In this document: positions 1-64,000 of the stretch, piece by piece
How the letters are laid out: every line of letters begins with the position of its first letter
Position numbering within the stretch: the stretch's first letter is position 1
Source of the DNA: Gigantopelta aegis
Lineage: Eukaryota; Mollusca; Gastropoda; Neomphalida; Peltospiridae
NCBI RefSeq assembly: GCF_016097555.1
Contig: NW_024533086.1
Coordinates: 1-64,000, forward strand
Length of the DNA: 64,000 nucleotides
Direction of reading: 5' to 3'
The notes under the pieces: generated by a model
What the model was told of the DNA's origin: nothing
What the model saw: only the letters and a program-made list of their open reading frames with translations
Databases searched by the model: none
Program-made: the position numbers and the translations under genes

Positions 1-1753
1 TTAAATCAACAAGTGAACTTGCCATACAGTCTATGACTGGAAAGAGAGTTCCCATAAATTCACTACTCATAAGTAAAAAAACATTTACGAGAATTGACTG
101 TAATAGTTAATTTAATTATTGACACTTAGAATGAGTTGAGGATTTCGTGTTGGTCATACAGAACATAATAAATTTAGAATATTTGAGTATGATTTTTGTG
201 GTTTTTTACTAAGAACATAACATCTTGTAACTCCAACCAATACACAAGAGTAAACAACTGACTTGAGTATAATCATTATGAGTATAAAATTGGTAGCATG
301 AAATTAAATACGTTCTATTAGGTAAATATCCTTTATAAGCGGGGGGGTCAAACTTGCAAACAGTAACATATTTGAGAGCGAATTAAGGTCATATATAAGT
401 TAACTTGATCTTAGAAGAATGAGTGGATGATGTTCTTCTGACAAAATGTAGGATTTGTTACGTACTTAGAAATAATATTTTCATAATGATAACTCCAAAA
501 TAAGTCACTATAAAAACTAGAGAAGAAGGAGATAGAGAGCTGATGAGACGAAACAGATGATTTTTAAAACTTATATAGACACTAAAGAAACAGCAAGATC
601 CTAAGACTGTGAACAGCCATCAATCTGTTAATGTATCATTTTATCAAGTAATTTCTTGTTCCTTACGTACATAACAGAGCTGATTCGTGGAAAATCAGTT
701 ATTGTTAACTCGCTTGTAGACAGGCAATTAGACGGATTATCCAAATTTTAACCCTTTCATTTACACCAAGGCAACCGACGAATGCACACGTTGTCAAAAC
801 TCGTGTGTTAGACTTTATACAACTTCCAGACATTAAAACTTACTGGATTTGCAACATAGTTAATAACTACTACACCAGCAGTGCACTACAATGTTAACTT
901 AATCATCCTGCTTTTCATACAATTGTATGAATTGATGACAGGGACCAGTGTGAAATATCAAGTTCAGTAATGAATATAAATTAATATTGTATAAAAATTT
1001 GAAAAATAAGCCCAAAAAGTAATAATAATGAATCTTTTCTTTAAAACAGGAGAATATTTCTGAAGATGATCCTTAATTTATGGGATAGTTATCAGTAAGA
1101 AGAGAACGTAACAGTGATACTTTCATCTGAGACTATATATTCAAACCCTACCAAGTAAAAAAAAAGAAAATTAAAATAAAAGATACATTTTCTTCAATGG
1201 AGATACACACTTCATTCACACCTCATCAATACTAGGACATTCATGAATAGTATTAACAACTGTTAGAAAACTTTATTCGATATGTCTACTTTGAGGTCAG
1301 TAAATATATAGAGAAGCAATATTAATAAATGACACAAATAAATTGTAGAATGCAGGATGCCATTAACAAGAATTTTTTTCCTGAAATTTCTGAAAAAGGC
1401 CACTACCGGCTATTACATTATATTATAATTTATGAGTTTTTAATCATAGCATTGTGTAGTCAATGTCCATCACAACATCACAAATAGATAACTTCCAGTG
1501 TATTTGAATTAAAAGTACATGACAACATTACAAATGTTTAGTAACAACACTGACAATATTTCTAAAATAGGGCAATAGGGAAAGTATATTTACAAGACTT
1601 AATAAATAGATGAGTATATAACTCAGAGATATGTATAGATGTAGTGGGTATACCATATTTTATAATGACAAAATTAATATTAAATTAATATAGTAGGTGT
1701 GGCTGTTATGGAGTTCTTACAAACACAATTTGTTTACAGAATACCTAAACTAC
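1..1753. other. AT-rich sequence without recognisable gene
   Basis: Both strands are dense in stop codons, and no conserved protein motif, RNA gene or clear repeat was recognised. Confidence 0.5.
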
Positions 1754-1761
1754 GTATTCAT

Positions 1762-2130
1762 CAGGGTTGGGGTCAATTACATGAGAATGATTACAATTAG
1801 ATTACGATTACACAGTGATTATGCAAGGTGATTACACTTACGATTATAAGGAAAAAGCATGATTTTGGATAATGATTAAAATTACATTCAGCTACAAATA
1901 TGCAACGTGTATTCAGTTTTTTTACATGTTCTTTCATGTATCATTTCATAAATATACACCAGCAGATGCTAACACAGGCAACATGTACTTGTTCCATGTA
2001 CTACTTGCAAAGGCTACCAAATTGCTGTAATCACTTATGATTGTTGATTACAATTACAATTGTGATTACAACAAAAAATGTAATTGATTGTAATTGATTA
2101 CAATTACAATTGTAATTGGCCCCAACTCTG
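1762..2130. mobile_element. hAT-type MITE (369 bp)
   Basis: The element starts CAGGGTTGGGGTCAATTACA and ends with the near-perfect inverse, TGTAATTGGCCCCAACTCTG. Its interior is built from short ATTACAATT-type palindromic words and has no coding capacity. It is bordered by GTATTCAT (1754-1761) and GTATCAT (2131-2137), an 8-bp target duplication with one base lost in the right copy. CAG-start termini and 8-bp duplications are typical of hAT elements, so I read this as a non-autonomous hAT derivative. The superfamily is inferred from termini and duplication length only. Confidence 0.75.
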
Positions 2131-2137
2131 GTATCAT

Positions 2138-3300
2138 ATGACAAAAACATCAACAATAATAGTGAGATCTTTCATAAGTACTTTACTCATTTTTATAATA
2201 GAAATGAATTATCAATAGTTCGAGCGTATTAGAATGACTGGCATATGATACCATATACCACATTTGGAGACTTACTACATCAACATATTTAACAGATGAG
2301 GTAATAATACACCTTATAACAAAATTAATGATTACTAACATTATTGATATATATGACTATTATCTCATAGGAAGCATCAACAATAAACACACAGAGAGCA
2401 TAACATACTAACATTCTATTTGTCAAATTAGGAAGACAGTACTTGTAATTAGTTTCATAGTTATTCACATGGATATACGTCAGTGTCAACATGGTATCAA
2501 GGAGATATGTCAGTGTCAACATGGTTATTGACTTAGTTAAGAAACAAGGTGAATACTTTCATTCCTATATGGTCTCAGTTGAAAGCTATTAGACAACACT
2601 TGTATATAGTGTACCTGTAAATTTGCAAAAAACATAAGCATATGTGCAACAGTTATTCTTGGAACAACATAGTAAAGAAAAAAAACCAAAAGACACCTGA
2701 TTGGAATCAAACTTTATAAAGAGACCATATAAAGAGTAGTCTAGTAATACTCTAGGACAAACCAGTTCAAATTAATAGCTTTGATTGTAAAGATTTGTCA
2801 CATAATTTCCTTTATGTCAAGTTTTGACAAACAAGGGGATTTTAAACAGGTTTGATAATTGCTATTATTTATCAATTCCAACATGTAACTAGTAACAAAT
2901 TTGTGTTATTAGAAAAGTAATATTAGAAGAAATTTCATGTGGACAACTCATGTGGTTGCCTCACTAAAGTATTCATTACTATGAAATCATATGTAGGCAA
3001 TCCAACATGAGGACAATGCTACTATAGTTACCAGTTCCTAGTGGGTTCAAATATCAGCCAGTACTCTTGGAACCTATACAGCCCATTATCTCATTAATCA
3101 ACAAGCATACATCCCTGACATCATACCAATCAAAACCCTAAGAACAATAGTGTTGACAGTCTTAAGACTACCATTCAGTGGGATTGTCATTTCACAAGAA
3201 ATATTTAAAGACAGATGATAGTTTAAGTAATGGCATGTAATAACCTATGACCACAGTACAATTAATTAATTAAACTTCATAAATTAGTATACTCTGTACA
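2138..3300. other. Non-coding AT-rich stretch
   Basis: No gene recognised. A ~23 bp word containing GTCAGTGTCAACATGG is directly repeated at about 2472-2494 and 2500-2522. Confidence 0.4.
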
Positions 3301-3327
3301 ACTAAAAGCCAAACCTAATAAAACATA

Positions 3328-5060
3328 TGCACAACATGTGGAAAGAAATATTCATATTGGAGTGGTATATCAAAGCATCTTAAAAATGAGCACAATAATA
3401 TTGACAATGTGACTATTAGTTGTAACATATTGTAATAACAGGTAAAGATATAACATATGACTGTTCATTATATAGCAAATTACCTGATTAAATTCTTCAT
3501 AAGAGGGTCACTACTCTTCAAATACATCTACTGCATTGAGGTCTCATTGGCAACTCTCTGTAGAAGAGAGAGATAAATTAGAACACCATCTAAAGTAAAT
3601 TAGTTATTGCCAGTAAACTATAGCAAAGGGTAAATATGGATCATATTCTTGATGATGTCAGAGGACTCAATACATACAGATTACCAGTATAGACAGAGAA
3701 CACTAAATTACTAGACAGGACTTTCATAATATTAAGACAAAATAAACATTGAAGAAATTAGCAGATATAAGAATGACTTCCCTATAATTTTAATTATTTT
3801 TTTCAAAGAGCAGGGAAAATCCAAGATGACAACATGGACAATTTATCAAATGACAACTTCCTTGTATATACAAAACAGAATTTTAACAGGATATGTACAG
3901 AAATTGGACATGATGCTATTTTGATTCTACACATAGGACTAACATGTATGACTTCAATCTATAAATACTATTATTGTTATTGATGAGCATGGGGAGGAAT
4001 TCCTATTGCATGGATGTTATCAAATAAAGAAAATGCAATGGCATTCAATTTATACTGCACTTAAAAAGACTTGTGATGTAATTTTTACCCAATGGTTTAT
4101 GTCTGATGATGCTGTTAACTATTTCAATGCACAGAGAAGTTTTTGCAGAGAATAAAATTTAACTCATAAGTTCATTGCATTTAGTTAGGACATGGAGTAA
4201 GGCACTTCCAAAAACATGTGAAGAACAAACAACAACAAATTACACTTTATCATCATCTTAGAATTTATTATATGAACATAACAAAAACTAAATTCCAATT
4301 AAGTTATACTGCAAGAATTTTTAACCCATATACATGAAAATTACAACCATTTTTTAATGCATTTTTTCTAATTATAGCACACATTTGGCATCTAGATAAA
4401 TGCATATGCTAACACAATTTCTGGTTTTGGAGCTATTTCACAAAGTTCTAAAATGATACATTTATATCACAATGCATTAATAGTTACTTTATTAAAAGTA
4501 GCCAGAGACAAGGCATTTGATTTTTTTTAGAAAACTCAAAATGAAAAGACAACACAAACAAACTATATCTTTAAACCTTTCTTCAATTATATGCAGTGTA
4601 AGAAACAAAATAGACTGTTGCATCACAAAGTTCTATAAGTAATTATTATTATTCATGTCATGCTTAGATTTAAAGCAACATTCAACTGTTTGTAAAGCAT
4701 ATTCACCTTGTACATATGAATACTACAACTGTTGTATTTAAAAACATGACAAAAATATAGAACCATTGATAACTGCTATTTGACTATATATCTTTCAACA
4801 AGACGCTAGCTGTACTTAATGTCAGCAAAAAACATCCTTTACCAGCAAAATTCATGAACTAGAACTATTATGTGAAATCTGTGAAGACCATGATGCCACT
4901 TCTACTGCTAATAAACACCTTCAAGTGGAATCACAGTCATAAAAGCTATCACATAATATCCATCCAAAAACTCTTTACCAAAAAAAAGCAAAAGAATGTC
5001 CAGATGAAAATTGTGAGTACCAACAAAAGTTATTTCAACTAGGAAAACAACTTCAGCAAC
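3328..5060 (+). pseudogene. Relic of a MULE-type transposase with C2H2 and SWIM-like fingers
   Basis: Three islands of similarity lie in order. At 3328-3393 is a perfect C2H2 pattern (CTTCGKKYSYW..., Cx2Cx12Hx4H). From about 3880 to 4150, across shifted frames, runs a MULE transposase-like core: DSTHRTNMYDFNL near 3923, IVIDEHGEEF near 3975 and WFMSDDAVNYFNA at 4093-4131. In the MULE family the first D of DSTHGTN and the D of WFMSD belong to the catalytic core. At 4689-4718 the text reads KHIHLVHM, like the end of a SWIM finger (CKHIHLV). Many frameshifts and stops separate the islands, so it is dead as written. The finger-core-SWIM order is known for animal MULE-derived proteins; joining the finger at 3328 to the core is inference. 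Ends are approximate. Confidence 0.65.
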
Positions 5061-5618
5061 TATGTCAAACCAACTCAAATCATTCTTAGCTAAGAATACA
5101 CTTGAAAAAAAGAAAAAGTTTGTAGAGGCTTTTTAAAGGTGATAATGACATTTCTGAAACTGTTTAATAGATGCACTGTGATTCCTGTCTATTGTGATGC
5201 ACCTTACATGTACTATTCCATAATTAAATGCAATATCTGATAACGACTTTTTTTGATTCTGTAATACTCAGGATGACACTAAATAGCCTAGATGACAGCT
5301 TGTGTCAAAATAATTGCTGTATTCTCTCTTGATTACTAGCATATAATATCATCATATCTCTATTGTTGCCCTAAAAAATAAAAATCCTTACCTAAACACT
5401 TTTCTTCAATATCTTTTGTTCCTTCTATCAAACAGCTCTTTAGCTCCTCGGACAGCAATCCTATCACAAAGTGTATCACCAAACTTCCGGATCACGTGAG
5501 AGAATACGATTCGAGTTGTTCTCCGAAAGACACTTGTATATGGATAATAAAATGTAGCCATGGTAACTGTGGTAAAGTGCTTCTGGCTCAACGTTGCTTC
5601 ACGTCCATGTCGAAATAG

Positions 5619-5627
5619 TATATATAA
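5619..5627 (+). promoter_or_regulatory. Possible TATA box of the first GT10 gene
   Basis: TATATATAA lies ~60 bp before the ATG at 5689. The ~45 bp just before the start codon resembles the sequence before the next copy (about 6929-6977), so leader and start are shared. In AT-rich DNA this is weak evidence. Confidence 0.25.
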
Positions 5628-5688
5628 CGTAATACTATCTATAGGAGGAGATTGGAAACTTGATTGATCACTGAGTCTATCGTGCACA

Positions 5689-6884
5689 ATGTTAGTTGAC
5701 TTGTTCAATTTAAGATGGAGAAAGATTTTAATCCTATGCCTTCTGACTATGACAACAATATCGTTCATATACGTCATTGTCGCTATGAACACGATATCAC
5801 TTCGACCGCCATTACGGAATCATAAAGCATCTCAACAGGCAAAGGTATTTCCCGTTAAGAAAACTTATCATTGTAGAAATCTAAGTATTTCAATTTCTAA
5901 TAGCACCACTACGGTTGGAACTAGTGAAAAAATCATTCTATTATGGACAACGTGGTTTGGCATAAATTTTGTAGAATCACTTGGTAATAGTAGACCAATA
6001 ACATGTGGACCAAATAAAAATAAATGTTTTTGTTACTGGTGACAAGAATCTTTATTCTAATAGCAGTGCTGTAGTTTTTCATATTCCAGAAGGTGATTTA
6101 TTAAAAAGTATTATTGCTGCCAGTGATATGAGTCGACCACAGACCAAAGGTGGATTTTCTTCACTCAAGAGCCACCACCAAAATATTCTTAGATATCACG
6201 AATTTCTCCCATATTCCAGATCTCTATTTAACTGGACAATGACATACAAGTTTAGTTCAGATATTAGACAAAGTTATTCTTACGTAGTGCCTGGAAAGTT
6301 TAAAGGTGGTTATGATCCTAACAGAAATTATCTTGAAAACAGAACTAAAACAGCTATTGCTTTTATAAGTAATTGTAAACGTCCTCGTTTACATGCAGTA
6401 AGAGAATTAAAGAAATATATTGATGTCGACGTCTATGGTAAATGTGGAAACCAATGTAAAGCTGACTGCTTCTCTTTGTTACCAAAGTACAAGTTTTATT
6501 TGGCTTTTGAGAATGCTGTATGTGAAGACTATATTACAGAAAAAACATACAGAAATGCCTTCACTAATGATATAGTTCCAGTAATAATATCAGGGGCAAA
6601 CTTGTCAAATCCTGAAGTCGTTCCTCCCAATTCATTTATTAATGGACTTGATTTTAAGAGAGCTGTTGATCTCGCTGATTACCTCAAAAAATTGGTGGTG
6701 ATCCTCAACTTTATAATAAATTCTTCAAATGGAGAGATGAGTGGTCTTTAAGTGATGGTGGGACCTATCTTATACCTTGTGATGTGTGTAACAAACTGTA
6801 TGAACCTATCAATGTATAACAGTATATGATGACATTGAACAATGGTATAGTGTCCAATATGACTGTAAACAATATACAAAATGA
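5689..6884 (+). CDS. Alpha-1,3-fucosyltransferase (GT10), copy 1
   Basis: Predicted Golgi type II membrane enzyme that would move fucose from GDP-fucose to a glycan. The start at 5689 gives a short cytosolic tail (MLVDLFNLRWRK), one membrane span (about residues 12-32) and a short stem. The catalytic part has ILLWTTWFG, CGPNKNKCF, FNWTMTYKFSSDI, YGKCG and the GT10 signature YKFYLAFENAVCEDYITEK followed by VPVIISG. Length, ~390 residues, fits the family, and the gene is intronless. Single-base frame breaks lie near 6035 (KCF/VTGD), near 6690 (A-run before the C-terminal SDPQLYN-like part) and near 6815. Copy 4 is readable past the last two, though it has its own break at the KCF point, so errors or recent damage are equally possible. 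GT10 identity is firm; linkage specificity cannot be read. Confidence 0.85.
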
Positions 6885-6977
6885 ATGAATGACATCATTT
6901 CCTATAGTAAAATAATAATATACGTAGAAGGCGAGATTTGAAACTTCGTGGTTTGATCACAGAGTTTATTGTGCACG

Positions 6978-8194
6978 ATGTCTGTTGACTTCATATTCTC
7001 CAATTTAACATTGAGAAAGATTTTAATCCTGTCAATTCTATGTATGACAGTATCGTTCGTGTACGTCATCATCGATATGAACGCGGAATCGCTTCGAACG
7101 CTATCGCGGAGTCATCATGATAATACAGCATCTCAACAGCCAGAGGTACTTCCTGTTAAGAAAACATATCACTGTAGAAGTTTAAGTACCTCAATTTCTG
7201 AAAATATCCCTACAGTTGGTAGTAATGGGAAAATAATTTTATTATGGACAACTTTGTTTTGGCATGAATTTTGTTAAATCACTTGGTAATAGTAGACCAA
7301 TAACATGTGGACCAAATAAAAACAAATGTTTCTTATGGTGACAAGAATCTTTATTCAAATAGCAGTGCTGTAGTTTTTTCATATCGTGGAAGATAATTTA
7401 TTTAGAAGTATTATTGCTGCTTATAATATGAGACGACCACTAGACCAAAGATGGATTTTTTTCACTCAAGAGCCACCACCACGTATTTATGAATATAGTG
7501 ACTTTATCCCATATTCCAGATTTTTATTTAACTGGACAATGACATACAAGTTTAGTTCAGATATAAGACAAAGTTATGCCTACATAGTTCCTGGAAAGTT
7601 TTAAAGGTGGTTATGATCCTAACAGAAATTATCTTGAAAACAGAACTAAAACAGCTATTGCTTTTATAAATGATTGTAAACGTCCTCATTTACATGCAGT
7701 AAGGGCATTAAAGAAACACATTGATGTTGATATCTATGGTAAATGTGGAAAACCATGTAAACCAAACTGCTTCTCTTTGTTACCAAAATACAAGTTTTAT
7801 TTGGCTTTTGAGAATGCTGTATGTGAAGACTATATTACAGAAAAAAACATACAGAAATGCCTTCACTAATGAAATAGTTCCAGTAATAATATCAGGGGCA
7901 AACTTGTCAAATCCTGAAGTCGTTCCTCCAATTCTTTCATTAATGGACTTGATTTTAAGAGAGCTGCTGATCTAGCTGATTATCTAAAGAAAATTGGTAG
8001 TGATCCTCAAATTTATAATGAGTTCTTCAAATGGAGAGATGAGTGGTCTATAATAGATGGTGGTACCTATCGTATACCTTGTGATGTGTGTAACAAACTG
8101 TATGAACCTATCAATGTATAACAGTATATGGTGACATTCAACAATGGTATAGTGTCCAACATGACTGTAAACAATATCCAAAATGGAATAAATG
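6978..8194 (+). pseudogene. Alpha-1,3-fucosyltransferase (GT10), copy 2, multiply frameshifted
   Basis: Tandem copy ~90 bp after copy 1, same strand. ATG at 6978 (MSVDFIFSNL), a membrane span (LILSILCMTVSFVYVII), a stem with HHDNTASQQ and then the catalytic part: ILLWTT, FNWTMTYKFSSDI, YGKCG, YKFYLAFENAVCEDYI, VPVIISGANLSNPE. At least five one-base shifts are visible: near 7250 (FWHEFC end), around 7350, at GGAAAGTTTT near 7600, in the A7 run before CATACAG near 7850, and near 7930. Most are in homopolymers, the usual site of consensus errors. N-terminal and stem sequence differs clearly from copy 1 while the catalytic 3' half is nearly identical. An AATAAA lies ~40 bp after the stop. Confidence 0.8.
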
Positions 8195-8339
8195 ACATCA
8201 TTATTTCCAATAGTATAATAATGCAAGTTTATATAATAAATTTAAATAATTCGTTTTTTTTGGAAATATAGATACCGTATTCCTTAAAGTGCTCAAATTT
8301 TAAAAATCAGTTTCAAAAATCGCAATACAAATAATTGTC

Positions 8340-8560
8340 ATGACACGGACTTCGTGGCAAGAAAGAAGGAACGGATATTTCAGGGTTTGCGATGAAAGTA
8401 GCTGGAACAGGAGAATTTAGATATAGAGGAGGTGGCAGAGGAGCTTGATAACATTTATGTGGTGGAAAAGTTGCCGAGATCAGGAAGAAGATATGATATC
8501 TATTCTCTTGTAACTGCTTGTGTATGGGAAGGAGGATTGTTTGGTTTAATGGGAAGGATA
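8340..8560 (+). other. Possible coding relic, purine-rich
   Basis: One frame reads LDIEEVAEELDNIYVVEK, then LPRSGRRYDIYSLVTACVWE over ~55 codons, unlike the surrounding AT-rich filler, with stops just before (TGA, TAG) and after (TAA). I do not recognise the protein. It could be an exon fragment or chance. Confidence 0.25.
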
Positions 8561-9299
8561 TAAGAGGGAGGAGACAGCATGTTTGGCAGCAACTGAAAAG
8601 ACTGTGGCATCTTTGAGGTAACTAATTATAACGTCATAATTCTGCATTCAATTCATATATATTGTGATACATTGCAAGCATTGAATTTTAGGATGCAGGT
8701 GTACAGAAATAACAATTTTAAATGTATTTCTACACACCTCAGGGATGTTTGTTTTTATTCTAGCTAGTATATTGACTAATCCAACTCCATGATTAATATT
8801 ATTCAATGCTGTCAGTTGTCTCACAACACATATATAGACATTGTAGTTTAAATACTAGTTTTTATATTATGTAATTATATATTATAAATTTTTAATAGGG
8901 AGTTTTATTTTTTATTTGATTGTGACAAAAAATAATAAATGTGGTAAACTATAAAATCAAACTGATTTCAATTCTTGTTGTTTTATAGTTATATTATTGT
9001 GTCAGGGAAATCAAAATTATGTGTGTCAGAATTGGCTGATTAGAAGACACATATAGAAGGTACAAAGAGTCTCTAGATATTTCACAATATATTATAATTG
9101 ATATTACACTGTCATAACATTTAAAGTATATTAAATAGTTGTTGCAAGTAAGTTGTTATAGTAGTGACATGATTATAGTGGTGTTTGCTGTTATATAAAC
9201 AGTAATATAATTTGATTTTTTCACAATAACAAAGAACAAAGAGATATAAGGTCATCATGTAGTTCACCTCACACTCTGACACTAGACTCTAGTATGTTA

Positions 9300-9520
9300 T
9301 TAATATTAAATGTAATTATAATACATTCTCTGTCAACATTACTCACCTCCAGATCTAGTATAATTTAGATCATCCTGTTCTCTTAAAGTGTAACATATAT
9401 CTATGAGATGGGTGAAAATATTGAGTGATTGCTTTGAAATCATTTTAAGGATTGTTCTATGTATCATTTTATTACATTCTTTTAGCTATATTTGGCAACA
9501 TATATCTTAAAAATGTATAG
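9300..9520 (+). pseudogene. Degenerate copy of the multi-pass membrane gene at 31 kb
   Basis: Nucleotides around 9360-9515 match those at 31,300-31,455: ATCATCCTGTT, ATATCTATGAGA, then a stretch encoding an ATTTTAAGGATTGT-type membrane segment. The copy is full of changes and loses the GTEHSGVV part. In both places the 3' side continues into the same inverted-repeat family and then into a GT10 copy, so membrane gene, repeat and GT10 were apparently duplicated as one block. Confidence 0.5.
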
Positions 9521-9602
9521 TACATTACACTAGTACAATTATGCTTAATATATATCATTACAAATAGTAGTGAATCATTTTAATCTATTAATTTGTTATT
9601 TC

Positions 9603-9680
9603 AGATTCATGTCACTCATTAGTTATGTAGTGGTTAATAGGATAACTAAACAGATCTACAATGTACATACACACATAATG
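9603..9680 (+). repeat. Inverted-repeat family R1, forward copy
   Basis: Starts near TCATGTCACTCATTAGTTAT and continues AACTAAACAGATCTACAATG. A second forward copy follows at about 9945-10,290, a third at 31,890-32,150, and reverse copies lie at 11,422-11,503, 17,935-18,020 and 28,130-28,220. With the reverse copy at 11.4 kb it could form the termini of a ~1.9 kb element (9,603-11,503). Confidence 0.6.
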
Positions 9681-9897
9681 GATTCTCACATAATAGAAAA
9701 CTAACTCTCATGCATTTGAAGAAGACAATCATATGTGACATGCACATGTCATTATATTATATGTCATTCTCTCATTATATATAAATTATATCTTTAAAAT
9801 TAATTACACTACTACATGTATATATGATTCTTATCTTTGTCTATTATATTTTAGCCCTTTCTTTTTGTAATTAGTGACTTAGCCTAATTTAATTATG

Positions 9898-9900
<3 letters not shown>

Positions 9901-9944
<44 letters not shown>
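9901..9944. repeat. (AT)n microsatellite
   Basis: About 22 uninterrupted AT dinucleotides directly before an R1 copy. Confidence 0.95.
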
Positions 9945-9947
<3 letters not shown>

Positions 9948-10290
9948 TTATGTAGTGGTAAATAGGATAACTAAACAGATCTACAATGTACATACACACA
10001 TAATGGTTTCCTCACATAATAGTTTCATCAGTTGTCTATGGACTAATAATTAATTATTTATAATACTGTACTATTAAGCATCTATAGTATGGATTCTTAT
10101 GAACTTTAATTCCATATATGGCTATATATAAATAGTTATGTATATGCTAGTACTTTAAGTGTATAAATATATTACGTGTATAAGCATTACTGTGTCTTAG
10201 TAAATAATACCAATCATGGAATATATACTATTTGAAATCCAATGCACTTTGTTGAAGACACTACTAAATATATTACACTTCAGTAGCTAA
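9945..10290 (+). repeat. R1 family, longer forward copy
   Basis: Carries the R1 core, then ACACATAATGGTTTCCTCA and, at about 10,170, GTATAAGCATTACTGTGTCT. The distal part recurs inverted at 17,170-17,290 and in the same direction at 32,110-32,150. No coding potential seen. Confidence 0.55.
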
Positions 10291-10299
10291 GAGGCATTG

Positions 10300-11265
10300 T
10301 GTCATTTTAATTAAACAAGACCTTTGTTACAATAAGTTCATCAGGTTATTCAGGCATGTTTTTGACAAACATTAAGTAACACCTGTAACTGATATTTTTC
10401 TGCTTTACACATATTCAATAAAAGACAAGAAATCTAAGTATTTGGAATGTCTTACTACTCACCTCTCTGCTAGTAGTAATTCTTGATACTATTTTAATTA
10501 CTATTGTTTGTGTACAAAATGAAGATGGATAAGAGAAAGGGAATGTATAGGAGCAAAGAAAAGACCAAAAAGGAAAACATATGAAGTATACAGAGGTATT
10601 CATATATATAAGATGACATTTTCACTTGTGTATTTTTCCAAGGACAACTATCACAAATGCAAGAAAACAAAAGAGAAGTCAGACCAATCAACCCATAAAG
10701 AGATCAAAATTTTTAACTATAATACTATGTTCACTCAGTTCAAATTAAAAATTATGATTTTTAAACATTATCACTGTAAAATACTGATCACGTGCTAAAG
10801 CAATTATCGCATTCCCTAAGCGTGACCGAACCTCATATATTTTTGGTGACATTTTTTTGTTGCACTGTTCGAATTAAGATGCTCGGCAAAAAGGATCAGT
10901 TTTATTTTGTTGAGTAGCAGTTATAAGCACGTCAGAATTAGTCGTTGACTACAGCTGTATATGCTTACTCAAAGTTGCTTGAGTATTGATAGGCTTGTTC
11001 TTGATATGATGAACATTGGCGCTGGCTCATTATATGCAAGAGTGCATGCATTTTCATCAATTTTGACTATGAACTGATACAATTCTTAATTGCTGACAAG
11101 AAAAACTCATCAAAGTAGCTACAATAATTTGAGGACAATACCTGTACAAACACTTATCTAATCGTAGGAGGAGGCTTTGTTTTTGTTGGATCTAGCTACT
11201 TTTGCTTCCTTAATTAAGGTAATGTAACAAAAACATACAGAAAACAGATCCAAACTTAATACATT
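10300..11265. other. No recognisable gene
   Basis: Short open frames on both strands show no family motif; the stretch lies between R1 copies. Confidence 0.4.
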
Positions 11266-11269
11266 TATT

Positions 11270-11530
11270 GTACTAGCATATACAAAACTATTTTATATAG
11301 CCATATTTAGAATTGAATTTTATAAGAATCCCTGTTATAGATTCTTAATTGTACAGTGTTAAAAAAATAATTAATCGTTTATTTAATATAGACAACTAAT
11401 TAAAATAATTATATGAATAAACCATTATGTATGTATGTACATTGTAGATCTGTTTAGTTATCCTATTCACCACTACATAACTAATGAGTGACATAAATCT
11501 GGAATAACTTGTCACCCGTCTCATATACAT
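11270..11530 (-). repeat. R1 family, reverse copy upstream of GT10 copy 3
   Basis: Contains TTAATTGTACAGTGTT, CATTGTAGATCTGTTTAGTT and CATAACTAATGAGTGACATA. It aligns in the same direction with 17,780-18,040 and 27,990-28,240 and is inverted relative to 9,603. It is followed by ~220 bp and the GT10 start at 11,758. Confidence 0.6.
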
Positions 11531-11757
11531 ATATATATATATGTGTGCACTTAACGAAAAAAGTGCAGGTGAAAGCAGTTTTCTTTGCTAGCCAAAGTGC
11601 GAAAAACTAGCTTTTTGGTTGCTATTGGTGTTAATCTTGGGCCTTGGTTTAGGAGGATGGGATTGTTTACTGACTGTTTATCTCCACCTACTGTATGTCC
11701 ATCTCCTTGAGAAAGGGCGGAGATTTGCTGCATCAGTTAGAGTGAAAGTATATTGTT

Positions 11758-12410
11758 ATGTTTTCTGACTTCTTCAATTTAAAATGGAGAAAGAATTTGT
11801 TCATGTGAACTCTGGCTATGACAGCAGTAACGCTAGTGTATATGATTGTCAGTATGAACGTGATATCACTTGGACCACCATCATGGAGTATTCCTGATTA
11901 TATAGCATATGACAGTACTACCCAATCAACATCACCTCCTGTTCAAAATAGTACCCAGTCAAAGTTACAACTCAATAAAAAAACTTACCATTGTAGAAAT
12001 CTAAGTACTTCAATTCTTGATAAGACCACTACTGTTGGAATTATTTTATTATGGACAACTTGGTTTGGCATAAATTTTGTAGAATCACTTGGTAATAGTA
12101 GACCAATAACATGTGGACCAAATAAAAACAAATGTTTTCTTACTGGTGACAAAAATCTTTATTCGAATAGCAGTACTGTAGTTTTTCATATTGTGGAGAG
12201 CCATTTTATTAAGTTATTAGAGCGGCTTATAATATGAGTCAACCACCAGACCAAAGGTGGATTTTCTTCACTCAAGAGCCACCACCACATATATATGAAT
12301 ATCATGAATTTCTCCATATTCCAGATCTCTATTTAACTAGACAATGACATATAAGTTTAGTTTCAGATAACAGACAAAGTTATGCCTACGTAGTTCCTGG
12401 AAAGTTTAAA
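11758..12410 (+). pseudogene. GT10 fucosyltransferase copy 3, 3'-truncated by a pogo fragment
   Basis: Starts MFSDFFNLKWRKNLFM, closest to copy 4. In the membrane span a TGA stands where copy 4 has TGC (CATGTGAAC versus CATGTGCAC), a true nonsense change rather than an indel. The frame resumes (LAMTAVTLVYMIVSMN), the stem has extra STTQSTSPPVQNSTQS-like residues, then ILLWTTWFGINFVESLGNS and CGPNKNKCF. Further shifts occur near 12,205 and 12,300-12,365. The copy stops after VPGKFK at ~12,410, before the family signature, where pogo transposase sequence begins without a terminal repeat. It cannot make an active enzyme as written. Confidence 0.85.
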
Positions 12411-13905
12411 GATCTTTGAGACAAGCATCACAAGAGTACCAAATCCCCAAGTCTACTATTCAAGATCATGCTTCAGGAAAAGTTTTAAGTGGAAGCAAGA
12501 ATGGTCAAAAGTACATAACAGATGAAGAAGATTTTATGACATTTTTAACAAAATCTGCAAAAATAGGATTTTCACGTGCAAGGATGGAAGTGATATTGAT
12601 ATTACAAGCTAAAGTTGATCAAAAAAAGAAGGAATGTGACATTTTCTAGCAGTTGATGAGAGGGATTCAGGGATGACATTCAGAGCTTTCTCTCCGCATT
12701 ACTGAGCAACTTGCTAACAATCATGCTTCAGCCTGTACCCCAGATGTCTTGAGTAATTATTTCAATATTTTAGAGCAAAGAGTTCAGGAAAACGACCTTG
12801 GTTCAAAGCCCACCCAATTGTTTAACTGTGATGAAACTGGAATGCAACTAGATCCAAAACCTCCAAAGGGCGTGACTGCTAAAGGTGTCAAACATCCAAA
12901 AGCAGGAAATAAAACGAAGATTACAGTCCTTGCATTGTGTAGCGTTACTGGATGCCACCCTTTGTAATATTTGCCCGAAAGTGTCGGAAACAAGCAACAG
13001 TTGATGGAGAAGTCCCCGGGAGTATGTATGGTCTCTCAAAATTGTGGTGGATCAATAGTGAACTGTTTGATTTATGGTTCGTCCATCATTTTTGGCTTCG
13101 TGCCCCAACTATACTACCAATCTTCTCCTATTTGATTGTCATCTTCACACTATAATTCTTCAGTAATCAATAAGGCAGAAGTTATCATTTTTTGTCTACC
13201 CCCTACATTCATCACATGAAACCCAAGCTCTAGATAAAGGTCCATTTGGACCTTGAAGTCTTCATGAGGCAGGTATGCGGGAAGATTTTAGTCGATAATC
13301 CTAGGAAGGTAGCCACAGGGTTCACCTTTTCAAAACTATTTACTGAGGCGTAGGCACATGCAATGATGATGAGAATATTCAAGCTGGATTCGAATGCATA
13401 GGAATCCACCCCTGAACAGAGATGCTATTGTTCCATAGAGAAAAGATGCTACAACCACACTTGCACAGCACACAGGGCTGAAATTTTTACTGCTATATAG
13501 CCCTGCACGACGACACAGACCTCCCATTACTAAAGAAGCTGCATTCACAAAAGAGGAAAAATCAAGATTTCAAAAAATATTTCAAGAAGCTTATGATATT
13601 ACTTGTGATGATTGTTATAACCATATGGAAAAAAAGCATCGATCATTTAATAATGGTAATCCATTCATTGATCAAAAGCTTAATTTGAGCCCCCAACTAT
13701 CACACAATGACACAGTTCCTAATGATGCCACCACTCATACTTTTTTCTCAATACCAATGTTACCCACCAGATGCTCCATACCCATATTACGCACAAGACA
13801 CTCTTCCATATTTTTCTTTTTTGTGCCAGCATTTGATCCTCGTTTTCAAATTTGTGCTCCACTGCAGATGGTATATATCCTTTTTGTAACGTTTATTGAT
13901 TGAGA
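12411..13905 (+). pseudogene. Pogo/Tigger-type transposase, 5'-truncated (P1)
   Basis: Begins inside the helix-turn-helix (RQASQEYQIPKSTIQDHASG). The DDE catalytic domain follows in broken frames: TQLFNCDETGMQLDP (first D), ITVLALCSVTGCHPP, GEVPGSMYGLSKLWW, a damaged second-D motif (FDCHLHT, where the family has LLDGHSSHY) and LDKGPFG (third D). Later come NPRKVATGFTFSKLF and the C-terminal EEKSRFQKIFQEAYDI. Order and spacing match Tigger/jerky-like transposases. Several stops and frameshifts make it non-functional. It lacks its own 5' end and terminal repeat, so it arrived truncated or lost sequence when it joined GT10 copy 3. Confidence 0.85.
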
Positions 13906-13971
13906 TAACAACAAGTGAACAAGTAAACAAGTGAAGCACACATATAACCAAAGTTACTTATATAGGAATAC

Positions 13972-14140
13972 ACTGTACACTGATAATACAATAACACTAT
14001 ACATTGATAATACAATAACACTATACACTGATAATACAATAAACACTATACATTGATAATAAAATAACACTATACACTGATAATACAATAACACTATACA
14101 TTAATAATACAATAACACTATAGACTGACAATACAATAAC
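13972..14140. repeat. 24-bp minisatellite, about 7 copies
   Basis: Tandem unit ACTATACACTGATAATACAA plus TAAC, with C/T variation at one site and occasional one-base length changes. Confidence 0.9.
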
Positions 14141-14214
14141 AAGCATGTATTTGTTCTAACACAATGTACATTGTTCCACTAGACAATTCCACTACACTTT
14201 GTCTGTCATCCTTT

Positions 14215-14475
14215 AGCTTCCAGTACTATGTCATGGACATGTTGTTAGTCCCAAAAGGCAACCACTGTCAAGTCTCCAAGATGTTATTTTTTCTTTTTTC
14301 TATTGTATTATTCATGGATATAATAATCTAGCCTCTAGTACTTAGTCTCTGGAGTGTTCTCAGTCTCAAAAGGGCAACCATTGTCAAGTCTCCAATATGT
14401 CAGTTTGTCTGATATCTTTTTTTATATTACTCATTGGTATAATAATTTGGCCACTAGTACTCACATTCTCAGTCT
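14215..14475. repeat. ~115-bp minisatellite, about 2.5 copies
   Basis: Unit carries GGCAACCACTGTCAAGTCTC, GTCAGTTTGTCTG and ATAATCTAGCCTCTAGTACT. The same unit occurs ~4 times at 25,480-25,965. Both lie downstream of a pogo transposase reading in the same direction, so it probably belongs to that element's 3' region. Confidence 0.8.
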
Positions 14476-14479
14476 CAGA

Positions 14480-15020
14480 CTTATTAGTAATCAAGTAACT
14501 TAATTTCATTACGAATAGAGTGCAGTCGTAGATGGTGAAATACAATAAGTTCTGAACCAATGATTCAGTAATCATCTCAAAAGCAATCTATAAGATCAGA
14601 TCTATATAATAAAGTGCACAAAAAAGTACCAGTAAAGAACAATTATGGTACCTTGCAAGCGTGGCCACACCTACTCAACTAATTGCTGTCTGATCAGTTA
14701 ACAGAATATAGAACTTTGAGTATAGTGTTGTAGCTCAGTCAATACTTGATAGCAACAACCATAGCTCTCTTGCTCAGCTTTGTTCTTCAAGGAGTAGATG
14801 AATCTACATCATACTCGTCCACGCAACAATGCTTCCGATTATCTTTTAGAAAAAACTGTTACTACTCAGACGAGCTTTCTGATTTTTTAAAAATACCTTC
14901 AATGTGTTTTGATACCAGCGAATTTTAGAAACGCCATAGGAGTTTATCCTGCTAGATACGGCGGAAGAGATATATCTGTACCTCCGCCTACTGTACATTC
15001 AATCTCAGATTTGCTGCATC
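14480..15020. other. Intergenic, upstream of GT10 copy 4
   Basis: No gene recognised. The last ~30 bp (CAGATTTGCTGCATC before the ATG) recur directly before GT10 copy 5 at 32,174. Confidence 0.4.
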
Positions 15021-16246
15021 ATGTTTTCCAAACTCTTCAATTCAAAATGGAGAATGTATTTGTTCATGTGCACTTTGGCTATGACAGCACTAACCCTAGT
15101 ATATATAATTGTCAGTATGAACGTGATATCACTTGGACCACCATCATGGAGTCATCCTGATAATATAACGTCTCAAATTATTATCCATTCAAAGTTGTTA
15201 CCCATTAAGAGAACTTACCATTGTAGAAATCTAAATACTTCAATTCGTGATAAGACCGCTACTGTTGGCAGTAATAGGAAAATCATTTTATTATGGACAA
15301 CTTGGCTTGGCAGAGATTTTATTAAATCAATAGGAAGAAGTGGGCCAATAACATGTGGACCAAACAAAAAATAAATGTTTTCTTACTGATGACAAGAATC
15401 TTTATTCGAATAGCAGTGCTGTAGTTTTTCATATAGCGGAAAGTAAATTTATTAAAAAGTCTTAATTCTGCTAGTAGTATAAGTCGACCAACTGACCAAA
15501 GGTGGATTTTCTTCACTCAAGAGGCACCACCACGTATATATGAATATCGTCATTTTATCCCCTATTCCAGATCTTTATTTAACTGGACAATGACATACAA
15601 GTTTACTTCAGATATAAGACAAAGTTATGCCTACATAGTTCCTGGAAAGTTTAAAGGTGGTTATGATCCTAACAGAAATTATCTTGAAAACAGAACTAAA
15701 ACAGCTATTGCTTTTATAAGTAATTGTAAACGTCCTCGTTTACGTGCAGCAAGAAAATTAAAGAAATACATTGATGTTGATATCTATGGTAAATGTGGAA
15801 AGCGATGTAAACCAAACTGCTTCTCTTTGTTACCAAAATACAAGTTTTATTTGGCTTTTGAGAATGCTGTATGTGAAGACTATATTACAGAAAAAACATA
15901 CAGAAATGCCTTCACTAATGATATAGTTCCAGTAATAATATCAGGAGCAAACTTATCAAATCCTGAAGTCGTTCCTCCCAATTCTTCCATTAATGGACTT
16001 GATTTTAAGAGAGCTGTTGATCTGGCTGATTACCTCAAAAAAATTGGTAGTGATCCGCAACTTTATAACAGATTCTTCAAATGGAGAGATGAGTGGTCTA
16101 TAATAGATGGTGGTACCTATCGTGTACCTTGTGATGTGTGTAACAAGCTGTATGAGCCTATGCAATGTATAAAAGTATATGATGACATTGAACAATGGTA
16201 TAGTGTCCAACATGACTGTAAACAATATCCAAAATGGAATAGGTGA
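15021..16246 (+). CDS. Alpha-1,3-fucosyltransferase (GT10), copy 4, most complete
   Basis: Predicted Golgi type II fucosyltransferase of ~405 residues. ATG at 15,021 (MFSKLFNSKWRMYLFMC), membrane span LAMTALTLVYIIVSMN, short stem, catalytic domain with ILLWTTWLG, CGPNK, FNWTMTYKFTSDI, YGKCGKRCKPNCF, signature YKFYLAFENAVCEDYITEK, VPVIISGANLSNPEVVPP and C-terminal CDVCNKLYEPMQC ending KQYPKWNR. From ~15,465 to the stop it is one open frame of more than 250 codons. Only two one-base shifts occur, near 15,365 (A-run at PNKNKCF) and 15,460 (A5 run), both homopolymers. It may be intact in the real genome. The Cys-rich tail suggests the disulphides of secretory-pathway GT10 enzymes. Confidence 0.88.
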
Positions 16247-16259
16247 CATAATCATTTCC

Positions 16260-17700
16260 AATAGTATATTAAATGTAAATCTTACGACGAGTTCATTGCC
16301 CATCATTTGAATGAGAGTGTCACATTATTTTTGGACCTCTTCATATTACAATATAAGTGTATTAGTTTTTCATAATATTATTAGAGTATGGACTCCTGTG
16401 CTGTACAAATAGCCATTAACTTGAGGATGTAGATCACATAGTTTATCATTTTATATTATAATAATCTACCAACTTCAGATTTTGTGTGAAAGATATCACT
16501 CGAGGGCAGTACCAGCCATTGTACTTGTAGTATTCCATTATGAAAGATCAGGTTAAAGATGTTGCATGACATAAAATCATATTGCAGCTGCATATATCAA
16601 ATTGAGTACTGGACCTGAAGTTAAAAGGACTGATGAAAGTTATGAATTGATGTCACCAATTAATCCACATAAAAAAATCATTCCATTATTTCAACCAAGT
16701 CATCCTTGGTCGTCATAGATTTACCATTGTTGTGATAATTATGAATATGGTAATAATGGTTTATATATTCCAGAATATTCCAGATGAGCACATGTTTGTA
16801 TTGTGTGAGCACGTTTTGAGTCAGCTCTTTTTGAGTTTTGTACAAGTTGACTCTCTCTCTTTATTCCTTTGTATTTATTGTTATATGTTGAACCTATCTC
16901 GGCCAGGTTACAACAATTGTGATATAAATTAATAATCACTTTTTACAATGATATATATAATTATACATATTCATAATTTAATTATTTAAAGATTACTTTG
17001 GCTTCCATTTGACTTTATACATATTGTGGTAGACTAGGTTTGGTAACTCACTATTGGGCTTAAATCAAATTGATGTAACTAAGGCCTCAGTTGAATTGAC
17101 ACAATGCTTCTTAACTGTTAATTAAAATTCATTGGTCTAAAAAATATTATGGACTTCTGAAATGTAATATATTTACTATTGTCTTTCACAAAGCACACTG
17201 GATTTCAAAGAGTATATATTCTATAATTGGTATTACTTACTAAGACACAGTAATGCTTATACATTAAATGTACTAGTATATACATACTTTCGCCTTGAGA
17301 CATCTGTCACGTCAATTACAATTCTAATTATATGAACGTATTTCTATTATAAACAATTATTATTATTAAAATAATAACCAGGCATTGTCTTTTGCCATTT
17401 AAGGCAGTTATAAAGTGACCGAGGTTCTGTAAAAAAGTTTTAACAAAGAAAGAAGACTGAGAATGCCTGATAGAGGTAGTTGATTTTTCCGTCTAATGAC
17501 TCAAAATCATCGACTAACAGGGCTTCGTTTCAGAGATATTAAGTCCATTTACACCTGTTGCATTGAGTTCTTCGAATAGGCATAGACACTCGTAACAACT
17601 TTTTTGTACGTGACATTGTCTCTTTCTCATCTTCACGAACATGGGAGTAAACCTGTTGTGTTCGCACGTGAACAAATAATGAATAAACTTAAAATGTACT
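16260..17700. other. Non-coding, with inverted R1-distal sequence
   Basis: No gene recognised. About 17,120-17,290 is an inverted copy of the distal R1 sequence at ~10,170-10,290 (shared words GGATTTCAAA, ACTAAGACACAGTAATGCTT). Confidence 0.45.
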
Positions 17701-17704
17701 TCAG

Positions 17705-18043
17705 CGCTAATTGTATTTAATAGGAAAGGGAAATACCTCACCTTACATCCATGCATAAAACACCTTTTAATGAAGGGTTCTTCTCAGAGTATAGTAATAT
17801 AGCCAAATATGAAATTGAATTTTATAAGACTCCATGTATAGATGCTTAATTGTACAGTGTTATAAACAATTCGTCGTTAGTTTATAGACAATAATGGTTT
17901 CCTCATATAATTAGTTTAATTATTAAACTAATTGTATGAGGAAACCATTATGTGTGTATGTACATTGTAGATCTGTTTATTCATCACTAAATAACTAATG
18001 AGTGACATGAATCTGAAAAAACTTTTCACCCATGTCATAGATA
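17705..18043. repeat. ~330-bp direct repeat, left copy
   Basis: Runs from GTATTTAATAGGAAAGG to TCACCCATG and is repeated in the same direction at 27,909-28,240. The two copies exactly flank the outer pogo-type element. The interior is an R1 reverse copy. Confidence 0.8.
17891..17951. repeat. 30-bp perfect-type palindrome
   Basis: Arms 17,891-17,920 and 17,922-17,951 are reverse complements with one mismatch and a 1-nt spacer (ATAATGGTTTCCTCATA... mirrored). Other R1 copies have only one arm here. It would form a strong hairpin or cruciform. Confidence 0.9.
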
Positions 18044-18045
18044 TA

Positions 18046-18405
18046 GAGTAAACTATTGATATTCGGACACCATGTATATTCGGACGTCTTCCCTCTTCAG
18101 TAGAAAAGAAAAGCAATGAAACTGGTATATATAAATGTAGGTCATAGATAGATAAAACACTAGATGTGGAGAGCCGCCGTTTTTCAACTTTACTCTTAGC
18201 CACAACGATCAGAAACGAAGAATTTCGGAAACGTCTAAGTTCGGATAAAATATTCTATTGTCGTAGACTTGGCTCTTTTCATTGAAGATGAAACGAAACC
18301 GTTGGAAACTAATAGTAAACAAATGTCCTACTAAACGTCTACAGATTCTGCTACAGAACGTTTAAATTATTAGTGGCTTTGGCAATGTTCCGTGATCAAA
18401 AAGTA
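18046..18405 (+). repeat. Left terminal inverted repeat of outer element
   Basis: Shares ATTCGGACACC, GGAGAGCCGCCGTTT, CCGTTGGAAACTAATA and GGCAATGTTCC with the right end in inverse orientation (27,526-27,903). Interrupted at a TA by the inner element. Confidence 0.85.
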
Positions 18406-18994
18406 GAGTAAAATGATCATTGAACGGACACGCCCTATTTTCGGACCGTCGCTCTGCTTTTGCAAGGAACTTTAGAAAACATTTGCAAATGCTTGTGTAT
18501 AGTGCTAGTCCCATATACTTAGATATGCATGCAAAGTATAAGCAAAAGGCATAAGCAAGTTTTAAATAAAAAAGCTTCAAGTTTTTTTTTGGATGGTCCA
18601 TGTTCGAAAAATGTTTTTTGGATGGTCTGCTATGTGTAAACTAAATTCATTCGTATGGTATCAAAACATGGGCTCTATCTACTTTGAACTGATTGTAAAA
18701 TAGCTTTTCTATTGTTGCTTTTCATTCTGTGCCAACATGGTATCAAACACACCCACAGATCAATAATGGACCACGCCCAAAAACTGTATTAGTGTAATAA
18801 CTATTGGCAAAACTGCATTGAAATTCAATTGTTTTTTTCAATTCATACAGTTTAGCCAAAACAAACCAGTGGACCCAAGTGTCACATTCACAATGAGCAC
18901 ACCATATTACAAAACTGCTTTATTAATAAGATTACATAACTATTGGCAAAACTGGTAAAATAAATGAAATAGTACAATACAGTATTACCACATT

Positions 18995-19800
18995 CCTCAC
19001 CTCCTCTCTATTAACTCCGCAAAAACAGTACTAATTTCAAGTAGTCAACTATATGAGTCAGTCAATGGGCCATAGTATACACAATTTCTCACCTCCTCTC
19101 TTAGTAGTCCTCAGGGAACAGTTATACTTTCAATAACAGGGACAGTAAGAAGGAGCCTGTCAATATGGGGTATAGTATTACATTCCTCACCTCCTCTCTC
19201 AGTAGCTCCTCTGGTAACAGTACTACTTTCATATAACAGGGACATAATGAGTCAGTTATGGGGCTACAGTATTACACAATTCCTCACCTCCTCTCTTAGT
19301 AGCTCCTCTGGTAACAGTACTACTTTCAATAACAGGGACAGTAACTATATAAGGCCTGTCAATGGGGCTATAGTATTACACAATTCCTCACCTCCTCTCT
19401 TAGTAGCTCCTCTGGTAACAGTACTACTTTCAATAACAGGGACAGTAACTATAATGAGCCTGTCAATGGGGCCTACATATTATACACAATTCCTCACCTC
19501 CTCTCTTAGTAGCTCCTCTGGTAACAGTACTACTTTCAATAACAGGGACAGTAACTATAATGTGCCTGTCAATGAGGCTATAGTATTACACAATTCCTCA
19601 CCTCCTCTCTTAGCAGCTCCTCTGGTAACAGTACTACTTACAATAACAGGGACAGTAACTATAATGAGCCTGTCAATGGGGCTGTAGTATTACACAATTC
19701 CTCACCTCCTCCCTTTGGAACTCCTCTAGTAACAGTACCACTTTCAACAGTCTCAGGGACAGTAACTGCAACTGAACCCATCAATTGGGCATTTGTATAT
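18995..19800. repeat. ~105-bp tandem repeat, about 8 copies
   Basis: Unit contains CCTCACCTCCTCTCTTAGTA, GTAACAGTACTACTTTCAAT and AACAGGGACAGTAACTATAA. It is inside the inner element beyond the transposase C-terminus. The + strand stays open over ~4 units only because the unit length is nearly a multiple of three; neither strand gives a credible protein. Confidence 0.9.
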
Positions 19801-20129
19801 CACACAATTCACCTCCTTTCTTTAGATTTCCTTTAACTGCCCTGGCGCCTTTAGCTTCATCATTCGAAGGAACAGCTTTCTTTTTTGATTTTTGATGCTT
19901 TAAAGGAATACACAATTTTTTTAAGTAGGCCAATATAGTCATGTATTATATATACCTTGGTTTTGTTTTTCATTTCTTTTTTCTCTCCTGTTCTTGTTTT
20001 CTTTTCAAGTTTTTTTCTTTCCCTTTCCAATCTCTTTTCTTCTTTAAGCCGTTGCTCTTCCTGTTTTTTCCAATTTTTTCATTCATTGCTTTCTGTATTC
20101 TGCACTCGTTATCACTCATGCACATGATT

Positions 20130-21913
20130 TTTCAGAGATGACTTTGGGAAAAAAAAATGTTCTTTTTTTAGCAAATTAGATTGACTTGCTTTGGTTCCCT
20201 GAGGTGGTTTTGGCTTTGTTAGCAAAGAAAGCCAGTAGTTATAGCACTGGTCAGATTTTATGTCATATCCTTCTCCAACCTTTTTGCAAACTTGATAATT
20301 TCTTCCTGTGAAAAGGGTGTGTGAATATCTGAAGCTGCTATAGGAGAAGAGGTATCATGAACAGCAAAGGTAACTTAACGAGAGGAAGCAGGAGTTAAAG
20401 AAACCTCCAATGATGAAGATAAGATCCTACGGAGACAATTGGAGAGTGGGAAGTGGGAGTTGAACATGACAGTGATGAAAGAACATTAATGGGAGATAAA
20501 TCAGCAGTGGAGGATGAACTAAATAAGAGAGTGTCATTGAAAGCAGAAGAGGTAGCCGAAGTATCATTATGGCTATTATAGTGTGTGTTCAGTATGAGAT
20601 GAGTAAGGACGTGAAGGAGTAAGTAACGGACAAGGAAGGTTTAGCTTCATTTTATCAGAAATACATGTAGTGTCTTTAGATAAGAGCTTATCCCTATTTA
20701 CAGGATAAACACCAGTAACTCTGAAGCCACTGATAATGTTGACAGGTATCACAGACTTAAACCATGCCCGTCCAAATAATAAAGAAAATTGGTACCGTGT
20801 GATAACTTTGCCTGGATTGGATTGAATGTATGAATGACATTCTTCTCTTCATGCCTGTTTTAATGGGCCAAAAACACCTTTGTCCAAAGGTTGTGTTTTG
20901 TGCGTGGTGTTGGGAGGAAGACACAAAACAACTACTTCCTCTTCAGCAGCTCTATTAATAAACTGAGGGCTAAAGTGGCTGGAATGGCCATCCATTAGCA
21001 GTAGTAATGGCCTAGAGGCTGGTGCATGCCGTAGGAAGTGGTTTGCAAACCAGTCTCAAAAGATATCTGAATCCATCCAACCACTGTCACTTAGTCCATA
21101 CCTAGTATCTGGAACTTCACCACGAATTAGTTCTTCTGTAAGGTTTTTTCGGTCAAAAATTACAAGAGGTGGTATGGCGTTTCCTGAAGCACTAACGCAA
21201 GCAAGAACTGTAATTTGACTCTTTTCTTGTCCATTTATAGAAATGGGATGCTTGGTGCCTCTCTTAGCCACAACTTTCGGTGCTTTAGGACTAAGTCGAA
21301 ACCCACTTTCATCTAGGTTGAAAATCTGGCCTGGATGCTCTGTTAGATTACACTGTGTAAGAGTACTTTCTAAGAGATCAAAGTAGTTGGTTAATACAGA
21401 GTCTGACACAGCTGCCATTCTACAGTGAGACATAGGCTCTGGTTGTCTTAAAGTTAATTTGCTGTGCTGACTTTGAAAAGATTTCCACCACCCAGCTGTT
21501 ACTTTTGGCAGAAATTCCTTTCATGTCAACTGTGCTCTGTCCCAATTGGATGACTTCTTGTTAGATCTGGAGTGGGGTGGTTTAGATTTGGAGGAACCTA
21601 AAGAGGCACAATGATTCAAAAAATGACGAGCTCTATTTCCTCAGTAGAATTCAGATGTCTACGAGGTCCACTTTTAGATCCAGCCAATACTTTTCCTACA
21701 ACTCAATCATGCAAGGTTGACTTTGGGATACCGTATTCTTCTGCTGCTCTACGCACACTCATTCCTTTGCTAACAGCCTCATAAGCATAATCGAGTTTTT
21801 TCTTTAGCATAATCTTTATATTGCAAAGGACGACCAGAGGTTAATAGTGGTTAATGCTGGATCTGTGTGATATGTAGATACGGCTCCTTCAAAGGTGGAC
21901 AAGCAACTGCCAT
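20130..21913 (-). pseudogene. Pogo/Tigger-type transposase P2 of inner element, nearly complete
   Basis: Likely start ATG at 21,913 (MAVACPPLKEPY). N-terminal helix-turn-helix near 21,700-21,800: VRRAAEEYGIPKSTLHD then VGKVLAGSKSG. DDE domain with all three acidic positions: IFNLDESGFRLSPKAPK, LLLLMDGHSSHFSPQF and PLDKGVFGPLK (about 20,870-21,350), plus ITVLACVSASGNAIPPLVIF and GEVPDTRYGLSDSGW. C-terminal part has NPGKVITRYQFSLLFGRAW, NIISGFRVTGVYPVNRDKL and FSQEEIIKFAKRLEKGYDI, then a Lys/Glu-rich coiled coil near 20,000. Interrupted by a few stops (after the N-terminal QIQH, within TLHD-VGK, before DWFANHF) and shifts. Best preserved transposase here. Confidence 0.88.
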
Positions 21914-21943
21914 CACGTTACACTATAAAAAATACAGCCAATG

Positions 21944-21967
21944 ATATATATATATATATATATATAT
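21944..21967. repeat. (AT)n microsatellite
   Basis: About 12 AT units just upstream of the P2 start. Confidence 0.9.
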
Positions 21968-22429
21968 GCCATTACAATTAAGTAAAAAACATGCATGATA
22001 AGTATAATACACATTATAAGCAGCATGAATTTGTCAATTTTGAACTGCATCAGCATGAATGATGCCAAAATTGAAGGATGATCACAAAATAAACTTAAAG
22101 GCAGGTCAAAAGCATTTTGACTCAGTATTCACCTATCGTAAGAAGTTCCAAACCTATTCTGTTCCGAAGAATAAAGTGAGCGAATTATATATAATAATTA
22201 AGTGGCATAATATATTGTGACAATCATGAACGCCATTTTGAAGGGCTTGAAAAAATATACATGCATGTAAACTTCCTCACCCTTTTGGTCCTATTATGGT
22301 TTCAAAGGACTTTATTTTTAGCCTAGTAATGAAAATGAAATAATGCACAAAGAAAATAAGATAACAGCTTACAGTGTCTAAGTCGCACGAGGTTTTTGAT
22401 GATCGCCTAGCGCTGGGTGGGGCTCCGAT

Positions 22430-22819
22430 TATTGATCTGGGGGTGTGTGTTGCTAAACTGTTCACAGAAAAAAACAGCAACAATAGAAAAAGCTATTCAA
22501 CACTATCAGTTCTAAAGTACATAGATAGGGCAGTGTTTTGATACCATGTATGAATGAATTTAAACTGTTTACATGCACAGCAGCCCATGTCCGCCGATAC
22601 GACACTTTAGTCGAAACATAGGGACCATCTGAAAAAATTTTTGGACTGCTTGTTTATTTAAAACTTGCAAGCTGCCTTTTGTTTTATACTTTTGCATATC
22701 TAAGTATATGGACTAGCATTATACACAAGCATTTGCAAATGTTTCTAAAGTTTCCTTGCAAAAGCAAGCGAGCGACGGTCCGAAAAATAGGGCGGTGTCC
22801 GTTCAATGATTATTTACTC
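22430..22819 (-). repeat. Right terminal inverted repeat of inner element
   Basis: Inverse of 18,406-18,785; upstream of the P2 transposase, so its promoter may lie here. Confidence 0.85.
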
Positions 22820-22990
22820 TAGGAGGCGTGGCATGTTATTCGTTATTTATTCCGATACATGCTGAGTGCAAAACGTCAAGATAGTCTTGGCCTCAGTTTG
22901 TATTGTTGTTAGAGTTCTCTATTTCAACTTACAGTACGAAGTCAAACAAATTTACATCTATTCAACTACTCTACTGTTTTTTTTGTCATC

Positions 22991-23057
22991 ATGAAGTGGA
23001 TCTTTTGCTACGACCACAGACTAATTATCCTGACCTTTTTTATCACGATTTGTTATG
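22991..23057 (+). other. Possible signal-peptide-like exon in P3 upstream region
   Basis: ATG at 22,991 encodes MKWIFCYDHRLIILTFFITI then CYG and meets a donor-like ATG|GTAATC. It lies in the part missing from the right arm. Role unknown; may be chance. Confidence 0.25.
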
Positions 23058-23334
23058 GTAATCAATCTGTTACTTTCTAAGTTACAAATTAAAATGATCA
23101 CTATGTCAAACAGTTTTGTGTTTTTTACGATGGTCTTGATTTATTCACCACTGTTGTCTGTGTCAATTCAATAGTGAATTGTTTTAGTTAGTAACTGTTA
23201 ATACTAACTCCTTAAATTTCTAATGCAGCTGTCATCTCAACATCTGCTTTTAGCTGACAGAACTTTTTGACATGCAGTAACCATAGATATTTCCTATCAA
23301 GCACATCTTAGCACCCTTCACAATACAAGCTTAT

Positions 23335-24960
23335 GAAAAGCATAATTTACTTAAAGCTTATGACGCAGTATTGAGTGGTAGTGTATGTCTCCGAAGAGCA
23401 GCTGAAGAATACAATGTACCAAAAAGTACTTTACATGATCACCTCACTGGAAAAGTGATGTTTGGATCTGCAGTGGACCAACAAAATACCTTGGTGATGT
23501 TGAAGAGAAGAACTTGTGCAGTTTCTTCTAGGTTGTTCATCTATAGGATTTGCAAAAGTCTCGCAAGCAAATTTTTAGCCATCATTCCAAGAGTGTTGTC
23601 CACCAAAAAGGCATAAACGTTCTGTTACAATGGTTAGTGGGAGACTCTTTTAAAAAAAGCATCCATCATTATTTCTTAGAATCCTGAACAACTTTCCCAT
23701 GTTTAGAGCCGTGTGTACCTTACCTGAAGCACTTGATCATTATTTTGATATTCTTTAAGAAACATTAGATCAAAATGACTTGTCCAGTACAACCTTGCCA
23801 AATATATAACTGTGATGAAACTGGTATGCCACTAGACCCAGCACCCTCCCAGTCATTGCTCGGAAAGGGCAAAAAAAACATACTCATTGCCACCTATGAT
23901 AGTGTTTTTGAACGAAAGACGTTAAAAAGTAGGAGAGGTGCAGGGTCAATGTATGGCTTGTCGGAGAGTGGCTGGTTGATGGTGAACTGTTTAATCTGTG
24001 GTTCAGGCATCACTTTCTGTCTCATACTCCACCACTCCACTTCGTCCATTGCTTTTATTGTTAGACAGACATTCATCTCATTATACTCCATCTTTATTAA
24101 TAAAGCTACATTGGAAGGAATATTATGTTTTGTTTACCATCTCATTTACACACATTTGACTCAGACCCTTGATAAGGGATGTTTTTCGATTTTAAAGAGA
24201 TATTGGCGAGAGTAGTGCCATAATTACTTAAGCTCAAACCCTGGAAAGGTTATCCCAGGTTTACATTTTGTCAGGTTTTTTAAACGTGTATGGACTCAAA
24301 GCATGAAATGGAAAAAATTATAAGTGGTTTTCGTACCACTGGAGTTACCCTATTAACAGAGCATTGTTTTTATTAAAACACCAGTAAAATCTAGAATGGG
24401 AAATTAGAAGCCAAGAAAATCCATTACCTTCCCCTTATAGAGCCCATCTCTATCAAGATATACATCTCCAGTACATAATACTACCTTCACTACTGAAGAG
24501 ATATTATGTTATGTTATGAGGAAGGCTATGATTTTAGAGATGATGTACAATATAACAAGTGGGTGAAATGTATCATCCTCAAGTACACCACAGCCTTTAT
24601 CACCACATGTTTGGGGAGCGTTTTTTCCTTTTTTCTTGTTCATGTTCACCTGATACTTCTAGTACCTGAAGTAGAAAAATGTCATGGATCTCAAAGTTGT
24701 TGGCGCAACTTACACCTCATCACCACTCTTTCCAAAGTTTTAAATGAAAATGCCAAATACAAAACTTCCAAGAAGCAAAGACATCTGCTCGTGTTTTTGA
24801 CAAGCAACAAAAATCATAAGATGCTTGAAGAAAAAAAGGAAGTTTTGGAAGAATAGGAAAAGAAAAAAAGTGCCCTAAAAGAAGAAATAGGAAGGAAAAA
24901 AGAAGCTGAACTTAAGAGACTTAAAGAGAAAGATCAAAAAATAATTGCATTAATATAATG
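23335..24960 (+). pseudogene. Pogo/Tigger-type transposase P3 (left arm of outer element)
   Basis: Helix-turn-helix at ~23,375-23,470 (RRAAEEYNVPKSTLHDHLTG). DDE core: QIYNCDETGMPLDP near 23,805, GSMYGLSESGW, LLDRHSSHYTPSLL near 24,060 (another frame; the usual G of DGHS is R) and LDKGCF near 24,170. Later NPGKVIPGLHFVRFF, ISGFRTTGVTLL and YEEGYDFRDDVQYNKW (near 24,515). The C-terminus is a Lys/Glu-rich coil (KEEIGRKKEAELKRLKEK) which may continue in an exon near 25,010-25,080 (AIEEKENKIRRNEKEGEKK). Many frameshifts; inactive as written. Confidence 0.85.
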
Positions 24961-25479
24961 AATACTTAATCAATTAACACTCTTTGTATTTGCTACATGT
25001 AGAGGAATCATATGGCAATTGAAGAAAAAGAAAACAAAATTAGAAGAAATGAGAAAGAAGGAGAGAAAAAGGAGAGAACGAAGTATATATAAAATTATGG
25101 ACACTACAACTTTCACATTCTTATTTGATTAGATCAAGCTAGGATTGCTCAGTTTAAAAAAAATGAATGACTCAGTGTTAATTTTGATTCTTCAATATTA
25201 TTATAGAAAGTACTTGCTCTAAAAAGTCCTCTACTGGTTCAGCCTCTATTGGCAGTTCTCAATCTACATCAAACAATCCCACTGAAGGTAGTAGCTTTAC
25301 ATAATTTTCTTAAGTCTAGCACCTTTCTAACCAGTATCAATGAAGGTTTCTTATATTATGCTGTAATTAGGTTGCTTATTGTTTACAATACCTGAAGAAA
25401 TAGAGGACAGTTTAAATGAAGGTATAGTCACTATAGTGTTAATTTATTGAATTAGTATACATACCACATGAAGCAGGTG

Positions 25480-25965
25480 CTGCAGGTATCTCCAGTCTCC
25501 AATAGGGTGAGTTTGTCTGTGTACTTTTAATTATTCTTATAATAATCTAGCCTCTAGCATTTAATCTCAGACACATTCTCGGTCTCAAAGACAACCACTG
25601 TCAAGTCTCAATAGTCAGTTTGTCTGTTATCTTCTATATTATTCATTGTTAAATAATCTAGCCTCTAGTACTCGTCTCCTTACAGGTTCTCAGTCTCAAA
25701 AGGCAACCACTGTCAAAACTCCAATAGGTCAGTTTGTCTGTTATCTTCTATGTTATTCATTGGTATAATAATCTAGCCTCTAGTACTCAATATTAGACGC
25801 ATTCTCGTCTCAAAAGGCAACCACTGTCAAGCCTCCACTAGGCCAGTTTGTCTGTTGGCTTCTATTTCTTAATATTATAACAATCTAGCCTCTCAGTATC
25901 AGTCTCTGAGATTGTTCTCAGTCTCAAGTCAGGCAACTATGCACTGTCAAGTCTCCAATAGGCAA
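25480..25965. repeat. ~115-bp minisatellite, about 4 copies
   Basis: Same unit as 14,215-14,475 (GGCAACCACTGTCAAGTCTC, GTCAGTTTGTCTGTTATCTT, ATAATCTAGCCTCTAGTACT). Confidence 0.85.
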
Positions 25966-25969
25966 TCAA

Positions 25970-26480
25970 TTTATTGTGACAATGCAAATTGCTCAATTGG
26001 CTGTGGCATTTTGAATGTGGCTAATCTTAAGAGAAAACCAAGAGGGACTTGGTGTTGGTTGTCCTAAATGTGATAGATGGACCAAACTCTTAATGTCATT
26101 TAATGAAACTTTAATTGAGCACCTCAAAAAACTGAGTACATTATTTCAATATATGTTTGCATAATGTAACACCCCTGTCAGGTGGCATTGAACCCTTTAA
26201 CCACCTTTGCGTATTATAATGTACATGACCTACTACCTCAAGTGTTAGTGAATATCTTATAGCCCCACCCATCCATCGCTGATTTCCTGAACAATGATTT
26301 GTTTCAGGTTGTTAAGCTTAATTGTATGACTGTTAGCTTGTTCTATCATACTTTTTTTGTTGGGATAGCTGAGAATGAGTCATGGCTTTTGGCTGTAAAC
26401 ACTATATCTTTAATATGAGATACTATAAATAATCAATCAATAAAAAATGGATAAAACAAAAAAAAAAAATTACCTATTGA
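25970..26480. other. Element interior without recognisable gene
   Basis: No conserved protein motif on either strand; ends in an A-rich run near 26,455-26,470. Confidence 0.4.
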
Positions 26481-26499
26481 GAAGAAGACTTTTAGTAAT

Positions 26500-27400
26500 T
26501 TAACATGATTCAAATTGGAAAATAATAAACCTCTGCTGTTTTATAAAACAACAGCTGCTTGTTAATAGGGTCAAACTCCGTGGTACAAAAACCACTATAA
26601 CATATCTCCTATTGTCACACTTCTAGTGAATACCTTAACAAGGTTGAGCTTAAGTAATTATGACACTCCTCTCACCAATATCTCTTTAACGAAACGAAAA
26701 AATCCCTTATCAAGGGTCTGAGTCAAGTGTTTGTAAAATGAGGTTGGTAAAACAAAATATAATATTCCTTCCTCTGTAGCTTTATTAATACAGATGGAGG
26801 ATAATGAGAGATGAATGTCCTGTCTAACAATATAAAAGCAATGGACGAAGGTGGTGGAGTACTGAAACAGAAAATGATTGCCTTAACCACATATCTAACG
26901 TTCACCATCAACCCAGTACTCTCTGACAAGCCATACCTTGACCCTGGCATCTCTCCTACAGTCACTTCAGCCTTTAATGGCTTGTCGGTCAAACACTATC
27001 ATAGGTGGCAATGACATAGTAGTAATGGGGACATTAGTTGTTGTTTGGCTATGAGCAATGCAGCCCTTTTCGAGCAGATTGATGTGCTGGGTCTTAGTGG
27101 CATACCAGTTTCATCATAGTTAATATTTTTGGCAAAGGTTTACTGGACAAGTCATTTTGATCAATGTTTCTTCAAGAATATCCAACAAATAATTGATCAA
27201 GTGCTTCATGTGATGGTACACACGGATCCACATGGTAAAGTTGTTCAGGATTTCTAAGAGACACAATGATGAGTCCCACCAACCACTTTGTAAACAGTAA
27301 CATTTATATATGCCTTTTTGGTGGAACAACACTTTGAATGAGGGCTAAAATGACCAAAAACAGTAGGAGTAGTTGAATAGATGTAAAATTGTGTTGACTT
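26500..27400 (-). pseudogene. Pogo/Tigger-type transposase P4 fragment (right arm, inverted to P3)
   Basis: Inverted, internally deleted relative of P3. Reading leftwards: LINYLLDILEETLIKMTCPV, DETGMPL, GEMPGSRYGLSESTG, LLDRTFISHYPPSVLIKL-like second-D region, LRPLIRDFFVSLKRYW and GFCTTEFDPINKQ. It lacks the helix-turn-helix because ~580 bp matching 22,995-23,575 is missing, with the junction in TTTTTTGGTCATTTTAGCC near 27,335. Stops and shifts throughout. Probably only the arm of a foldback structure. Confidence 0.8.
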
Positions 27401-27525
27401 CGTACTGTAAGTGAAATAGGGAGGACCTCTAACAACACAACTGAGCCAAGACTATCTTGACATTTCACTCAGCATGTGCCAACTCGTGTTTAAATACGGA
27501 CGAATAATACATGCCACGCCTCCTA

Positions 27526-27903
27526 CTTTTGGATCACGGGAACACTGCCAAAACCATACTAAATTTAAAGTTTGTAGGATATTCTGTAGTCGGATCTTTA
27601 GGGTAGTAGACATTTGTTTTACGTATTAGTTTCCAACGGTTCGTTTTCATGCTTCAATGAAAGAGCCAAGTGTACGGACAATAGAAAAAAAATCGTTTTT
27701 ATCTGAACTTAGGACGGGTCCGAAATTCTTCGTGTTTATGATCGTTGTGCTAAGAGTAAAGTTTGAAACGGCGGCTCTCCACATCTATGTGTTTACCTAT
27801 CTATGACTACATTTTTATATACCAGTTTCCATACTTTTTTCTTTTCTAATGAAGAGGGAAGACGTCCGAATAACTGGTGTCCGAATATCACATAGTTTTA
27901 CTC
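27526..27903 (-). repeat. Right terminal inverted repeat of outer element
   Basis: Inverse of 18,046-18,405. The adjacent TA at 27,524-27,525 is the equivalent of the inner insertion target, here unoccupied. Confidence 0.85.
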
Positions 27904-27908
27904 TATTG

Positions 27909-28240
27909 TATTTAATAGGAAAGGAAATACCTCACCCTTACAATCCATGCATAACATACACTTTTTAAGGAAGGGTTCTTTCAACTTCAACTGGGACAGA
28001 GTTTTAGTAAGATAACCATATATGGAACTAATTTTATAAGGGGAAATCCATGTTATAGATGCTTAATTGTACAGTGTTATCAACAATTTGTCATTAGTTT
28101 AGAAAACTAAATAAAACTAATTATATGAGGAACCGTTATGTGTGTATGTAATTTTCTACATGAGATCTGTTTATTCATCCACTAAATAACTAATGAGAGT
28201 GACATGAAATCTGAAATAACTTTTTACAACCCATCCATAG
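27909..28240. repeat. ~330-bp direct repeat, right copy
   Basis: Same direction as 17,705-18,043; contains an R1 reverse copy (GATCTGTTTATTCATC). The flanking sequence continues with similarity to the leader region at 11,530-11,600. Confidence 0.8.
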
Positions 28241-28259
28241 CTAATATGTGTACTTAAAG

Positions 28260-29400
28260 AGCAAAAAGCAAGTGAAAACAAACGGTGTTCTTTACAAACT
28301 CAAGTAACTGCTAGTCAAAAAGAAAAAAAATACTAGCTTATCCATTTGGTTTTAAGGTTATCAGTATATACTAGATAGATAATGTCTGAGGCTTCTGAGT
28401 TTGTTAGGTTAACAACACCCAATATATTTCTTCCAATATTGTGAGTGTCATCCTAATCATTTTCTTGTAGTTAGGTTGATTCAACTTTTTTGAAATTAGG
28501 GTGCTTACAAACTAGAATTATATACCTCTTAATAAATGGTGGTATCTGGTAGTACCAGTACAACCTACTAATTTTACACTCTATTTTCAGTGCCTTATTG
28601 AGATATGACAATGTATTAAAAAATAATAAAAGATATAAACAATACACTCACTCCATTATAGTAACTGCTGCTGTCAACATAAACAAATCACAAATACTGC
28701 AATACATGTTAACCATAAACATGATTATGAAAGCACCTGGTTATGACTTAATATAAGAACTCTGTTACACAGACTAACTTTAGCGTTTTAATCAACAAGG
28801 AGGCATGGAATGAAATAGGGTAGGCGGGAGGTACACTGAAGAAGTTGAAAGGTTACTTGTCTTCCGTTTGTGTTGTACGTGATATGTACTAAGAACAAGC
28901 AGTAGTTTGATAATAATAACACATCAAAAAGCAATAAATAAAGGCCATATCATCACAAGTGTAATAGTTTATCTTCAACAAAACAACAATCCTTCATACT
29001 TTGTTTCATTCTTCTCAAAATATCTATCCAAAGAAGCTATACTAACAGTACACGCTACAAAACACACACGCCTACAGCATATATTACTAAAACATTTCAT
29101 TCCATTCCTGTGATGGCTGAAAAATGTGCAATAAGTAAGTACATTAAGTTCTCACAGAAACTGACTGTCACTATATATGTTAAAATTACTAGAACGTTTT
29201 TGTACAAAAGACATACCAAAATACAATTGCAAATATATTTGACAAAAGCTGCCTCACATGTAAAATATGAACAGTCGATAGAGTATTATAGTTTTCTGAA
29301 GATATATCTACTTTATGTCAGCAAAACAAGAAGTTATTTGAAAGCATATATTTTAATTTAGCATCTTTGGATTTAGGATATTACGGTACTTGCCCCTAGT
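28260..29400. other. No recognisable gene
   Basis: Only short low-complexity open frames; no domain motif found. Confidence 0.4.
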
Positions 29401-29408
29401 GTAGTTTT

Positions 29409-29875
29409 ATGATGGTTATCGTATGCGCTTTACTTATCTTGGCCGCATTGTGTCTTTCTTCCTTCGGTAGGATGGCCACAAGATTGCATTAGTTCTCTTG
29501 TTAGAGTCTTGAGAATTCCTATTACTTTCAATAATAATAACATACGAAGTCGTACTAAGGCTTTTATTCCAGCTAATGTGTTTTCCTGCATTGTGGGTTA
29601 GAAGTGAAGTATTACTTGAACAATGACCGATGACAATGAAACCAGTGTTATTGTAAGCATCCTGTAGAGATCCGCACTGCTAAAAGTCTACACAGAGAGG
29701 ACTATGTCTTCTCTGGGTCTCACTCCATGTGTATTTATACATCCTAGACTCTTGGAAGGTATTTCATTGCGTTTGTAACAATCGAGAATCATGTTGTGCA
29801 TCTGATCATCAAGACTTTTGTGACAATCTAACAACTAATGAGATTCTTGGCCTGTTAAATGAGGCTACTATATGG
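29409..29875 (+). CDS. Possible exons of a secreted or receptor protein (signal peptide, Cys-rich)
   Basis: At 29,409-29,466 MMVIVCALLILAALCLSSF is a textbook signal peptide ending at a donor-like TTCG|GTAGG. Further on, ~29,650-29,870 contains CYCKHPVEIRTAKSLHREDY and, after a frame change, HCVCNNRESCCASDHQDFC followed by DNLTTNEILG. Paired cysteines with a CC...C cluster recall three-finger ectodomains (activin-receptor type), but that is a guess from spacing. It may be the 5' end of the membrane gene at 30.8-31.7 kb. Confidence 0.35.
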
Positions 29876-30829
29876 TAAGCTATGAGTAGGTAGTATTAAA
29901 TCAGCACTTATATAAAACTGTACAAGTGTTAACATTTTTGTACATATATAGATAAAGTATATCACCATAAAAATAGTTATTTTAACAAATAAGTTGTTCT
30001 TTGAGATTCACTGGTACCAAACTATAAGTGTGTCCTCATTGTACTTAATCAAGGGTATAGACAATTTTTAGGACCGACAGACTAAAAAAATGGGAACCAA
30101 AGAAACGACTTTATGTAACAACAAGTATTAATGAATATATAATTAAAATATTTAATAGGGTCTTTTCACACCTTTATTATTACCCCTTATATATATATAG
30201 CATTGACACTCAAGTGGTTGACAGTCAACTATCTAATTATTTCCTTCTTTTATGTTTCTTTATATATCTACTTGGCACGTAATATATTTATATATCATCT
30301 TTCTTTAAATTGGATGATTATCGATATTTATAATTAAGACCCCCCTCTCCCCTACGGTACACCTTGAATGATTGTTATTTAACCATATAGGAGATATGCA
30401 AATTATCATTATATAGCGAATTTGGGTATCAAACACAGTGTGTAAACATCATGATCCTCCTCTAATATTTCATTGATCTATTGCATTATTTTGTAACAAA
30501 ATTAAATGTCATTTTATTTCCATGCCCCATATTTATACAACTTTAATATTTTTTAAACACTGACAGATAAGCAATAAGTAACGTTGTATCATTATTTTAT
30601 AACTACCTCAAATCATATACAATTCAAAGAGAAGCTCAACTCTTTATGATGGAAATAGATCCTGTTCTGCAGGGGGTACACTTCTTATAAAACCAACAGA
30701 TTTAATGAAGATTTTTACTGTTTTTGGAAGAGAAGAACCTATCAACTTCGTTATGTGTATGAAAAGGTTGTGCAAATACTGTTAGTGGTTATAGTTTTGT
30801 CATGGTAACTATGCACCAATTATATTTGG

Positions 30830-31717
30830 AAAACACGTAAACATTTACAAAGGACAATCAAACAAGGGTCTCATGCATTCTGCCAGAGATTTCGATTCAA
30901 GAGCATTATGTGGGCCACAGTTACAAACTATTTTAATATTGGTGATCATCATAAGGGTTTTGATTGCATCATATTTATTACCTTTGGTTTTAATGTGGGA
31001 GTGACAGGAATGAATATTGTATATGACCTAATTTTTTACCCAGGACTTGTTCTTGTAGTGACAATTAACTTTATAATTGCTATTATCATCACCCTAATAG
31101 ATATAAACATAATGAACTGATTGAATTGCCAAACTGCTTTTTTTCAAGGAAAACAGTTATTGTTGTTTTTTTCCAGTTCCTTTTTGTTATGACGGAAACT
31201 TCTTAACAATGTTAGTATTCAGTTTCCATGGTTGTGTATTATACTAGCAGTGTTAGCTTAATCCAGTTCAAGTTTTTTGCTACTATGGTCTTGTCAAATT
31301 ATGGATCATCCTGTTTTTTCTCTTTAATTGCACATATATCTATGAGAAGGGTGAAAGGAATTGTGCAAGGTAGTGATTACATTCGAAATTATTTTAAGGA
31401 TTGTGCTATGCATCATTTTTATTACGTTTTTAGCTATGTTTGGCACAATATATATTAATGTTATACTTTTTGCTGGAACAGAACACAGTGGAGTAGTTAG
31501 TTCATTGGGTCAAATATTTCCAGCTATTTTACTCACATTTATGGGTTGGTTAGTAAAAAAACAATATGATAATTTTTGTAGGAAAAAGGTGCCTATCTGG
31601 GATCAAACCTTTAAGAAAAAAAGTGATATAGTGGACACCAACTCAGATGCATTAAAGAAGACAGTAGATGTGACATGCACATGTCATTATATTTATATAT
31701 CATTCTTCATTATATAA
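30830..31717 (+). CDS. Multi-pass membrane protein of unknown family
   Basis: Read across shifted frames it has a soluble start (YKGQSNKGLMHSARDFDSRA), hydrophobic segments near 30,925-30,990 and 31,035-31,110 (LVLVVTINFIIAIIITLIDI), PFCYDGNFLTMLVFSF near 31,185, then a clean frame from 31,355: VVITFEIILRIVLCIIFITF, GTEHSGVVSSLGQIFPAILL, TFMGWLVKKQYDNF and a charged cytosolic tail (KKVPIWDQTFKKKSDIVDTN). At least four membrane spans. No family recognised; no reliable start codon. A decayed relative lies at 9,300-9,520, in the same position relative to R1 and a GT10 copy. Confidence 0.5.
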
Positions 31718-31889
31718 TACATATCTATAAATTAATTGTACCAATACATATATGATTCTTTATCTTTGTCTATTGTATTTTAACACTTTTCCTTTTTAAT
31801 TGGTGACTTAGTCTGATCTTTGAATTATGTTTTTTTCTATGTATATCATTGCAAAATAGTGGTGCATCTTTTTAATCTATTCAATTTGT

Positions 31890-32150
31890 TAATTCAGATC
31901 ATGTCACTTATTAGTTATGTATGGTGGTAAATAAGATAAACTCAAACAGATCTACAATGTACATACACAAACGTAATGGCTTCCTGATGTATATTATTTC
32001 ATGTAGTTGTCTAGACTAATGACTCTAATGTGTTTATAACACTGGTACAAGTTAGCATCCTCCTAATGAATTCAATCCAAATAATCATGATTATTTACTA
32101 GTACATTATGTGTATAAGCATTACTTGACTTAGTAAGTAATGCATATAAC
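31890..32150 (+). repeat. R1 family, forward copy
   Basis: Matches 9,603 and 9,945 (TCATGTCACTTATTAGTTAT, ACAGATCTACAATGTACATA, GTGTATAAGCATTACTTGAC). Directly precedes GT10 copy 5. Confidence 0.6.
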
Positions 32151-32173
32151 TAGTTATCTAGATTTGCTGCATC

Positions 32174-33407
32174 ATGTTTTCCAAAACTCTTCAATTCAAA
32201 ATGGAAACGTATTTGTTCATGTGCACTTTGCTATGACAGCAGAACCTAGTATATATAATTCGTCAGTATGAAACATACATCACTTGGACCCCATCATGGA
32301 GTCATCCTGATACATAAACGTCTCAAATTATTATCCATTCAAGTTATTTACCCATTAAGAGAACTTAACCATTATATAAATCTAAGTACTTTCAATTCGT
32401 GATAAGAACCGCTACTGTGGCAGTAATAGGAAAATTATTTATTATGGCCAACTTGGCTTGGCAGGATTTTATTAATCGATAGAAGAAGTGGGCCAATAAC
32501 ATGTGGACCAACAAAAAATAAATGTTTTCTTACTGATGACAAGAATCGTTATTCGAATAAGCAGTGCTGTAGTTTTTTCATATGTGGAACCTAATTTATT
32601 TAAAAAAGTCTAATTTCTGCTAGTAGTATACAGTCGACCAAACTCGACCAAGGGGATTTTTTCTTCACTCAAGAGGCACCACCACGTAATATATGAATAT
32701 CGTCCAATTTATTCCCTATTCCAGATCTCTATTTAACTGACAATGACATACCAGTTTAGTTCAGAGATAAGCAAAGTTATGCCTACATAGTTCCTGGAAA
32801 GTTTAAAGGTGGTTATGATCCTAACAGAAATTATCTTGCAAACAGAACTAAAACAGCATTTGCTTTTATAGTAATTGTAAACGTCCTCGTTTACGTGCAG
32901 CAAGAAAATTAAAGAAATATATTGATTTGATATCTATGGTAAATGTGAAAAGCGGTGTCAAAACCAAACGCTTATCTTTGTTACCAAAATACAAGTTTTA
33001 TTTGGCTTTTTGAGAAATGCTGTATGGTGAAGACTATATTACAGAAAAAACATACAGAAATGCCATCAATAATGATATAGTTCCAGTAATAATATCAGGG
33101 ACAAACCTATCAAATCCTGCTGTGGTCCCTCCCAATTCTTTCATTAATGGACTTGATTTTAAGAGAGCTGTTGATCTCGGCTGATTACCTCCCAAAAAAA
33201 TTGGTAGTGATCCTCAACTTTATAATAAATTCTTTAAATGGGAGAGATGAGTGGTCTATAATAGATGGTGGTACCTACGTATATACCTTGTGATGTGTGT
33301 AACAAAAACTGTATGAACCTAATCCAATGTAATAAAGATATGATGACATTGAACAATGGTCTAGTGTCCAATATGGACTGTAAACAATATCCAAAATGGA
33401 ATAAGTG
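32174..33407 (+). pseudogene. Alpha-1,3-fucosyltransferase (GT10), copy 5, heavily frameshifted
   Basis: Same start context and MFSK start as copy 4, followed along its whole length by matching sequence to the stop at 33,405. Recognisable pieces: LLPIKRTYH region, CGPTKNKC-type segment, FNWTMTY region, VPGKFKGGYDPNRNYL, YKFYLAF, DYITEKTYRNA, VPVIISGTNLSNPAVVPP. One-base gains or losses appear about every 30-60 bp, far denser than true point changes. That looks like an unpolished second version of a copy-4-like gene rather than slow decay, though an old pseudogene is possible. Confidence 0.8.
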
Positions 33408-33409
33408 AG

Positions 33410-34185
33410 ACAAAGAACATTGTTTCTTTTACATGACAGTTTAAGTAAATGCAATCTTATATTCAATTCTATACATATCTTATATAGTTACTTTAATCAC
33501 TGGTTTAGAAGTTATATTTGACATGTCTTGTATCCACTTGATAGATATACGAAAGTCTTGTGGATATTCTTTACATTATCGTCTTATTATAATAAAAGAC
33601 AATAGCTGGAATGACAATTCACTAGCTTGGTATATACTAGAAAATTAATACTTTAATGACAATTCTTACCAGTACATATGTATACTGCAATTATCAAATA
33701 TAAGGAATTATGTAGTTTAATAGTGTCTTTTCATTAGCTGGTATATAAGGTGTGATGTAGTCCAGTTATATATAGTGGAGCTAATTATTAGATCATCTTT
33801 CAATCACTTCAATTTAAAAAGATATCGCTATAATAGTAAATATTATGTTGAGATCACAAATTCCATACACACAAATATATTTGTATTTTTAAAATCATTT
33901 TTGATTTCAGTTTATAACTTCATGCATTCAATGTAAGTATAGAAACAGAACTGAATACCATGAGCCTGCAATAAAAGATTTATGTGGAAAAATAAGTATA
34001 CAAACCTAGTGATCAGGGATCTAAATATATTTGGGTGGAACCATTATTATACAAGAATGAAAACGACCATTGTATGTGCTGCATACATCGTGCTGACATC
34101 ACATATGTATACAATGAAAAGCAACTGTAGTGTCTGATGTTTAAACAGTAACATATCAGTAATAAGTTCAAAGGAAGTTCCTCAA
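33410..34185. other. No recognisable gene
   Basis: AT-rich sequence between GT10 copy 5 and the GT92 copy; nothing recognised. Confidence 0.4.
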
Positions 34186-34189
34186 CTAG

Positions 34190-35270
34190 CACATTTACTT
34201 GTTAGTCTTTGAAGGTTTGGTTAAAATAGCTGACTCATAATAAAAGTTCTTTCCCCTTTCCTCACATTAAATCTGAGGTTTATAGCGAAATGAAACAGTA
34301 AACCTAAATGAGTGGTACATCATACCAGGGAGTATAGCCTTTTTTAGCTCAGCAATAGACATGAACTCAAACCGCTGGCACTGCTTAGGCTGAACATTAA
34401 ATTATGAGTGGAGCAGTTTGCCAGCACCTATACGGATCACTACGGTCGCAATGTTTGAGTGAAGTAACGAGGCCAACTCATACTGAACATTAACTACTTA
34501 TTGACTTCAGGACACACTCACTCCATCACTTATAAAAATGAGTATGAAATTAATATATATTGCAGGCCTGCATTTGAACGTAATTTTTCAGAGTTGGAAG
34601 CATATCAAAAAGTAATCTTAAGTGATTCTTATCTTGGGAATAAAAAATTCGTCTTTATCCATAAAGCTAGGTACTTTCACACGATGACAAATTACGTAAA
34701 ACATTCATTTCATAGTCCAACTTGACCCCAGGTTTCTGTAAATCCATATAACACAGGGTGGTTTCAAATTCAAGTCTAGTATCTCCACCTAAACCTTCAT
34801 TGATGTAATGGTTTTTCTAATAATTGTAGGAAGATTCAGTAACATTCTGAAAATAAATAGTAATGATTTCTGCACCAGTACTAAGTGAAGTTCTATCCCC
34901 ATGTAACAATATTTGTGAGGCCTTAATATCATAGAGAGGTGATGTAAACACACACCAATGTATAAGTCCTCTTTGGATTATCTCCTTGGATTGTATGGTT
35001 TTGTCAAGTTATTGCACTGGCTATTGTTGAAATTCTAACTCCCTTGGTTTCTCTGCCATATAACTTAGATTTTGTTCTAAAGATATATGACACCCAATAC
35101 TGGCTAAAGTTTAATTCCGAAGTCCCACCATTTTCTGATAGCTTACTTGAAGACAAATGTTGGGGTTTCGTGGTAAATTAATCTGGCATATAGTTCAGGT
35201 AATTTGATTCTTGAATTTCCTGTCATGCATATGATAAAAACAATGCCTATGTTAGATTTATCAGTTACAT
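34190..35270 (-). pseudogene. GT92-family glycosyltransferase, frameshifted copy A
   Basis: Aligns end to end in DNA with the better copy at 59,965-61,078 (shared words TTTGAAGGTTTGGTTAAAAT, TCCTCACATTAAATCTGAG, CTGAAAATAAATAGTAATGA, CAGTACTAAGTGAAGTTCTA). GT92 (DUF23) enzymes add hexose to glycans in the Golgi. Here the catalytic DIDEF region near 34,650 is disrupted, and many single-base gaps break every frame. The 5' part (from ~35,075) is also duplicated at 38,760. Confidence 0.7.
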
Positions 35271-38200
35271 CATAGTAAGCAAGCTTTTCTATCTATAAAT
35301 GAAAGAAAATGACACAACCAAACATAAACATAAAATAGTAGTCTTAATGATAGTCACACTATGCCATATTTTTGCATTAAAACTGTCATTATCTCTTTGA
35401 AAAGTTTCATATTACTACAAGCATGGAAAAACCAGACTGAGTTTCTGTCAAAAGGGTACATTTTCTTAATACATCAAAAACAGCCTGAGCTCAAGACAGG
35501 CTAAACATATAAGCTATATAATTGCTGATTCAATAGGAAGAAACCAATAGAGATTAAATTGAAACAGTTAGAGTCAGTGGCTTTAAATTTCTTTCTAATG
35601 TCCATCCCCTACAACTAGAATTTGTTTTACCAAAAGTATCTGTTCCTTTAACCCATAATTGTCAAGGGGGAGTTAGGATGGGCAAAAGATTTGATAGTAG
35701 TTGGACCTCATATAAATAGCAAAAAAATGTCATGGTACGAATATATTAATTAAGATTGTCCTTATGAATTTATTATAAATAAGTCTATTTATTATATAAC
35801 ATGCAACGAGTTTTACTACAATTTGGTATGTATGGTACAAAGGAGATGAAATCTACTTTCAAATTATCATAATAAATAACAAAGGCTTATATTTAGGAGG
35901 CAGCATTAATTTATGCATAATGGTTGTAAACTTTGGCACTATTTAATGTTTTAATTTTGCAAGTGTTTGAAAAAAATTCACTAACTTATGTCTATATTTT
36001 CATATTATTTAGGTCGTTTTAAATTTTTCAACTTTAATCCCAAAACATTAGTTTGAAAAACAACCCATTTTATATAATAATATTGTCTTTGGAAATTTAT
36101 TAGAAATAATATATTGATTTCTACATGCAAACTAGATTTTACTACAATTTGCGGATGTATGAAAAGGAGAGTTTTTCAAGATTATCTAAGAAATAACAAA
36201 GGATATATTTCTGGAATGGACATTTGGAAATTCCTTAATTGGAACAATTATTCTCTAATTTTAAGAAAAGCCTTTTTAATTTTGGGAATTGAAATTTTAT
36301 TAAACAAGTGGCTTTTCCTTTGGTTCCCTTTGTACCTTATTATTTGTAATTATATTTTCCTTTCCCTTGGGTTCTTAATTTAAGGGTCCTGGAAAGATTT
36401 TTTTTTTTTTTAAATTCCCCTTAATATTTCATTTTTGTTCCCTTCCTGGATTTAAATTTTTGTACTAACCTTTGTTACCCAAGGGTTAAATTTTACCCTT
36501 TCTTTTAAAATTGTATTATTAAAATATTCATTAAAATTTGTGTTTTATGGGATTTGGGCCCGTTGGTACGGGAATCCCTAACTCCTTTACCCGGTTAATC
36601 CCCCTTGTATTTAAACCAATTTTTAATCCCTTTGGGGTTTTTTTATATTTGAAAACAAATTTTTGTGGGAAAACCCCTTTTTTTTTTTTTCTTTTATTTT
36701 CCTTTCCTTGTAACAATTTATTTCAACCCAAGTTTTTTCATTTCATTAGCTTCCCTTTCCGCCTTTCTTCCCCATTCTTTTCCCTTTTACCCTTCCCCTT
36801 CCTTTTTGCTTTACTTCCCCCCAATACCCAAAAAGGAACATGTCCTTTTCCTGTAAACCTCCCATAATGAGAACCCCAAATTTTTTTCCAAGTTGGTAAT
36901 AAGTTTTAATTGCTTCCCCTGAAAGTTTTTGTTAAACCCCCCCCAATGCCCGTTACGAAATGTATGACCCAAACGTTTCATTTCCCATTTAAACCCAAAA
37001 AACCCTTTCAGTCCAAACCCAATTTACTTTTTCCCTATCCCCCCCACAACCCTGCCTAACGAAAAGCCAAGCCCCCAATTTCCCTTCTTGTGAAATTTAC
37101 CCCTTCTTAGAAGTTATGGTGTGGGCCCTTTGTAATGCTTTTTATCTCTTTGCCATAATTTTAATTGGTTTTGGTTCTTGGCCCCTTGACAAAGTAGTTC
37201 CAAATAATGGTCTAAACTGACCATTCCTTCAAATTGGGGAAATTAGGGACCAATTCGGCTTAGACCATTCGGGTTAGACCAATTTTGGGGATTAAAATTC
37301 CCTGGGAATTGACCTTTTATGGACCAACATATTTTAAATTTTAAACCATTGAACAATCTAGAAACTTTTTTTAACCAAATGGATTCCCTTTCTGATAATG
37401 CCCAGCAAACAACTGATAAACCCCAACAAACAAACAATAGGGTTCGGCAACCAGTAAGTTTTTCCACAACTTAATTATTAGTTTTATAATGGAGTTGTTC
37501 AAAAAATAAAAATAAGACTTATTACAATCATAATGATCTCACCTTCCTAAACCTCGGCTTAAATAAAATACGGAGACCACCCCAAAAATATTACCAACAA
37601 TTCTACACACGTTTATGAAAGCTTTTTTTCCTAAATCGGACTAACTAGAATCCTGTCCTAACTATTCTTATTCTCACCCCAGACGGCCAAGCCTCTCTGA
37701 GTGGAAGTTGGGGATTGAGACTAAGACTTGTGGTAATTAATAAATAAATTTTAATTCCTCCAAAGTACGGTTTAAATTAAAGCATCTAGACCCTGCTATG
37801 CTACAGGCTTCTTTTAAATTAACGCAGGTTAACCTGATTTGGATTTGGCATTTTTTAAAATGTTTATTTAATTCCATAGTGGACCATGAAAGGATCATTG
37901 TTACAGTAAGGAATTTAATGGTATTTTTGTTCTAAAGAACCAAATTTTTAAACTATGTTATTTTGGTTTTGCTTTGTTGTTGTTTGTTAGATCCTTTTAA
38001 GGAGCCATATTTTGATGAGTAAAACCCTCCAAACCAGACATTACCGTTCTTATTCTTTTGTAATATAAATTTTTTCCTTCCACAGCTATAATACTTACAA
38101 AAAAAACCAAACTAAAAACCCAAAAGTCCAACATTAACTTATAAATTCTTTTTATTATTTATTAAATTTCTTCCAGGTTCTCTCCTTTTATCCAGCCAAA

Positions 38201-38755
38201 AGGTTTTCCAGAAAATTCATCAAATTATTTCCTTTTCTTTTTAATTAAACTCATTGTGCTTTATTTTTATTTGGCATAATAAAACAGTCTGCGTATGGAC
38301 TTCAGTTTAAATTTATACTCCTACATTATATTGATTGGTGGTTTGGGGCACCTTAGCAACCGGGGGTTGTTTCCTGTACATCACATGTTGCACGGGTTTT
38401 TTTCCTTAAATACATTGGTGAAGAGGTTTGTTGGAAGGTTGTTTCGAGGTTCAATAGAGCTCCGAAATGATTAACATCAGGTGTTATCCCTTTAAATTAA
38501 GATCATTAAAAAAATAAACACATCTTAGAATTGTTGAGGGGTTCAATAGCGGATTAGGAAAGACACAATCTTCCTATAGCGGTGTTTTGTCAATTGTTTT
38601 ATAAAATCAAATTTTCAAAATCTTGGTATCTTACAATAAAAGTACCCCAATTTTTTTCAAGATTGTTTTAAAATTGAAAAAAATTAAACCCGAACCAGTA
38701 ATATCAAATTGTAGCGAGACTATCACAAACGTAATTAAAGTAACGTTAATATAAT
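35075..38755. repeat. Tandem duplication unit A (~3.7 kb), right two thirds of poor quality
   Basis: Corresponds in order and direction to 38,756-42,545. From about 36,110 to 38,710 unit A is full of doubled letters and pyrimidine smears (CCCCTTTTTTTT, TTCCCCTTCC) where unit B has ordinary sequence. No gene is readable; open frames on 36,538-36,867 are artefacts of this composition. Confidence 0.8.
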
Positions 38756-38759
38756 TTTG

Positions 38760-38985
38760 TTCTACTGATATATTACACCCAATACTGACTGGGTACCATG
38801 TTACTTCCTACGTCCCACCATTTTTTGAATAGCTCTACTTGACGAACAAAATGTTTGGGATTCACGGTAAATTATCTGTGCATATAGTTTAGGTAATTTG
38901 TTCTGAATTTCATATCAGCCTACTGTATAAAACAATGCCTATGTCAGATTTATCAGTTACATCCTCGTAAGCAAGATTTCTAATC
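38760..38985 (-). pseudogene. GT92 5'-exon fragment
   Basis: Matches the N-terminal exon of the other GT92 copies (genomic words CATATAGTTTAGGTAATTTG, CAATGCCTATGTCAGATTTA). The catalytic part is absent because duplication unit B starts here. Confidence 0.55.
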
Positions 38986-41034
38986 TCTATAAATTGAAAG
39001 AATGACACAACAAATAACATAAAATATTATGTGTTAATGATAGTCACACTAGGCCCATAATTTTGAATTAAGCCTGTCATTATTCTTTTAAAAGTTTCAA
39101 TTATCTACAGAATGGTAAACCAGATGAGCTCTGATGTAAAAGTTACATTTTCTTAATACAGCAACAGCCTAAGCTCAGACAGGCTAAACACTGTAAGCTA
39201 TATAATTAACTGCTTTCATTAGAGAAAACAATAGAGCATTAATTTAGATACACAGTACAAGTATTGGCTTTAAATTTCTAATGTACCATCCACTACAACT
39301 AGTTATTTGTTGACACAAAAATATCTGTTCACTTAACCCATAATTGATCAAGGGGAGTAGGATGGTACAAAATGCTTTAGTAGTAATGTTGGTACCTATA
39401 TAATAGAAGCAGAGATATTAATTATATTGTCTTTGAATGTTATTAAATAAGTTAGTACAATAATATACATGCCAACTAAGTTTTTCTGTAACAATTTGGT
39501 ATTAGGAGAGATCTAACTTTCAAGATTATCATAATAAATAACAAAGGCTATATTTTAGGAGGCGCAGCATAATTTTGTTCATAGTGGTTGTAAATTTGGC
39601 ACTATTAAGTTTTAATTTTGCAATTTTTTTGAAAAAATCACATAACTAATGTCTATAATTTTCATATATTTAGGTAGTTTAATATTTTGCAAACTTTTAA
39701 TCCACAAAACATTATTTTAAAAACAAACCATTTTATAGTATCTTAAATACAATTGGTCTTATGAATTATATACACTTCATTTGTGCAGTTAATTAGCTAT
39801 TGTTCTAACACATGATATATATCAGGCAGGTCGGTGAGATGGCCAAGGTTTTGACACAACATTTTATATTGTATACACCCCTGTTCTAAATTCTGCACTC
39901 ATATGAGTCATTAGAGTTGATACCTAAAAAATAATACAAGAAAGCCATTAGTTTTAAAAAACATATTCCCAGATTATTAAAATTTCTGAGAATGACATTG
40001 ATTCCTTATGGCTCAGAAAAGATTATTGAATTAAGAAACTTTTAATTTGGGATTAATCATAACAGTGCTTCTTTAGAATACACAATGATAAACCTATGGA
40101 TGTACAATAGATTTGGCTCCCTAGAGGTTCTAATTAGGTCATAGATTTTTTTTATTAAATTCTAATATTAATTTTGTTGATAACTGGACTTTAATTTTGT
40201 ACTAACCTTTGTACAGTTATCACTTACTAATTGTATATTAATATTAATTAATTTGTAGTTTTATGGGAGTTGGTCTTGTGGTACTGAATCACACTAACTT
40301 TACAGGTTGAGGCATTGTATTTTAGCCAAGTTTTAGATGCTTTGGTTTTTTTTAGGTAGTTGTTAAAATCTCATTCTTTAGATGGGTAAACACACTTATA
40401 CTAGTTTAACATTTTATTATTTCCTTTATCTGTTAACAATTGAGTCAAACAATGTAAATATTCACTTTTACATAGCTCTACAGCCATCATCCTCAGTCTC
40501 AAATGTACCAGGAAAATAATAACTTGAGGAACAGTGAAAAAAAAATGACAACTACATATCAAATTGTGAGTACACAAAAAGTAACAGCTGGTCATTGGTA
40601 CAGTGGAAACATCCCATATGTATAATCCCAGAAATGTCTAACAGGTAATAACCAAGTGATAATGGAAGTGATTGTAATTAGCTATCTTATCTGAAAAGGT
40701 ATATTTAAAAATCAAATGAAACACACAATGTCTGGTTACAGAAATGTATGAGTCAACGGTTTTCTATTTCCATTAGTAAGATCATCTTTCAGTAATTTTA
40801 TCTTATCTTTTTTTTGCACTATCTTTCATCTTTAGCTTTGTGTAATCCTCCTGCCTATAGCTGTAGAATAGTGACTTCAGTAGCAATTTCTTCTTTTTGG
40901 AAGAGTTTGAGCACTTCATAGAAGTTATGGTGTGTCTCTTGTAATTCTTTTTATCTATTGTGCCATACTTTTAAATGGTTGTTGGTTCTGGAGCCACTGT
41001 GAGCAAAGTAGTTCCACATATGGATCTAAACTGA

Positions 41035-41125
41035 CCATTCATTCAAATTAGGGATTAGACCATTCGGGCATTAGACATTCCTGGATTAGACATTTTGGGA
41101 TTAGAACTTTTGGGATTGACTTGTA
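41035..41125. repeat. Short degenerate tandem repeat (ATTAGACCATTCGGG type)
   Basis: About five ~16-bp units resembling GGGATTAGACCATT; also in unit A at ~37,240-37,310. Confidence 0.7.
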
Positions 41126-42549
41126 TGAGCACCATATTTTAAATTTAAAACATGAACAATATAGACTAACTTTAACAATGGATTCTCTGATAATGCCAGC
41201 AAACAACTGATAAACACTATTTTTTTTATTATAGGGTTCTGGCAATCAGTCAAGTTTTTCCACACTTAATTATTAGTTATGATAATTGAGTTGTCAAAAA
41301 AATAATAAAAATAAGACTTATACAATCATAATGATACTCACCTTCCCTAATAGCTCACTGCTTAAATAAAATACGGAGATCACAAATATTACCATACAAG
41401 TTACTACTATCACGTTTATGAAAGCTTTTTTTCCTAAATCGGACTAAACTATGTAATCTGTCTAACTATTGCTTAGTCTCATCCCCAGACTGCCACGCCT
41501 CTCTGAGTGTGAAGTCTGGGGATGAGACTAAGACTTGTGGTAAATTAATAAATAAATTTTAGATTCCTACGAAAGTACGGTATAATTACAAGCACTCTAG
41601 ACACTGCTATGCTACATGGCTTCTTTTAAATTACAGCAGGTTAACTGATGTTGGATTTGGCATTTTTATAAAGATGTTATTTAATTCATAGGTGTACATG
41701 AAGCGATCATTGTTACAGTAAGTAATTTAGATGGTATTTGGTAGTCTAAAGACAAAATTGTTAGAATATGTATATTTGGTTTTGCTTTGTTGTTGTTTGT
41801 AGATCCTCTTTAAGGAGACCATATTTTTATGAGTAAAACCCTCCAAACCAGACATACCAGTTCTTATTCTTTTGTAATTATATATTTTTCCTTCCACAGC
41901 TATAATACTTACAATAAAAACCAAACTAAAAACACAAAATGTCAAATTCAACTTATCTTATAAATTCTTTTATTATTTATTCATAATTTCTTCCCAGGCT
42001 TCTCTCCTATTGATCCATGCCAAAATGTTTTCCAGAAAACTTCATCAAATTATCATCCTTCTTTTAATTAACTCATGTGCTTTGATTTTTATCTGTGGAC
42101 ACTAATAAAACAGTCTGCAGTATGACTTCAGTTTTAACTGTATACTCATACATATATTGCCATTTGTGGGGGCAGCCTTAGCAAGAAGTGGGTGTGTTTT
42201 CATGTACATCACATGTTAGCACGGGTTTTTTCTTGAAATACATTGGTGAAGAGGTTGTTGGAAGGTGTTTCTGATGTTCAATAGAGCTCTGAAATGATTA
42301 ACATCAGGTGTTATCTTAAATAAGATCATTAAAAAATAAACACATCTTAGATATGTTGATGGAGTTGCATAGCGATTAGAAAGACACAATCAGTCTAGTA
42401 GCAGTGTTAGTCTTGTCAATTGTTTTCTATAAAATCAACAGTTTCAAAATCTTGGTATCTATGCAATATAAAGTACCCCAATTTTTTCAAGATGTTTAAA
42501 ATTGAATAGAAAATGTGAAGACCAGAACCAGTAATATCAAATTGTAGAA

Positions 42550-43955
42550 AATACAGAAAATTTTTGTCAACCAAGCAAAAGATTATTGTTAAGGCTAAAG
42601 GTAATAGCACTTAAGGATGTTGTATGTATCAGAATGATTCTGAGGTAAGCAATGAAATTGAAGAAGCTGCAATGTTTGCGTTCTAAAACGTCAATCAAAA
42701 ACACACTGATTTTTTATGCTTATCTTCTACACTTCTTCATATCGCTTAAGTCTTTGCTGTTGCTTTTCAGTTAGAAAATACTCGTTATGTGTAGCTTAAT
42801 AGAACGTAAAATCACTTTGTCCATGAAAATGTCTCAAACTTTCTTCTTTCCTTCAACTTGAACTAACTTAGGAGAGTCCCCACAAAATCAGGTCCATTTC
42901 TATACACATAAATAATACAAGCAATAATGATAAGACCCCAAAATATTATGTAAATAATCTGAGAAACTGGATCAGCTAAAAATAGAAAAAGGAGGTAAAC
43001 ACATAATCCAATATGGATAAACCACACAAGTACATTGAAAAATGAAAATTTGCATATACATGATTACCTACATGGTCAGGATATTTACCAAATTTGGTAT
43101 GGAAGTATTTTAATTATATTAATGACTGTGATAGGTAAATGTGTATGAATTAACAAATAGAGACGATTGAAAAAGTAGTACAGGAAGTAGTGACTGGATA
43201 AAAAGTCATGGTGTAGGCACATGATCATAATGTAGACATTTCTTTGTCATCATTTAATCTTTAGGGAATGGATTCTAGCTTGGACACAATTAAAAAGTAG
43301 TATATGAAGGCAAATGATATAAATGGAAAGAGATGATACTAGTTGAACAAATACAGAAAAATAAATAGATCTTATCAGTTATTGCTGTAATAATAATGAT
43401 AATATCTCAAGTAGTATATGAATATGTCCTATGAGAGAGATATGAGATAAAATAATACCAATAGATGAACAATTTTGAATGAATAGTAAGAGATAGATAG
43501 ATAGATACCAGTCCATCCTTGTGTAGTAGAGAGAGTAATACATACTTCATAATTAATATGGTAATGTATTGCTATAGTAAATGGATCTCTTATACAAACT
43601 AATACTATTAAGTGTTCTTATTTTATTACATAGACATGATCCATTGATGTGAGATATATTAAGTATAACAACAATATATCACTATATTATCACCAATAAT
43701 ATATCCTATTACAAAACTTTAAGTTATTTTGTAAACTATATTCATTATTTCGTTAGTGCTTGGGTATGTCTTAATGAACATGCATATTATTAGCTTAATA
43801 TTACTAATGATAAATAAAAAACAGTTATTAAATTACATACAAACACTTGATAAACAAGTTACAACTGTTGACAAAATTTAATATATCATACATAGATAAT
43901 ATATTTGCAGTGTAGATGCTAACATGATTTAATTTTTACTAACATGTCAATATGA
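42550..43955. other. No recognisable gene; short (GATA)n at ~43,490-43,506
   Basis: AT-rich sequence with short open frames only. Confidence 0.4.
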
Positions 43956-43959
43956 GATA

Positions 43960-44530
43960 TGTGAAGAAAGTTTATTATCTTCAAGTTATCTTTTCTTTAA
44001 CTCTGTCAATGATATTAAACCAAACAAGTAGTCTGAGACAGGATCAAGTAAAGTCAAGAAATAGAAAATAAATCATGGAATAATATGTGTGAGTAATTGT
44101 ATTAGATATTATGAAATATTGGACACTTATATGAAATATTTAGTTAATATATGTATCTTGTATCTTTAATCCATCTTGTATCTATGCACTCATCCAAAAA
44201 CCCCGCCCATTCATTTTTCAGTCCATCTAACATGTGTCCATTGGCCCATTATCCATCCATCTGTCTGTCTATCTGTCCATCTATCCATTAATCTATTCAT
44301 CCATCAATGGATATCCATCAACTGATTCATCTAACCTGCGTTGATAGTTTTATTCCCATTTCCATTACTGTTAATAGTCCAATAGATATAACTTCATCTA
44401 AAAGATGTAACAAGGATACTATATCTTCCATAGTTATCCCCATTTCCATTACTGTTAATAGTCCATAGATATAACTCCATCTAAAAGATGTACAAGGATA
44501 CTATATCTTCCATAGTCAGCCTCACCCTCT
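43960..44530. repeat. Duplicated block R2 with (CCAT)-rich microsatellite
   Basis: Matches 54,110-54,560 in the same direction (TATGAAATATTGGACACTTA, ATATGTATCTTG, CCATCCATCTGTCTGTCTAT). It lies beyond the 3' side of each ankyrin gene and marks their tandem duplication. Within it, 44,352-44,434 and 44,437-44,516 are a direct ~82-bp repeat (CCCATTTCCATTACTGTTAA). Confidence 0.8.
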
Positions 44531-45458
44531 AAAGGGAGAGGCTGATTATGTCAACATTTTTTTGTTACTTATATCTTACTATAACACTCAGTTTGAGTTA
44601 GCAGTACATATTGTAGGCAGATCTTACTATAACAGTGTTAAAAAGCTTGATTGCTGCAGAGAATAAAGGAAGTCTCAAGCTCAAGGCCTCAGAGAATAAG
44701 TTCATATAAAAACAGTTATTATAATATAGTCTATATATATATGCACTATACATCAAACTTCTTTTATCAAGTAAGTTATATATATATTATATATTATAAT
44801 TACTTTTGTAGCATGTTGTTTAGAAAGAATGTTTTGTGTTGTTACTGTTAGAAGTTTGGTGTCTCTTACAATAGACTATTGAATATTCTCTCACTACATT
44901 GCTTTAGTCAAACAATGTCTGTACATGTAAGTGAACATATTGTATAGATGAAACCATCTGAACCTAAATAAGCAACGAATATGATAATGTTATTGTAAAA
45001 ATTTGTCCTAAGATTATTTTGATGATAATGCTATATACTGCTGTTGTAAGAGACAGGATTATTACTAACTTTGTAGACCGAATTATATATCTGTCTGGTT
45101 GTCTGTTCAAACAATGTTTTATTTATTTCATTTTATTGGAATATACAATAATTATGACCTAAATTATATATATTATAAGTAAACCAACTTTTATTAATAA
45201 TGAGAAACAAATTATACTTTAAAATTAACTAATAATTATAATAGAAATATATATTAATTAACATTAACAGCATACACTTTTTAACTTCTTTCTTGTTATC
45301 ATGTTTCACACTGGTATTTCTAAATGTATGAGTAGGGTTTAAAATGTATGAAGTTGAATGAACTGAATTTGGACATGACACTTGGTATTTGGAATCTCTT
45401 TTGTTTCATCTCCCTCTTGATAGTGTATCTATCTGCATAACTTAATGTCTTTGTTATT

Positions 45459-48400
45459 TCATGAGTTGGTTGTATGACTTAACTGTTCACTTAATTCTAG
45501 TAATGATGACATTGTTTCTTTCTCTTTTGTTCCCTCTAATTTAGCTCTTGTTTGTCCTCCATATTTGATTAATAGTTCACTAATACTTTCCTGTTTAATA
45601 TTATTAGCATCATCTAATGGTGTCCTCTTGTCAGCAATAACATTAGGATTAGCATTTCTCTCTAAAAGTGTCTCTACTATTGTAAAGGATTTACCTCCTC
45701 TAACTGCAAAGAACAAAGGGTGAATCCCCAATGACTTTCTTGTTTATTAACATTAGCTCCAGTTTGTATGAGAGCATCCACTATATCAACATGTCCACAT
45801 GATGAAGCTACCATGAGTGGAGTAAGACCTAGAACCAGTGAAGTATCTGGACTATCTAACGTCTTCATTATGACTACAGCTAAATCTCCCTTTAACACAT
45901 GAGTCTAGTAGTTCTCTCTGGTCATTACTGAGGTGTGGAAGTTTATATGAGAGGAAGGTAATGAGAGTAGGGTGACCACCACCATAACATGATAGTACTA
46001 CTGCTTTTTTCAATCTCATCATTAGTGGGTTTCAGCTTTATCTAAGAGCATATTAACAAGGTCTCTGTTACCACTATAAGCTGCTAATGAAAATGCTGTT
46101 GATCCATCATATGCTAAAAAGTGAGGATTTACTTGCAATTGTATCAAACATTCTACAACTTCAAGATGTCCATACTGACAAGCTAGCATTAGGGCATTGT
46201 AATCATATTTATTTAAATATTAACATCTACACCCCATTGGAGAAGACGTTTAACAGTTTGAGTATGACCATTTAAACTAGCTAGCATTAGGGCAGTATAT
46301 CCATTTTCATTCTGAGCATTATTGTCAGCATGTTCTTTTAGCAATAGCTCGGTGATCTGGGTATGACCATTTAAACTAGCTAGCATTAGGGCAGTCAATC
46401 CTCTTTTTCCTGAGTATTAATGTCAGCATCTTCTTTTAGCAAAATCTCAACAACCTGAGTATGACCATTACAACTAGCTGGCATTAGAGCTGTCACTCCG
46501 TCATTTCCCAGGTGATTAATGTTGGCGTGTTCTTTAAGTAGCAGTTCGACAACCTGGGTATGACCATTTTGACTAGCTATCATAAGGGCAGTCCATCCAT
46601 CTTTTCTATGAGTATTAACATCAGCATGTTCTTTGAGTAGTAGTTCAACAACTTGGTGATGACCGTTTTTGACTAGCTAGCATTAGGGCAGTCCATCCAT
46701 CTTTTTTCCTGAGTATTAATGTCAGCATGTTCTTTCAACAATAGCTCAACAACTTGGGTATGACCATTTAAACTAGCTTAGCATTAGGGCAGTCCATTCT
46801 CCTTCTTCCTGAGTATTTATGTTTGCATGTTTTTTAAGTAGCATTTCAACAACCTGGGTATGACCATTTAAACTAGCTATCATAAGGGCAGTCCTTCCAT
46901 CTTTTTTCTGAGTATTAATGTCAGCATGTTCTTTGAGTAGTAGTTCAACAACCTCGTGATGACTGTTTTGACTAGCTAGCATTAGGTCAGTCCATCCATT
47001 TTTTTCCTGAGTATTAACGTCAGCATGTTCTTTCAGCAATAGCTTAACAACTTGGGTATGACCATTTAAACTAGCTAGCATTAGGCCAGTCCCATTCATT
47101 TTCTTCCTGAGTATTTATGTTGGCATGTTCTTTGAGTAATAGTTTCAACAACCAGGGTATGACCATTTTGACTAGCTATCATAAGGGCAGTCCTTCCATC
47201 TTTTTTCTGAGTATTAACATCAGCATGTTCTTTGAGTAGTAGTTCAACAACCTGGTGATGATCATTTTGACTAGCTATCATTAGTGCAGTCCTTCCATCT
47301 TTTTCCTGAGTATTAATGTCAGCATGTTCTTTCCAGCAATAGCTCAACAACTTGGGTATGACCATTTAAAGTAGCTAGCATTAGCCAGTCAATTCATCTT
47401 CTTCCTGAGTATTTATGTTGGCATGTTTCTTTGAGTAGTAGTTCAACAACCTGGGTATGACCATTTCGACTAGCTATCATAAGGGCAGTCCTTCCATCAT
47501 TTTTCTGAATATTAACGTCAGCATGTTCTTTGAGTAGTAGTTCAACAACTGATGATGACCTTCTTGACTAGCTATCATTAGTGCGGTCCATCCATCTTTT
47601 TCCTGAGTATTAATGTAAGCATCTTCTTTTAGCAAAATCTCAACAACCTGAGTATGACCATTACAACTAGCTAGCATTAGAGCTGTCACTCCGTCATTTC
47701 CCAGGTGATTATGTTGGCGTGTTCTTTAAGTAGCAGTTCGACAACCTGGTTATGACCATTTTGACTAGCTATCATAAGGGCAGTCCATCCATCTTTTCTC
47801 TGAGTATTAATGTCAGCATGTTCTTTAGTAATAGTTCAACAACTTGATGATGACCGTTTTGACTAGCTATCATAAGGGCAGTCCATCCATCTTTTTTCTG
47901 AGTATTAACATCCATTTTTTCAGTAATAGTTCAACAACCTGATGATGACACTCTTTGACTAGCTATCATTAGTGCAGTCCTTCCATCTTTTCCTGAGTAT
48001 TAATGTCAGCATGTCTTTCAACAATAGCTCAACAATTGGGTATGACCATTTAAACTAGCTAGCATTAGGCCAGTCCATTCTTCTTTTCCTGAGTATTTAT
48101 GTTGGCATGTTTTTTAAGTAGCAGTTCAACAACCTGGGTATGACCATTTAAACTAGCTATCATAAGGGCAGTCCATCCATCTTTTTTCTGAGTATTAATG
48201 TCAGCATGTTCTTTGAGTAGTAGTTCAACAACCTCGTGATGACCGTTTTGACTAGCTATCATTAGTGCAGTCCATCCATCTTTTTTCTGAGTATTAACAT
48301 CAGCATGTTCTTTGAGTAATAGTTCAACAACCTGATGATGACCCTCTTGACTAGCTATCATTAGTGCAGTCCATCCATCCTTTTTCCTGAGTATTAATGT

Positions 48401-51400
48401 CAGCATGTTCTTTCAACAATAGCTCAACAACTTGGGTATGACCATTTACACTAGCTAGCATTAGCCAGTCCATTCATTTCTTCTTCTGAGTATTTATGTT
48501 GCATGTTCTTTAAGTAGTGTTTTCAACAAACTGGGTATGACCATTTAAACTAGCTATCATAAGGGCAGTCCTTCCATCATTTTTTCTGAGTATTAATGTC
48601 AGCATGTTCTTTGAGTAGTAGTTCAACAACCTCGTGATGACCCCGTTTTTGACTAGCTAGCATTAGGGGCAGTCCATCCATCTTTTTTCTGAGTATTAAC
48701 ATCAGCATGTTCTTTGAGTAATAGTTCAACAACCTGATGATGACCCTCTTGACTAGCTATCCATTAGTGCAGTCCATCCATCTTTTTCCTGAGTATTAAT
48801 GTCAGCATCTTCTTTAGCAATAGTTCAACGACCTGAGTATGACTATTACAACTAGCTAGCATTAGAGCTGTCACTCCGTCTTTTCCCTGGTGATTAATGT
48901 TGGCATGTTCTTTAAGTAGCAGTTCAACAACCTGGGTATGACCATTTAAACTAGCTATCAAAGGGCAGTCCATCCATGTTCTTCCTGATTATTAATGTCA
49001 GCATGTTTCTTTAAGTAGTAGTTCAACAACATCAATATTGCCATCTCTGGCAGCTTCATGAAGACTGGACATCAATCCTCTATTAAGGATACTAATATGT
49101 AATCTTTCAGCTTCTATTGAATTTTGAAGAACATATCCGAAGCTAAAGCTATGGTATAATCTTCTATTAAAATAGGTTGATCACCAATATATACTTCATA
49201 AACACCAAACTGATACATGACTCCCTTTGATCTATTGCAATGACTATAAGACTGTCTAACTGAGACTTGGGAACTACAAACTTACAAACACATGACAATC
49301 CTCTTCCTCAATTATAATGTGATTCAGAAAACGAGTCTCTTCAGAAAATGAGTAATTGAGAAATTTGTGTAAATGGACTACATTTTTTCTGTTGCCATTG
49401 TTCATGAAACTTGATGATCATTGTACATGTCCTTGTTGTAGTAACTGGTGGATTGAAGTAATGGTATGTGTTTAATAGCCTGTACAAACAACTGTAGTTG
49501 AGTAGTTTCTTCAAAAACCTAACCATACTAATGTAGTCTTGTAAACGATTTTGAAGTTTACCTCCAATAAACTTATCCACTATTTTCTTTAGTAGGTCTA
49601 TATTTAAGAAATAGTAATGAGGTTGAAGACATTGAAGAGTTGGTCTATATTGTCCACTTTTAATTCAGTGTCCCCAAGATAATGATGAAGAAATTCTATG
49701 ACATCAACAATGAGAACAGTTCCTTCTGTTATTAGTTTCTGTAGACTTGATAGAATTGCTTCATTAAGAATTGTAAAGCTGTCACAGATTTTCAAGAGTT
49801 GTTCAAGTACCTCTTCCTCACTTTTCTTGATCTTCACAACATAAACTGTTGTAACAATTTACAGATATCTTCTCTTCCTTCTTCTCTTACTTTATCTACA
49901 ATACTCTGGTCATAATAAAGACATTTAGATTGAACACCAGCTTTAAGTAGTTGTTCTATAACTTGAAGTGATTTGTGTTTTGTTATAGCATATACTAGTG
50001 GACTGTACCCATCATTGTCTGTTTACTATTGACATTAGCTCCTGCTTGTAAGAGGACTTGTACTGTCTCTGTATGTCCACAAGATAAGGCTATCATAAGA
50101 GGAGTGATGCCATTAGCTAGTGTACAATTGATATTGACATTGGTGTCATAAATATGGCTTTTTGTGGGTATCATGATCTCCTTCAAGCACATAAAACAAA
50201 AAAGTTGGAATTCATTGGTATAAAAAAATCAAGTAGCTTTACAATAAACTGATAATAATTTGAGAGTGTCCATATTGACATGCTGTAGTAAGGGCTGATG
50301 TTACTGCACTTTGTTTTCTGGCTCTCTGTTAGATGTTCAAGTAACATTTCCACTATCTCAATAGAATTTTGACGTGTAGCAACAGTGAGTGCTGTATCAT
50401 CATTCTGGTACTGATAAGTTGATCAGCATTAAATGAAGTAATATTTTGACAATATCAGAGTATTTTTTATGACATGCTATTATGATAGCTGTGTCACCAT
50501 CATTTCTTTGTATATTGGGGTTAGTCCCAGCCTGGAGTAGGTAATTGACTATAGTGTAGGAGTTTGTATCACATGCTAGCATCAATGCAGTGTAGCCATT
50601 GTTATCTTGAATGTTAACATTAGCTCCAGCTGATACTAGTGTTTGTATAACTTGCTCATGTCGTCCTTTACTAGCTAACATAATTGCTGTACTGCCCTTC
50701 TACATTTTGATAATTGATATTATCAATTAGGTCAAGTAAGAACTGAACAGCTTCATCATCACCAGTTTTTGAAGCCTTTTGTAATGCTTGATCAAAAGAA
50801 AATTGAGTTTCTTCTTTCTCTTTCAAGATAGATTGACCATCATAGTCAGTTCAAAGATACCAATGAGTGATCCAAATTCTTTCTTTAGACTAGCAATTTC
50901 CAAGATGTAGTCTAACTTTGATTGAGTACCAGTAGAGTAACACATACTGATCCTTCCTCCACATGTATATGAGTCATTCTGATGAAACATGTGATTAACA
51001 AGTGTTTTAAAGTTCTCCAATGTTTTCTTTCCCCATTGACGATTAAGTTTGATAACCACTTCACAAGAAATTGATGTAACTTCTGGATTTGGTATCAATG
51101 CTTCTTCAACAGCATTCTTGAATTTGTTAAGTGTTGTTGATTGTTTAAATTCTTCAAGATGCTGTCTGTAAGTCTGCATATCCCATAGCATCTTTCTTTT
51201 AATTGAGAAAGTCTTCATTTTCAATGATAACATTTCTAAACACTTCAATATCAAGGTAGCTGTAATGAGGCCAAAGGGTCTCAAACAGATTGTTCATATC
51301 TGTAGTATTGGTTAGCCCTTTTATTCGGAAATATTCTCCGAGATAACTTGCAATGCCATTAAATGTATGTGTTTTCTTTTCGATTAAAGTGTTGAGAGCC

Positions 51401-53632
51401 TGTTTGGTATTTTCAACTAATTTTACAAATTTACAGTACAAACTTTCAAGTTTTCAGCTACAGGATCATCTGGAGTGACTGTTATTTTTTGGAGTTGTCC
51501 ATCTACAGTTAGTAAATCAAAATGTGAAGACTTCTCATCTTGTTTTTTGTGTCTGTTCATTTTTATCACCTTGTTTTAAAAAAGAAAACAGTAAAGAATA
51601 ACAATGATATTATCATTAACATACCTCCAAAGGTATTAGTTATCTTTGTATGATGGGATCCTATATAATGAAAAACACTAATAAAGCAAAGTCCTTACCC
51701 AGCCTAGCTTCAGAGCTTAATAGGGATATTAAACAAAAACCATCAAAACAAAACAAGATGCATGTAGTGACATCAGGTCTATGCATTCAGTAAATAACTT
51801 TGTCTGCATATTTTGTAGGCTCAAATCTATACCTGTTCAGCAAAAAATGACTTAAGTTAATTTTCAAAGGAATGTACCATTATAAGAGAGCACAGTGAAA
51901 TAGTTTTCCCTAGAATCTCTCAGAAGAGTAACTACATCCCAAACAGCTAGCCTCGTATGATTTAATACTTTATTTATGTAAAGTAGTCTATTATTCTATC
52001 TATTAGAATGGTGCTAATAGGTTCTCTGATAATCATCACACTATGAAATTAGTGTATAAGAAAACTCGCTCATAGATTAGAGTATATGATGTTTACATGT
52101 TAATATATGGTATGTATGTTTATAGACATTAATATAGTATATATATTGAACTTTACTTATATAATATAATACATTTTATAGATTTGTATCCATGGAGGAG
52201 TGCACGCATGTTACAGCTTGCTTAGTTACTATCATAATTTCACAAATAACAGGTATGACAAGAATTCTATTGGAATGATACTATACTTTAATTTTTCTAT
52301 TGGTTAAAACAATTTTAATAATGAGAACAATACATATTTGTGGCAATTCATCTCAAAAATAAGGACAACTATCACTCTACATTACTGACCTTGATGTGTA
52401 ATATCTTCTTCATCACATGAAAGATCTAGTGAGATATCACATTGCTTTTTGACTTCTTCCATCCAGTCTTGACATAACTTTTGAGCAGCTAATTTAGTAG
52501 GACCACCTTCACTGGAGAGACATTGTAAGAAAAGTTGACAATGTTCTTGTAACTTTGAAATATTGCTTGCTAATTTCATTCCACTTTCAAATTCACCAAT
52601 TACATTATAAACAGTTGGAGAATCTCTGACTGATTCACTTATCAGTCTTTTAGAATACATTGATGCAGAAAACTCGTGATAAACATCTACTTAACTGGTT
52701 ACTTAAGTCAGAAAAATGGCTTGTCAGTACACTCTTCAACACTTTATGAACTTCATCACTTTCTGAAGAAAATGTCTGGCCTCCATCCTGGCCAATTATT
52801 TCTTCTTTTCTGTCCTTCTGGTAGCCCTTGATAAAGAAAGGAAGCTATAAGGATTGAGCTTAGATGAGTGAACTGTCAATCTAGTTTCACTCATTTTTAA
52901 TGGAGTAAAGTCATATCAGAACTGTATCAAAAGACTAGCTATGTCTTTCAATATATGAAATCAATAGAATATACCTTGTTATGTACTTTACTAAACTATT
53001 ATACTACATTGATAATTATTTTAAGTACTAGTATATAATGAACTATATATAGTAGATACCTTCATCTTTAATATCTAGTTGTCTTCTCAGTGTAGTAGCT
53101 ACATCATCATCACAACTCTCAACAGCTGAAATGAGTTCTTCCCAACAGGGGCAGTACCATTTGTAATCCACCATTGTAAACCTTCTTCTAGAGCAAAGTG
53201 GTAGTCTTGATCACTGCTGGCCATTGTCTTGAGTCTTCTCCTCTCCTCTAGTGACACACCTAGAAGAATAGTGAGTTCGTTCCACTTGTTTTTAACAACA
53301 AACCACTCTTAATAAGAAGTTGTAGAGCATTAATTGATGTTAACTCTATTAAAGTAAATTGAATCATCATTCCATCAGTTATATGTTTTTATGCTTACTG
53401 ACCTGTTTTAGGTCCAGGGTTGAGTTCAATATCACCTGATAAAATGAGGAGAAGTAAAAGAAACAAAACTAGAGAGAATATCAAAGCACCACCACCCTCA
53501 TCTCCTAATATCAATAGTGACTTTATCCATCCAGGGGTATCAGTGTTAGAAGGAGTCTTTTTAGTAGTATATGGTATATGATGACAATACCATAACCCCA
53601 ATACTAGCTCTCCATTGAGAGATATCAATCAT
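45459..53632 (-). CDS. Death/ankyrin-repeat gene 1 with 2A-type N-terminus
   Basis: Multi-exon gene read leftwards: (1) 53,403-53,632, hydrophobic segment plus DIELNPGP; (2) 53,060-53,345, Death-like domain; (3) ~52,382-52,832, helical exon (SSESDEVHKVLKSVLTSHFS ... KLQEHCQLFLQCLSSEGGP); (4) from ~51,575, MNRHKKQDEKSSHFDLLTVD, a helical module (LFETLWPHYSYLDIEVF), ankyrin repeats (50,700-49,995), a second helical module (49,840-49,060), ~28 ankyrin repeats (49,010-46,200) and a C-terminal part to the stop at 45,459 (LSEQLSHTTNS). Likely a cytosolic signalling scaffold: Death domains bind Death domains, ankyrin repeats bind proteins. No NACHT or kinase domain is visible. Frames break every 200-300 bp inside near-perfect repeats, so sequence error is likely. 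Exon borders after exon 2 are approximate. Confidence 0.72.
46200..49010 (-). repeat. About 28 near-identical 99-bp ankyrin repeats
   Basis: Each 33-residue unit is close to DGWTALMIASQNGHTQVVEL then LLKEHADINTQEK. At the DNA level the units are nearly identical (for example CTAGCTATCATAAGGGCAGT, GTCAGCATGTTCTTTGAGTA). Variation concentrates at a few positions (Q/L/C before NGH; HTQ, HHQ or HHE; INTQ, VNTQ or INHQ), the ankyrin surface positions. Breaks between frames at ~46,396, 46,600-46,770, 47,097, 47,370-47,470, 47,690-48,060 and 48,410-48,760 are single-base or few-base. Confidence 0.9.
49060..49990 (-). CDS. Helical module 2 of gene 1
   Basis: Reads EEVLEQLLKICDSFTILNEA, LFNVFNLITIS, KKIVDKFIGGKLQNRLQDYI, a YHYFNPPVTTTRTCTMIIKF segment and HFVSLVVPKSQLDSLIVIAI-type end. 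The same module, nearly identical in DNA, is at 56,090-57,010 in gene 2, and a diverged version (LFETLWPHYSYLDIEVFRNV) is at 51,441-50,823 in gene 1. I do not know a family name; it precedes ankyrin repeats each time. Confidence 0.6.
51600..52380. other. Intron of gene 1
   Basis: Lies between the exon ending near 52,382 and the one starting near 51,575; AT-rich, no coding signal. Confidence 0.5.
53060..53345 (-). CDS. Exon 2 of gene 1: Death-like domain
   Basis: Acceptor TTTAATAG before 53,345, donor GAAG|GTATCT at 53,060. Reads LTSINALQLLIKSG, KNKWNELTILLGVSLEERRR, SSDQDYHFALEEGLQWWITN and, after a one-base shift near 53,145, WEELISAVESCDDDVATTLR. The order W-x-x-L...LG(V/L)S...D...AL...WW...W-x-x-L-x-x-A(V/L) is that of Death domains. 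Another one-base shift lies near 53,305. Confidence 0.7.
53403..53632 (-). CDS. Exon 1 of gene 1: signal/membrane segment plus 2A motif
   Basis: The open frame (to TTG at 53,626-53,628) reads ...GWIKSLLILGDEGGG, then ALIFSLVLFLLLLLILSG and DIELNPGP (codons 53,410-53,433), then KT and donor CAG|GTCAGT. D-x-E-x-N-P-G-P is the strict core of 2A translational-recoding peptides, where the ribosome skips the last G-P bond. There is no in-frame ATG in this exon; ATG at 53,630-53,632 is one frame off, so a base error or an upstream exon is required. The splice phase (ACA G | AG TTA) joins cleanly to the Death exon. Confidence 0.75.
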
Positions 53633-53639
53633 AATGACC

Positions 53640-54105
53640 TACAAACAATCAATATATCAAAAGACAACTTGTTCTACATATTTACTTACCTTTTGTTCCT
53701 GTCTGTACACCACATACAATGTAATATCAACACTTTATTATATACTCAACAGAAAGACTATAGACTAGTAGACAATTGAGTAGCTGTCAAAGACAGAAAG
53801 ATAAGAAGAAACAAAAGTAACTTAAATAACAACATAAAAACAGCTATCAAGATAGAAAGCTAGGAAACAGGAAGTTCTTACATATGTTAGGAATTCAAGT
53901 TAGCTATTAGCACTAGTTAATTATCTTGTCAATTTAATTACCAACTACAAGTTAACATAATTCTGTTACTGTATATCACTACATGTAGTTCAATATATAC
54001 TATTATCATTTCATTATCCTTACAATTGTACAACTTTAAAGACTATTTTGTATCCATAGTATTCAATAGTTATTAATAATTCTCTACATATTTGTCTGTT
54101 TATAA
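53640..54105. other. Upstream region of gene 1, nothing recognised
   Basis: AT-rich spacer between the 2A exon and duplicated block R2; it should hold the gene 1 promoter unless a further 5' exon exists. Confidence 0.4.
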
Positions 54106-54109
54106 TCAT

Positions 54110-54560
54110 TGTTCAAACTGTTTATTAGTAATTACTATCTTTTTTCTTTAACTCTCTCAATGATACTGAACAAAACAAGACCAAATAATAGTCTGAGACA
54201 AGATCAACTAAAGAGCAAAGAAATAGAAATATTCATGGGAATAATATATGAAGGAGGTGTATTAAATATATGAAATATTGGACACTTACATTAAATTACC
54301 TAGTAAATATATGTATCTTGCATCTTTGATCCATCCATCTTGTATCTATGTACTCGATAAACCCCACCCATTCATTTCAGTCCATTTAACATGTGTCCAT
54401 TGGGCTGTTATCCATCCATCCATCTGTCTGTCTGTCCATCTATCAATTAATCTATTCATCCATCCATCCACTCATTCATCTAACCTGTTTGATAGTCTTA
54501 TCTCCATTATCATTACTGTTAATATTCCAATAGATATAACTCCATGTAAAGGATCCTGAC
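54110..54560. repeat. Duplicated block R2, second copy
   Basis: Same as 43,960-44,530, with a (CCAT)n/(CTGT)n microsatellite at ~54,410-54,480. Confidence 0.8.
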
Positions 54561-54699
54561 ATACCTTAATTTACAATAAGCACTAATATATATATATATG
54601 CACAAAAGAAGTATGACCATATCCATCTTTTAAATTTACTCTGAAGACATCTGTAATTTTAGACCAGTAGTATACTAGTTGTAGCACATGTTACACTTT

Positions 54700-57600
54700 T
54701 CTCTAGTTACCCAGTATCTTTTCCCTGGTGATAATGTCAATAAGTAATAGCTTAATGACTTTGTGGTGACCATTTTGACTAGCTAACATTAAGGCAGTTG
54801 CTCATCATTTCTCTCTGAAGATTAATGTTTGCATGCTCTTTGAGTAATAGTTCAACAACCTGGAAATGTCCATTTTTACTAGCTTGCATTAAGGCAGTTG
54901 TTCCATCATTTCGTCTGAAGATTAATGTCTGCATGCTCTTTGACTAATAGTTCAACAACTTGGGTATGACCATTTTGACTAGCTACCAATAAGGCAGTTG
55001 CTCATCATTTGTCTGGAGATTAATGTCTGCATGCTCTTTGAGTAATAGTTCAACAACTTGGGTATGATCATTGTTCACTAGCTGTCATTAAGTAGTTACT
55101 CCATCATTTGTCTGGAGATTAATATCTGCATGCTCCTTTGAGTAATAGTTCAACAACTTGGTATGACTATTTTGACTAGGTACCAATAAAGGCAGTCACT
55201 ACTCCATCATTTGTCTGAAGATTAATATCTGCATGCTCTTTGAGTAATAGTTTCAACAACTTGGGTATGACCATTTTGACTAGCTACCATTAAGGCAGTT
55301 TTGTTCCGTCATTCGTCTGAAGATTAATATTTGCATGCTCTTTGAGTAATAGCTCAACAACTTGGGTATAACCATTTGACTAGCTTTCATTAGGGCAGTC
55401 CATTCATTTTGATTCTGAGCATTAACATCTGCATTATCTTTGAGTAGTAGTTCAACAACCTGAGGATGACCATTAGAACTAGACCACATTATGGCTGTCT
55501 GCATTTCACTTTTTACTTGGATCTTTAACTCCAACCTGCTCTTTGAGACATTTAACAATTTCTACATGACCGTCATAGCTTGCAAACATTAGAGCTAATT
55601 GTATATCTTGACTCTGAACATGAACATCTTTTTCTTTAAACAGTAATTTGACAATTTCAGTATGACCATTAATGCTAGCTAGTACCGTTAGCATTTTTGC
55701 TTCAACGACATCAATGTCTGCATGCTCTTTAAGTAGTAGTTCAGCAACATGAGTATGACTACTTTGACTAGCAACCATTAGAGCAAACATTGTATTTTCA
55801 TCTTGGATATCATCATCAACGTGTTCTCCCAGTAGTTCCATAATCTGGATAAAAACATTTTGAACGGGCTAGCATTATAGCAGTGCGTCCATTTTGATTC
55901 TGAATATTAACATCTGCATGTTCTTTCAATAGGAGTTCAACAACCTGAATATGGCATTTTTACTACCTAGCATTAGAGCTGTCTCTCCATTTTTCATTCC
56001 GAATATTGATATCTTCATGTTCTTTAAGTACTAATTTAAGAACATCAATATAGCCATCTTCATGAATGTTATTACTTTGATTTGAAGACTGACATCAATC
56101 TCTATTAGGAAGGACACTAGCTTGTGATTTTTTCAGCCTCTATAGACCTTTGAAGAGCATATCTGAAGCTAAAAACTATGGTTGTAATCTTCTATTAAGA
56201 TAGGTTGATCACCAATATAACTTCATAAACACCAACCTGATACATGAACTCTCCCTTGATCTGTTGCAATGACTATAAGACTGTCTAACTGAGACTTGGG
56301 AACTACAAACTTATAACACATGATGATCCTTCCTCCTCAATTACAGTGTGATTCAGAAAATGAATTTCTTTAGAAAATAAGTAATTGAGAAATTTGTGTA
56401 AATGGACTACATTTTTCTGTTGCCATTGTTTCGTGACAATTTGATGATCATTGTACATGTCCTTGTTGTATTAACTGGTGATTGAAGTAATGGTATGTGT
56501 TTAATAGCCTGTACAAAACAAACTGTAGTTGAGTAGTTTCTTCAAAAGCCTTAACCATACTAATATGTAGCTAAACCTTCTAAAACGATTTTGAAGTTTA
56601 CCTCCAATAAACTTATCTATTATTTTCCTTAATAGGTCAACATTTAAGAAATAGTAATGACGGTTGAAGAACATTGAAGATCTAGAGTTGGTCTATATTG
56701 TCCACTTTTAATTCAGTGTGCCCCAGATAATGATGAAGAATTCTACAACATCAACAATGAGAACAGTTCCTTCTGTTATTAGTTTCTATAGAATTGATAG
56801 AATTGCTTCATTAAGAATTGTAAGCTGTCACAGATTTTCAAGAGTTGTTCAAGTACCTCTTCCTCACTTTTCTTGATCTTTATAACACTAAACTGTTGTA
56901 ACAATTTACAGATATTTCTTCTCTTCCTTCTTCTCTTACTTTATCAACAATACTCTGGTCATTAATAAAGACATTAGGTTGAGCACCAGCTTTAAGTAGT
57001 TGTTTTATAACTTGAAGTGATTTGTGTCCTGTTATAGCATATACTAGTGGATTATACCATCATTGTCTGTACGTTGACATTAGCTCCACCTTGTAAGAGG
57101 ACTTGTACTGTCTCTGTATCTCCACAAGATGAGGCTATCATAAGAGGAGTGACACCATTGGCTAGTGTACAATTATATTGACATTGATGTCATAAATATA
57201 GCTTTTTGTGGTATCATGATCTCCTTCGGCACATGAAAACAAAAAGTTGGAATTCATCTAGTCTAATGATATCAAGTAGCTTTACTAATAAACTGATAAT
57301 AATTTGAGAGTGGTCCATATTGAGATGCTGTAGTAAGAGCTGATGTTACTGCACTTGTTTTTTCTGGCTCTCTGTTAGATGTTCAAGTAACATTTCCATT
57401 ATCTCAATAGAATTTTGAACGTGTAGCTACAGTGAGTGCTGTATTATCATTTTCTGTTATATAGTTGTAAGTGATCAGCATTAAATTGAAGTAATAACTT
57501 GACAATATCAGAGTTTATTATTATGACATGCTATTATGATAGCTGTATTACCATCATTTCTTTGTATATCAGGATTAGCCCCAGCCTGGAGTAGGTAATT

Positions 57601-58783
57601 GACTATAGTGTAGGAGTTTTGTATCACATGCTAGCATCATTGCAGTGTAGCCATTGTTATCTTGAATGTTAATGTTAGGTCCAGCTGATATTAGTGTTTC
57701 TACAACTTGTTCATATCCTTCTTTACTAGCTAGCATGAGTGCTGTCATACCTTCTTCATTGCAATAGTCTATGTTGCCTCCTAACTCAAGCAGAAATTGC
57801 ATAGCTTCATTATGACCAGCTTTTGTAGCTTCAAGAAGAGCTGACTCAAAACTAAAGTTCATATTCTCATCTCTTCCAGGATAGGTTCACCATAATTGTT
57901 AAGCAAATATACCAATGAGACGCATAAACTGTAGCTTGCCTTGAGCATAAGCTATGAGATAATCAACTTTTGATTCATGGACAAAATTTAATACGAACTG
58001 AGCCTGTCTCTATTTCAATATACTTCAAAATTGAATCCTTTGACTTGTAAGGTAGTAAATGTCCTATTAGTAGATAAAGTCCTCGAAACATTGGCATCAT
58101 TCCATGGATTGTGTAATTCAATATAATTTGAGGCATGCTTGTTAGATCTCCTAGATGTGGGGTGTATATGCGTTTTTAATTGATGTTTGAGTTGTTTCAC
58201 AGTAAATGAGCAACGTAAAGTCTCAAACTCTACTTTAAGTTTAGTGACTAGGTTTTTCATGTCTCTCTCCAAAATATTCATTCTTGAGAAACTTTTCACT
58301 CACATGAACAATTTATTCACAGTCTAAAAGTCAAAATTATGATGTAGTTTCTCGAAAAGTTCATCTAAATCATTACATTTGTTGATGTCACTCAGTTCTT
58401 CAACCCCGTATAATTCATACTTAATAAATATTGTGACATCTTCTAATTGTAGTAGTTGATGTTTGTAGTTTATGATTTAAAAGCGGATCGAACAGCAACT
58501 ATTAAAGTACTGAAGTTTTGATGTAAACTCTGTAAAAGGTTCGAAGTTCCTTCTCCTTCTCTTTTATTTATTACTTCTACTTTTTGTTGATGAATGCTAG
58601 AGGCTATTGAGGTATATTTATAATGAGATACTGAAATTTATAATACCTTGGAAAGTAGTTGATTGTACTGAAGTTTGTTTTGTAAAGAAGTATTAGGTTT
58701 TAGAGATATTTCTGTAGTTAAAGCATGTTCTTGTGATTTTTCTAGAGTAGATTCTAAACCCTGCCTTGATGTAAACACTCCAC
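54700..58783 (-). CDS. Ankyrin-repeat gene 2, paralogue of gene 1
   Basis: Read leftwards: exon 58,650-58,783 (GVFTSRQGLESTLEKSQEHA..., acceptor CCATGTAG, donor AAG|GTATTA), exon from ~58,604 (SSIHQQKVEVINKREGEGTS, NLLQSLHQNFSTLIVAVRSA), helical module 1 (58,440-57,880), ankyrin repeats (57,860-57,000: SALLEATKAGHNEAMQFLLE, MTALMLASKEGYEQVVETLI), module 2 (57,010-56,090) and ~14 diverged ankyrin repeats (56,080-54,720). Modules and intervening repeats are almost identical to gene 1, so the genes are tandem duplicates. No 2A exon, Death domain or clear 3' end was found. Broken by single-base shifts throughout. Confidence 0.68.
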
Positions 58784-58789
58784 CTACAT

Positions 58790-59960
58790 GGAAGTTATTA
58801 TATGAATAATACCCAATGTATGCTACAAGGAACTACTTTGCAGGATTTATGTTTATTGGATTTGTGTATATTTATTGTTATTGTGGGCAGTCAGGTATAG
58901 TCATTTTTATCCCAAGGGTGAGTGCAGAGTAATATAGGGTTCCTATAGCTTAGTTGTAGATTAGCTATTTAATTTATTCTTAAGAGTACTAGTATAGTCA
59001 AAGTTTGCATCTCTTATAGTACCAAATAATCAGTGGGGCTAACAAGGCCAGGACTTGTGCCTGGATAATTACATCATACTAGAATTGATTTTATTAAAAA
59101 TAAATTAATTTTTAATTGTCTGAAATCTAGTGCTTCTTAACATATCTAGAAAAGTTTGCTGTTTCCTCCATTAAACAAGTATTGTCCTTCATAAAAATAC
59201 ACAGTCTATTCTGTAGCCACTATCAAAACTGATTTTTAAAAAAATTAACCAAATCTATACAAGTAAATATTTAGTAGAACATTTTTATGACCACATTTCA
59301 TGCCATGTTTATGCCATACTGACTTAGGCTAGAGTAATGTTTTTATGTGTAGATACAATAGTTTTGATAACATTAGAGTAACGTCAAATTTTATTAAGAA
59401 AATACATGTCATTACATTTGTTGTAGCTGGGACATAACTGTTTTATGTTGCTATGATTTCAGTAAAATATAAATCTGTAATTATCTATTAATTGATTTAA
59501 CCAATACATATTTTTTTATATAGGTTGTATTTATGCTAAGCCAGTGGAGCTTTACTGTTCATCCCAAGCATTAACCACAGCAAAAATTCTCTAAATGATC
59601 AATTCACTGGTCCCAACTCCTTCACCTGTGAAAGGCTCCGTCAGGACTAACAGTTGAGCTGCCATAATTCCAGAAGTAGACTATAATTGAATATCCCACC
59701 TGCTGCGCCAAATGTAATGCAAACCGTGCAACTGTATCAATGGACAATATCACGTTTCTCAGCTTTTATTTAACAGAAAGCATGTATAAATAACAAAAAA
59801 TACAAAAGAATTTAAATCAAGCTGAACAAAAGTAAGGCAACCAGATAACAAACAAGTACAAATTAACTATGATAAGGTCTATTAACACATATACACTAAT
59901 TTTGTAGGAAATAAATAAAGATGAGGTATTAAGTAAATTATGATATAAATAGAAAAACTT
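58790..59960. other. Between ankyrin gene 2 and GT92; nothing recognised
   Basis: Searched for a 2A, Death or signal exon on the minus strand without success. A GCGCC-containing patch near 59,700 may be retroelement debris. Confidence 0.4.
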
Positions 59961-59964
59961 GACT

Positions 59965-61078
59965 CTAATTGCATAATTTACTTGTTAGTCTTTGAAAGGT
60001 TTGGTTAAAATATCGACTCATAATAAAAGTTCTTTCCCTTCTCCTCACATTAAATCTGAGCTTATAGCGAAAATGAAACAGTAAACCCACATTGATTGGT
60101 ACATTATACAAGGGAGTATAGCCTTTTTTTAGCTTCAGCAATAGAATGAACATCAGCTGCTATCACTGCTTTAGGTTGAACGATTAACTTATGATTGACA
60201 TAATTTTGGTATCTCCTATAGGATCCCTACTTCGCAATGTTTGAGTGAAGTAACGAGCCAACTCATACTTGAGCATTTGTCTGACTTAATGACTTCAGGA
60301 AGACTAACTCCATCACTTATAAAATGAGTATGAAAAAATATATACACAGCTGCATTAGGACATAAATTTTTTCAGTGTTGGAAAGCATATCAGTAATTTT
60401 AAAGTAATTCATATCTTGTGGAATAAAAAATTCATCTATATCCATCAAAGCTAGATACTTCACGCGATACAAATTATGATAAATGCAATCATTTATTAGT
60501 GCAGATTGACCCCGCGTTATATCATATCCAAGTAACACAGGTTGTTTTTTTAAGTTCCAATATAGTATCTCAACTAAACCTTCATCGATGTATGGTTTCA
60601 TAATTTTGTAGAATGATTCCGGAACATTCTGAAAATAAATAGTAATGATTTCTGCACCCAGTACTAAGTTGAGTTCTACCCAATTTAACAATACTTGTGG
60701 ATCCTTAATATCATAGAGAGATTGATGTAAACACACACCAAATGTATAAGTCTTCTTTGGATTATCTTCTGGATTGGAATTGGGGGTGTCAAGTATTTGC
60801 ACTGGCTATTGGTTGAAATTCTAACTTCGTGTTGGTTTCTTCGCCAACAGTTTCAACTTTATTCTAAGAATATGTGATATCCAAAATAGACTCTGTCTTA
60901 CAACAGGATTCCCAACCTTTTTCTGATAGCTTACTTGTATACACAAACATTTGGCTTTCATTGTAAATTATCTTTGCATATAGTTCAGGTAATTTATTCT
61001 TGAACTTCATATCATGCACACCGATAAAAACATGCCTATATCAGATTTATCAGTTCTATCATAGTAAGCAATATTCCT
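59965..61078 (-). CDS. GT92-family glycosyltransferase, copy B
   Basis: The N-terminal exon follows a TTTAG acceptor near 61,079: NIAYYDRTDKSDIGMFL, KFKNKLPELYAKIIYNESQM, WESCCKTES. The catalytic part is open at 60,317-60,802: YTFGVCLHQSLYDIKDPQVL, WVELNLVLGAEIITIYFQNV, VEILYWNL, GQSALINDCIYHNLYRVKYL and the metal-binding MDIDEFFIP (60,428-60,442). The C-terminal part at 59,965-60,150 holds GLLFHFRYKLRFNV. This is the GT92 (DUF23) layout, Golgi enzymes that add galactose in known cases; the acceptor here is unknown. Frameshifts near 61,030, 60,830 and 60,320 break the text; a membrane anchor exon was not found. Confidence 0.78.
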
Positions 61079-61089
61079 AAATCTAAATA

Positions 61090-61740
61090 AAAGACAACAC
61101 CATAAATATTAATAATTACATAGTACAATAATTATTTGTTATGATAATATTTGAAATAAAACAATCTGCATCTCTTTAAATATTTAATAATTACGATACT
61201 CATAGCCTTTATTTATAAATCATACTTTCAATATATTATTTCAACAGCCTCATGATGAGTTCCTTCAATTTTGAACCAAAAGTACATTATTTTGAACGCA
61301 TCAACAAGACAGAGACTTTATCATACGTAAAGGTTATAATCTAATGAAAGTTTTTCACGATAATTATCCCAATATAGAAATCCATCAACTATTTCTCTAT
61401 GAGATATTCAAATGTGTCTTGAGCAAATTATTGACAGGATGAAATTATTATATTAACTTGTGATCATGTGACTTCAAATGTGACACTCGCTGCCTTAACA
61501 ATATTATGAAATTACAATTATTCATACCACACAAGTAATTTTTCACAAGAATCCATAACTGATCAACTGAAGTAGTATAGGATGGCTAAAGGTTTGGTCA
61601 GTAGTCTGTATAAATAAAACATCACATTATTGTTACTGTGTTGATTACTATGGTACTATGGAATAGATATATGCTAATAATTTTATTTTCATTCTTAAAC
61701 AAAAGTAAAGACTAGCTCTGCACATTACTATCTTTGTATG
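61090..61740. other. No recognisable gene
   Basis: AT-rich; nothing supported. Confidence 0.4.
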
Positions 61741-62158
61741 TACCGTAAGGGTATAAATTTTCGTGGGGATTTTAATTTCGCTATATTCTGGGTTGTGGTT
61801 TTAACACGAAATTTAACTTTTATTCCACCCACGCATAATCACGGATCTCAATAAAGCGTGTAATAACGGCTACTGTAAAGGGTTACTCTTTCTATTTTAC
61901 ACTGAAGTACTCTCCGTCAACTGCCTCCCAGATTTCTGTATACATGGTACCCTCTCCACCATGGATTCAATGGAATACGTAGCCATACTTCGGGAAAATC
62001 ACGCTTGTGTTCACAACACGTGGGTCTGACACCACACCCATTAATGTAATACTTCACACCCACTAAACACGAAAATTAATACCCCCGAAATTTAAAATAA
62101 TAAAGCCAATTTAAAAAACACGAAATTTAAACCCTCGAAAAATTGTACCCTTACGGTA
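61741..62158. mobile_element. MITE with TACCGTAAGGGTA termini (418 bp)
   Basis: Starts TACCGTAAGGGTATAAATTT and ends in the inverse AATTGTACCCTTACGGTA. Inner parts are also inverted (CACGAAATTTAA motifs). Higher GC than its surroundings and no open frame. Flanking TA or TATG could be the target duplication; superfamily not assigned. Confidence 0.75.
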
Positions 62159-62994
62159 TACACTTCAATGTATTATGTATACTACTTATGTAACTAATGG
62201 TTACAACCAATAATGTTTGTTATTAGTAGTATTTTGTATTAATAATACAAACCAAATGTTGTTCATGAATGGATTAAAAAGATTTAATATAGCCTTATAA
62301 GTTACCCCTTAACAGCATTGTATATCTGCATATATACTAGTAACATCAGAAATTCATATCATGTAGTATTGTGTATTTACTGAAAATTATCTGTTTTTCA
62401 TGAAAGAATTGTAACAGTATCTGATGTTACTATTTTAATCCTTATATCTCTGGTTGGATTCCTTTAAAATTAATATGATGATAGATTGAAGTGCATATGT
62501 GAATCCATAGTAACAAGTATCTTTTTTTTTCTTAGTATTAAAAAATCATTATAAGGTTTTTAACCATTAGTTACCATAGTAATTAGTAATCTAAACAGTT
62601 TTTTAAGTGTTTATATTTTCTGTCAAAAACATTGCTACATATAATCCCACCTGCATAAACATATAGGAGTGTCTATCACTGACTGAACTGCTGGACTAAC
62701 CAAATTATACACGAAATTCTATTAAACCAAGAATGCATGTGACAGCAAAAATTTATTTTAAGAAAATTGAGATGTTTGGATAGTAGAGGGTAATGTGACA
62801 AAGGATGACACATGTGATTGATAATTATTGGCTGCTGTTATGTATGGTTGTAAACTGAGGTAGATGGATGTAAGATAGAAGTAAGGTGTTTCTTTGCAAA
62901 ATAATAAGAAAAAACATGTTGCATACTGGTAAATATCGCAGATATCACTTTCTTGTTTGTATGAATATAATTTCCTTCTTTATCCTTGTCAATA

Positions 62995-63133
62995 CCTAGC
63001 CTTCTAAATCACTAAATTCATTCACTTCCCAGCATGACAGGTTCTTGAGGATCATCTAGCTCAAGAAAGTAGTCATTTCTATCAAGCTTATGAAGTATTT
63101 TATCTGTTGTTAAAATCCTTGGTCTTTTGCCAT
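62995..63133 (-). pseudogene. Probable piggyBac-type N-terminal relic
   Basis: Reads KRPRILTTDKILHKLDRNDY then FLELDDPQEPVMLGS and, after a one-base shift, EFSDLEG. An acidic N-terminus with EPxMxGSDxEFSDLE is common in piggyBac-derived transposases. Nothing of the catalytic domain follows, so this is a fragment; short and composition-biased, hence moderate confidence. Confidence 0.4.
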
Positions 63134-63139
63134 GTTTAT

Positions 63140-64000
63140 TTTACTATATTGTAGAATGATGTTTATATACTAACACCTTTAATTTATGTTGTGTTCTTGT
63201 ACAATATTCATACTTGCTAATTATCTAATATTAAAATATTCAAAACTTTGTGGTCAAAAATGAGACAAACGTCTATATTAACCACTTAAAATAACACTTG
63301 CCAGAAGATGTGTGGTCATTCAAGATAACTATAACCTGCTGAAATGATCTCCAGGAAATTATTCTGCAGCTCCAAACAACTAGGTACATGGTTATGTCCA
63401 GCTGAACGCAAAAATGCAATTAAGTGAATGCCCATACTTGACACAAAATTATGTCTATTGTGTGTAATCAGTTAAGTGTACATGGATTAAAGGTTGTGGT
63501 CACACACAACAAAAGAGTGTGTATTTTAATACACACCAAAAGAGTGTTTAATCTTTAACAAGTGTGCTGAATTGACTAAACTATACATCTGAGTGTTGAA
63601 ACAAAACACAGTTCCTGTTTTAAACATCTGCATGCATATGCCTACAAGTCATGGTAGTTTGTATAAGGTATACCACTTAAAATAGCATTTTGTCATTTAA
63701 ACTATTGTCTTCATTACCAGATTGTCATCAATATGATGTAAGCCCAATATTGAGTTACCACAAAACTGGTCTAACTCAATATGTACAAAGTCAACTAGAA
63801 GCCTAAAAGTACTCTTTATAGTTTATGTCCAATAATTGAAAACTGTATGACTGAGACTTGCAGGACATACATGTACTTTACTAATCTGTGAAATAACTAG
63901 TTTGCATTATATATCATAAACACTAACCTTAAATGGCTTATATGGTATGATCAAGAGTTTGCCAAAGGTCAGAGTTCAGGTGCATATTTCATAAGAAAGG
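63140..64000. other. No recognisable gene
   Basis: Contains a short perfect palindrome (TGTGTATTTTAATACACA near 63,513-63,530) and nothing else recognised. Confidence 0.4.

Follow-up and report, generated by a model that had tools for sequence, protein, structure and literature searches.

A leader peptide ending in a 2A (StopGo) ribosome-skipping motif appears to be common to several families of sponge intracellular signalling proteins, where it would give a membrane peptide and a cytosolic protein from one message; we put the probability of this reading at about 0.7. The leader studied here lies in a stretch of 64,000 nucleotides (contig NW_024533086.1, positions 1 to 64,000; hereafter the window) from the genome assembly of the snail Gigantopelta aegis. 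All features given below are on its minus strand.

The leader exon (53,403–53,638), which has 78 relatives in the same assembly, comprises an acceptor (TTTGTAG/GTC, the slash marking the exon boundary), an ATG (53,630–53,632), a conserved N-terminal block (N-block), a linker, a hydrophobic run, the 2A core and a phase-1 donor. A predicted 51-nt intron (53,639–53,689) lies 5′ of it, after a short 5′ exon ending AACAAAAG/GTAAGT. From 53,484 downward, the exon reads LIFSLVLFLLLLLIL-SG-DIELNPGP-KT, with the donor ACAG/GTCAGT after 53,403 in phase 1. An intron of 57 nt follows, and the acceptor AATAG/A opens a Death-fold exon (53,060–53,345), which continues E-LTSINALQLLIKSG. The phases of the two exons match, G/AG yielding KT-E-LTSINALQ across the junction. 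The arrangement described in an earlier note on this DNA, in which a hydrophobic run, DIELNPGP, two codons and a donor fit in phase to a Death-domain exon, is confirmed at these positions.

The core DIELNPGP (53,410–53,433) was identified by sequence match, with release predicted between G and P, and is the sole occurrence of [DGCN][VI]ExNPGP in the six frames of the 64 kb. Since the expectation from composition is 9e-5, and the core is present in 0 of 60 first-order Markov shuffles, it is real and beyond chance. The hexapeptide upstream of it is LLILSG. The hydrophobic segment (LIFSLVLFLLLLLIL, 53,440–53,484) is predicted from the hydropathy of relatives and from a low-confidence model of one of them, P0001.

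The Death-fold exon is spread over three frames in the window copy, and its fold was assigned by way of the paralog L007. The model of the L007 Death exon (14 rows, pLDDT 89) shows six helices; its top 16 Foldseek rows were all death domains (probability 0.82–1.00), the best being FADD in the Fas/FADD complex (probability 1.00, TM 0.75, E 0.16); no row for this model had an E-value below 0.001. In Pfam, the window pieces gave no match, and Death in L044 (E 0.047) and P0121 (E 0.012) was below the gathering score, which related Amphimedon Death domains reach in 3 of 10 proteins tested. By its predicted six-helix fold, the exon after the 2A is a likely member of the Death domain superfamily. The next exon (52,382–52,844, in two frames) has no Pfam match and is termed CARD-like from its position and the UniRef names of its relatives. 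A conserved unnamed domain (50,823–51,575), collinear in several paralogs, and ankyrin repeats of the same gene (50,400–50,699; Pfam Ank, 2.9e-23) follow, with more repeat pieces to about 46,200. None of seven NACHT queries matches the window at 1e-3.

A search of the assembly holding the window (1.149 Gb, 5,216 contigs) with the leader gave 78 hits, which collapse to 63 loci distributed over 35 contigs. The same Death-fold exon lies no more than 1.5 kb away, on the leader's strand, in 36 of the 63 loci, at 42–176 nt in 34 of these 36, and 36 of the 48 Death loci of the window type have the leader upstream; within the same 1.5 kb, 27 leader loci have no Death-fold exon of this type. Among 17 aligned paralogous loci, the donor GTCAGT is kept in 16 and the acceptor AATAG/A in 15. 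Beyond the Death exon, the order of CARD-like exon, conserved unnamed domain and ankyrin repeats is collinear in several loci of the window type. What follows leaders lacking the Death exon is known for the loci with fetched sequence. Sister leader loci run into NACHT at L011/L048, L016, L025 and L030/L042, and more weakly at L022/L043; at L025 the order is leader-Death-CARD-like-NACHT.

The leader is also found in long proteins. A search with leader plus Death gave 114 hits (110 with the core), and of the 112 long proteins listed as matching the leader region, 110 have the core and 104 the N-block pattern. Precomputed Pfam annotation divides these 112 into 64 with NACHT, 43 with ankyrin and no NACHT, 2 with a phosphorylase domain and 3 with nothing. 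Records of the demosponge Amphimedon queenslandica make up 82 of them (NACHT 64, ankyrin without NACHT 13, phosphorylase 2, none 3), and the remaining 30, for which the organism label is absent, are all ankyrin proteins. With 64 of the 112 listed relatives bearing NACHT, the leader is not confined to Death/ankyrin genes. Pfam was run on 10 of the 43 ankyrin proteins without NACHT, and Death lies between the 2A and the ankyrins in 8 of the 10 (7 of the 8 Amphimedon proteins and 1 of the 2 lacking an organism label), with E-values of 3e-8 to 0.0076, three of them above the curated cut-off. The suggestion in the earlier note of a Death plus ankyrin protein without NACHT is therefore borne out in the window gene and in the Amphimedon models.

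All leader-plus-Death hits and long relatives with a printed organism are from A. queenslandica, except P0132, which is labelled Gigantopelta aegis and matches the leader locus L027 at 98.6% over 73 residues. The sponge origin of the named relatives and introns of about 50 nt next to the leader make it likely that the window contig is sponge DNA within the snail assembly. All 78 leader hits are on contigs numbered 614 or higher. The pattern D[VI]ExNPGP has 76 matches genome-wide, and its reversed-pattern control has zero in the assembly. Of the 76, 20 are on the very long contigs C2–C12, with the octapeptides DVESNPGP (5), DVETNPGP (5), DVEKNPGP (4), DIEKNPGP (3), DIELNPGP (2) and DIESNPGP (1).

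A protein search with the leader gave 152 proteins at E ≤ 1 (best E 1.8e-34); these relatives are short by construction because the search admits only 0.55–1.75 times the query length, and the figures are from the best 120 of the 152. Aligned, the 120 open with a conserved block MID[IT]xQWRxxIGLWYCHQI and close with another, FLLLLLILSGD[IV]ELNPGPKTG, the linker between them being variable; the core is intact in 114, changed at one residue in 4 and lost at its end in 2. The leader consensus is MID[IV]SQWRxSIGLW, a linker, some 16 hydrophobic residues, LL[IL]LSGD[IV]ELNPG/P (here the slash marks the skip) and the phase-1 donor. Among the 346 relatives listed, which are largely paralogs and not independent, and whose conservation is biased upward by the word-based search, 334 keep the core (DVELNPGP 194, DIELNPGP 123) and 12 are without it. 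Immediately before the core, 153 have the hexapeptide LLLLSG and 141 have LLILSG (294 of 334), and at least three L are present in 318 of 334; of the 16 with fewer, 12 are among the 110 core-bearing long models (contexts PPTG, KQTNR and others). The N-block MIDxSQWRxSIGLW is conserved between the window-type family and Amphimedon. No Pfam family was matched by the leader in three leader-only proteins (the window piece, P0001 and P0116). A resemblance of the N-block to a RHIM-like amyloid motif was dropped, since Pfam, run on 8 proteins, listed no such motif up to E 10.

Of 30 fetched loci, 9 have an uninterrupted leader, representing 8 places (L005 and L015 are one place), and 21 are interrupted. 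The pooled dN/dS of the 8 intact places is 0.39 (bootstrap 0.28–0.57), a low value being favoured by the fact that intact copies alone entered. By part, it is 0.29 for the N-block, 0.58 for the linker and 0.24, the lowest, for the hydrophobic segment with the 2A.

The model of leader P0001 (30 rows, pLDDT 64, low confidence) has helices at residues 4–18, 34–44 and 47–65. The hydrophobic segment lies at about residues 48–66, so it is not at the extreme N-terminus, and in 113 leaders of the window type a median of 7 residues separates the end of the best hydrophobic window from the glycine of NPG. Geometrically, the segment of the window type is a predicted C-terminal anchor. Of the ‘signal-like’ peptide proposed earlier, the hydrophobic segment stands, but it would be the C-terminal membrane segment of a leader of ~74 residues that starts with a conserved N-block. 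In the leaders of long proteins, two or three hydrophobic segments are found in 91 of 108, with the strongest a median of 68 residues upstream, and just 54 of 110 have a mean hydropathy of at least 1.6 over the 16 residues preceding the core.

The window copy itself is broken. The family ATG opens MIDISQWRASIG, after which a GGGG at 53,596–53,599 shifts the 2A frame by one base, and the motif frame contains no ATG; the core is in phase with the Death exon, as the earlier note had it, but out of frame with the ATG. Of the 17 aligned loci, 15 lack one base of the GGGG, and four G are present in the window copy (L001) and L002 only. Because of this shift, and of the three frames of the Death exon, the copy as assembled has no single frame running through ATG, leader, 2A and Death; the next exon is split over two frames. 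These breaks most likely come from assembly error. A true pseudogene, which we consider somewhat unlikely, would account for at least four single-nucleotide breaks across the leader, Death and CARD-like exons and for the extra G in L002, but the pieces flanking the breaks have 85–93% identity to the intact paralog L044, with the exception of a Death piece of 24 residues (58%). Elsewhere on the contig, fucosyltransferase-type genes are likewise split over frames (two of three stretches tested match Pfam, E 1.3e-35 and 8.9e-46; we read the three as probable copies of one gene type). The presumed source assembly, furthermore, is described as PacBio-based, built with Canu and wtdbg2 with low-coverage edge rescue and filtered for bacteria (1.15 Gb), and was polished twice with Racon and once with Pilon using foot short reads of the snail only (PMC7895826).

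A 2A in innate-immune genes is already known from the sea urchin, and the precedent invoked in the earlier note, an N-terminal 2A with signal function in sea-urchin NLR-type proteins, agrees with the published account (PMC4981915). The sea-urchin NLR 2A is reported to recode at about 80% in vitro; the skipped product is cytoplasmic, and product made when skipping is abolished or does not take place is routed to the secretory pathway (Roulston et al. 2016, PMC4981915). As in this SpNLR2A, the sponge motif is placed at the N-terminus, or close to it, in proteins of innate-immune type that have a Death domain, and a hydrophobic stretch immediately precedes D[VI]ExNPGP (PMC4981915). However, SpNLR2A as described there has 26 residues starting at the 2A, occurs on NACHT proteins alone and has demonstrated dual targeting (PMC4981915), whereas the sponge leader has 74 residues (window type) to ~150 (Amphimedon), an N-block of its own, and both NACHT and NACHT-less Death/ankyrin genes behind it. 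StopGo depends on both a core and an upstream context. A second comparison is the L-rich class of StopGo motifs named from RNA viruses (LLLLSG-like). Motif 6 of this class worked in reticulocyte lysate, and variants with N at p12 were active too; cellular genes are said to contain StopGo only rarely (PMC12846837). The sponge leaders resemble motifs 2 and 6 in LLLLSG/LLILSG and in D at p12 and G at p11 (PMC12846837); the variant with N at p12 occurs as well, as LSGNVELNPGP, in the two JGI relatives P0209 and P0225. Unlike the viral motifs, the sponge leader is cellular and N-terminal, and its hydrophobic run is longer, at about 16 residues. Attachment to a NACHT protein, a trait of SpNLR2A, is seen in the sister loci and the Amphimedon relatives but not in the window gene. 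Within the open-access papers searched, no report was found of a sponge 2A or of an N-block leader on NACHT and Death/ankyrin genes; priority for such a leader in sponges is uncertain, because some of the leader proteins may be listed in Rao et al. 2025, reportedly a survey of cellular 2As.

In an intact copy, translation would start at MIDxSQWR and proceed through the N-block, the variable linker and the hydrophobic segment to the L-rich StopGo/2A (LLILSGDIELNPG/P). There, the ~74-residue leader would be let go at NPG without a stop codon, and the ribosome would continue to make a Death-(CARD-like)-ankyrin protein with an N-terminal proline, or a NACHT protein in the sister genes. The ribosome tunnel holds some 30–40 residues. 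At the 2A, the hydrophobic segment would still be in the tunnel and SRP not yet met, and the released leader would therefore be expected to insert like a tail-anchored protein. The downstream protein would be cytosolic, a membrane-held fusion arising solely from the unskipped fraction. That intact leaders skip is very probable, because the tested L-rich and sea-urchin 2As are active (PMC12846837, PMC4981915). No RNA structure was detected at the skip site (z +1.74), which fits an effect of the nascent peptide.

In the leaders of long proteins with the strongest hydrophobic segment far upstream, SRP might engage before the 2A is reached. As translocation of some upstream proteins is reported to inhibit the 2A reaction (de Felipe et al. 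2010, PMC2978324), docking at the ER could serve as a 2A switch. A wider reading, which we offer tentatively and regard as unlikely, is a translation-coupled switch across sponge innate signalling: each receptor or adaptor of several families would be born with its own small tail-anchored partner, whose N-block works at the membrane, and docked versus free ribosomes would set whether a fusion or a cytosolic receptor with a free partner is made.

Several observations count against the recoding leader, among them the broken frame of the window copy, the 12 of 346 relatives without a core, the core-bearing relatives with few L upstream, the 21 of 30 interrupted loci, the 27 of 63 leaders without the Death exon, the low pLDDT of the leader model (64) and the lack of a Foldseek E-value below 0.001. 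Among rival explanations, an ordinary membrane anchor that tethers Death/NLR proteins, with the NPGP motif inactive or nearly so, is improbable. It would suit the hydrophobic segments, which only 2 of the scored leaders lack and which are much longer than six residues, and also the sponge NLRs with transmembrane domains, the same kind of gene with hydrophobic segments, which have been read as ‘putative membrane-bound NLRs’ in a paper on D. avara NLRs, whose main text contains no recoding terms (PMC12909245). Left unexplained by a plain anchor are the near-invariant D-[IV]-E-x-N-P-G-P (x being L) with LLxLSG upstream, and the equal conservation of this motif and the N-block against a drifting linker. 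Likewise improbable is a role in governing expression, in which the 2A mainly sheds ribosomes or marks the product for decay by its N-terminal proline and the leader has no task. Termination at the 2A is one outcome in recoding models (PMC4981915), and a destabilising N-terminal Pro is mentioned in PMC12846837, but the N-block is conserved between the window family and Amphimedon, which with its dN/dS of 0.29 suggests a function of the leader itself. Debris of a mobile element, with the 2A of a LINE beside the Death exon by chance, is very improbable: non-LTR elements with 2As are known and the core octapeptide occurs in animal genomes in them likewise (Odon et al. 2013, as cited in PMC4981915), and the 20 of 76 core matches on very long contigs are mostly other octapeptides, but in 36 of 63 cases the leader lies just 5′ of one and the same Death exon, the splice sites being conserved, single Amphimedon proteins join the leader with Death, NACHT or ankyrin, and no reverse transcriptase or endonuclease, and no sign of the LINE fragment considered in the earlier note, was found among the 17 window ORFs given to Pfam.

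With the recoding leader as the preferred reading, a conserved and selected leader stands on at least 82 A. queenslandica records, which span NACHT and Death/ankyrin proteins and two with a phosphorylase domain, and at 63 loci of the contig's organism. The family offers many naturally occurring cellular 2As for comparison. It also poses a puzzle, in that an early animal lineage would have death-fold genes starting with a peptide that is removed during synthesis. The topology of sponge NLRs, membrane-bound versus released, would be read differently, and if the switch reading is true, those reported as ‘membrane-bound’ would be largely cytosolic.

The window probably lies within an unplaced scaffold of the assembly of the snail Gigantopelta aegis, and is probably sponge DNA, because of the protein match of one leader locus (L027) to P0132 and because the loci of the leader family are confined to small contigs of this assembly (C614 and above), as opposed to the very long contigs C2-C12. 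At least one protein of the presumed sponge DNA (P0132) has been given the snail name by NCBI. A further 20 matches to the 2A core D[VI]ExNPGP, mostly with other octapeptides, were found on the very long contigs C2-C10 and C12, and these are possibly 2A-bearing retroelements of the snail.

The plus strand of the window has three stretches of GT10 (fucosyltransferase) type (5668-6751, 11809-12237 and 14940-16246). None of them stays in one reading frame, a pattern that suggests 1-nt assembly errors throughout the contig. On the minus strand, 60317-60805 matches glycosyltransferase family 92 (E = 1.7e-21), and 21056-21520 has a weak match to a DDE endonuclease (E = 2.5e-4). This strand also holds a second stretch (57668-58327, E = 1.5e-29) resembling the conserved unnamed domain and ankyrins of the Amphimedon protein P0256, a gene that is similar in type to the leader's own Death/ankyrin gene and lies next to it. 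The leader search of the assembly returned no second leader match on this contig. On the minus strand of contig C1080, the intact leader L003 is followed by an 873-residue open frame (L035, 7382-10000) of ankyrin repeats nearly identical to one another; no Death exon of the window's type was found between the two.

In the predicted spliced 5' reading (window 53715-53690 and 53638-53629, minus strand), the leader would be preceded by an 11-codon upstream ORF (MWCTDRNKRSL), the TGA of which would overlap the leader ATG (ATGA). The ATG of this upstream ORF is missing from some paralogs, for example L005.

Among the protein relatives, P0133 contains two complete leaders in tandem within a single 370-residue ORF, each ending in DVELNPGP. 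P0139, P0143 and P0147 have a second, degenerate NPGPITG lacking DxE (SNANPGPITG or SSANPGPITG), located after the first death-fold domain and before the next part of the protein, which in P0143 and P0147 is a CARD-like domain; this motif resembles the remains of another leader junction. In the Amphimedon gene models P0311, P0325-P0333 and P0337, the residues immediately before DVELNPGP are PPTG, LPTG, KQTNR or the like. The L-rich segment thus looks spliced out of them, and its codons together with TATCAG|G are similar to a 3' splice site. Splicing would then turn off the 2A, provided that these models are real.
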